A DNA stretch of 31,395 nt from a virus, in IMG/VR virus record IMGVR_UViG_3300043433_000036, positions 1 through 31,395 of that record; one strand, 5' to 3'. Below, one piece after another: positions 1 to 31,395 of this stretch. A program made the translations under genes and the position numbers. How positions within the stretch are numbered: the stretch's first letter is position 1; every line of letters begins with the position of its first letter. The notes below the pieces were generated by a model. That model worked only from the letters and a program-made list of their open reading frames with translations, was not told the DNA's origin and ran no database searches.

Positions 1-126
1 TTGGTGACTATTAAAAATCCACAAGCTCTTGTTGGTAAAACTATTGGAGAATTCAATAAGAAATATCAAGGACGTGCAGATATCGGAACAGTTAAAATGA
101 TTGTTAACCAATTAGTAGAAATGTAA
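1..126 (+). CDS. C-terminal end of a YqeY/GatB-domain-like protein (partial)
   Basis: The window opens inside this gene; 41 codons remain before the TAA at 124-126. The visible pattern GKxIGEFxKKYxGRADIGxV followed by a short helix with NQLVEM matches the extreme C terminus of YqeY/GatB tail domains, where a G-rich turn and a K-G-R-A-D segment precede the last helix. In GatB this domain contacts tRNA; stand-alone YqeY-like proteins are of uncertain function. The next gene starts 2 bp after the stop, so it is probably cotranscribed. Only the tail is visible, so the family call is moderate and full length and start are unknown. Confidence 0.6.
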   Translation: MVTIKNPQALVGKTIGEFNKKYQGRADIGTVKMIVNQLVEM

Positions 127-127
127 T

Positions 128-265
128 ATGGAAGTAATATTAATATCGGTTGGAGCTTTATGCATTACATTTATTTTAGTTGCTTTTAGTCACGTAAGTC
201 ATCATGAAAAAATAGATGCAACTAAATTAAAACGCTTATACAAGCGTAAAAAAAATAAAAAATAA
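128..265 (+). CDS. Small single-pass membrane protein
   Basis: A 45-codon ORF starting 2 bp after the preceding stop. Residues 3-21 form a hydrophobic helix (VILISVGALCITFILVAF), followed by a His-rich turn and a very basic tail (KLKRLYKRKKNKK). This suggests an inner-membrane anchor with the basic tail in the cytoplasm by the positive-inside rule. There is no lipobox. I do not recognise a family. It ends just before a promoter-like cassette (301-322), so it is probably the last gene of its transcription unit. Confidence 0.6.
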   Translation: MEVILISVGALCITFILVAFSHVSHHEKIDATKLKRLYKRKKNKK

Positions 266-300
266 TTGCTTAAATATTTTTTTATATCAAAAGTATTTTG

Positions 301-322
301 TATATTTACAGAGTAATTAAAA
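301..322 (+). promoter_or_regulatory. Candidate promoter, TATATTTAC / TAATTAAAA type (copy 1)
   Basis: TATATTTAC at 301-309 and TAATTAAAA at 314-322 precede the ATG at 332. The same two boxes recur at 1823, 21177 and 26570, always with 13 bp between the starts of the two boxes. TATATTTAC resembles the Bacteroidota -7 box (TAnnTTTG) but is not identical, so a phage-modified specificity is possible. The sequence just upstream (about 266-300) is recognisably related to the terminator part of the copy at 21144, but its right arm has decayed. Confidence 0.6.
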
Positions 323-331
323 GATAAAACT

Positions 332-673
332 ATGACAAAGACACAAGCACTTAGATTAATTGAAGTAACTAGCCAAATTCAAGCAAATAATGGTACAGTA
401 TGTTATCATGATCCATTGACTAATGTAGATTACATGAGTTATGAAAGTGGTTATGTCCGTCGTAAATATTCAACACGTTCTTGGAGAACCGGTAAAAAAT
501 TATTTACAATTTATCAGTTAAATAAAACCAGAATGGTTAAACATGAATTAACTTGGTTTCCTGGTAAATTCGTAGAGTGTACAGAACGTATCTTAGAAAT
601 GGATCCAGAAAAACGCATGGATATTATTTGTCGTGCAACTGTAAACTATCGTAAAACTTTAAGTATAAAATAA
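332..673 (+). CDS. Hypothetical protein
   Basis: 113 residues, basic (many K/R), with no membrane segment or signal peptide. The start is the first ATG after the candidate promoter at 301-322, in an A-rich leader typical of Bacteroidota. The N-terminal half has a YHDPLTNVDYMSYESGYVRR segment that reads like beta strands; the C-terminal third is helical. I do not recognise the family. It is the first gene of a unit that continues 1 bp downstream with 675-1034 and then the phosphoesterase at 1034, suggesting an early metabolic operon. Confidence 0.7.
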   Translation: MTKTQALRLIEVTSQIQANNGTVCYHDPLTNVDYMSYESGYVRRKYSTRSWRTGKKLFTIYQLNKTRMVKHELTWFPGKFVECTERILEMDPEKRMDIICRATVNYRKTLSIK

Positions 674-674
674 C

Positions 675-1034
675 ATGAAGAACATAATCCAACATGACAC
701 ATTAGGTCAAATTCAAGTCTTACTTGAAATAGAAAGAGCTGAAGATTATAAAGGTACAGGTAAAAGAGTAGCTTTAGTAAAGTGTTTTATGAAGCCCGTT
801 GAAGATCGATGGAGTGATAAATTTAAGTACTTTGAATTAAAACAATGGAGATCTGGTCAAATAAAACCAGAATACTATTTACTTTGGGGTAATACTGAAG
901 ATTTAAATCAAAGAGGTATTACACATATCAAGACTCCATCTGGTAGAGCAGTTTCTGAAAAATCAGCTTTAAAAAGATTGCACGAAGCTCACAAAGCCAT
1001 GGAATTTATAACCTTTAAAACAATTCACGATTAA
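675..1034 (+). CDS. Hypothetical protein
   Basis: 119 residues, soluble and basic. The start ATG lies 1 bp after the stop of the previous gene, and its own TAA overlaps the ATG of the phosphoesterase gene by one base (TAATG), indicating translational coupling. The middle section has aromatic strands (KYFELKQW, EYYLLWGN) and a central ITHIKTPSGRAVSEKSAL segment. No catalytic motif stands out and I do not recognise a family. Confidence 0.7.
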   Translation: MKNIIQHDTLGQIQVLLEIERAEDYKGTGKRVALVKCFMKPVEDRWSDKFKYFELKQWRSGQIKPEYYLLWGNTEDLNQRGITHIKTPSGRAVSEKSALKRLHEAHKAMEFITFKTIHD

Positions 1035-1762
1035 TGAAACCCATTCGTATCACCTTAATTTCTGACACTCACACTAAACAATTAGAATTGTTGTTGGATG
1101 AAACAGATCTTCCGGGTGGAGATATATTAATTCATGCTGGAGACTTAATGAATTCTGGTAGAAATCCTGAAGACATTACAGAGTTTTGTAAATGGTTTAA
1201 TGGATTAAATCAATATGATCATAAGATATTTATTGCAGGTAATCATGATCGTATGTTTGAGAATAAACCAGAAGAAGCCATGGAAATTGTTAATTCATAT
1301 AAATGGATTACATATTTACAAGACTCTTGGACTAAAATTGGTTTTAATGGTCAATTTAACGATGAAGAGATGGTTAAAATCTATGGTAGTCCATGGCAAC
1401 CAGAATTTTATAGTTGGGCTTTTAACTTACCGAAAGGTGGTCCTGGTTTAATGTCAAAGTGGGAAGCAATACCAAAAGATACAGATATTTTAGTTACACA
1501 TGGTCCACCACAAGATCATTTAGATATGAGTGGACCTCCATATAATGAACCGCATTTAGGCTGTGCCTTATTAAGAGAAAAAGTAGATGAACAACCTCCG
1601 AAAATACATGTATTCGGCCATATTCACGGAGGATACGGCTACAAATTTCACAATGGAACTCATTTCTTTAATGCTTCTATTTTAAATGAAAGATATGATT
1701 ATGTCAACAAGCCAGTTACGTTTGATTGGAATCCAGAGACAAATGAAGTTGTATTTATATAA
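1034..1762 (+). CDS. Calcineurin-like metallophosphoesterase
   Basis: 242 residues with the full set of metallophosphoesterase motifs in order: DTH (D11, H13), HAGDL (D37), GNHD (residues 69-72), a TH before GPP, and GHIHGG near the C terminus. These residues bind the two-metal centre that hydrolyses phosphomono- or diesters. The order and spacing resemble the small MPPED/UPF0046-like branch rather than Mre11/SbcD, which is longer and partnered with an ATPase. The substrate cannot be told from sequence; 2',3'-cyclic phosphodiesters or nucleotides are plausible. It is coupled to the preceding gene by a 1-bp stop/start overlap and closes its transcription unit, with a terminator at 1791. Confidence 0.9.
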   Translation: MKPIRITLISDTHTKQLELLLDETDLPGGDILIHAGDLMNSGRNPEDITEFCKWFNGLNQYDHKIFIAGNHDRMFENKPEEAMEIVNSYKWITYLQDSWTKIGFNGQFNDEEMVKIYGSPWQPEFYSWAFNLPKGGPGLMSKWEAIPKDTDILVTHGPPQDHLDMSGPPYNEPHLGCALLREKVDEQPPKIHVFGHIHGGYGYKFHNGTHFFNASILNERYDYVNKPVTFDWNPETNEVVFI

Positions 1763-1790
1763 AAATGTTCGTAACTTTTAAAAATAATTA

Positions 1791-1819
1791 AGCCCAGATT
1801 TTTTAGTTTGGGCTTTTTT
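1791..1819 (+). terminator. Rho-independent terminator (cassette copy 2)
   Basis: AGCCCA (1791-1796) pairs with TGGGCT (1809-1814), followed by a T run. It lies directly upstream of the candidate promoter at 1823, so termination and re-initiation sit back to back. The same hairpin recurs at 26538 and, with one G-U pair, at 21144. Confidence 0.8.
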
Positions 1820-1822
1820 GTG

Positions 1823-1844
1823 TATATTTACAGAGTAATTAAAA
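1823..1844 (+). promoter_or_regulatory. Candidate promoter, TATATTTAC / TAATTAAAA type (copy 2)
   Basis: TATATTTAC at 1823-1831 and TAATTAAAA at 1836-1844, with the same 13-bp register as the other three copies. It directly follows the terminator at 1791-1819 and leads into the ATG at 1856. Confidence 0.6.
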
Positions 1845-1855
1845 ACAAACAGAAC

Positions 1856-1978
1856 ATGAAAATATTAAAAGTTACTAGAGATTTTGTAGAAGTTCTTTGG
1901 ACAGATGATAATGAAATTGAATATATTCCATATCAAGAGTTTATTAAAAAACACGGAATTGAATCTTTAAAAAAATAA
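1856..1978 (+). CDS. Small hypothetical protein
   Basis: A 40-codon ORF, the first after a candidate promoter and 5 bp upstream of the DNA ligase gene. The peptide has a strand-like VEVLWTDDNEIEYIPYQEFI core and a basic C terminus. Position, A-rich start context and tight spacing support it being translated. The W-T-D-D-x-x-x-x-x-I-P-Y pattern vaguely recalls small DUF971-type domains, but that is too weak to assign. Confidence 0.55.
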   Translation: MKILKVTRDFVEVLWTDDNEIEYIPYQEFIKKHGIESLKK

Positions 1979-1983
1979 AAGTT

Positions 1984-3276
1984 ATGTACTTAGACGAAAT
2001 ACAAGAGTTTGTAGATGCTCAAAATTCTACCAATTCAAACACAGACAAGTTAAATGTGTTAAAAAAATATGCAGATAATGAGTCAGTTCGAAAAGCATTA
2101 GAATACACGTACAATACGTTTAAACAGTATGGTGTAACCTCAGAAAATTGTAAGAAGCTTAGTCATCTTTCAAGTTATGGTTATTCTTCTTTGTTTGACA
2201 TATTAAATGATCTGAATTCTAGGTATCTAACTGGTCACAATGCAATTAGTGCAGTAAATGGCTTTGTCGCTGCGAATAAGAGACACGAGGACCTTATATT
2301 CTCTATCATAGACAGAAACTTAAAGACAAGATCGACTGCGTCTATGATTAACAAAGTGATTCCTGGACTGATTCCAACATTTGATGTGGCTTTAGCTAAT
2401 TCTTTTGATGAGAAAATGGCCAAAAAAGTTAACTTTAACGAAGATAATTGGTATGTGAGTCGTAAATTAGATGGATGTCGTTGTATTTGTATCATTGATG
2501 AGAATGGTGAACCTAAATACTTTTCAAGAGCTGGAAATGAATTTCTAACTCTTAAGAATTTAGATGCTGAGATCATTTCATTAGGTCTTAAAAACACAGT
2601 CATTGATGGTGAGATTTGTATGTTAGACGAGAATGGTAATGAGAATTTCCAAGGTATCATTAAAGAAATCAAACGCAAAGATCACACAATCGAGAATCCT
2701 TTCTTTTACATGTTTGACATTTTGACATTAGAAGAATTTGTTAACAAAGAAGGAACTACACCATTTTCAATTAGAAATGTTCAATTAGACAATCTTTTCT
2801 TTGAAAGAGAATTTAAAAACATTGGTTATTTAGAGCAAAAATTATTAATTGACGAGAGAATGTTAACGCATTATATCGGTTTAGCTAAAGAAAATAGCTG
2901 GGAAGGTTTAATGTTGCGTAAAGATGCTGCATATCAAGGTAAACGTAGCAATGATGTTTTAAAAGTAAAACAATTCTATGACGCAGAATACGTAGTCGTT
3001 GATATTCAAAATGGACCATTTAGAGTAATTGTAGATGGTAAAGAAGTTGAAGAAGATGTAATGCGTAATGTTGTTATAGAACACAAAGGTTACAGAGTTG
3101 ATGTTGGATCTGGATTTAATCTTGAACAACGAAGATTATACAAAGAAAATCCTGAGTTGATTCTTGGTAAACAAATCACAGTTCAATACTTTGAAGAATC
3201 ACACAATCAAAATGGTGGAATTAGTTTAAGATTTCCAACGGTTAAAGCAATTTATGAAACTGAAAGAAATTTTTAA
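1984..3276 (+). CDS. ATP-dependent DNA ligase
   Basis: 430 residues. The nucleotidyltransferase motif I is SRKLDGCR with the adenylated lysine at about K161. It is followed by a motif III-like FYMFDIL segment, motif IV WEGLMLRK, and motif V VLKVKQF. The C-terminal region (about 330-430) fits an OB fold. The N-terminal 140 residues are helical, as in T4- and archaeal-type ligases with an extra DNA-binding domain. This enzyme would seal nicks during replication and recombination using ATP. The KxDGxR context and length favour a DNA ligase over an Rnl1/Rnl2 RNA ligase, but tRNA repair cannot be excluded given the unusual tRNA genes downstream. Confidence 0.88.
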   Translation: MYLDEIQEFVDAQNSTNSNTDKLNVLKKYADNESVRKALEYTYNTFKQYGVTSENCKKLSHLSSYGYSSLFDILNDLNSRYLTGHNAISAVNGFVAANKRHEDLIFSIIDRNLKTRSTASMINKVIPGLIPTFDVALANSFDEKMAKKVNFNEDNWYVSRKLDGCRCICIIDENGEPKYFSRAGNEFLTLKNLDAEIISLGLKNTVIDGEICMLDENGNENFQGIIKEIKRKDHTIENPFFYMFDILTLEEFVNKEGTTPFSIRNVQLDNLFFEREFKNIGYLEQKLLIDERMLTHYIGLAKENSWEGLMLRKDAAYQGKRSNDVLKVKQFYDAEYVVVDIQNGPFRVIVDGKEVEEDVMRNVVIEHKGYRVDVGSGFNLEQRRLYKENPELILGKQITVQYFEESHNQNGGISLRFPTVKAIYETERNF

Positions 3277-3279
3277 GCT

Positions 3280-3480
3280 ATGAAAAAAAGAAGCACATCA
3301 ACCAAAGTTTGTTCAAATTGTTTAGAAGAATTTTCAGCAAATGAAATGTACACAGTAGCTAGAAAAAAGCACAGAGGTGTAGATCATGATCATGATGAAT
3401 ATTATTCGCCTTATTGTGAAACGTGCTTAGATGATACAGAATCGTATTTAAGAGTGATTGAAAAACCAATTCAAAAATAA
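3280..3480 (+). CDS. Small zinc-ribbon protein
   Basis: 66 residues with two CxxC knuckles: CSNC near residues 12-15 and CETC near 47-50, separated by a His/Asp-rich stretch (RGVDHDHDEYY). This geometry fits a treble-clef or zinc-ribbon fold binding one zinc ion. It starts 3 bp after the ligase stop and is followed 6 bp later by the next gene, so it is in the same operon. The function is unknown; small zinc ribbons in phages often bind DNA or host RNA polymerase. Confidence 0.75.
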   Translation: MKKRSTSTKVCSNCLEEFSANEMYTVARKKHRGVDHDHDEYYSPYCETCLDDTESYLRVIEKPIQK

Positions 3481-3486
3481 ATTAAG

Positions 3487-3768
3487 ATGGAAGAACAAGG
3501 TACATTATTAGAAGAAGCAGCATTTAAATTTTCACAAGATGCTAACTGTTTATCTGGCGAAGATGAATATGAATTTCTAGAAATAGAAGCTGTCTCAAGT
3601 TTGGGGATAGATAGAGATAATGAATGTTTCTTTATTTTAAAGACAAAGAAATGGTCAGTAGATTCAGCTGAAGATTTAGAAAAATTATTTGATAGAATCA
3701 GAGCTGTTGTAATCAAAGAAACCAAAGATGTCAAAACCCAAAATAAGCCTCGCACCACCAAAAAGTAA
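3487..3768 (+). CDS. Hypothetical acidic protein
   Basis: 93 residues, acidic in the first two thirds and basic at the very end (KTQNKPRTTKK). No membrane segment or known motif. Its last 41 bp overlap the start of the amidotransferase gene at 3728 in another frame, suggesting translational coupling. I do not recognise the family. Confidence 0.65.
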   Translation: MEEQGTLLEEAAFKFSQDANCLSGEDEYEFLEIEAVSSLGIDRDNECFFILKTKKWSVDSAEDLEKLFDRIRAVVIKETKDVKTQNKPRTTKK

Positions 3769-4345
3769 AATAGAATTAAGAAACTATTTAAGATGGTTAA
3801 GTGAGGATTTTGAAGTTAAAATCTTAAACACAGATGATTTAATTGAAGGCGCTTTAGTTTTATGTGGAGGCCCAGATTTAGGCGCTAATTTAAAAAGAGA
3901 TGCCTTTGAAATTAAATTAATAAGTCAAGCTGTAAAACAAAGATTGCCAATTTTAGGTGTTTGTAGAGGTATGCAGATCCTAAATTTCTTTTTAGGTGGA
4001 GATGTCAAAGACATTGATGAACTATTAGTCGAAGGACACCAAGCTGATGATTTTAAAAGTGATGATAATCATAATAAAAAACAATCGCATTATCATTGGA
4101 TTAAAGACATAGAAACCAGAGAAGTTTATATGGTTAATTCACGTCATCATCAATATTGTTCATATCTAAGCGATGATTTAAAGGCAACGCATGTTGCATT
4201 AGATGGTTTAGTAGAAGCTTTTATTGGAAAAGAAGATAGTTATTTAGGTGTACAATGGCACCCTGAAAGAAGGGAAGGACCAATGCAAAGCTATCCAGAA
4301 ATAATGCCAATCAAATGGTTGAAAAATAATTTGAAACAAAAATAA
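3728..4345 (+). CDS. Class I glutamine amidotransferase-like (peptidase C26) protein
   Basis: 205 residues. The nucleophile elbow is GVCRGMQ with Cys79, and the catalytic His/Glu pair is in QWHPE (H178, E180), completing the class I GATase triad. The CGGPDLG segment near residue 46 is the usual upstream glycine-rich turn. The PuuD/gamma-glutamyl hydrolase branch (C26) is the best match because no synthase domain is fused. It could hydrolyse gamma-glutamyl amides or supply ammonia to a partner. The chosen ATG overlaps the preceding gene by 41 bp; a later start would cut into the first strand. Confidence 0.85.
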   Translation: MSKPKISLAPPKSKIELRNYLRWLSEDFEVKILNTDDLIEGALVLCGGPDLGANLKRDAFEIKLISQAVKQRLPILGVCRGMQILNFFLGGDVKDIDELLVEGHQADDFKSDDNHNKKQSHYHWIKDIETREVYMVNSRHHQYCSYLSDDLKATHVALDGLVEAFIGKEDSYLGVQWHPERREGPMQSYPEIMPIKWLKNNLKQK

Positions 4346-4347
4346 AC

Positions 4348-4360
4348 TTAGATATATAAA
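4348..4360 (+). promoter_or_regulatory. AGATATATA box upstream of a small membrane-protein gene
   Basis: The sequence TTAGATATATAAA lies about 31 bp before the ATG at 4391. The AGATATATA core recurs at 4858, 8702, 18696 and 27909, so it is a candidate second promoter class. No transcription data are available. Confidence 0.4.
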
Positions 4361-4390
4361 TTATATTAATAACAAAAATATTTATAAACC

Positions 4391-4564
4391 ATGACAGTAG
4401 CAATCATTATTATCGCAGTAGCAGCAGTTGCATATTTTATCTTTAAAGGTAAAAATAAAAAAGGTGGAAATAAACCAAATAGCGGAGGTTCTTCTTACGG
4501 TGGAGGTTCTTATGTTGGACCAGATCTTGGAAATTCAGGTTACGGTTCAGACACTGGACGATAA
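4391..4564 (+). CDS. Small membrane-anchored Gly/Ser-rich protein
   Basis: 57 codons. Residues 2-18 (TVAIIIIAVAAVAYFIF) form a transmembrane helix, followed by a basic patch (KGKNKKGG) and a Gly/Ser/Tyr-rich low-complexity tail. The basic patch after the helix suggests the tail is cytoplasmic. No lipobox. It lies alone between the amidotransferase gene and the RNA-rich region. I do not recognise a family. Confidence 0.6.
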   Translation: MTVAIIIIAVAAVAYFIFKGKNKKGGNKPNSGGSSYGGGSYVGPDLGNSGYGSDTGR

Positions 4565-4574
4565 TTAACATATT

Positions 4575-4631
4575 AGGATGCTTCCAGCAAATTTACAAAA
4601 CTTTATATGGAAAAGCAAAACATAGCATCCT
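4575..4631 (+). ncRNA. Recurrent CAGCAA stem-loop, copy 1 (no tRNA inside)
   Basis: AGGATGC (4575-4581) pairs perfectly with GCATCCT (4625-4631), enclosing a 43-nt loop that begins TTCCAGCAA. A G follows the 3' arm, then a T run. Three more copies at 6148, 6299 and 6375 have different 7-bp stems but the same loop start (NTNCAGCAA) and the same following G, so the stem covaries. This points to a conserved structured RNA of unknown class. The short ORF inside this copy is not conserved in the others. Confidence 0.65.
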
Positions 4632-4646
4632 GTTTTTTAAAATTTA

Positions 4647-4703
4647 AGAGTATGGACGGAGCAGCAGAAATTCTAGATAGCAGAAGTCTCAGGTCCTAAC
4701 TCT
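4647..4703 (+). ncRNA. Unclassified hairpin upstream of tRNA-Ala
   Basis: Nested complementary arms: AGAGT (4647-4651) with ACTCT (4699-4703), and GGAC (4654-4657) with GTCC (4693-4696), each separated by two unpaired bases. An inner GAG/CTC pairing is possible. It ends 3 nt before tRNA-Ala. It does not fold as a tRNA. It may be a processing leader or a degenerate tRNA. Confidence 0.35.
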
Positions 4704-4706
4704 CTC

Positions 4707-4779
4707 GGGGCTGTGGTGAAATTGGCTATCATCACAGATTTGCATTCTGTAGTTCTCGGATCGTAACCGGGCAGCTCCA
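4707..4779 (+). tRNA. tRNA-Ala (anticodon TGC), with an aberrant T-loop
   Basis: Acceptor GGGGCTG (4707-4713) pairs with CAGCTCC (4772-4778), including G3-U70, the alanine identity pair. D stem GTGA/TCAT (4716-4719/4729-4732, one G-U). Anticodon stem ACAGA/TCTGT with loop TTTGCAT, anticodon TGC at 4741-4743. T stem CTCGG/CCGGG (4755-4771). The T loop reads ATCGTAA instead of TTCGANT, lacking T54 and A58, which is odd. CCA is not encoded. A terminator follows at 4784, and a second T-arm and acceptor 3' end with a normal loop lies at 5630 behind the HNH gene, suggesting the 3' end was replaced when that gene arrived. Confidence 0.75.
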
Positions 4780-4783
4780 CTAA

Positions 4784-4813
4784 AAGACTTACATTAATTT
4801 GTAAGTCTTTTTT
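4784..4813 (+). terminator. Terminator after tRNA-Ala
   Basis: AAGACTTAC (4784-4792) pairs with GTAAGTCTT (4801-4809), followed by a T run to 4813. The same arrangement (tRNA 3' end, CTCCACT, hairpin, T run, TATTT) is repeated at 5644-5690. Confidence 0.85.
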
Positions 4814-4857
4814 ATTTATATTAATAGGGCTCGATTGCTATATTCTCCACATTTAAT

Positions 4858-4866
4858 AGATATATA
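4858..4866 (+). promoter_or_regulatory. AGATATATA box 4 bp before the HNH gene
   Basis: AGATATATA at 4858-4866 lies just upstream of the ATG at 4871. The other two homing endonuclease genes have the same box at nearly the same distance (8702 before 8715; 18696 before 18709). If it is a promoter, transcripts would be leaderless or nearly so; alternatively it acts in translation. Confidence 0.45.
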
Positions 4867-4870
4867 GAAT

Positions 4871-5629
4871 ATGGAAGAAATAATAAAATGCGAAGAGTGC
4901 GGAGAATTATTTATAAATAAAAAGATCAAAGCTAATCATGTACGATGGAAACACAGAGATCAAACTTTTTATAAAAATAAAGCATCTGGTATATTAAAAG
5001 AAGCTTACGCCGATAAACACGGTAAAATTATCACTGAAAATGTCATATGTTCTAATTTAAAATGTAATAAGACTTTTTCGATAGAATATAGAACTGGCAA
5101 AAAGAAAGAAAAAAACTTCTGTTCTAGATCTTGTGCTAATTCAAGAGGATCTTTGTCTACTGAAACTAAACAAAAGATAGCAGATTCGTTAAAAAAAGAA
5201 TTTAAACTTTGTACATGTAAAAATTGTAATAAGCAGTTTGAACACAGCAAAGAAAAATTATATTGTTCTAATGAATGCTATTCTAATTATAGAAAAAAAG
5301 ATAGAACAGATCTTCGTAATTATAGATTAGAAGCCTCGTTTAATTTTAATATTTTTGACTATCCTGAAGAATTTGATTTAGAATTGATAAAAAAATACGG
5401 GTTTTATTCAGCTGCAAACAGAGGATGTAATTTAAATGGTATTAGCAGAGATCATGCATATAGCTGTAAAATGGGATTAATTAACAATATTGACCCAAAA
5501 ATTTTAAGTCATCCTGCAAATTGTATATTAATGAGACATAATGATAATATTTCCAAACATTCTAATTCATCTATTACAATCGAAGAATTATTAATAAAAA
5601 TTGACAAATGGGATAAAAAATATAAATAA
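4871..5629 (+). CDS. HNH homing endonuclease with zinc knuckles, adjacent to a tRNA 3' end
   Basis: 252 residues. The N terminus has a C2H2-like finger (CEEC...HVRWKH, about residues 7-28). Two more Cys clusters follow: CSNLKC...CSRSC (about 60-89) and CKNC...CSNEC (about 115-136). The C-terminal third has the HNH-type sequence ISRDHAYSCKMGLINNID, then HPANCILMRHNDN and ITIEELL, as in phage HNH endonucleases. It would cut a tRNA-like or flanking target and spread by recombination. The stop codon abuts a tRNA T-arm remnant at 5630. It is preceded by a terminator and an AGATATATA box, so it is expressed independently of the tRNA. Confidence 0.85.
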   Translation: MEEIIKCEECGELFINKKIKANHVRWKHRDQTFYKNKASGILKEAYADKHGKIITENVICSNLKCNKTFSIEYRTGKKKEKNFCSRSCANSRGSLSTETKQKIADSLKKEFKLCTCKNCNKQFEHSKEKLYCSNECYSNYRKKDRTDLRNYRLEASFNFNIFDYPEEFDLELIKKYGFYSAANRGCNLNGISRDHAYSCKMGLINNIDPKILSHPANCILMRHNDNISKHSNSSITIEELLIKIDKWDKKYK

Positions 5630-5651
5630 GGTTCGAATCTGGGTAGCTCCA
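5630..5651 (+). pseudogene. tRNA 3' remnant (T-arm and acceptor strand)
   Basis: T loop TTCGAAT (5632-5638), T-stem 3' arm CTGGG (5639-5643), acceptor strand TAGCTCC (5644-5650) and A. The 5' arm of the T stem and everything upstream is missing, replaced by the end of the HNH gene. It aligns with 4758-4779 of tRNA-Ala (shared GG, TCG and AGCTCCACT). It is therefore either the displaced original 3' end of that tRNA or the tail of a second, destroyed tRNA. Confidence 0.7.
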
Positions 5652-5655
5652 CTGA

Positions 5656-5686
5656 AAAGGTTTCATTTAACGATGAAACCTTTTTT
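5656..5686 (+). terminator. Terminator after tRNA remnant
   Basis: AAAGGTTTCAT (5656-5666) pairs with ATGAAACCTTT (5673-5683), followed by T's and TATTT. It ends the HNH/tRNA-remnant unit. Confidence 0.85.
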
Positions 5687-5725
5687 ATTTAATAAGTATA
5701 ATCATTAATTAAAAAATTAAACAAC

Positions 5726-5902
5726 ATGCAAAATTTAAATCAGATCGAAGAGATTCTTAACTCAATCAAAGAAGACGCAACTAAATTTTTCGAAAAAGGA
5801 AACAAAGCAGCTGGAACTAGAGTTCGTAAAGCAATGCAAGAAATCAAAGCATTAGCGCAAGCAGTTCGTACTGAAGTTTCAGAGAAAAACAAAGAAGCTT
5901 AA
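5726..5902 (+). CDS. Histone H1-like (Hc1-type) DNA-binding protein
   Basis: 58 residues. The segment FFEKGNKAAGTRVRKAMQ followed by two helices rich in A, K and E is the signature of the small Hc1/histone-H1-like proteins common in Bacteroidota chromosomes. It is predicted to be all-helical and to bind DNA non-specifically. In a phage it could compact genomic DNA or modulate host chromatin. It has a standard A-rich leader, and a lipoprotein gene follows about 70 bp later. Host-like sequence suggests acquisition from a Bacteroidota host. Confidence 0.82.
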   Translation: MQNLNQIEEILNSIKEDATKFFEKGNKAAGTRVRKAMQEIKALAQAVRTEVSEKNKEA

Positions 5903-5974
5903 TTTTTTTTGAAACAAACACTCTTTATTGAGTATAAACTTTACAATTAAATTTTAAAACTAAACAAACACAAA

Positions 5975-6139
5975 ATGAAAAAAGTATTTTTCGCAATCGC
6001 AGCTATCGTAGCAACAATCTCAATCGCTTCTTGTGGTAATGGAGCAACTTCAAAAACTGAAACTACTGATTCTACAGCAGTTCAAGTTGATTCTACGCAA
6101 GTAGACACAGTTAGTGTTGACACTGTAACTGTAAAATAA
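5975..6139 (+). CDS. Small secreted lipoprotein
   Basis: 54 residues. A lysine-containing n-region (MKK) is followed by a hydrophobic core and a lipobox-like ISIASC with Cys20 as the expected lipidated residue. The remaining 34 residues are rich in T, S, D and V with alternating DST/DTV units. It is predicted to be exported and anchored to a membrane by lipid. Phage lipoproteins of this size sometimes block superinfection, but nothing here proves that role. It is followed directly by the permuted tRNA region. Confidence 0.7.
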   Translation: MKKVFFAIAAIVATISIASCGNGATSKTETTDSTAVQVDSTQVDTVSVDTVTVK

Positions 6140-6147
6140 ATCATTAA

Positions 6148-6288
6148 AGGTTTCTTACAGCAATTAAAATTCTATAGGAACTGGTATCGAAAGATGTGTA
6201 GGTTCGAGTCCTACCTCTCCAACAAATTTTAAAATAATTGGAGAGTGGTGAAATTGGTAGACACGCTAGTCAGAAAAAACAGAAACCT
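6148..6288 (+). ncRNA. CAGCAA stem-loop, copy 2, enclosing permuted tRNA-Leu
   Basis: AGGTTTC (6148-6154) pairs with GAAACCT (6282-6288). The loop begins TTACAGCAA, and a G follows the 3' arm. The 127-nt interior contains the 3' half and then the 5' half of a tRNA. The stem sequence differs from the other copies but keeps perfect pairing. Confidence 0.65.
6173..6271 (+). tRNA. Permuted tRNA-Leu: 3' half precedes 5' half (anticodon probably TAG)
   Basis: The 3' half has anticodon-stem arm ACTGG (6180-6184), a 13-nt variable arm with ATC-GAAA-GAT, T arm GTAGG/CCTAC with loop TTCGAGT, and acceptor strand CTCTCCA (6215-6221). After a 17-nt linker the 5' half follows: acceptor TGGAGAG (6239-6245), D arm GTG...CAC, and anticodon-stem arm CTAGT (6266-6270). 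Acceptor arms pair 7/7 and anticodon arms 5/5 (one G-U), so both halves belong to one class II tRNA in circularly permuted order. TAG at 6175-6177 is the likely Leu anticodon, but the base before it is A rather than U33, so the exact joint is uncertain. CCA is not encoded. Confidence 0.7.
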
Positions 6289-6298
6289 GAAAATTATT

Positions 6299-6357
6299 GG
6301 AATACCTACAGCAAGCTTACCAAACTTTGACTTTTACTCAAACCAAATGCGTATTCC
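6299..6357 (+). ncRNA. CAGCAA stem-loop, copy 3 (no tRNA inside)
   Basis: GGAATAC (6299-6305) pairs with GTATTCC (6351-6357). The 45-nt loop begins CTACAGCAA and resembles copy 1 (TTAC-AAACTTT, later CAAA-CA). A G follows the 3' arm. It sits between the two tRNA-bearing copies, with 10- and 17-nt AT-rich spacers. Confidence 0.6.
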
Positions 6358-6374
6358 GTTAAATTATTTTATAA

Positions 6375-6509
6375 AGGATGGTTCCAGCAACACATACAAA
6401 TTAGGCTGTTAACCTCGTGGTCGTCGGTTCGAACCCGGCCTTTGAACACCGCCTTAAGTGGCACGTTCAGAGTAGCTCAGTTGGTAGAGCACGTACAAAA
6501 GCCCATCCT
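6375..6509 (+). ncRNA. CAGCAA stem-loop, copy 4, enclosing permuted tRNA-Asn
   Basis: AGGATGG (6375-6381) pairs with CCATCCT (6503-6509). The loop begins TTCCAGCAA and a G follows the 3' arm, as in the other copies. The interior carries a permuted tRNA-Asn. Only about 30 nt of non-tRNA sequence remains inside the stem, far too little for a standard group I or II intron. Confidence 0.65.
6403..6493 (+). tRNA. Permuted tRNA-Asn (GTT): 3' half precedes 5' half
   Basis: The 3' half begins at AGG (6403-6405) with anticodon loop CTGTTAA (GTT at 6408-6410), then CCTCG, a 5-nt variable loop, T arm GTCGG/CCGGC with loop TTCGAAC, and acceptor strand CTTTGAA (6440-6446). After a 19-nt interval comes the 5' half: acceptor TTCAGAG (6466-6472), TA, D arm GCTC/GAGC, A26 and CG (6492-6493). 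Acceptor arms pair 7/7 (one G-U). CG from the 5' half plus AGG from the 3' half pairs 5/5 with CCTCG, placing the joint between positions 28 and 29. The parts make a canonical tRNA only after circular rejoining. Confidence 0.78.
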
Positions 6510-6597
6510 GATAAATTAAAAGTGTGTCTTGGTCCGCTCTGGCGAAAGTTAACGACAAGGTCCCGGTTGGCAGAAGGCCTCTGATCCAACCCAAAAC
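6510..6597 (+). ncRNA. Structured spacer between permuted tRNA-Asn and tRNA-Gly
   Basis: No ORF. A strong hairpin is visible near the 3' end: GGTTGG pairs with CCAACC around an inner CAGA/TCTG stem with loop AGGCC. An upstream CTTG...CAAG pairing is also possible. The stretch is GC-richer than its surroundings, like the tRNAs, which suggests a functional RNA. I cannot assign a class; it is neither a tRNA nor an obvious group I intron core. Confidence 0.35.
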
Positions 6598-6672
6598 GCA
6601 GCAATGGTATAACGGTTATCACACCGCCTTGCCAAGGCGGATATCGCAGTTCGATTCTGCGTTGCTGCTCCA
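6598..6672 (+). tRNA. tRNA-Gly (anticodon GCC), CCA encoded
   Basis: Acceptor GCAGCAA (6598-6604) pairs with TTGCTGC (6662-6668), followed by discriminator T and an encoded CCA (6670-6672). The anticodon arm is CCGCC/GGCGG with loop TTGCCAA, anticodon GCC. The T arm is CGCAG/CTGCG with loop TTCGATT. This is the only contiguous, fully normal tRNA in the cluster and the only one with encoded CCA. Confidence 0.9.
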
Positions 6673-6867
6673 GTAGATTTTTTAGCGTGGCGTGGATTCA
6701 GCAGACTTGTTAAATCTTAAAAGAAACAAGATAAGGTAATAAGAATCAAGTTTGACAGTGATTATCTTTGAACAACTGTACTGCTTTGGTGATCGATCGC
6801 CCGTTCCCAGTATCGAATGAAAACTCGTAAGGCAAGATGCAAAACTGTAGCGCATCACCAAAGTTAA
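6673..6867 (+). ncRNA. Unclassified structured region after tRNA-Gly
   Basis: About 195 bp without a credible gene. It contains a perfect 10-bp pairing of CTTTGGTGAT (6784-6793) with ATCACCAAAG (6854-6863) enclosing 60 nt, and a smaller CTTGTT/AACAAG hairpin near 6706-6733. It runs into a strong terminator, so it may be the 3' part of the tRNA transcript or a small RNA. No T-loop or known ncRNA signature is visible. Confidence 0.35.
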
Positions 6868-6903
6868 AAGGGAACCCGTGCACATGGTTCCCTTTTCTTT
6901 TTT
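6868..6903 (+). terminator. Terminator of the tRNA/ncRNA region
   Basis: AAGGGAACC (6868-6876) pairs with GGTTCCCTT (6886-6894), then a T-rich run. It separates the RNA region from the coding unit starting at 6954. Confidence 0.85.
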
Positions 6904-6953
6904 AGATGAAACAAATTGACTTAAATAAATATAACAACTAAAATATATTTTAT

Positions 6954-7409
6954 ATGCTTAACATTTTCTCATATTGGTACAACTTTCTTAGAGAGTTAAG
7001 ACTACTTTACAAATACCGCAAAGCTGCATTATCTTTAAAAACTGAATTAGAATCAGAAGGTTTAAGAGTTGATAATTTAGGTAGAATCTACACAGTTATC
7101 AATCTAAAAGAAGAGTTGTTAGCTCAACCAGAATTGATGCAGCAATCATATGTTTTAGGTCAATTAGGTCCTTTAACAAACATCTTAATGAAATACGGAA
7201 TGGCTGATAGTTCATTTCCTGAAATTGAAAAAATCGAAGGTTCTGCTTCTTATTTGATCATTCTTTGGCCAGAAAGAGATTACGTAGACGTCGGTGAATT
7301 TATTACAAGTACAGCTATAACAGTTATTGTAGCATGCGTTACTTGGTTAGCATTTAAATTTGTACCTTGGGCTTGGGTAATAGCATCAGTACAACAATTT
7401 ACTGCTTAA
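6954..7409 (+). CDS. Hypothetical membrane-anchored protein
   Basis: 151 residues. The N-terminal 50 residues are helical and basic (FLRELRLLYKYRKAA). The centre looks globular. Residues about 118-146 form a C-terminal hydrophobic segment (AITVIVACVTWLAFKFVPWA), suggesting a tail-anchored membrane protein. Its stop overlaps the ATG of the exonuclease gene by one base (TAATG), implying coupled translation. I do not recognise the family. Confidence 0.7.
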   Translation: MLNIFSYWYNFLRELRLLYKYRKAALSLKTELESEGLRVDNLGRIYTVINLKEELLAQPELMQQSYVLGQLGPLTNILMKYGMADSSFPEIEKIEGSASYLIILWPERDYVDVGEFITSTAITVIVACVTWLAFKFVPWAWVIASVQQFTA

Positions 7410-8143
7410 TGAAAGAAAAGATTAAAAGAGTTGAGATTGATGGCATTAGACATTATCAAGTCAGTCAAGGCTCTAAAATTCTAGGCACATTTCCTTCAGT
7501 GACCGCTATTCTTGGTCAAACATCCGATAAATCAGGTTTAGACAAATGGAAAGCCAAGGTTGGCGAAGAAGAAGCCAATCGCATTTCTACCAATTCCATG
7601 AATAGAGGTACAGTCATGCACCGACTAATTGAGCTTTATAAACCACTTAAAGGTTCTAAAGAAGACAAATTAGCCATGTTAAAAACACTGATGTTAAACG
7701 ATAAAGAAATCACAGACTTTGAGCAAACTTATATAGATCAAGGCTTTGAATTCTTTATGAAGTTCTACAACAATTCAAGTTACTTTTTTGATAGAGTTAA
7801 AAAGGTTTTAGCCGCAGAAAAATTCTTGTGGTCAGTTAAAGCCGGTGGATATGCAGGCACGGTCGATAATGTGTCAGAGATGATGGATGAAACAATTATA
7901 GTTATCGACTATAAAAATTCTAGAAAGCCAAAAGAAGAACGATGGATCCAAGACTATTTCATACAAGCTTCAGCTTATGTAGTAGCTTATTGGGAAAGAA
8001 CAGGAATTAGACCCAGAGGCGTAGAAATTTGGATAGCTAATGAATTAGATCTAAATCCACAAATATTTAAATTAAGCGAATCAGATATTAAAATTTATTT
8101 TAAACTGTTCCAAGAAAGATTAACGGCATTTAAACAACTTTAA
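7409..8143 (+). CDS. PD-(D/E)XK nuclease, MGME1/RecB-like exonuclease
   Basis: 244 residues from the ATG at 7409, which overlaps the previous stop and starts at MKEKIKRVEIDG; an ATG at 7367 is in frame but would overlap the upstream gene by 43 bp. Motifs: FPSVTAILG, DKSGLDKWKAKVGEEEANRIS, RGTVMH (H71), then GTVDN and the core VIDYKNSRKPK, giving the D...DxK catalytic centre. This pattern is typical of phage exonucleases related to mitochondrial genome maintenance exonuclease 1 and RecB nuclease domains. It probably trims single-stranded DNA ends in replication or recombination, or degrades host DNA. Confidence 0.85.
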   Translation: MKEKIKRVEIDGIRHYQVSQGSKILGTFPSVTAILGQTSDKSGLDKWKAKVGEEEANRISTNSMNRGTVMHRLIELYKPLKGSKEDKLAMLKTLMLNDKEITDFEQTYIDQGFEFFMKFYNNSSYFFDRVKKVLAAEKFLWSVKAGGYAGTVDNVSEMMDETIIVIDYKNSRKPKEERWIQDYFIQASAYVVAYWERTGIRPRGVEIWIANELDLNPQIFKLSESDIKIYFKLFQERLTAFKQL

Positions 8144-8176
8144 TCAAATATATACAAAAAAATAAAAAATCTAATC

Positions 8177-8449
8177 ATGGATAAATTAAACAATTTTTTA
8201 GCCAAACATGGCATTAAGGTAATTATCGTTTTATTGTTTTTAACGTATGTGAAATCTTGTAGCATTGACTCAGAATTAACTAAAGTTAAAAAACACTTAA
8301 CAGTTATTGATTCTCTACCTACTCAAAAACAACTTCAAATTGAAGGTTTGAAAGCAGAAAAAAGAATGATTCAAGCAACTGACAGAAAAATGTTAGATGT
8401 ACAACGTCAAACTGAAATCGACGCAGAGATAAAAAAACTAGAAAAATAA
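8177..8449 (+). CDS. Small membrane-anchored coiled-coil protein
   Basis: 90 residues. Residues 13-26 form a hydrophobic helix (IKVIIVLLFLTYVKSC), followed by a long heptad-rich helix with many K and E. The VKSC could be an imperfect lipobox, but K at -2 makes lipidation doubtful. The geometry (N-terminal anchor plus coiled coil) resembles phage spanin or holin-accessory proteins, though no lysis gene is adjacent. Its TAA overlaps the ATG of the next gene by one base. Confidence 0.65.
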   Translation: MDKLNNFLAKHGIKVIIVLLFLTYVKSCSIDSELTKVKKHLTVIDSLPTQKQLQIEGLKAEKRMIQATDRKMLDVQRQTEIDAEIKKLEK

Positions 8450-8655
8450 TGCCAATTGAAGAAAAATCTGAAGGGTTTGGTGACACTGTAGCAAAGTTCA
8501 CAAAAGCTACGGGTTTGGATAAAGTTGCCAAAAAGGTTGCAAATGCATTAGGTGCAGAAGATTGTGGATGTGCTGAAAGGCAAAAAGATTGGAATGCAAT
8601 GTGGCCTTATAGTAAAAAAAATACACAAGACAATGACACAACAAACTTTGGTTAA
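8449..8655 (+). CDS. Small hypothetical protein with a CGC motif
   Basis: 68 residues. A short helical repeat (KFTKATGLDKVAKKVANALG) precedes CGCAERQKDWNAMWPY. The D-C-G-C-x-x-R-Q...W-P-Y pattern looks like a conserved short domain I have the impression of seeing in Bacteroidota phage proteins, but its function is unknown to me. It overlaps the previous gene by 1 bp. A homing endonuclease gene follows. Confidence 0.65.
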   Translation: MPIEEKSEGFGDTVAKFTKATGLDKVAKKVANALGAEDCGCAERQKDWNAMWPYSKKNTQDNDTTNFG

Positions 8656-8701
8656 TAGATTTGTTTAAATTTTATGTTTGTCTACTTTTGCATAATTATT
8701 A

Positions 8702-8712
8702 AGATATATATA
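8702..8712 (+). promoter_or_regulatory. AGATATATATA box before the GIY-YIG gene
   Basis: The box lies 2 bp before the ATG at 8715, as at the other two homing endonuclease genes (4858, 18696). It is a candidate promoter or translation element specific to these mobile genes. Confidence 0.45.
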
Positions 8713-8714
8713 AT

Positions 8715-9491
8715 ATGCAAATCTATAAAATAACAAATATGGTCAATGGTAAGATATACATTGGCAAAAATTCAACAAGTAGATCGGATTACATGGGATC
8801 AGGCGTCATTTTAAATGAAGCTAAACTAAAATATGGAATTAAAAATTTTAGAAAAGACATTGTAGAAGATAATATTGAAGATGTTAAAACTTTAAATGAT
8901 CGTGAAATATATTGGATCAATTATTACAATTCACAAGATAGAAGTATTGGTTATAATAGAACAGAAGGTGGTGATGGAAATAATGGAAAATGGAATGGAG
9001 ATTCATTGACCGAAGATCATAAAGCTAATATTGGTAAAGCCATGAAAGGTAGAGAAATCACGTGGAAAGAAAAACTAAGTGAAGCAAGAAAAAATTCAGA
9101 TTCTGTTAAAGATTTATATAAAAATGAAGAATGGAGGTCTAAGATTTCAAATTCTCTCAAGGATATTAAGAAAACTGAAGAACATATAAAAAATGTAAAA
9201 AATTCTATGCTTAATTCAGATAAACTTAAAGAGTCCAGGTCTTCTAATGAATTTAAAGAAAAATGTTCAATGTGGCAAAGAGGAAAGAAAAGAGATGATG
9301 AATATATGAAAAAATGGTTAGAAACCAAAAAAATAAATACTGCTAAAAGGGCCGAAATAGACAAAAAACGAGTACTAAATATTCTAAGTAAACATGATTG
9401 GAATATAAAAGAAGCTGCTATAGAATTAAAATGTCATCTTCAAACTCTTAAATCTAAAATTAAAAAATATAATTTAATAAATGAAAGATAA
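8715..9491 (+). CDS. GIY-YIG homing endonuclease with NUMOD3-like repeats
   Basis: 258 residues. The N terminus IYKITNMVNGKIYIGKN carries the GIY-YIG nuclease core (Y4, YIG at about 15-17), followed by NDREIYWINYYNS. The middle has NUMOD3-like units (LTEDHKANIGKAMKGR and later EEHIKN/KECSMWQRGKKR-type stretches) used for DNA recognition. The C terminus holds a helix-turn-helix-like segment (WNIKEAAIELKCHLQTLKSKI). It is a selfish endonuclease that copies itself into cognate sites. Its last 11 bp overlap the start of the membrane-protein gene at 9481, so it is lodged immediately upstream of that gene. It is AT- and Lys-rich relative to neighbours. Confidence 0.9.
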   Translation: MQIYKITNMVNGKIYIGKNSTSRSDYMGSGVILNEAKLKYGIKNFRKDIVEDNIEDVKTLNDREIYWINYYNSQDRSIGYNRTEGGDGNNGKWNGDSLTEDHKANIGKAMKGREITWKEKLSEARKNSDSVKDLYKNEEWRSKISNSLKDIKKTEEHIKNVKNSMLNSDKLKESRSSNEFKEKCSMWQRGKKRDDEYMKKWLETKKINTAKRAEIDKKRVLNILSKHDWNIKEAAIELKCHLQTLKSKIKKYNLINER

Positions 9492-10290
9492 ATTAGTTAA
9501 AAACTTCATAATTAGTGTATTCGCAATGTTATATATTGTTACATCATTAATATCAACAATACACGTTATTGATTTTTTCGAATTGTCAAATCCTAGATGG
9601 ATGGCCATTTCTTTAGCAATTGCGTTTGAATTAGGAGCAGCAGCTTCTTTGGCATCTATAATAGCATTGGATAAGATGAACAAAACATTGATTTGGGCAT
9701 TGTTTATTATTATTACAGCAATGCAGGTTCAAGGTAATCTTTATTTCGCATTTAAAAATGCACAAGGCTATGATTCATGGGTTCAATTATTCAACTTAGT
9801 AGAAGAAGATCCTTTATATCAAAAGAGAATTTTATCTTTTGTTTCAGGTGCTATTTTACCTTTAGTTGCTTTGGGATTTATTAAGTCTTTAGTAGATTAC
9901 ATCAAACCTGAAAAAGAACAGAGTGCACCAATCGAAGAGCAAGTAGAATCTATGAGAAGAGTTGTAGATGCTCATGATACTTTGGTTGAAGAGATTCAAA
10001 AAAAAAGTAACGCCGACGTTTTAGAAGGACCAATAGGAGCTAATGGACCAGACGATTCTACTTTAAATGAGATCAATTCTGAAGAATCAGCTGAATCTAT
10101 TTTAGGTTTAACGGTCGAAGAAGAACCTTCAATTGAAACATACGCAAAAGTTATTAAAAACGAAGATGATCTAAACGAGTATTTAGCTAAGAGAAACGAA
10201 GTTAAAAGCGGATTGATTAACAAAAATACCGAGAAGAGAAACATTAAATCAGAAAACGATGCAAGACCAACAGGATTTACAGGAGCTTAA
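9481..10290 (+). CDS. Four-helix membrane protein with acidic cytoplasmic tail
   Basis: 269 residues. Four hydrophobic segments lie at about 9-29, 39-61, 69-90 and 118-138. The remaining 130 residues are hydrophilic and acidic (many E, D, S). Topology predicts both termini inside. The start overlaps the end of the homing endonuclease by 11 bp. The 3' end overlaps the next gene by 32 bp. I do not recognise the family; a role in remodelling the host membrane is a guess. Confidence 0.75.
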   Translation: MKDKLVKNFIISVFAMLYIVTSLISTIHVIDFFELSNPRWMAISLAIAFELGAAASLASIIALDKMNKTLIWALFIIITAMQVQGNLYFAFKNAQGYDSWVQLFNLVEEDPLYQKRILSFVSGAILPLVALGFIKSLVDYIKPEKEQSAPIEEQVESMRRVVDAHDTLVEEIQKKSNADVLEGPIGANGPDDSTLNEINSEESAESILGLTVEEEPSIETYAKVIKNEDDLNEYLAKRNEVKSGLINKNTEKRNIKSENDARPTGFTGA

Positions 10291-10717
10291 TGTTCTAGAG
10301 AAAATTCAAGTTAACTTACCACCATTTTATTTAACAGAATCGCTTGATTCAGATTCCTTGAAAAAGGTTTTAGAATCAAGCGATTCTGTTTACTATGGCT
10401 TACTTATTATAAAAAATGGATTTAAGCAATACTACGATTTTGCTAGATTAGAAAATCCAGATCTGCAATTAACTGCCATGGTCAAAGTAGATTATGCAGT
10501 TATTGGTAAAGCAAAAGCACAAACTTGGTCTATTACTCACCTTAAATCTTTATTATCTAGAAAGCCAAAATACAAAATCATATGTGCTCTTAAAGATTTA
10601 AAGTCAAATAAGTATGTTTATAGATTTAGTGAAACTACCATCAAAGAAAAATCTGTTTACAAGCATATAGAAGATTGCTACACAGACCTACAAATCATTT
10701 TAGATTCTTTCGAATAA
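10259..10717 (+). CDS. Hypothetical protein containing an 18-bp inverted repeat in its coding DNA
   Basis: 152 residues, soluble, alpha/beta in character, no known motif. It overlaps the preceding gene by 32 bp. Its codons about 26-44 contain a perfect inverted repeat (10333-10350 with 10373-10390), which encodes TESLDSDS and later ESSDSVYY. The later part is basic (KAKAQTWSITHLKSLLSRKPKYK). I do not recognise a family. It is the last gene before the glycan cassette. Confidence 0.7.
   Translation: MQDQQDLQELNVLEKIQVNLPPFYLTESLDSDSLKKVLESSDSVYYGLLIIKNGFKQYYDFARLENPDLQLTAMVKVDYAVIGKAKAQTWSITHLKSLLSRKPKYKIICALKDLKSNKYVYRFSETTIKEKSVYKHIEDCYTDLQIILDSFE
10333..10390 (+). repeat. Perfect 18-bp inverted repeat inside a coding region
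   Basis: AACAGAATCGCTTGATTC (10333-10350) is the exact reverse complement of 10373-10390. The 22-nt loop contains a further CCTT/AAGG pairing, so the RNA hairpin could be longer. There is no T run, so it is not a terminator. Confidence 0.9.
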
Positions 10718-10721
10718 ACAA

Positions 10722-10744
10722 AGCCCAGCTTTTTTATATAAATA
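10722..10744 (+). promoter_or_regulatory. Partial cassette and TATAAATA box before the glycan genes
   Basis: AGCCCAGCTTTTTTA (10722-10736) matches the left arm and loop of the repeated terminator (as at 1791) but lacks the right arm. It runs into TATAAATA at 10737-10744, identical to the T4 late-promoter box, 20 bp before the ATG at 10764. The match is short and could be chance in AT-rich DNA. Confidence 0.35.
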
Positions 10745-10763
10745 ACATATAAATGTTATAACT

Positions 10764-12386
10764 ATGATAGGAATCTTTATTGATACGCTTGCGCTTGGAG
10801 ACACAATTGCTGCAATTCCAGCCTGCAAAAAGATCGCAAAAGCTTATGATAATGAAGAGGTTCATATCATAACAAATCATCCATACTTATTTGAAGACCA
10901 TCCTTCATTTTCACATATTTCTAGACCAGAATCAACCAATCTAAATCACTTTCGTAAAGTACATCGAATGTTTATGCCACTTGTTGGTAAATCATATCAA
11001 TTACATAACGGTGAAACTATAGAATGGAGATATTCTAACATGGACATCCGACAATTTCATGCTGTATCACAGGGATTTGCCCTGACTGAACAAGAAATGG
11101 AAACTGATTTGTATATTGAAAGAAAACGTGAGCTGCCAGTCAGCTCCTATGTGATGATACATCCAACATATACTTGGGAATCAAGAACATGGGCTCAAGA
11201 AAAATGGCAAGCTTTGATAGACAAATTATTCGACGCAGGAATTCCAGTCGTGGCCATTGGTAGAAGTGGTAAAGAACAAGGTTTCTTTAACGTTGACAAG
11301 CCAGTGATGGATTTACATATTAGATATGGTGTTAATTTGTTAGATGATCCAGATAATGATGTAGCTGAATTAAGATGGATGATGAATAATCAAGCCATGT
11401 GCGTGGTTACAATGGACTCTGGCATTTTACACGTAGCTGGAACCACTGATGTTAACATTATTCAATTAGGTAGTTCAATCGATCCAAAATTAAGAGCACC
11501 ATACAGACACGGATCTCAAGCTTACAAATATCAATATGTAAAAGGCTCTTGTGATTTGTTTTGTTCGTCTAACATGAAATACAATGTTAAAGTACATGGA
11601 TCTATTCATGGAGTTCCACCTCAAGTTTATTGTTTAGAAGGAAAACCAACGTTTGAATGTCATCCTTCAGTTGATCAAGTATTCGAAAAAGTTTTATCAC
11701 ATTATAGAGTTAAAGCCAAAATCAAATTAGTTCATTTGTTATTAGAAGATGATTTAGATCAAGAAAGACAAGCAAAATCTATAGCTTCGATTTCAGAATT
11801 ATCACGCATAGGAGTTGAGTATATTCAGGTTTGGAATAAGCGATGGACTGAAACACCACCAAGAGAAACTTTTACTCGACCAGATCAATACGACACTATA
11901 CCGATTAGACCAGGACATTATGGTGCCTTTAGAGCTTTTGCTGATGCAACAATCGAACACTTCACGGAAGATACAGACTTTTTTATTGTTTGTGAAGGTG
12001 ATGCTATGCTAGAAGTTGATTTAAAAGAAGCATTACAAAAAATAGACAGAGCGTCTGAATCAATTATTGAAAATGACATTGCTTACTTTTCATTTGGTTC
12101 TAGATTCTTATTAGAAGGTGATGAATTGCAAAGTGAAACCTTACAAAAGATAGAAGACACTCATTTGGTTAATAGAATCATAGGTGCTCAGATGATTATG
12201 TTTCCACAGAAAATTAGAAGATATTTAATAGACAGATACAAACATGCAACATGGGATGGAGCAGATATATTTTTAAACGATATATTCTTTGCTAAATTTA
12301 ATCTAGGTATGTTTGAAGAATCAATGGCTACACAATTAAGTGGAATTTCAGCCATAGAATCACAATACAGAGAATTCAATAATTAA
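10764..12386 (+). CDS. Two-domain glycosyltransferase (GT9-like plus C-terminal transferase-like domain)
   Basis: 540 residues. The N-terminal ~310 residues begin MIGIFIDTLALGDTIAAIPA, the donor-loop signature of GT9/heptosyltransferase-like enzymes, and continue with HPTYTWESRTW, a VVAIGRSGKE strand, and TMDSGILHVAGTT, the conserved GT9 nucleotide-binding element. Residues about 320-540 form a second domain (VHLLLEDDLDQERQAKSI, ADATIEHFTEDTDFFIVCEGDAM) resembling GT-A-type transferases with an EGD acidic motif. The protein probably transfers sugars to a virion or host surface glycan. It is followed 2 bp later by a second glycosyltransferase. Confidence 0.75.
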   Translation: MIGIFIDTLALGDTIAAIPACKKIAKAYDNEEVHIITNHPYLFEDHPSFSHISRPESTNLNHFRKVHRMFMPLVGKSYQLHNGETIEWRYSNMDIRQFHAVSQGFALTEQEMETDLYIERKRELPVSSYVMIHPTYTWESRTWAQEKWQALIDKLFDAGIPVVAIGRSGKEQGFFNVDKPVMDLHIRYGVNLLDDPDNDVAELRWMMNNQAMCVVTMDSGILHVAGTTDVNIIQLGSSIDPKLRAPYRHGSQAYKYQYVKGSCDLFCSSNMKYNVKVHGSIHGVPPQVYCLEGKPTFECHPSVDQVFEKVLSHYRVKAKIKLVHLLLEDDLDQERQAKSIASISELSRIGVEYIQVWNKRWTETPPRETFTRPDQYDTIPIRPGHYGAFRAFADATIEHFTEDTDFFIVCEGDAMLEVDLKEALQKIDRASESIIENDIAYFSFGSRFLLEGDELQSETLQKIEDTHLVNRIIGAQMIMFPQKIRRYLIDRYKHATWDGADIFLNDIFFAKFNLGMFEESMATQLSGISAIESQYREFNN

Positions 12387-12388
12387 TT

Positions 12389-14632
12389 ATGAAGATTTTA
12401 TATTTAGCCCCACATTTATCAACAGGAGGCATGCCAGCATTTTTACTTAGACGCATTCAAGAAATGCAAGAGTCGACTCAACATGAAATTTATGTTGCAG
12501 AATGGACCAAATACTCAGAAGCTTATACAGTACAAAGAGATCAAATAGAAAAGTTATTAGACAAAGATCATTTTATTTCTTTAGGCGACTTAGGTGAGGA
12601 TGAAGAAACGCATTTCAATAACAGAGTAAAGATAGTTGAAAAGTGTTATGAATGGGGTATTGACATCATTCACATCGATGAAATTCCAGAAGGCTTTGAT
12701 AGCTTTAATCCATTTCCAGCAAAATTACAAGAACACTTATATCATACGGACCATCCTTGGAGAATTGTAGAAACTTGCCACAACATTTGGTTTAATCCTT
12801 CGACAATGAAGAAGATTCTGCCCGACGGTTTTGCAATGGTTTCACCTGAACATGAACTTAAAACATTCAAAGACATAGATGTGCCTAAGTCTCTGATTAC
12901 TTTTCCATGGACTAAGTCTAAGTCTGTTATTCTCAAAGACCGCAAGGAGATTTTAGGAGATTTTGGTTACCGTACCCTAGGAGAATTTCATATTATCAAT
13001 ATAGGCTTATGGACCCAAGGTAAAAACCAAAAGTACGCCATAGACATCGCGCGCACGTTGTATGCAAAATATGGCCACACATACCAATTTCATTTTGTTG
13101 GTAACCAAGCCTCAAACTTCTCTGAGTACTGGCAACCACTAATGAATGACCTACCACCTAACTGTAAAGTCTGGGGTGAACGCGAAGACACCTCGACGCT
13201 CTTACAAATGAGCGATGTCATGCTATTCACATCAAACTGGGAATGCAATCCGATAGTTTTAGCAGAGGCCGCATCTCTAGGTATACCAACCATGGCTTAT
13301 AACCTACCGCAATACGGCGACCAATGGACTCGAACCCTAACACACTTAACAGGTAACGCTAACAAAGATGCTGAGTCTGTAATACAACTTTGTTTCGATA
13401 AAAAACATAGACAGCATCAGCCTTCAAACTCTGAGTTTGCTCTACAACACGAAGCACTTTACAAGCAATTAATAACAAGCCCAAAATCTAGAAGATCTGT
13501 ACAAATGCAAGACAAAAAGCAATGGCACGTGGAAATAAACCGAGGCATAAAATTCTATAACGACTCAGACAAAAAATGCACGGTTAAGTTTAAAAACGCG
13601 CGCACTCAAGATGTGCTTTGTACTATGGTTTTACCTAGTAATCATTGGGGAGCGCCAGCACAAAAATTCTTCGTTCCTTGGCAAATTGACTTTGAGTTTG
13701 AAGATCAAGAACCAGAAACATGGACGCAAGATCTAACTAATAAAGTTGTTAACATAGAATTTGGTAGCTCTTCTTTAGGTGATACATTAGCTTTTATAGA
13801 AGCTGTTGTGGCCTTTAAAGAAAAACACCAACTAAGTAAAGTTAATTTACTAACATATAAGAATTGGCTTTTTGATTGGGCTTACTATAATAAAAAAGGC
13901 ATTTATGCTATTCAACCAAGTACTCAATTACCAAACTGCGATGCTACTTATGAAATAGGTGTACATATGGCTAATGTAGGCGAAGGACCTGCTTGGTTTG
14001 AAGATAAAAATCCTAGAGATTGGCGCAAAATATACCTAGGAGATATTGCAACAGATGCGCTTGGTTTAGAACCTATTGGTGAAATTAGACCTCAATTATC
14101 TTTTATGGATCTAGGACGCCCTGTCGCTGGTAAATACATTGTTATAGCTACTCAAAGTACAGCGCAAGCTAAATACTGGAATAATCCAACAGGTTGGCAA
14201 GAAATAGTAGACTGGCATAAAAGTCAAGGCTACAAAGTCTATATAGCCTCAAGCGAAGAAAATGGTTTTATGGGTAACTTTTATCCTAAAGGAGCTCAAA
14301 GATTGCCATCTGATTTGTTAGTCGTTGCTAATTATATTAGACACGCTGATTATTTTATGGGTATTTCAAGTGGTTTGAGTTGGTTTGCATGGGCTTTAAA
14401 CGCAAAGATCGTTTTAATCTCAGGCTTTACTCCAGAAATATGTGAATTTACAGATAAAACTTTAAGAATTATAGACAAAACAGTTTGTAATTCATGTTGG
14501 GAATGGGATCACTTTGACAGAAATAAATGGATGTGGTGCCCTAAACATGAAATGACAGACCGACAATTTGAATGTACAAAATCAATATCAGGCAATGATG
14601 TGATTGCAAAAATTAAAACATGGACAAAATAA
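12389..14632 (+). CDS. Two-domain glycosyltransferase: GT4-like plus TibC/heptosyltransferase-like with Cys finger
   Basis: 747 residues. The N-terminal half begins MKILYLAPHLSTGGMPAFLL, a GT-B start of the GT4 type, and includes ADVMLFTSNWECNPIVLAEA-like motifs (SDVMLFTSNWE...EAASLGIPT). The C-terminal half has FGSSSLGDTLAFIEAV, GISSGLSWFAWAL and a cysteine cluster CNSCW...WMWCPKH...FEC. That cluster matches, from memory, the iron-binding finger of autotransporter O-heptosyltransferases of the TibC type. It may glycosylate phage proteins. It overlaps the epimerase gene by 13 bp. Confidence 0.75.
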   Translation: MKILYLAPHLSTGGMPAFLLRRIQEMQESTQHEIYVAEWTKYSEAYTVQRDQIEKLLDKDHFISLGDLGEDEETHFNNRVKIVEKCYEWGIDIIHIDEIPEGFDSFNPFPAKLQEHLYHTDHPWRIVETCHNIWFNPSTMKKILPDGFAMVSPEHELKTFKDIDVPKSLITFPWTKSKSVILKDRKEILGDFGYRTLGEFHIINIGLWTQGKNQKYAIDIARTLYAKYGHTYQFHFVGNQASNFSEYWQPLMNDLPPNCKVWGEREDTSTLLQMSDVMLFTSNWECNPIVLAEAASLGIPTMAYNLPQYGDQWTRTLTHLTGNANKDAESVIQLCFDKKHRQHQPSNSEFALQHEALYKQLITSPKSRRSVQMQDKKQWHVEINRGIKFYNDSDKKCTVKFKNARTQDVLCTMVLPSNHWGAPAQKFFVPWQIDFEFEDQEPETWTQDLTNKVVNIEFGSSSLGDTLAFIEAVVAFKEKHQLSKVNLLTYKNWLFDWAYYNKKGIYAIQPSTQLPNCDATYEIGVHMANVGEGPAWFEDKNPRDWRKIYLGDIATDALGLEPIGEIRPQLSFMDLGRPVAGKYIVIATQSTAQAKYWNNPTGWQEIVDWHKSQGYKVYIASSEENGFMGNFYPKGAQRLPSDLLVVANYIRHADYFMGISSGLSWFAWALNAKIVLISGFTPEICEFTDKTLRIIDKTVCNSCWEWDHFDRNKWMWCPKHEMTDRQFECTKSISGNDVIAKIKTWTK

Positions 14633-15492
14633 CAGTAGTAACAGGTGGATGTGGCTTTATAGGACATCATTTAGTTAAAAGACTCGTAGATATTGGTAAG
14701 ACCGTAGTGGTTTTAGACAATTTATCTACAGGCAGATTTACAGATATGCCAGAAGGAGCTACATTGTATAAAATGGATTTAACAGTAGATGCATTTCCTA
14801 CTTTGGAAAATGTAGATGCTATTTATCATTTAGCTGCAACAACCTCAGTTGAAGAGTCTCTTTCTAATGCGCCTAAATACAAGGCTAATATTCTATCAGC
14901 TACTAAAAGATTACTAATCTGGGCTGCTGATATAAATGCTAGAAGAATCGTAATGGCTTCAACAGCTGCAGTTTATGGTGATCCTTCTATTATACCAACG
15001 CATGAAGGTGTACCAGTGAATCCAATGTCACCTTATGCTGAGTATAAATGGAGAGCTGAAAATCATTTAGCGCACTGTCACGGTAAAGGCTTAACAACTT
15101 CTTGCTTAAGATTCTTTAATGTTTTTGGAGAAGGACAACCAACTTCAGGTTCTTATGCGCCTGCTGTGGCTAGATTCATGACTCAGTATGAAAACTTTGA
15201 ACCAATTACAGTAACTGGCGATGGTTCTCAAACCAGAGATTATATCTATGTTGGAGATGTAGTTGCAGCCTTAATCATAGCCATGGCTAGAGATAATTTC
15301 TTTATTTTAAATATAGGTTCTGGTGAAGAATTAACTATTTTAGAAATAGCAGAAGCTTTTGGTGGCGAAATTCAATTTGTACCAAAGAGAAATGAACCAT
15401 ATCAGTCTTGTGCTGATATTAAGATGGCAACTATTGAATTAGGTTGGACACCATCAAAAAATATAATTACGTGGATTAATAAGAATAAATAA
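14620..15492 (+). CDS. NAD-dependent nucleotide-sugar epimerase/dehydratase (SDR, GalE-like)
   Basis: 290 residues. The Rossmann motif TGGCGFIG (residues 8-15) binds NAD. ASTAAVYGD provides the catalytic Ser/Thr region and YAEYK the Tyr and Lys. DLTVDAFPTLENVDAIYHLAA and SCLRFFNVFGEGQ are typical of UDP-glucose 4-epimerase-like enzymes. It is somewhat shorter than GalE (about 330), so the C-terminal substrate lobe is compact. It probably makes the activated sugar used by the two adjacent transferases, with which it is cotranscribed. Confidence 0.88.
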   Translation: MDKITVVTGGCGFIGHHLVKRLVDIGKTVVVLDNLSTGRFTDMPEGATLYKMDLTVDAFPTLENVDAIYHLAATTSVEESLSNAPKYKANILSATKRLLIWAADINARRIVMASTAAVYGDPSIIPTHEGVPVNPMSPYAEYKWRAENHLAHCHGKGLTTSCLRFFNVFGEGQPTSGSYAPAVARFMTQYENFEPITVTGDGSQTRDYIYVGDVVAALIIAMARDNFFILNIGSGEELTILEIAEAFGGEIQFVPKRNEPYQSCADIKMATIELGWTPSKNIITWINKNK

Positions 15493-15513
15493 ACTATACA
15501 AAATTTTAATACT

Positions 15514-15909
15514 ATGAAAATTGAAGTTTCAAACGGAGAGATCCTAGACAAACATACTATTCTAAAAATTAAATTAGAAAAAATTACAGATCCTGTAAAA
15601 GTAGCTAATTTAAACAAAGAATGGATGATTTTAACACCAATTGTACAAGAAATTGTTACAGCTTGTAATAACGATCTAATTCACATTGCGTATCAAGATA
15701 TGTTAGAAGTTAATAGAAAATTATGGCAGATTGAAGATGAGATTAGAGACTGTGAAAAGACCAATGATTTTGGAGAAGAATTTATTAGATTAGCAAGAGC
15801 AGTTTATTGGACTAATGACGATAGAAATTTAGTTAAGAAGAGAATTGATAACTTAACTGGTTCTAATTTGACTGAAGAAAAATCATACGCCGATTACAAA
15901 AACAAATAA
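15514..15909 (+). CDS. DUF6165-like protein of glycan loci
   Basis: 131 residues, helical. The start MKIEVSNGEILDKHTILKIK resembles, from memory, a small family (DUF6165) often found beside glycosyltransferase genes. The biochemical role is unknown. It begins 21 bp after the epimerase gene and ends the cassette of four. No signal peptide or transmembrane segment. Confidence 0.6.
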   Translation: MKIEVSNGEILDKHTILKIKLEKITDPVKVANLNKEWMILTPIVQEIVTACNNDLIHIAYQDMLEVNRKLWQIEDEIRDCEKTNDFGEEFIRLARAVYWTNDDRNLVKKRIDNLTGSNLTEEKSYADYKNK

Positions 15910-15916
15910 TAATGCC

Positions 15917-16231
15917 ATGGCTAGCACATTAGATAAATTTTGTTCTCTTTTTAAATCAATAGATTTTATTATTAAACGAGAACCCGTAAAACCGGTTATT
16001 AAAGAGAAGAAATTAGAAGAACAAGCTGTAGATAAAATATTAGTAGAACTAAATAAGGCTTTATCTCGAGCTAAGACTGAATTTAATGCGGCTAAGAAAA
16101 TCCACAAACAAGGTAAAATGAATGCTACTGAATTGTTTGAATTTGAAATGAGAATGATAGAAATACGTGAACAGATCAACAAAGTAAAAGAGGATTCTGA
16201 TGAGTTTGATGAATTAGCAGGAGAAGAGTAA
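15917..16231 (+). CDS. Coiled-coil hypothetical protein
   Basis: 104 residues. Residues 30-97 form a long charged helix with heptad spacing (EEQAVDKILVELNKALSRAK...). No membrane segment. It starts 7 bp after the glycan cassette and 12 bp before the first tagged cargo gene, but lacks the cargo leader. It could be a scaffold or chaperone; that is only a positional guess. Confidence 0.65.
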   Translation: MASTLDKFCSLFKSIDFIIKREPVKPVIKEKKLEEQAVDKILVELNKALSRAKTEFNAAKKIHKQGKMNATELFEFEMRMIEIREQINKVKEDSDEFDELAGEE

Positions 16232-16243
16232 AATATATAGAAG

Positions 16244-16993
16244 ATGAAGAAAATAAAACTATACGAAGAATTCTTAAATGAATCTAACGAAAATAAAGTT
16301 AGATCCATGTTAATTCAGTTTTTACACGAAGGTGTAAAAATGGTCTCAATTGACTCTATTAATGAGGGTTTAGTTGACAAAGCTCAATACGAATTGGACT
16401 TATTAATGAAAAATTCAGATGGAACGCCTGTTATTGGTGAGTTTGTACCTGAAGTTATGGCATTAGTAAAGAAATTTGCTGATTCAGGTCAAAGTGGAGG
16501 TTCAGCACCTTTCACGGCTCAAATTATTACACAAGTTCTACAAAAATTATTAGCACATGAACCACTAGGTGAAGGTATTATGGGAACTGATGACGAATGG
16601 ACTGATTGTTCAATATATGAAGACGCTGAAGAAGGAACTGGAACTTTTCAGAATAAAAGACTTAGTTCGGTTTTCAAAGAAGGTAAAGAAGGTGCTGCAT
16701 ATTATTTGGATGCAATTGTATTTACGCCTGAAGGAAAAGATTACGGTTTTACTGGTAGAGTTGCAGTAACTGAAGGTAGTGAAGAACAAATTAGCTCTTG
16801 TCAATGTATCAAATCATTTCCATTTGCACCTAAAACATTCAAGATCATTGTTAAAGAAAAAGAATATCGTAAATTAGAAGATGGTTCTTTAGTTGAAGAA
16901 GAAGGTGGAGGCTGGTGGGAAAGCTGGTTAGCAGACCCTAAACAATTAGATGAAGTTTGGGAATATTACGATAAAAAAGAAAATAAGAAATAA
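16244..16993 (+). CDS. Tagged cargo protein 1 (putative packaged protein)
   Basis: 249 residues with leader MKKIKLYEEFLNE followed by S. Two more cleavage-like sites lie close behind: FLHE (26-29) before G and SINE (38-41) before G, so the mature protein probably starts near residue 42. The body has a Gly/Ser-rich stretch (SGQSGGSAPF) near residue 86 and acidic strands, ending in a W-rich helix (GGGWWESWLADP). I do not recognise the fold. A TATATAG motif lies just before the start. Its TAA overlaps the next ATG by one base. Confidence 0.8.
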   Translation: MKKIKLYEEFLNESNENKVRSMLIQFLHEGVKMVSIDSINEGLVDKAQYELDLLMKNSDGTPVIGEFVPEVMALVKKFADSGQSGGSAPFTAQIITQVLQKLLAHEPLGEGIMGTDDEWTDCSIYEDAEEGTGTFQNKRLSSVFKEGKEGAAYYLDAIVFTPEGKDYGFTGRVAVTEGSEEQISSCQCIKSFPFAPKTFKIIVKEKEYRKLEDGSLVEEEGGGWWESWLADPKQLDEVWEYYDKKENKK

Positions 16994-17292
16994 TGAAACA
17001 TGTAAAAGTATTTGAAGACTTCTTAAATGAAGCTGAAGATGGAATGGTAACATTAAACGTTACTATTTCTAATATAGATCAAGAAACAGCAAATGATTTT
17101 TTAAAAATGTTTGCTTTCATGGAATGGACTGGAGCTGTAGGAGCTGGTAGAAGCTTTAAAGCGTACTTTGATGGAGACGGTCATTTCAGACCAAAAATCA
17201 AAGTCGAAGGTATTGATTTAAAAGATGTTGACTTAACAGGAGATTACGATGATGAAAAAACCGATACTCTCGACCTAGGGTTTGGTGCATAA
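16993..17292 (+). CDS. Tagged cargo protein 2
   Basis: 99 residues with leader MKHVKVFEDFLNE before A. After trimming, an 86-residue acidic domain remains with pattern strand-helix-strand: MVTLNVTISNI, NDFLKMFAFMEW, FKAYFDGDGHFRPKIKV. This resembles a small ferredoxin-like alpha/beta sandwich. Function unknown. It is coupled to the gene before it by a TAATG overlap. Confidence 0.8.
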   Translation: MKHVKVFEDFLNEAEDGMVTLNVTISNIDQETANDFLKMFAFMEWTGAVGAGRSFKAYFDGDGHFRPKIKVEGIDLKDVDLTGDYDDEKTDTLDLGFGA

Positions 17293-17306
17293 ATAAAATT
17301 ATAATT

Positions 17307-17846
17307 ATGAAACACATAAAATTATTTGAAGAATTCGTGACTGAAAAGAAAAAGGTTTATGATTACGGTTGTGCAATGTTGTACTTTGAATTTCCTGAGA
17401 TGGAAAACTTACACAAGCAAATTGACGAAGAAGATGTTTTCGTAGATCCTAAGGATTCTACATTCGGCTTAGAAACTGAGCCACATTGTACTTTGCTTTA
17501 TGGTTTACATGATGATGTAAAACTAGAAGTAATTGAAAATATAGCAAAGAATTTTGCATTTGGTAATTGTACTATCACGAATCCATCTCTTTTTGAAAAT
17601 GAAAAGTTTGATGTGTTGAAATATGATGTTGAAGGACCAAGTTTACATGATTGTAATGCAGAACTTAGTAAATTACCACATACTACAGATTATCCAGACT
17701 ATCACCCACATATGACAGTTGCTTATTTAAAATCTGGTTTAGGTAAGAAATACACTGAAATGTTAGATGACACTAAAAAAGAGCTTACACCTAAATATAT
17801 AGTGTACAGCCAACCAGATGGTACAAAAACAAAGATCGACCTATAA
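17307..17846 (+). CDS. Tagged cargo protein 3: 2H phosphoesterase-like
   Basis: 179 residues with leader MKHIKLFEEFVTE. The body has the two signature motifs of the 2H phosphoesterase superfamily: HCT at 60-62 (in EPHCTLLYG) and HMT at 135-137 (in HPHMTVAYL), 75 residues apart. This family (LigT, 2',5'-RNA ligase-like, CPDase, phage Acb1) cleaves 2',5'- or 2',3'-cyclic phosphodiesters. Delivered with phage DNA, it could destroy cyclic nucleotide alarm signals or help RNA repair; that is inference. Its stop overlaps the start of the next gene. Confidence 0.85.
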   Translation: MKHIKLFEEFVTEKKKVYDYGCAMLYFEFPEMENLHKQIDEEDVFVDPKDSTFGLETEPHCTLLYGLHDDVKLEVIENIAKNFAFGNCTITNPSLFENEKFDVLKYDVEGPSLHDCNAELSKLPHTTDYPDYHPHMTVAYLKSGLGKKYTEMLDDTKKELTPKYIVYSQPDGTKTKIDL

Positions 17847-18094
17847 TGAAACACGTAACTAAATTCAATGAATTCGTAAATGAAGCAGAAGAAAGAGACA
17901 CTTTAGCTGAATTAAATGAAATGACTCTAGGTCAACTTGAAAGAATTGCAGATTATGCAAACATGATTAAAGACAGAATGACCGGTGGTGAACAATTAGA
18001 ATCGTGGATGTATTCTCAATTAACAGTTTCTTTAGAAAATTTAAATGCAGTGCACGACGCAATGGATGGTAATGATGACAAGGTTGAAAAATAA
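17846..18094 (+). CDS. Tagged cargo protein 4
   Basis: 82 residues with leader MKHVTKFNEFVNE before A. The 69-residue body is acidic and helical (TLAELNEMTLGQLERIADYANMIKD..), with no cysteine or membrane segment. It starts on the last base of the preceding stop codon. Function unknown; a two- or three-helix bundle is likely. Confidence 0.78.
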   Translation: MKHVTKFNEFVNEAEERDTLAELNEMTLGQLERIADYANMIKDRMTGGEQLESWMYSQLTVSLENLNAVHDAMDGNDDKVEK

Positions 18095-18103
18095 TTAAAA
18101 GCA

Positions 18104-18661
18104 ATGCAATACGTAAAACTATACGAAGATTTCTTAAACGAAGCTAAACCAGGACCAGATCCATACATGAAAGGTTTAAGCGACAAAACTAAAGAAGAAA
18201 AAGAGGAGCAGATGAAAAAGCAAGCTGAAATGGATGACGATGATGATTCAGCTTATAAAGAATTACCGGGTGATAAAGAGGCTCAGGAAAAAGGTCAAGT
18301 TAAAACTTCTAAACACACTAAATCATATCATGAATTATACGGTGATAAAGAAGAGAAAAACGAATCTTTTTTAAACGAAGAAGAACAATCAACCGACAGA
18401 AGTGCAATTGACGATGACGCTATCGAAACAGGTTTAAAAACCAAATCTGAAGAAACTGGAGTTCCTATTGGAATTCTTAGAGCTGTAATGAGAAGAGGCT
18501 TAGCCGCTTGGAAAACAGGTCATAGACCAGGAGCAACCCAACAACAATGGGGATATGCGAGGTGTAATAGTTTTTTAACAGGTCAACCTGGAACATGGGG
18601 TGGAGCTGATAAAGATTTAGCTAAAGAAGCTAGAAAGGCTGGATTTAATCCTAAAAAATAA
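18104..18661 (+). CDS. Tagged cargo protein 5 with DUF5824-like C-terminal domain
   Basis: 185 residues with leader MQYVKLYEDFLNE before A. A second copy of the cleavage-like site, SFLNE at 88-92, separates an acidic Lys/Asp/Glu linker from the C-terminal domain. That domain (TGVPIGILRAVMRRGLAAWKTGHRPG...QQWGYARCNSF...GTWGGADKDLAKEAR) resembles a domain I associate with T4-like phage proteins (DUF5824), function unknown. The protein may be cut twice, freeing a ~93-residue C-terminal domain. An HNH gene is inserted directly after it. Confidence 0.78.
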   Translation: MQYVKLYEDFLNEAKPGPDPYMKGLSDKTKEEKEEQMKKQAEMDDDDDSAYKELPGDKEAQEKGQVKTSKHTKSYHELYGDKEEKNESFLNEEEQSTDRSAIDDDAIETGLKTKSEETGVPIGILRAVMRRGLAAWKTGHRPGATQQQWGYARCNSFLTGQPGTWGGADKDLAKEARKAGFNPKK

Positions 18662-18695
18662 ATGTTAGAGTTTATACATTTATAACTAAACTATT

Positions 18696-18704
18696 AGATA
18701 TATA
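18696..18704 (+). promoter_or_regulatory. AGATATATA box before the HNH gene
   Basis: AGATATATA at 18696-18704, 4 bp before the ATG at 18709, matching the layout at 4858/4871 and 8702/8715. Cargo genes on either side lack this box. Confidence 0.45.
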
Positions 18705-18708
18705 TTAT

Positions 18709-19380
18709 ATGAAACACAAACATCATATAATACCCAAACATATGGGAGGATCTAATGAATCTGAAAATATCATAGAATTAAGCATCGAAGAACATGCCGA
18801 AGCTCATAGAATTTTATGGGAGAAACATGGTAAGAAACAAGACTGGTTAGCTTGGAAAGGCCTTTCAGGTATCATTAATAAAGAAGATATAACCAAAGAA
18901 ATTTTATCAGACGCTGGTAAAAAAGGAGGATCTAATGGAAAGGGAGTAACTGGTAATAGAAAGAACGGTGGAATTATTAATTGGGAAAAGAATAAAGATA
19001 AAATCTTACAACTTTTAAGAGAAAACGGTAAGAAATACGGACATTTAGGTGGTGCTAAAGGAGATTGGATTTGGATTAATGACGAAAATGAAGAGATGAA
19101 AATATTAAAAGATGATTCTATACCAGAAGGTTGGAATCGTGGCAGATTAGAAATGAACTCATTAACTAGACAAAAGATAAAAAATTCTACAGTTGGTAAA
19201 ATAAATAAAGGTCCTAAAACAAAAGAACACAAAGAAAAGATGTCAGTTTGGCGAAAAGGGCGAAAGTGGTACCATGACACTATATCTTTTCGATCTTCTC
19301 AATTTTCTTTAGAAGAAATCATTCCAGATGGATGGGTTATCGGAAGAGGTAAAATTAATATGCCAAAAAGAAAAATTTAA
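18709..19380 (+). CDS. HNH homing endonuclease inserted in the cargo array
   Basis: 223 residues. The N terminus HKHHIIPKHMGGSNESENI...LSIEEHAEAHRIL is a classic HNH core (His pair, central Asn, final His). The second half has NUMOD-like DNA-binding units: WIWINDENEEMKILKDDSIPEGW, TKEHKEKMSVWRKGRK and FSLEEIIPDGWVIGRGK. The MKHK start is a chance resemblance to the cargo leader; the rest of the leader is missing. Its insertion splits cargo genes 5 and 6, and cargo 6 has a degenerate cleavage site. Confidence 0.88.
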   Translation: MKHKHHIIPKHMGGSNESENIIELSIEEHAEAHRILWEKHGKKQDWLAWKGLSGIINKEDITKEILSDAGKKGGSNGKGVTGNRKNGGIINWEKNKDKILQLLRENGKKYGHLGGAKGDWIWINDENEEMKILKDDSIPEGWNRGRLEMNSLTRQKIKNSTVGKINKGPKTKEHKEKMSVWRKGRKWYHDTISFRSSQFSLEEIIPDGWVIGRGKINMPKRKI

Positions 19381-19384
19381 AATA

Positions 19385-19843
19385 ATGAAATACATCAAAT
19401 TATACGAAGAATTTGTAGCTGGCAATAAAATCGAATGCGATAATTGTGGTTGGACATGGAAATTAGAAGATGGTGGTCATGATTTATATACATGTCATAA
19501 ATGTTTTCATGATAATAGTTCAATTATGAGCGAAGCTTTTATTTTAAGAGACTTAGAAGACAAATACGGAATTGATTTAGATTTATATGATAATGGTAAG
19601 TTTTTAGAGCTGTCAAGAATAGTTATTCCTAAAGATAAAAGAGGTGAAGGCATTGGATCAGAGATCATGAAACAAATTAATGATTACGCAGACTCTAAAG
19701 GTCTTAAAATATACTTAACACCATCTAAAGATTTTGGAGCTAGCTCAGTCTCTAGATTGGAAAAGTTTTACAAAGATCATGGTTTTGTGAAAAACACAGA
19801 CAAGAGTGAAACAAGAAATACAATGGTAAGATTACCAAAATAA
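19385..19843 (+). CDS. Tagged cargo protein 6: zinc ribbon plus GNAT acetyltransferase-like domain
   Basis: 152 residues from the ATG at 19385, chosen because it begins MKYIKLYEEFVAG; an upstream in-frame ATG at 19328 would run 53 bp into the HNH gene. The expected E at the cut site is replaced by G. Next comes a zinc ribbon: CDNCGWTW...YTCHKC (four Cys, about residues 19-41). The C-terminal ~90 residues carry the GNAT acetyl-CoA motif RIVIPKDKRGEGIGSEIMKQ and a late FYKDHGFVKN. It could acetylate a host target after injection; substrate unknown. Confidence 0.8.
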   Translation: MKYIKLYEEFVAGNKIECDNCGWTWKLEDGGHDLYTCHKCFHDNSSIMSEAFILRDLEDKYGIDLDLYDNGKFLELSRIVIPKDKRGEGIGSEIMKQINDYADSKGLKIYLTPSKDFGASSVSRLEKFYKDHGFVKNTDKSETRNTMVRLPK

Positions 19844-19844
19844 T

Positions 19845-20402
19845 ATGAAGAAAGTTAAATTATTTGAACAATTCTTAAATGAATTTGAAATACCTTCTAA
19901 CAAATGGATCGACATGGATCTTAAGAAGATTGACAAAGAAGGTATGGAATCAATCTGGGCAATGTACACTAAAACTTATTTAGATGCAGGTATGGATTTA
20001 TCAGCTGATGATTGGGAAGAAATGCAAGCAAAATACAAAGCAACTGCCTTAAAAGATGTAGACTCAGATCATCAAGCAGATGCATTTATCATATACAAAC
20101 CTACTAAATGGGGTAATAAAATTGCTTTATTAGGCACTAATGGCAAAAAAGAAGCTAAATCTGACATAGTTAAAAAACTTTTACAGTTAGTTAACACTAA
20201 AGGTTGGTTTATTGAAGCTTCTTTAAGAATGGAAGAGTTGCTTAGTCAAGCCAAAGCTCCTGTTATTACAGATAAAGAAATGATTGAAGATGTTGTTGGT
20301 TTAGACAAAAAGCCTGAGTTTACACAAGATGGTTACTACACAAGATTTTTATCAAAAGCAGGTAAAAGAATCACTAAAAAAATATACGGTAAATTAAAAT
20401 GA
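19845..20402 (+). CDS. Tagged cargo protein 7
   Basis: 185 residues with leader MKKVKLFEQFLNE before F. The body is alpha/beta: a helical first part (MESIWAMYTKTYLDAGMDL), strands with ADAFIIYKPTKWGNKIALLG, and a C-terminal DGYYTRFLSKAGKRITKKIYG. The arrangement vaguely recalls acetyltransferase-like folds but no clear acetyl-CoA loop is visible. It starts 1 bp after cargo 6 and overlaps cargo 8 by 4 bp (ATGA). Confidence 0.78.
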   Translation: MKKVKLFEQFLNEFEIPSNKWIDMDLKKIDKEGMESIWAMYTKTYLDAGMDLSADDWEEMQAKYKATALKDVDSDHQADAFIIYKPTKWGNKIALLGTNGKKEAKSDIVKKLLQLVNTKGWFIEASLRMEELLSQAKAPVITDKEMIEDVVGLDKKPEFTQDGYYTRFLSKAGKRITKKIYGKLK

Positions 20403-21118
20403 AATTAGTTAAATTATTTGAAGAGTTTATTAACGAAGGTGTACACGATAAAAACATCTTAAAAGCTATTTTTATGGCAGGTGGACCGGGTTCTGGTAAA
20501 TCTAGAGTTGTTAGAGAACTTTTCGATATACCTGAAGGAGGTATTCAGTCCGTTTCATATTCAACGGGGCTTAAAGTTATTAATTCAGATCCTGCTTTTG
20601 AACTTGAACTTCAAAAAATAGGTGTTAATCCTAAAGATTTAGCAACAATGGACACAGATGAGTTTGATAGTCTTACACAAGGTGAAGCATCTCCAAGAGG
20701 TAAAGCTAAAAAAATAACAATGTCTAGACAAAAATTATACATGAAAGGCCGTTTAGGTATGTTAATTGATGGCACCGGAGATGATTACAAGAAAATTCAA
20801 TCTAGAAAAGAAGCCATTGAAAAACTAGGTTATGATGTATATATGATTTTTGTTAATACTTCTCTTGAAGTGGCATTACAAAGAAACGCAGCGAGATCTA
20901 GATCAATTCCAGACGAATTAGTAAAAGAAATTTGGCAGTCTGTACAAGATAATATTGGTCACTTTCAAGGTTTATTCGGTGGACAAAACATGATTATCAT
21001 AGATAATTCTTTAACTGGGACTGCTCATATCAAACAAATGGAAGGCGCTATAGCCAAATTACTTAGAAAACCTGTACAAAATCACATTGGTAAACAGTGG
21101 ATTAAGGCAAATTCTTAA
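20399..21118 (+). CDS. Tagged cargo protein 8: P-loop (zeta-toxin/AAA-like) kinase
   Basis: 239 residues with leader MKLVKLFEEFINE before G. The Walker A motif GGPGSGKS lies at 28-35. Further family features are NSDPAFE (a substrate Asp-like position), MLIDGTGDD, and VYMIFVNTSLEVALQRNAARSR, the LID-type arginine stretch. This resembles zeta-toxin/polynucleotide-kinase-like P-loop kinases in T4-like phages. Likely substrates are nucleotides, RNA ends or UDP-sugars. Delivered early it could modify host RNA or metabolites; that is inference. A terminator follows 26 bp downstream. Confidence 0.82.
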   Translation: MKLVKLFEEFINEGVHDKNILKAIFMAGGPGSGKSRVVRELFDIPEGGIQSVSYSTGLKVINSDPAFELELQKIGVNPKDLATMDTDEFDSLTQGEASPRGKAKKITMSRQKLYMKGRLGMLIDGTGDDYKKIQSRKEAIEKLGYDVYMIFVNTSLEVALQRNAARSRSIPDELVKEIWQSVQDNIGHFQGLFGGQNMIIIDNSLTGTAHIKQMEGAIAKLLRKPVQNHIGKQWIKANS

Positions 21119-21143
21119 AAAACACATATTTTTAAAAATAAAT

Positions 21144-21175
21144 GCTCAAATATTTTTTTATTTGGGCTTTTTTTT
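21144..21175 (+). terminator. Terminator (cassette copy 3)
   Basis: GCTCAAA (21144-21150) pairs with TTTGGGC (21161-21167, one G-U), then a T run that merges into the promoter at 21177. It ends the first half of the cargo operon. Confidence 0.8.
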
Positions 21176-21176
21176 G

Positions 21177-21198
21177 TATATTTACATTATAATTAAAA
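21177..21198 (+). promoter_or_regulatory. Candidate promoter, TATATTTAC / TAATTAAAA type (copy 3)
   Basis: TATATTTAC at 21177-21185 and TAATTAAAA at 21190-21198, with the conserved 13-bp register. It precedes the nucleotidase ATG at 21207. Confidence 0.6.
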
Positions 21199-21206
21199 AC
21201 AAGAAG

Positions 21207-21659
21207 ATGAACAAGAAAATAGTTTATATCGATTTAGACGGAGTAATGGTTGATTTAGAAGGCCACGCAATCGAAAGACACGGACCAGATGCAGTTAGAC
21301 ATTTAGGTAGATTAACATCAGTAGATAAAGAGTTGTTTGAGAATCCTGAACCTATCTCTGGAGCTCTAGATGCTGTTAAAACACTAATGGAACAGTATGA
21401 TGTGTATTTCTTAAGCACAGCGCCATGGTCAAATGCAGAGTCTTGGAGCTCTAAACGCAGATGGGTTCAAAAACACTTGGGTAAATTAGCACACAAAAGA
21501 CTTATACTTTCTCACAGAAAAGATCTTTTAATGGGTGATTATCTTATTGATGACAGACCTAATAATGGTGCAGCAGAATTCAAAGGTCAATGGATTCAAT
21601 TTGGCCAACCTGAATTTAAAAATTGGGAGCAAGTTTTAAATTACTTAATAATAAAATAA
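21207..21659 (+). CDS. HAD-family 5'(3')-deoxyribonucleotidase-like phosphatase
   Basis: 150 residues from the ATG at 21207, which follows the promoter; an earlier in-frame ATG at 21087 would read through the terminator and promoter. Motif I is YIDLDGVMVDLE (nucleophile and general acid Asp), motif II LSTAPW, and a late DYLIDDRPNN gives motif IV. This matches phage/bacterial 5'(3')-deoxyribonucleotidases, which dephosphorylate dNMPs. It lacks the cargo leader and has its own promoter, so it is likely a cytoplasmic enzyme acting during infection. Confidence 0.88.
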   Translation: MNKKIVYIDLDGVMVDLEGHAIERHGPDAVRHLGRLTSVDKELFENPEPISGALDAVKTLMEQYDVYFLSTAPWSNAESWSSKRRWVQKHLGKLAHKRLILSHRKDLLMGDYLIDDRPNNGAAEFKGQWIQFGQPEFKNWEQVLNYLIIK

Positions 21660-21669
21660 TATATAGACT

Positions 21670-22092
21670 ATGAAAACAGTAAAATTATTCGAACAATACG
21701 TAAATGAAAGTTTAATCTTTGATGATGGAACTACAGATATTACACAAGCATCTGAAATATTAAAAGACGCTTTAGAAAAAGAAAAACCAGGTTACATCTC
21801 TTTAAGTAAAGGTGTTTTTGGTAATGATACTATCATGCTTTTAGTTTCTTTTGAACCTAAAACAGAATGGTCTAATGGATATGTAGAGAATTCTAATTAC
21901 TTTAGAATGGCTATTTACAAAGATGGCAAAATGGAAGTTTTCACACAATCTTTATATGAGCCAGGAAAACAAGTATCTTATGAAACTCGTTTGAAAATCA
22001 AATTTAGAAAAGCAACTGCAAAATCTATGAAAGATGCTGCTGATAGAGCTGTTAAATTTGTTAAAGAAGTAAAAAAAGCACTAGGTAAATAG
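21670..22092 (+). CDS. Tagged cargo protein 9
   Basis: 140 residues with leader MKTVKLFEQYVNE before S. The body has helix-strand-strand character: SEILKDALEKEKPG, GNDTIMLLVSFEPKTEW, YFRMAIYKDGKMEVF, then a long basic C-terminal helix (KATAKSMKDAADRAVKFVKEVKKAL). Function unknown. It begins 10 bp after the nucleotidase stop, with a TATATAG motif before the start. Confidence 0.78.
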   Translation: MKTVKLFEQYVNESLIFDDGTTDITQASEILKDALEKEKPGYISLSKGVFGNDTIMLLVSFEPKTEWSNGYVENSNYFRMAIYKDGKMEVFTQSLYEPGKQVSYETRLKIKFRKATAKSMKDAADRAVKFVKEVKKALGK

Positions 22093-22093
22093 C

Positions 22094-22396
22094 ATGAAAC
22101 ACACTAAATTATTCGAACAATTCATAACTGAAAAGAAATCAAGTTATCAAGTTTATCATAGAAGCTATACATCAGCGGTTGACACTGCTTTAGAGTATGC
22201 TGAAGCTCAAGGTTTTACTTATGATAAAGAAGAAACTGCGACCAAAATAGGTATGGGTCCTAAAAGACCAGGTGATGGTTTTACAAACAGATTTAATATC
22301 ACGCTTTTTAAAGATGGTAAAGAACAAAAGAAAGCCCTTCAAATTTCAATATATGGAATGGGCGATAAATACGAACTAAACGCATATATCTCATAA
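22094..22396 (+). CDS. Tagged cargo protein 10
   Basis: 100 residues with leader MKHTKLFEQFITE before K. The body is basic with a helix (SYTSAVDTALEYAEAQ) and beta strands (NRFNITLFKDGKEQKKALQISIYG), like a small alpha/beta domain. The pattern of strands resembles cargo 9. It starts 1 bp after cargo 9 and its stop overlaps the start of cargo 11 by one base. Confidence 0.78.
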   Translation: MKHTKLFEQFITEKKSSYQVYHRSYTSAVDTALEYAEAQGFTYDKEETATKIGMGPKRPGDGFTNRFNITLFKDGKEQKKALQISIYGMGDKYELNAYIS

Positions 22397-23541
22397 TGAA
22401 AAAAGTAAAACTATTCGAACAGTTTCTAAATGAAGAAACCTCATTTCCAGCTCAATTTGAAATTGGAGAACCAGTATCATTCATAACAGCCCCTGGCGAT
22501 GATCAAAGATGGGGATCAATTGTTAAAGTATCATTCACAAAAGCAAAAGTTTTCTATGATATATTAGATGATTACACATCAACTGTGATTGGTAACATTG
22601 ATTCAGTGTTTGTGAAAACATTAAGAAGCAATATAAAATTAGAAGAACCAACCAATGAGTCGGTAAACGTTAAATATTTTGAACAATATTTAAATGAAGT
22701 AACTCAACACTCTGTTTCAGGCAATTCTGGCAGAACTTATACAACATTAGATAACTCAAAATATGAGTTGAAAAAAGATGTTAAAGATGCTAAAATCGGT
22801 GACTACGTCGATGTAATTTTACCAAAAGGTACTATTATCACAAATCTTCCAGGCGGTGTATTTGCAAATCACAAAGATCTTAAAGACAAATATTGTACAG
22901 GTTATAAAGCTGCTAAATGGCATGATAAATTTGGAGTTGCGATTAGAACAATGCCAGATACTTTAGAAGCTATTGAAAATAATTCTAAAATTTTAGAATC
23001 TAAATATGATGGTAATATTGCAGGAGATGCTGCAGAATATATTGCTAAAGAATTATCACATTATGTTAAAGGAATCATTGACCAATCAAATGATAAACAA
23101 ACATACTTCCATTTAAAAGACAAATCATATAAAAATAAAGTTATTAAAACTTTAAAGGATATTTATGGTTTAGATGCTCAAGATGGTGGAACTCAATTCT
23201 CACCTTCACCGACTATCAAATTTGACAATGATGTAATATTAGAAGCTATCGTTAATGAAGCTAAAGATGCTACTAGAGAAGAAATCATGGATTTGATGGA
23301 AACTAAATATAAAATTAGATTTGTTAGAACTTCTGAAGAATTTGATGGCGAAAAAGATGGTATTTGGATTGCTGGCGATAACGGAGAAGAATTAAGCGGT
23401 AACAAAATATTTGATTATTACAACAAGAGCGCTAAATATAAAAACGGTGTACTTAAGAACGTTGTAGATGCTATTGAGAAAAAAGGTTGGTGGTTTTCTT
23501 GGAATGATCCAGGAACAATGATGATTTGGCCAAAAAATTAA
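22396..23541 (+). CDS. Tagged cargo protein 11 with two leaders (putative polyprotein)
   Basis: 381 residues, the largest cargo. Leader MKKVKLFEQFLNE is followed by a ~75-residue SH3-like domain (FEIGEPVSFITAPGDDQRWGSIVKV). A second leader-like segment, VNVKYFEQYLNE, lies at residues 90-101, and a third cut-like site, AIVNE before AKD, at 284-288. Cutting at all three would release units of about 88, 187 and 93 residues. The last begins AKDATREEIMDLM and ends WWFSWNDPGTMMIWPKN. The layout suggests fusion of separate cargo genes. Functions of the units are unknown. Confidence 0.78.
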   Translation: MKKVKLFEQFLNEETSFPAQFEIGEPVSFITAPGDDQRWGSIVKVSFTKAKVFYDILDDYTSTVIGNIDSVFVKTLRSNIKLEEPTNESVNVKYFEQYLNEVTQHSVSGNSGRTYTTLDNSKYELKKDVKDAKIGDYVDVILPKGTIITNLPGGVFANHKDLKDKYCTGYKAAKWHDKFGVAIRTMPDTLEAIENNSKILESKYDGNIAGDAAEYIAKELSHYVKGIIDQSNDKQTYFHLKDKSYKNKVIKTLKDIYGLDAQDGGTQFSPSPTIKFDNDVILEAIVNEAKDATREEIMDLMETKYKIRFVRTSEEFDGEKDGIWIAGDNGEELSGNKIFDYYNKSAKYKNGVLKNVVDAIEKKGWWFSWNDPGTMMIWPKN

Positions 23542-23547
23542 TAAGAT

Positions 23548-23835
23548 ATGAAACACATTAAACTATACGAAGAATTTGTTAACGAGGCTCAAATTGGAGA
23601 TAAATTAACTAAGAAATTTACAGAATTGACTGGAATTTCAACATGGGACAAAGTAACTTTAAAATCAGAGTCTGGAACTTGGACCGTTGTAAGATTATGG
23701 GCACCAAAAGATAATGGAGGTATGAATCCTGGATTACATATTGAATTAACTAAAGGTAGTTCTAGAGAACATTTTCAAGCAATGGATGAAGATGGAACTT
23801 TAACAGAATTTGGAAAAGGACTTAAAAAGAAATAA
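23548..23835 (+). CDS. Tagged cargo protein 12
   Basis: 95 residues with leader MKHIKLYEEFVNE before A. The body shows beta strands (WDKVTLKSESGTWTVVRLWA, GLHIELTKGSSREHF) like a small beta-barrel or OB-type fold. Function unknown. The stop overlaps the next ATG by one base (TAATG). Confidence 0.78.
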   Translation: MKHIKLYEEFVNEAQIGDKLTKKFTELTGISTWDKVTLKSESGTWTVVRLWAPKDNGGMNPGLHIELTKGSSREHFQAMDEDGTLTEFGKGLKKK

Positions 23836-24200
23836 TGAAACACATGACAAATTTTAATTCATTTGTTAACGAATCTGCAAAGTCAGATAAATTAACACCG
23901 TTGTTAATAAATGCTATTGACAAAGTTGACAATTCTCTTTCTTATACAGATTTTGCAATTGCGATTGCAAACATCATCAAAGACGAATACGGTTCTCACA
24001 ATATTAAACCATTTATGGCTGTTCTACAAAAAGAATTAAGCGTTAAAGAATCAGAAGAATTAGAAGAATCAAAAGACTCTGATACATTCGTTGGAAATCC
24101 AAGCGAAGACTCAAGAATGGTAGACATTAGAGCTTTTAGAGGCGCAGTTAAAGATCTTACTGATTTTATTGACGATAAAATTAAAGAAACACAAAAATAG
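23835..24200 (+). CDS. Tagged cargo protein 13
   Basis: 121 residues with a divergent leader MKHMTNFNSFVNE before S. The body is helical and acidic with an E/S-rich linker (KESEELEESKDSD) and a final helix (AFRGAVKDLTDFIDDKI). Function unknown. It is the last of the contiguous array. Confidence 0.75.
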   Translation: MKHMTNFNSFVNESAKSDKLTPLLINAIDKVDNSLSYTDFAIAIANIIKDEYGSHNIKPFMAVLQKELSVKESEELEESKDSDTFVGNPSEDSRMVDIRAFRGAVKDLTDFIDDKIKETQK

Positions 24201-24276
24201 TTTGAAACTTTCTAAAAAAGACTAATATATAAACAGTAGAACCTCTAATCCTCTACAAAAAATATCTAAATCTTTT

Positions 24277-24453
24277 ATGGAAAAGTTCATCCCAGAAGTC
24301 GACATCACTTCTGAGATCGAGCCCAAAGAGACAAAAGGTCCAATTGTTGAAACTATAGAAAACATCATTAAGCATTATGATTTTATTTCTATTCTAGACG
24401 AAGACGACGAAGAGTCTGATTGGATTTGGTTCGGAGTTGGTGGCCCGGCCTAA
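24277..24453 (+). CDS. Small acidic hypothetical protein
   Basis: 58 codons, very acidic (PEVDITSEIEPKE, LDEDDEESDW), with a hydrophobic aromatic end (WIWFGVGGPA). It is preceded by an A/T-rich leader and followed by a strong terminator, which supports a real transcription unit. Strong negative charge could mimic DNA, but that is only a guess. Confidence 0.55.
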   Translation: MEKFIPEVDITSEIEPKETKGPIVETIENIIKHYDFISILDEDDEESDWIWFGVGGPA

Positions 24454-24464
24454 AAAGAAATCAA

Positions 24465-24490
24465 AAGGAATCTAACTGATTCCTTTTTTT
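24465..24490 (+). terminator. Terminator after small acidic gene
   Basis: AAGGAATC (24465-24472) pairs with GATTCCTT (24478-24485), followed by a T run. Confidence 0.85.
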
Positions 24491-24538
24491 ATGCAATAAA
24501 CTTTTCGCTAAATTCACGTATAAACTAGACTTAAATAT

Positions 24539-26263
24539 GTGAACGTGCTAGAAGAAATCAACGAGAAATTAGATCAGATTATAAAAGAAGAAAGGCTTGG
24601 TAAAGGCTTTCAATTTCGAACAGGCCAAAGAGAAACTATCACGGCAATTTGTAAAACATATTTTGAAGATCCAAAAGCAACCATTGTTATTGATGCACCG
24701 ACAGGAACTGGTAAATCTATTATTGCCATGGCTTCAAGTCTTGTTTTATCAGGCTTTGACAAACAAGGTTATTTAATTACCAGTGATTTATCATTACAAG
24801 ACCAATACGAATCAGATTTTTATAGATTAGGCTTACACTGGCCTTCAGTAAAAGGCGCAGATAACTATGAATGTTCTGTCAACAACTTACCATTTTCATT
24901 AGGTGATTGTCGTTTAAAGGGTATGGGTTATGAGCAAGCTTCTAAGCTTGATTGTTATGGATCTTGTGATTACTTACAAAACAGACAAAGAGCCATTAAC
25001 CACAGGGTTTGTTTACTTAACTATGCATTTTGGTTGCTACAAAGAAATTACGTAGAAGATAAAAAGGCAGATGAAGGTGGCTCACCATTTGCACAAAGAG
25101 ATTTTGCATTCTTTGATGAGGCTCATAAAGTAGATGAGATCGTTCAAAATCATTTTAGTCCAAGAGTTGACTCAGACATTTCTTCAAGAATTCAAACAGT
25201 TAATTCGTTCTTAATGAAGTGGGGTTTCTCAGAGCCTAAAGTAACTAAGAATAGAATAGACAGCGTCATTAATATGTTGTTAAATGAAACTGATAACAAA
25301 AAGATCTTTGAAGCAATGGGTTACTTAAAGCAATATTTAGGGCATTATAACTCAATGAACCAGGATATTAAGAGTGCAGCCAAAAAAAGATTTAGTAATG
25401 GTTTAGTGCCTAAAGATTGGCAAAATGCAATGACTGCGCTTGACAGAATCAAAGATGTTTATTGTAAATTTGATGACTATATTGATATTATAGCTGAAGT
25501 TGGTTTGGATAAAATGGTCGTAGATCAAAACAGAGAAGAAGCCAAATTTACATGTATTGAAGAACAATGGATGATTAGAAAACACTTACATTCAAAGGCA
25601 GATTTTAAAGTCTTTATGAGTGCTACTATAGGTGATCCAGCTTCTTATATGAGAATTATGGGCATTGAGAATGCTAGATTCATCAGGCTTACTAACGACT
25701 TTAACTATGATAAATCTCCGATAGTTTTCATTAACAAACACAGAATGTCTATGAGAGAAAAGGAAGCTAGTTTGCCAAAAGTATTAGAGATGCTTGACAA
25801 AATCATAGACAAACACAAAGGTCAAAGAGGTGTTATACATTGTGGTTCATATGAATTTATGAATTACATCATGGCTAAGAGTAAACACACATTTAGATTA
25901 ATCAACTATGAAAATTCCAAAGATAAAGCAGGTGCTTTAGAGTTGTTTAAGAAAAAAGAAGGCTCTGTGTTAGTTGGTCCATCTATTTTAGAAGGTTTAG
26001 ATTTAAAAGATGATACTAGTAGATTTCAAATATTCTTTAAAGTTCCATATCCATCGTTAAACAGTCCACATATCAAGGCTAAAATGAAATATATGCCAGA
26101 TTGGTATGATTGGAAAACTAGTGTGAGTTTCTTACAAGGTGTTGGAAGATCTGTTAGAAGCAAAGACGATTGGGCTGTTACTTATATGTTAGATGCTTGT
26201 TTTAGAGGCTTAATAAGTAAAGTGCCTAAAGATATTAAATCTAGAATAAAAATGATTGAATAG
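24539..26263 (+). CDS. SF2 helicase of the DinG/XPD (Rad3) type with Fe-S cysteines
   Basis: 574 residues. Walker A is APTGTGKS (53-60), the DEAH box is at 193-196, and a late motif VI-like QGVGRSVRS lies near the C terminus. Between Walker A and DEAH are four cysteines (C112, C124, C139, C143), the position where XPD and DinG bind a 4Fe-4S cluster. It should unwind DNA 5' to 3' in replication or repair. The start is GTG at 24539; the ATG two bases earlier is out of frame and hits TGA at once. Confidence 0.88.
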   Translation: MNVLEEINEKLDQIIKEERLGKGFQFRTGQRETITAICKTYFEDPKATIVIDAPTGTGKSIIAMASSLVLSGFDKQGYLITSDLSLQDQYESDFYRLGLHWPSVKGADNYECSVNNLPFSLGDCRLKGMGYEQASKLDCYGSCDYLQNRQRAINHRVCLLNYAFWLLQRNYVEDKKADEGGSPFAQRDFAFFDEAHKVDEIVQNHFSPRVDSDISSRIQTVNSFLMKWGFSEPKVTKNRIDSVINMLLNETDNKKIFEAMGYLKQYLGHYNSMNQDIKSAAKKRFSNGLVPKDWQNAMTALDRIKDVYCKFDDYIDIIAEVGLDKMVVDQNREEAKFTCIEEQWMIRKHLHSKADFKVFMSATIGDPASYMRIMGIENARFIRLTNDFNYDKSPIVFINKHRMSMREKEASLPKVLEMLDKIIDKHKGQRGVIHCGSYEFMNYIMAKSKHTFRLINYENSKDKAGALELFKKKEGSVLVGPSILEGLDLKDDTSRFQIFFKVPYPSLNSPHIKAKMKYMPDWYDWKTSVSFLQGVGRSVRSKDDWAVTYMLDACFRGLISKVPKDIKSRIKMIE

Positions 26264-26290
26264 ATATAACAAAAACACACGCATACTAAA

Positions 26291-26482
26291 ATGGCACTCT
26301 TTAAATTAATCAAAGAACTAGAACTTAGATTATCTGACTTGGAAGCTAAAAAACCAAGTACACTTCTTTTTAAAATGATCATAGACGCACAAATAAAGGG
26401 TCTGCAATCCAAGATAAAAGAGCTTAGAGATGAGGTTGCCGAACGAAAAAAAGGAAATTATGTCACAGAAGATTATAAATAA
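26291..26482 (+). CDS. Small coiled-coil hypothetical protein
   Basis: 63 residues with two amphipathic, Lys/Glu/Leu-rich helices (LFKLIKELELRLSDLEAKK and IKGLQSKIKELRDEVAERK) forming a helical hairpin. It starts 27 bp after the helicase stop, probably cotranscribed. Function unknown. Confidence 0.6.
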   Translation: MALFKLIKELELRLSDLEAKKPSTLLFKMIIDAQIKGLQSKIKELRDEVAERKKGNYVTEDYK

Positions 26483-26537
26483 TTACATTGAAAACCAATC
26501 AGTTATAAAAAAGTTGAAAAATAATTGAAAAAAAGTT

Positions 26538-26567
26538 AGCCCAGATTTTTTTATTTGGGCTTTTTTT
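26538..26567 (+). terminator. Terminator (cassette copy 4)
   Basis: AGCCCA (26538-26543) pairs with TGGGCT (26556-26561), then a T run. Same hairpin arms as at 1791. Confidence 0.82.
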
Positions 26568-26569
26568 CG

Positions 26570-26591
26570 TATATTTACTATGTAATTAAAA
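26570..26591 (+). promoter_or_regulatory. Candidate promoter, TATATTTAC / TAATTAAAA type (copy 4)
   Basis: TATATTTAC at 26570-26578 and TAATTAAAA at 26583-26591, same 13-bp register as the other copies, upstream of the ATG at 26602. Confidence 0.6.
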
Positions 26592-26601
26592 GATAAACAA
26601 T

Positions 26602-26949
26602 ATGAATACAATCATCCAAGTTCAACAATTCAGATTTAACGATGGCCAATATCGTAACGTAGAAGTTCCTACTTCAGAAATTACAAGCGATGTGTTTAGT
26701 GTATTAGACTTAGTATTTCATTACGGTCAGAATATGTTTCAACCACAAAATGCACCTTCAGTTTCAGTTGGTGATGTAATCAACTACGATCGCAGATACT
26801 TTATGGTTGCTGGTTTTGGTTTTACTGAAATTAAAAGTGAGACTTACGAAGTTCTTAAAAGAGCTTGTAGTGCATCTTGTAAGAATAACACTAGATATGA
26901 CTTAGAATTGTGGAACATGATTGGTGAAGAATCATTAGAATACTGTTAA
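26602..26949 (+). CDS. Hypothetical protein
   Basis: 115 residues, first gene after a terminator-promoter cassette. Strand-rich with an SH3/OB-like feel: SVSVGDVINYDRRYFMVAGFGFTEIKSETYEVL. Three Cys near the end (RACSASC... and final EYC) may bind metal or be incidental. No signal or membrane segment. I do not recognise a family. Confidence 0.7.
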   Translation: MNTIIQVQQFRFNDGQYRNVEVPTSEITSDVFSVLDLVFHYGQNMFQPQNAPSVSVGDVINYDRRYFMVAGFGFTEIKSETYEVLKRACSASCKNNTRYDLELWNMIGEESLEYC

Positions 26950-26950
26950 T

Positions 26951-27130
26951 ATGAAACAAATTTACATGGAGCAAACCTTAATGGCAATGGCTCAAAAATC
27001 AGAAGAAAATCCAACTGCACACAAACAACATTTGGATATAATTAATTCAAAAGATGCTACTTTAAAACAAACCGAGTCTGGCATCAGATACGTTGTAATT
27101 GAATCTAAATCAGAAGAAAATGAAAACTAA
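26951..27130 (+). CDS. Small hypothetical protein
   Basis: 59 codons starting 1 bp after the preceding stop. Helical first half (MKQIYMEQTLMAMAQKSEEN), then a short strand (GIRYVVIESK) and an acidic tail. Its end overlaps the next gene by 11 bp. Tight packing supports translation; function unknown. Confidence 0.55.
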   Translation: MKQIYMEQTLMAMAQKSEENPTAHKQHLDIINSKDATLKQTESGIRYVVIESKSEENEN

Positions 27131-27317
27131 CAAAAAAAGACCTGGCTTTAATGAATGGGCTATCAAATTCAATGTCTCTTCTAGATGGGAAGAGATCTCA
27201 CCTGAGAAAAAAGCTTTAATTGAAAGAATTAGAAATGCTCGTTTTCAAAAAGAAATGGACGAGTACAACAAAAAGAAAAAGGATTCTCAACCAGATTTCA
27301 AATCTTACGGAGAATAA
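27120..27317 (+). CDS. Small basic hypothetical protein
   Basis: 65 residues from the ATG at 27120 (an in-frame ATG at 27099 is possible but overlaps the previous gene more). Very basic and charged: KTNKKRPGFNEWAIKFNVSS, then a coiled helix (EKKALIERIRNARFQKEMDEY). Probably nucleic-acid binding, but no family is recognised. Confidence 0.55.
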   Translation: MKTNKKRPGFNEWAIKFNVSSRWEEISPEKKALIERIRNARFQKEMDEYNKKKKDSQPDFKSYGE

Positions 27318-27337
27318 GTTTAACCAAAATTAAAATT

Positions 27338-27907
27338 ATGTTATACAAATACGATAAAAATCAATTAGTTTTTAAGTCTTTAAAATTAAAATCATATATT
27401 AAAGCTGCGACGCTTTGTATTTTAGCAATAAGTTTAACTTCATTTTACAGTTACAAATTAGGTATTGATAAAGCAGTTAATGGTTTAACTGAATATGAAA
27501 AAGTTGTATTGATTAAAAAGTCTGATACATTCAATAGTCAAAAATTGGTAACTATGATGAAGAGTTTGAATATTAAATTCGCTTGGATTCCAATGGCACA
27601 ATCAATTGTCGAGACAGGTCACTGGAAATCAAATATCTTTGTTGAGAATAATAACTTGTTTGGTATGAAAGAAGCTAAACAAAGAGTTACGACAGCTGGT
27701 GGTACTCAAAACAATCACGCTTATTATGATTCTTGGAAAGAATCTGTGTATGATTACGCATTTTATCAATCAAGATACTTAGGTTCTATTAGATCTGAAC
27801 AAGAATATTTTGATTATTTATCAGCAAGTTATGCTGAAGATCCTAATTATATCAAGGTTTTAAAAGCTACGATTGAAAAGTACAAATTAAAAGAACAATT
27901 TAATTAA
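27338..27907 (+). CDS. Membrane-anchored glucosaminidase (GH73-like lysin)
   Basis: 189 residues. Residues 21-37 form a transmembrane or signal-anchor helix (IKAATLCILAISLTSFYSY). The GH73 core follows with MAQSIVETGHWKS, placing catalytic Glu at E92, then NNNLFGMK and YDSWKESVYDYAFYQ, the conserved pieces of FlgJ/N-acetylglucosaminidase domains. It should cleave peptidoglycan at lysis. The N-terminal anchor suggests export by the Sec system, as with signal-arrest endolysins. A holin-like gene lies at 29677. Confidence 0.88.
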   Translation: MLYKYDKNQLVFKSLKLKSYIKAATLCILAISLTSFYSYKLGIDKAVNGLTEYEKVVLIKKSDTFNSQKLVTMMKSLNIKFAWIPMAQSIVETGHWKSNIFVENNNLFGMKEAKQRVTTAGGTQNNHAYYDSWKESVYDYAFYQSRYLGSIRSEQEYFDYLSASYAEDPNYIKVLKATIEKYKLKEQFN

Positions 27908-27908
27908 G

Positions 27909-27917
27909 AGATATATA
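27909..27917 (+). promoter_or_regulatory. AGATATATA box before cargo gene 14
   Basis: AGATATATA at 27909-27917, 41 bp before the ATG at 27959. Same core as the boxes before the homing endonuclease genes. Confidence 0.35.
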
Positions 27918-27958
27918 GTTTATATTTATTTAAATAAAAGAAAAAGATTTACCAAAAA

Positions 27959-28708
27959 ATGAAGAAAATTAAACTATTTGAAGAATTCAATAGCGTAGAA
28001 CCTATACAAGAATCGTTTTATAGATTACCTAAAGATGTAATCGGAAATGAATTATATGTTGTAAACCAATCAATACAGTCTTTGTATAGCGGAGCAGCTG
28101 CAGGCAATGATGTTTCGCCAAAAGAGATTGATCTTATCATTAAAAATTTACAACAAATCAAATCATCTGTTAAGAAATTTAACAAAGCTGAAGAGATTGA
28201 AGGTACAGTGTATGAATCTGTAATAGTTGAAGGCGCAGCTAAACAATTCGATGCAGATTTCAATGACATGGTTAAAAATGTTAAATCTGGTTTTGGATGG
28301 ATCGATCCTGATTATGTACAAGAGACTTGGGAAAATACAAGTGATATTGACTTTGAATCTGTTAAAGTTGAAATCTACAAAAGATTAATCAAAGCCAATC
28401 TATTATGGCTTTCTGCAAATGATGGTGAAAGTAAAGGTAAACAAGTTAAATCTTTAAAGGAAATAGGTGTTAAAGAATCATTAGTTAATGAGGCATTTGA
28501 CGTTAAAGTAAGTCTTAGACATGCTAAAGATGCTATTGGACTTTTCAATGATATGTTTATCAAATACGGTAAAAGACCATCGTCGGATGTATTTTCTTTT
28601 AAAGAAAAAGACGCAGCTATAGATTTCGTACAAATGTTAGTTAAGAATTTAAACATCCCTATGGGTGAAATCGAAGCTGATGATAATGTTATTAAAAATT
28701 TAAAATAA
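27959..28708 (+). CDS. Tagged cargo protein 14 with several cleavage-like sites
   Basis: 249 residues with leader MKKIKLFEEFNSV; the cut site is shifted to PIQE (15-18) before S. Two further sites, VIVE (88-91) before G and SLVNE (174-178) before A, would split the protein into units of about 73, 87 and 71 residues. The first unit is helical (LIIKNLQQIKSSVKKF); the last (FDVKVSLRHAKDAIGLFNDMF) looks alpha/beta like cargo 2. It lies away from the main array but beside virion-type genes. Functions unknown. Confidence 0.78.
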   Translation: MKKIKLFEEFNSVEPIQESFYRLPKDVIGNELYVVNQSIQSLYSGAAAGNDVSPKEIDLIIKNLQQIKSSVKKFNKAEEIEGTVYESVIVEGAAKQFDADFNDMVKNVKSGFGWIDPDYVQETWENTSDIDFESVKVEIYKRLIKANLLWLSANDGESKGKQVKSLKEIGVKESLVNEAFDVKVSLRHAKDAIGLFNDMFIKYGKRPSSDVFSFKEKDAAIDFVQMLVKNLNIPMGEIEADDNVIKNLK

Positions 28709-28712
28709 AGAC

Positions 28713-29258
28713 ATGATTAAATCAATTAATGAAAATGCTGTTGCTCCAAACGTAAACAATGGTTTGAGACAACCTGTTGTTTTATCAGGAGATTCGGTTA
28801 AATTACTAACAGAAAGATTAGGTGACGAATACACCGCACATTATTTCTACAATGCTGCCGCAAATTGGTGTTTAGGCGCAGGTTACAAAAAAGCTGCTGC
28901 ATTCTTTACAGCAGAATCTGCTAATGAATTACAACACGCTTTAAAATTACAAAAATATCTAGTAGATTGGAATGTTTTACCAGTTGTACCTAAAGTAGAA
29001 ACACATACAGATTTTGGTAATTTGCCAGAAATCATCGAAAGATCATATAATTTAGAGTATGATTTATATCAAATGTACATTAAAAATTCACAAGAATTAT
29101 TTACAACTGATTTAGCTACATTTGATTTCTTACAAGAATTTAGACAAGGTCAAACTGAATCAGTAGCAGAATACTCTGATTTATTAAACGCTTTACAATT
29201 AATCGATATCGATAAAAGATTAGATCTTTTACATTTCGAAGAATTATACTTAGGATAA
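28713..29258 (+). CDS. Ferritin-like / Dps-like four-helix protein
   Basis: 181 residues. The body is a helical bundle with ferritin-type ligands: GDEYTAHYFYNAAANW, then ESANELQHALKLQKYL (E-x-x-H), a middle YNLEYDLYQMY, and QGQTESVAEYSDLL. These fit a di-iron ferroxidase site. Such proteins store iron or protect DNA from peroxide. The N terminus MIKSINE before N ends in an I-x-E site, so it might also be packaged. It lies between two proteins with cleavage-like sites. Confidence 0.78.
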   Translation: MIKSINENAVAPNVNNGLRQPVVLSGDSVKLLTERLGDEYTAHYFYNAAANWCLGAGYKKAAAFFTAESANELQHALKLQKYLVDWNVLPVVPKVETHTDFGNLPEIIERSYNLEYDLYQMYIKNSQELFTTDLATFDFLQEFRQGQTESVAEYSDLLNALQLIDIDKRLDLLHFEELYLG

Positions 29259-29272
29259 TATACAATACAACT

Positions 29273-29605
29273 ATGAAACCACATGTTAAAAACTTAGAAG
29301 ATTTTATTGCTGAGTATCAAGCTCCATTTAATCCATCGTCTGCTGCAAATATTGTAATTGGTGGTGTACAAGGCGCTGGTAAAGTACCAACAACTAGTAC
29401 GGGTGCTGATTCTGAAAATAGCATTATACCTTTAACGCAACAAGATCCTGTTTTACAATACGGCACATGGTCACAAACTGCAACTGGTGTACAACCAAAC
29501 GGTGCATATCCAGATATATTATTAGCACAAGCTGCTTTACACGGTATGTCTCCAGCTGAATACTTAGCACACTACGGTCACTCTACCGAAGGACAAGATA
29601 AATAA
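29273..29605 (+). CDS. Virion-associated protein with FIAE cleavage-like site
   Basis: 110 residues. NLEDFIAE (7-14) before Y closely matches the end of the T4 leader (QEFIAE). The mature part is low in charge and rich in G, A, T, S, P and Q (SSAANIVIGGVQGAGKVPTTSTG), ending AALHGMSPAEYLAHYGHS. It looks like a small structural or decoration protein. A strong terminator follows. Confidence 0.7.
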   Translation: MKPHVKNLEDFIAEYQAPFNPSSAANIVIGGVQGAGKVPTTSTGADSENSIIPLTQQDPVLQYGTWSQTATGVQPNGAYPDILLAQAALHGMSPAEYLAHYGHSTEGQDK

Positions 29606-29627
29606 AATTTACACTTACATAATTAAG

Positions 29628-29672
29628 CGGTCTTTTTAGTCGATATATAATATGACTAAAAAGACCGTTTTT
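29628..29672 (+). terminator. Terminator with 14-bp perfect stem, AGATATATA-like loop
   Basis: CGGTCTTTTTAGTC (29628-29641) pairs exactly with GACTAAAAAGACCG (29654-29667), followed by TTTTT. The 12-nt loop is GATATATAATAT, the same sequence seen before the homing endonucleases. The next gene starts 5 bp after the T run, leaving no room for a conventional promoter except within this hairpin. Confidence 0.85.
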
Positions 29673-29676
29673 ATTT

Positions 29677-30081
29677 ATGTTTGATAATCAAAATCCAGAC
29701 CAATCTCCTAAAGAATTAATAGAAGGCTTATATAAAGCCTTTGAATCATTTCGTCGTAAGATGGAGGATCCTTCTTATATCCAAATTGAAGGAGCCATTA
29801 AACAATTAATGGAAAATCAAAATGAAATGAAAGCTAGTATTTCAGATCTAAAACAAAAATTGCTTAATCCATACGATGGTATTGTAGTTGAAACCAAGAA
29901 AAATACTGAATTCAGAGAGTCTCAAGAAGAATTAGAAACCAAAATGGATAAAATCATCGAAGAGCATAATGATTTAGTTAAATGGAAAACTTCAATTACT
30001 AAAATATTCTGGGCTCTTTTAACTGGTTTAGGTGGTCTTGTCACATATATCGTAACAAATTTCTTAAACCATGGTAAGTGA
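29677..30081 (+). CDS. Holin-like (XhlA-type) coiled-coil membrane protein
   Basis: 134 residues. A long coiled-coil region (about 35-105) ends in EELETKMDKIIEEHNDLVKWKTS, followed by a C-terminal transmembrane helix (TKIFWALLTGLGGLVTYIVTNFL, about 107-130) and a short basic end. This order matches XhlA-type holin/haemolysin proteins, which act with an endolysin; the GH73 lysin lies 1.8 kb upstream. Alternatively it is a membrane-attached tail component. It overlaps the next gene by 11 bp. Confidence 0.68.
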   Translation: MFDNQNPDQSPKELIEGLYKAFESFRRKMEDPSYIQIEGAIKQLMENQNEMKASISDLKQKLLNPYDGIVVETKKNTEFRESQEELETKMDKIIEEHNDLVKWKTSITKIFWALLTGLGGLVTYIVTNFLNHGK

Positions 30082-30658
30082 TAAAATCTCTTTAATATAC
30101 GCACGTGAAGCAGTTAACAATATACCGAATAATTCAGCCGGTACTATTAAGGTTAATGATACTAGATTGATCTACAAAGAATTTTCTAATAAAAGTTCTA
30201 TTATCGGTGTTAATTTAAATTCTGTGTCTTTGTTTGGTTTAACGCCTGCTCAATTTAAAAATGCAGCAGAGTGTTCCAACATGAAATTATATCAAATATC
30301 TAGTGTTTCAGTAGATATAGAAGGTTCTAATTTTACAATTTCATTTGACGATAATATTAAAAGATACAAAACCCAAAATTCTAGAGATTATGACGTGCAA
30401 TTACAAGCTATTTTGTATACATTAAATGAGATGTATTTACCAAAATATAATGAATTAGTTGGTATTTGGGACAAATTATACACAGATGTTTATATTCAAG
30501 TTGAAGAAGATGCTAATGGTAATTTAACGATGCAATATATCGATTGTGGTTACATACAAGGTCTTTTTGGAACTAATAATGTAACGTATAAGAAAAATGG
30601 TGCAACATATACTAAAAATGCAAAAGATGCTTTGATAGATTTGTTCGATAATTTATAA
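30071..30658 (+). CDS. Hypothetical protein, possible virion structural component
   Basis: 195 residues, beta-rich (IKVNDTRLIYKEFSNK, SSVSVDIEGSNFTISFDD) with few charged helices and a central LPKYNELVGIWDKLYTDVYIQVEEDANG. It overlaps the holin-like gene by 11 bp and precedes a fibre gene. Location suggests a tail or baseplate protein, but no family is recognised. Confidence 0.65.
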   Translation: MVSDKISLIYAREAVNNIPNNSAGTIKVNDTRLIYKEFSNKSSIIGVNLNSVSLFGLTPAQFKNAAECSNMKLYQISSVSVDIEGSNFTISFDDNIKRYKTQNSRDYDVQLQAILYTLNEMYLPKYNELVGIWDKLYTDVYIQVEEDANGNLTMQYIDCGYIQGLFGTNNVTYKKNGATYTKNAKDALIDLFDNL

Positions 30659-30685
30659 TAAATATAAAAAACAGTAACATATAAA

Positions 30686-31395
30686 ATGTCTAAAAAAATT
30701 AGCGAATATACATTCTCACATGGACTTCATCGAGGTGCTAACGGCTCATATATTCAATTAACCAAAGAGTTATTGGGAAGAGCGTTGACTCATGAAGAAA
30801 TGAATTATAATTTAACCTTAACTGGTGAGATTATTAAAAATTATGAAATCATTGGTCATGGTCCAAACGGAACTATTGATGCAAACGTAGATTTAGGTAA
30901 AACACCGGTTTTGAGTAGTCACGAAACAGTTAATGGTACTGAATACTTTTGGGATTTAAGCGAAGCTACTGGTGGTGGCGGAGGCGGTGGAGCACAAGGT
31001 GCTCAAGGTGCAGTTGGTGCAACTGGAGCTCAAGGTGTTGCAGGTCCTCAAGGCGCTCAAGGTAGTATAGGTCTTTCTGGTACGAGTGGAACTTCAGGTG
31101 CTAGAGGAGCTCAAGGAGCTACAGGTGCACCTGGTTTACAAGGAGCACAAGGTGCTTCAGGAACGAGTGGAACAACAGGAACGAGTGGATCTTCTGGACT
31201 AACGAATGGTACCAGCGGAACAGACGGTATTAATGGAACGAGTGGAGTTGATGGTGCGCAAGGCGCAGATGGATCTTCAGGTATTAATGGAGCTCAAGGA
31301 GCTACAGGTGCACAAGGAGCAGATGGATCTTCAGGTATATCTGGTATTAATGGAGCACAAGGTGCAGATGGATCTTCAGGTATTAATGGAGCGCA
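30686..31395 (+). CDS. Collagen-like tail-fibre protein (partial, runs off the window)
   Basis: 236 complete codons visible from the ATG at 30686. An N-terminal domain of about 93 residues (MSKKISEYTFSHGLHRGANG...FWDLSEATG) is followed by a poly-Gly hinge and then Gly-X-Y repeats dominated by GAQ, GTS, GSS and GIN triplets. Collagen-like triplets form trimeric stalks in phage fibres. The repetitive DNA favours slippage and recombination, a known source of host-range variation. The C-terminal receptor-binding part lies beyond the window. Confidence 0.88.
   Translation, partial: MSKKISEYTFSHGLHRGANGSYIQLTKELLGRALTHEEMNYNLTLTGEIIKNYEIIGHGPNGTIDANVDLGKTPVLSSHETVNGTEYFWDLSEATGGGGGGGAQGAQGAVGATGAQGVAGPQGAQGSIGLSGTSGTSGARGAQGATGAPGLQGAQGASGTSGTTGTSGSSGLTNGTSGTDGINGTSGVDGAQGADGSSGINGAQGATGAQGADGSSGISGINGAQGADGSSGINGA

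Follow-up and report, generated by a model that had tools for sequence, protein, structure and literature searches.

The window (positions 1 to 31,395), a 31-kb piece of a jumbo-phage genome, harbors between positions 16244 and 24200 an array of 13 genes whose proteins begin with a common 13-residue leader, MK-x-x-[KT]-x-[FY]-x-x-[FY]-[LIV]-x-E (Table 1). All 13 leader ORFs counted in these 8 kb by a preliminary description of the sequence were present on re-reading. Position 7 is F or Y in every leader, position 10 is F in 12 and Y in one, and the described [LVI]-x-E ending was borne out, with V, L or I at position 11 in 13 of 13 and E at position 13 in 12 of 13. The bodies behind the leader are unrelated, as had been claimed, the best pairwise E among the 13 being 0.13. 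The count itself stood but the set proved incomplete: a weaker leader gene, the 14th, lies at 27959, and a leader-like N terminus at 29273. A leader lacking E13 had also been described; it exists, but its gene starts at 19385 rather than 19328, and it is not noise because it belongs to a class with an inserted zinc ribbon and an [ILM]xE site behind the ribbon. The HNH (18709) and nucleotidase (21207) genes, proposed as internal controls, indeed lack the leader, as does the nucleotidase ortholog of G003, a 256-kb contig from a near relative with 87% helicase identity to the window. In contig L002, the leader genes flanking the HNH position abut with no HNH gene between them, and the gene at 18709..19380 is probably an inserted mobile gene.

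Table 1. Leader genes and intervening genes of the window. A slash marks the position after the E of an [LIV]xE-type site.
Position	Strand	Gene	Leader	Further features
16244..16993	+	Tad3	MKKIKLYEEFLNE/S (residues 1-13)	second [LIV]xE site DSINE/GLVDK, residue 41, then Tad3 (Thoeris inhibitor family)
16993..17292	+	86-aa body, phrog_10928	MKHVKVFEDFLNE/A	G003 ortholog with leader
17307..17846	+	2H phosphoesterase (2'-5' RNA ligase / Acb1 superfamily)	MKHIKLFEEFVTE/K	HCT and HMT motifs
17846..18094	+	69-aa body	MKHVTKFNEFVNE/A	
18104..18661	+	DUF5824 body	MQYVKLYEDFLNE/A	acidic spacer, second site ESFLNE/E; PF19141 4e-17
18709..19380	+	HNH homing endonuclease	none	phrog_655 1.5e-13
19385..19843	+	GNAT acetyltransferase	MKYIKLYEEFVAGN	zinc ribbon, displaced site SIMSE/A; GNAT Pfam matches
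19845..20402	+	conserved 172-aa body	MKKVKLFEQFLNE/F	
20399..21118	+	P-loop kinase (Zeta-toxin / AAA_33 / polynucleotide-kinase-like)	MKLVKLFEEFINE/G	PF06414 4e-10, PF13671 2e-7
21207..21659	+	NT5C-type 5' nucleotidase	none	PF06941 4.5e-17
21670..22092	+	127-aa body	MKTVKLFEQYVNE/S	phrog_3308, weak
22094..22396	+	87-aa body	MKHTKLFEQFITE/K	leader homologs in L002, L003, L070
22396..23541	+	multi-domain cargo polyprotein (predicted)	FLNE/	
23548..23835	+	82-aa body	MKHIKLYEEFVNE/A	
23835..24200	+	108-aa body	MKHMTNFNSFVNE/S	
27959..28708	+	14th, weaker leader gene	MKKIKLFEEFNS..., no E at 13	19.2 bits (profile scan)
29273..29605	+	leader-like N terminus, weak candidate	MKPHVKNLEDFIAE/Y	direct reading, under profile threshold

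Conservation and distribution of the leader

The degenerate DNA form of the leader matched 8 times in the window versus 0 times in 100 dinucleotide shuffles, and a profile scan at 12 bits or more returned 14 start sites in the window versus 1 in 16,958 reversed-protein windows. Codons differ synonymously among leaders (TTT/TTC, CAC/CAT, AAT/AAC, TTA/CTA) while the residues stay constant, which points to constraint on the protein rather than to a repeated DNA element; a DNA repeat or translation signal was rejected as the source of the leader on this ground. E13 is present in 291 of 321 distinct leader proteins collected. Among these 291, position 7 is F or Y in 288 and position 10 (P4) in 287, P3 is I, V or L in 277 and A in 3, and P1' is mostly A or S. 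The protein of 19845..20402 keeps its leader in all seven contigs over which it is 72-98% identical (its AlphaFold model, mean pLDDT 55, was too weak for use), and the motif is retained in homologous bodies of distant phages at 31-45% identity, in seven pairs that are too few for statistics.

At least 138 clusters of different bodies follow the leader in the collected relatives. Where the window array has 13 leader genes, the G003 contig has about 25, and more than 30 were counted in one half of a 735-kb phage. The leader pattern occurs in at least 120 stretches of viral contigs, whereas cellular genomes totalling 257 Gb gave only 17 matches, each of them single. A leader-based motif recovered T4's own MKTYQEFIAE genes and gave 31 N-terminal matches in G003 versus 3.8 expected. 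Shorter leader dialects extend to 735-kb phages, with F..F[LIV]xE kept across different dialects. The strict leader DNA pattern had zero matches in T4, PAU, PTm1, MA9V-2, Lak, Molly_1, P-SSM2, phiKZ and LR756501; because the T4 and LR756501 dialects are shorter and invisible to this pattern, zero matches were not taken as leader absence. No cultured phage was found to carry this dialect. The leader also occurs on a lysozyme-like protein, on a CHAP protein and on the G003 40511 protein, which is encoded beside probable tail genes; these three may serve in the tail or in lysis instead of being head cargo.

Head genes of the relatives and sites at domain junctions

The preliminary description had pointed to a gp21-like S77 protease and to the leader in scaffold proteins. 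No S77 protease is encoded in the 31-kb window or in G001, an 80-kb contig with an identical helicase; both are fragments without head genes, and the predicted protease was therefore sought, and inferred, from relatives. It exceeded the Pfam cut-off in G003, G006 and G007. Seventeen of 26 further leader-bearing contigs encode an S77 protease, including all 8 of at least 150 kb, and the 9 without one are all shorter than 150 kb. S77 proteases are common among large myophages, so that their presence is expected rather than diagnostic. Head genes of the relatives are ordered portal, leader-bearing gp67-like gene, protease/scaffold and capsid, with gp23 (capsid) found alongside the S77 protease. 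Leaders did turn up on predicted head-core proteins, namely the small protein between portal and protease, in a position like that of T4 gp67, and a 522-aa protein after the capsid gene. Moreover, the protease-fused scaffold consists of repeats of 14 residues (YxEYLAE) in which the leader core is copied. Strict copies of the motif are most numerous in the scaffold in the proteomes of G003 (6), G006 (3) and G007 (4), and 2-14 copies per scaffold occur in all leader-bearing relatives for which the complete ORF was read; none occur in the protease ORFs of PTm1, Lak, PAU, MA9V-2, Molly_1 and P-SSM2. The likeness of scaffold and leader may be owed to the helical repeat nature of the scaffold.

Cargo bodies start right after [LIV]xE even with other domains inserted or fused ahead of them. 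Zinc-ribbon insertions shift the site yet keep the body start: the GNAT body of 19385 is 95% identical to one in L003 that directly follows FINE (alignment A2). A body related to that of 18104..18661 directly follows the leader E in L061 (alignment A3), the body of 17846..18094 is placed after ESLAE/AE within a longer cargo protein in G003, and a relative of the 23835..24200 body follows EAIMNE/S inside L127_1597. The protein of 22396..23541 has a second leader-like copy, YFEQYLNE/, with E at about residue 101, and a third site, ILEAIVNE/AK, with E at residue 288; its last domain directly follows the leader E in the stand-alone L119_6145, and G003 has separate leader genes that correspond to other parts of it. 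Likewise, the domain behind the internal site YESVIVE/G (about residue 91) of 27959..28708 stands alone behind a leader in L141_1304. Leader-borne domains recur at 28 internal places; [ILVM]xE lies exactly at the junction in 14 of these and within 2 residues in 19, the mean being 0.74 at offsets beyond 3. At the level of sequence, the scaffold repeats, the junction sites and the gp67-like leader protein favour packing and cutting of the cargo.

Cargo identities and known systems

The 16244 protein matches Tad3 both in Pfam (PF25185, 78.4 bits, cut-off 27) and in the PDB (9b7d, E 6.2e-34). Its residues 47-244 align to chain residues 7-190, so that solved Tad3 begins at about residue 41 of the phage protein. 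The 17307 protein scored 29.3 bits with PF13563 and 27.3 bits with PF23474 (Acb1), at a cut-off of 27 each; the latter score is just above the cut-off, and the match to Acb1 in the PDB reached an E of only 0.36. This 2H enzyme has eight leader-bearing members in the collected set. A PADLOC scan of 139 cargo representatives gave marginal matches only, which carried no weight here. At least some of the cargo, Tad3 and perhaps also the Acb1-like enzyme, would counter defences acting shortly after the DNA has entered. One tagged protein belongs to a recognised class of inhibitors of bacterial immunity, and the row therefore resembles an exchangeable set of putatively injected helpers.

The T4 precedent originally invoked, a capsid targeting sequence cut by gp21 on proteins that are injected, is documented (PMC9026906, PMC12373910). 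The first 10 residues of IPIII suffice for packaging, positions 4 and 7 serving targeting and 8 and 10 processing (PMC9026906), and Ip1-3 inhibit defence after being injected (PMC12373910). Aligned with MKTYQEFIAE, Y4/F7 (targeting) correspond to [FY]7/F10 of the leader and I8/E10 (processing) to [LIV]11/E13. Like the array, IPI, IPII and IPIII carry a short N-terminal propeptide on unrelated bodies, with aromatic-x-x-aromatic-[ILV]-x-E and a cut rule of L/I-x-E, and lie at a polymorphic locus; the known T4 members are injected anti-restriction proteins (PMC9026906, PMC12373910). In the window, P3 is V as well as L or I. Unlike in T4, 13 genes rather than three lie in one array, and these include an anti-Thoeris family member, enzymes, predicted multi-site polyproteins and a zinc-ribbon insertion; relatives further differ in the fusion of scaffold, with its leader-like repeats, to protease.

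Ejection proteins of the phiKZ-like phage SPN3US are likewise numerous, packed with DNA and trimmed after E by a gp21-like protease, but their propeptides are mostly of 111-254 residues (two are of 20 and 24) and cut at A-x-E, and no shared short tag is reported (PMC10052503). The array was not assigned to this phiKZ/SPN3US-type class, its leader being of 13 residues and P3 being I, V or L in 277 and A in 3 of the 291 collected leader proteins with E13. Tenacibaculum phage PTm1 resembles the relatives in its fused protease-scaffold gene (prohead core scaffold) and head gene order, but no leaders or YxEYLAE repeats were found in it. We know of no 13-residue leader shared by DarA, DarB and Hdf of phage P1. 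These are described as head-associated anti-restriction proteins (PMC12810830). Our literature search found no paper on such jumbo-phage leader arrays; with subscription journals mostly outside its scope, this is weak evidence of novelty.

Proposed delivery mechanism

Every computable prediction of the capsid-targeting reading held, as far as sequence can tell. Very probably, this jumbo phage uses the leader as a capsid targeting sequence of the T4 type, by which the cargo would be docked, cut and injected, and would in part act against defence. The array is best read as a modular internal-protein system like that of T4, much enlarged and in part anti-defence. We infer that the aromatic half (K-L-[FY]-E-x-F) would dock the protein onto the core of the prohead, probably by imitating one 14-residue unit of the protease-fused scaffold. 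The [LIV]-x-E half would be cut by the S77 protease at head maturation, releasing cargo inside the head, and the freed cargo would enter the host together with the DNA. The array is a hot spot of cargo turnover, with entries gained and lost, split and joined behind the tag, and its longer entries would be polyproteins cut by the same protease into separate products.

Alternatively, the leader could be a prohead-core tag on proteins that never reach the host but work within the head or during its assembly, as core filler or in DNA condensation or maturation. This would suit the leaders on gp67-like core proteins and on the 522-aa protein adjoining the capsid gene, as well as the T4 core proteins, which are cut, some of them staying or leaving as fragments (PMC9026906). 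We consider this improbable, given that the cargo in part consists of enzymes and changes quickly (kinase, GNAT, 2H enzyme, Tad3) and that Tad3, by family, acts in the host cytoplasm. An intracellular address unrelated to the head (replication compartment, membrane or chaperone) would also place a short shared N terminus on unrelated proteins, as import or docking signals do, but the residue-level match to the T4 sequence, the protease-type sites at domain junctions, the motif copies in the scaffold and the leader on the gp67-like gene make it more improbable still. That the common start is a functionless by-product of duplication or recombination, or a translation-start element, is predicted to leave the tight packing and frequent one-base overlaps seen among leader genes, as cassette exchange at short shared starts would, but is scarcely credible with amino acids conserved despite synonymous codon changes, in homologous bodies of distant phages and in different dialects.

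Thoeris, CBASS and similar bacterial defences respond early, and a phage with inhibitors carried in its head can act before expression of any gene of its own. If the capsid-targeting reading is true, the leader becomes a search key, any jumbo-phage protein behind it being a candidate injected effector, and the at least 138 bodies, most without a known family, become a candidate anti-defence list; cargo would follow the rule that the aromatic half addresses and the LxE half releases. For a widespread class of jumbo and huge phages reaching 735 kb, we lean toward the view that the protease-scaffold system is a general protein delivery machine, in which a tag mimicking one scaffold repeat would load dozens of exchangeable proteins, some of them polyproteins cut in the head, including injected anti-defence proteins and enzymes.

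A common leader on unrelated proteins

The window, a viral genome fragment of 31,395 bases from an IMG/VR-type record, contains 13 ORFs that open with a common 13-residue leader (consensus MKHIKLFEEFVNE; table). ORF reading and all-pairs comparison, in which every pairwise E-value was at least 0.13, bore out the preliminary description of one leader on 13 mutually unrelated bodies, and of two interspersed genes without it. In degenerate DNA form the leader matched 8 times in the window versus 0 in 100 shuffles, and its codons differ synonymously with residues constant.

Features of the window
Feature	Position	Leader	Remarks
Sugar-related genes	10764-15492		Just upstream of array; include glycosyltransferase family 9; second glycosyltransferase-like and epimerase-like ORFs judged by eye
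Array	16244-24200	13 ORFs
HNH homing endonuclease	18709	absent	Within array
GNAT acetyltransferase	19385	present	Mechanical ORF list had 19328
5' nucleotidase	21207	absent	Within array
Multi-domain protein	22396	present
Helicase	24539		Adjoins array
Ferritin-like protein	28713-29258	absent	Flanked by two leader-like genes

The first ten residues of T4 IPIII suffice as targeting signal, residues 4 and 7 being the main targeting determinants and 8 and 10 governing processing; with D at position 10 the protein is uncut and targeting is retained (PMC9026906). Aligned from the cut end, leader F7-E-E-F10-V11-N-E13 corresponds residue by residue to T4 Y4-Q-E-F7-I8-A-E10, and a leader-based motif search retrieved both T4 MKTYQEFIAE genes and one beginning MKTFKEFIKE, upholding the proposed likeness. 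Glu occupies position 13 (E13) in 291 of 321 distinct leader proteins; among these 291, P3 is I, V or L in 277, P4 is F or Y in 287, and P1' is mostly A, S, K, E or G.

Distribution and proposed cargo

The helicase has an identical copy in an 80-kb contig and an 87% identical one in relative contig G003 (256 kb); other relatives are G006 (150 kb), G007 (246 kb) and uncultured huge phage LR756500 (462 kb). Sphingomonas phage PAU, Tenacibaculum phages and Prevotella Lak phages are more distant, and because of these named relatives a Bacteroidota host is plausible. Leader genes adjoin the same helicase in relatives, with content gained, lost, split and fused. The leader pattern occurs in at least 120 stretches of viral contigs and gave only 17 matches, each single, in 257 Gb of cellular genomes. 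Dialects exist: LR756500 uses MKYIKEYEEFLxE and LR756501 (735 kb) a short, T4-like MIKTFDEFINE; the first 390 kb of the latter contain 37 genes with the motif at the N terminus, versus 9 expected. Bodies common to distant phages (31-45% identity) retain a leader motif. LR756501 is among the largest phage genomes, and half of it includes over 30 genes with the short leader (L264-L283).

Array cargo includes Tad3 (78 bits against a cut-off of 27; a solved relative exists), a Zeta-toxin/PNK-like kinase, GNAT, DUF5824 and a 2H enzyme that may be either Acb1-like or a general superfamily member. The collected set of 383 leader ORFs, of which 300 are distinct, falls into 138 body clusters; most bodies lack a Pfam family, and others include ATP-grasp, methyltransferase, cytidylyltransferase, lysozyme and CHAP proteins. 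About 17 leader proteins of G007 (L045-L057), a multi-copy family dispersed across that genome, have a common second block (PKLSAKDIFIPRRLKERWDDLLLPYLNKGYTKEQIF) behind the leader and vary beyond it; another G007 leader protein (L055:15331-16140) weakly matches PF12699, phiKZ internal head proteins (19 bits, below the cut-off of 27). A conserved LEGGAAGHMxHPFDD protein (L022:8205-9485 and homologs) is leader-borne in jumbo phages and, in Microcystis phage Mel-JY01, is fused to a cytidylyltransferase as the C-terminal half of a leaderless protein. A leader-tagged nucleotidyltransferase of NMN/cytidylyltransferase type (L169:6399-6992; GRFQPFHNGH motif) is possibly an injected NAD-related enzyme.

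Predicted cut sites, protease and scaffold

Predicted cut sites (slash) move with the bodies. The array GNAT body is preceded by a zinc ribbon; in G003 a 95% identical body comes almost directly after FINE. The ribbon form has lost E13, as has the zinc-ribbon class as a whole, and carries SIMSE/A immediately before the body. Likewise, DUF5824-type bodies occur directly behind the leader (L061, FITE/AEKAKGD) or after a ribbon (L157, GESVNE/AEKAKGD). YFEQYLNE/ and ILEAIVNE/AK separate domains of the multi-domain array protein, whose last domain stands alone behind the leader in L119, and DSINE/GLVDK in the window Tad3 coincides with the start of the solved chain in alignment. Across 28 internal junctions, [ILVM]xE lies exactly at the junction in 14 and within two residues in 19, versus a mean of 0.74 per position at offsets of more than 3 to either side; a side peak at -4/-5 derives from tandem sites such as ILEAIVNE.

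The preliminary description called for a search for a gp21-like protease and for the leader in scaffold proteins; relatives supplied the protease and copies of the leader core in a scaffold-like region. A single S77 protease exceeding the Pfam cut-off and a single gp23-type capsid protein are encoded in each of G003, G006 and G007. Of 26 further leader-bearing contigs (72 to 482 kb), 17 have S77; none of the 8 contigs of 150 kb or more lacks it, and the others are shorter fragments. Gene order in G003 and G006 is portal-like gene, small leader protein (MKKLIKTFEQFIFE/AEA and MKIIKTFEDFITE/D, respectively), protease fused to a scaffold-like region, and capsid protein. In T4, gp67 occupies the position of the small leader protein; PTm1 has this fusion too, in a gene that adjoins an annotated portal and whose annotation reads prohead core scaffolding protein and protease. 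In its C-terminal part the protease ORF has repeats of 14 residues that contain YxEYLAE, the leader core, or a close variant of it. This ORF is the richest in strict [FY]xx[FY][ILV]xE in the proteomes of G003 (6/13), G006 (3/7) and G007 (4/17). Copy numbers range from 2 to 14 among all leader-bearing relatives with a full ORF read (LR756501 has 14, the 482-kb contig 13); protease ORFs of PTm1, Lak, PAU, MA9V-2, Molly_1 and P-SSM2 have 0. The leader would thus dock as a stray scaffold repeat, with one cutting rule serving scaffold and cargo alike; the likeness could also have another cause, such as the repeat being helical.

Judging from T4 and from the sites, leader proteins would dock, be cleaved, reside in the head, be injected and act against host defence. 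Tagged proteins need not all be injected cargo, since leaders also occur on lysozyme-like proteins and beside tail genes. In T4, Ip1-3 are injected and inhibit GmrSD enzymes (PMC12373910), and the type of system is therefore already known; the novelty here, as far as could be found, lies in its scale, in cargo with Tad3 following a targeting tag, in polyproteins, in a cut site that moves and in the proposed mimicry of the scaffold.
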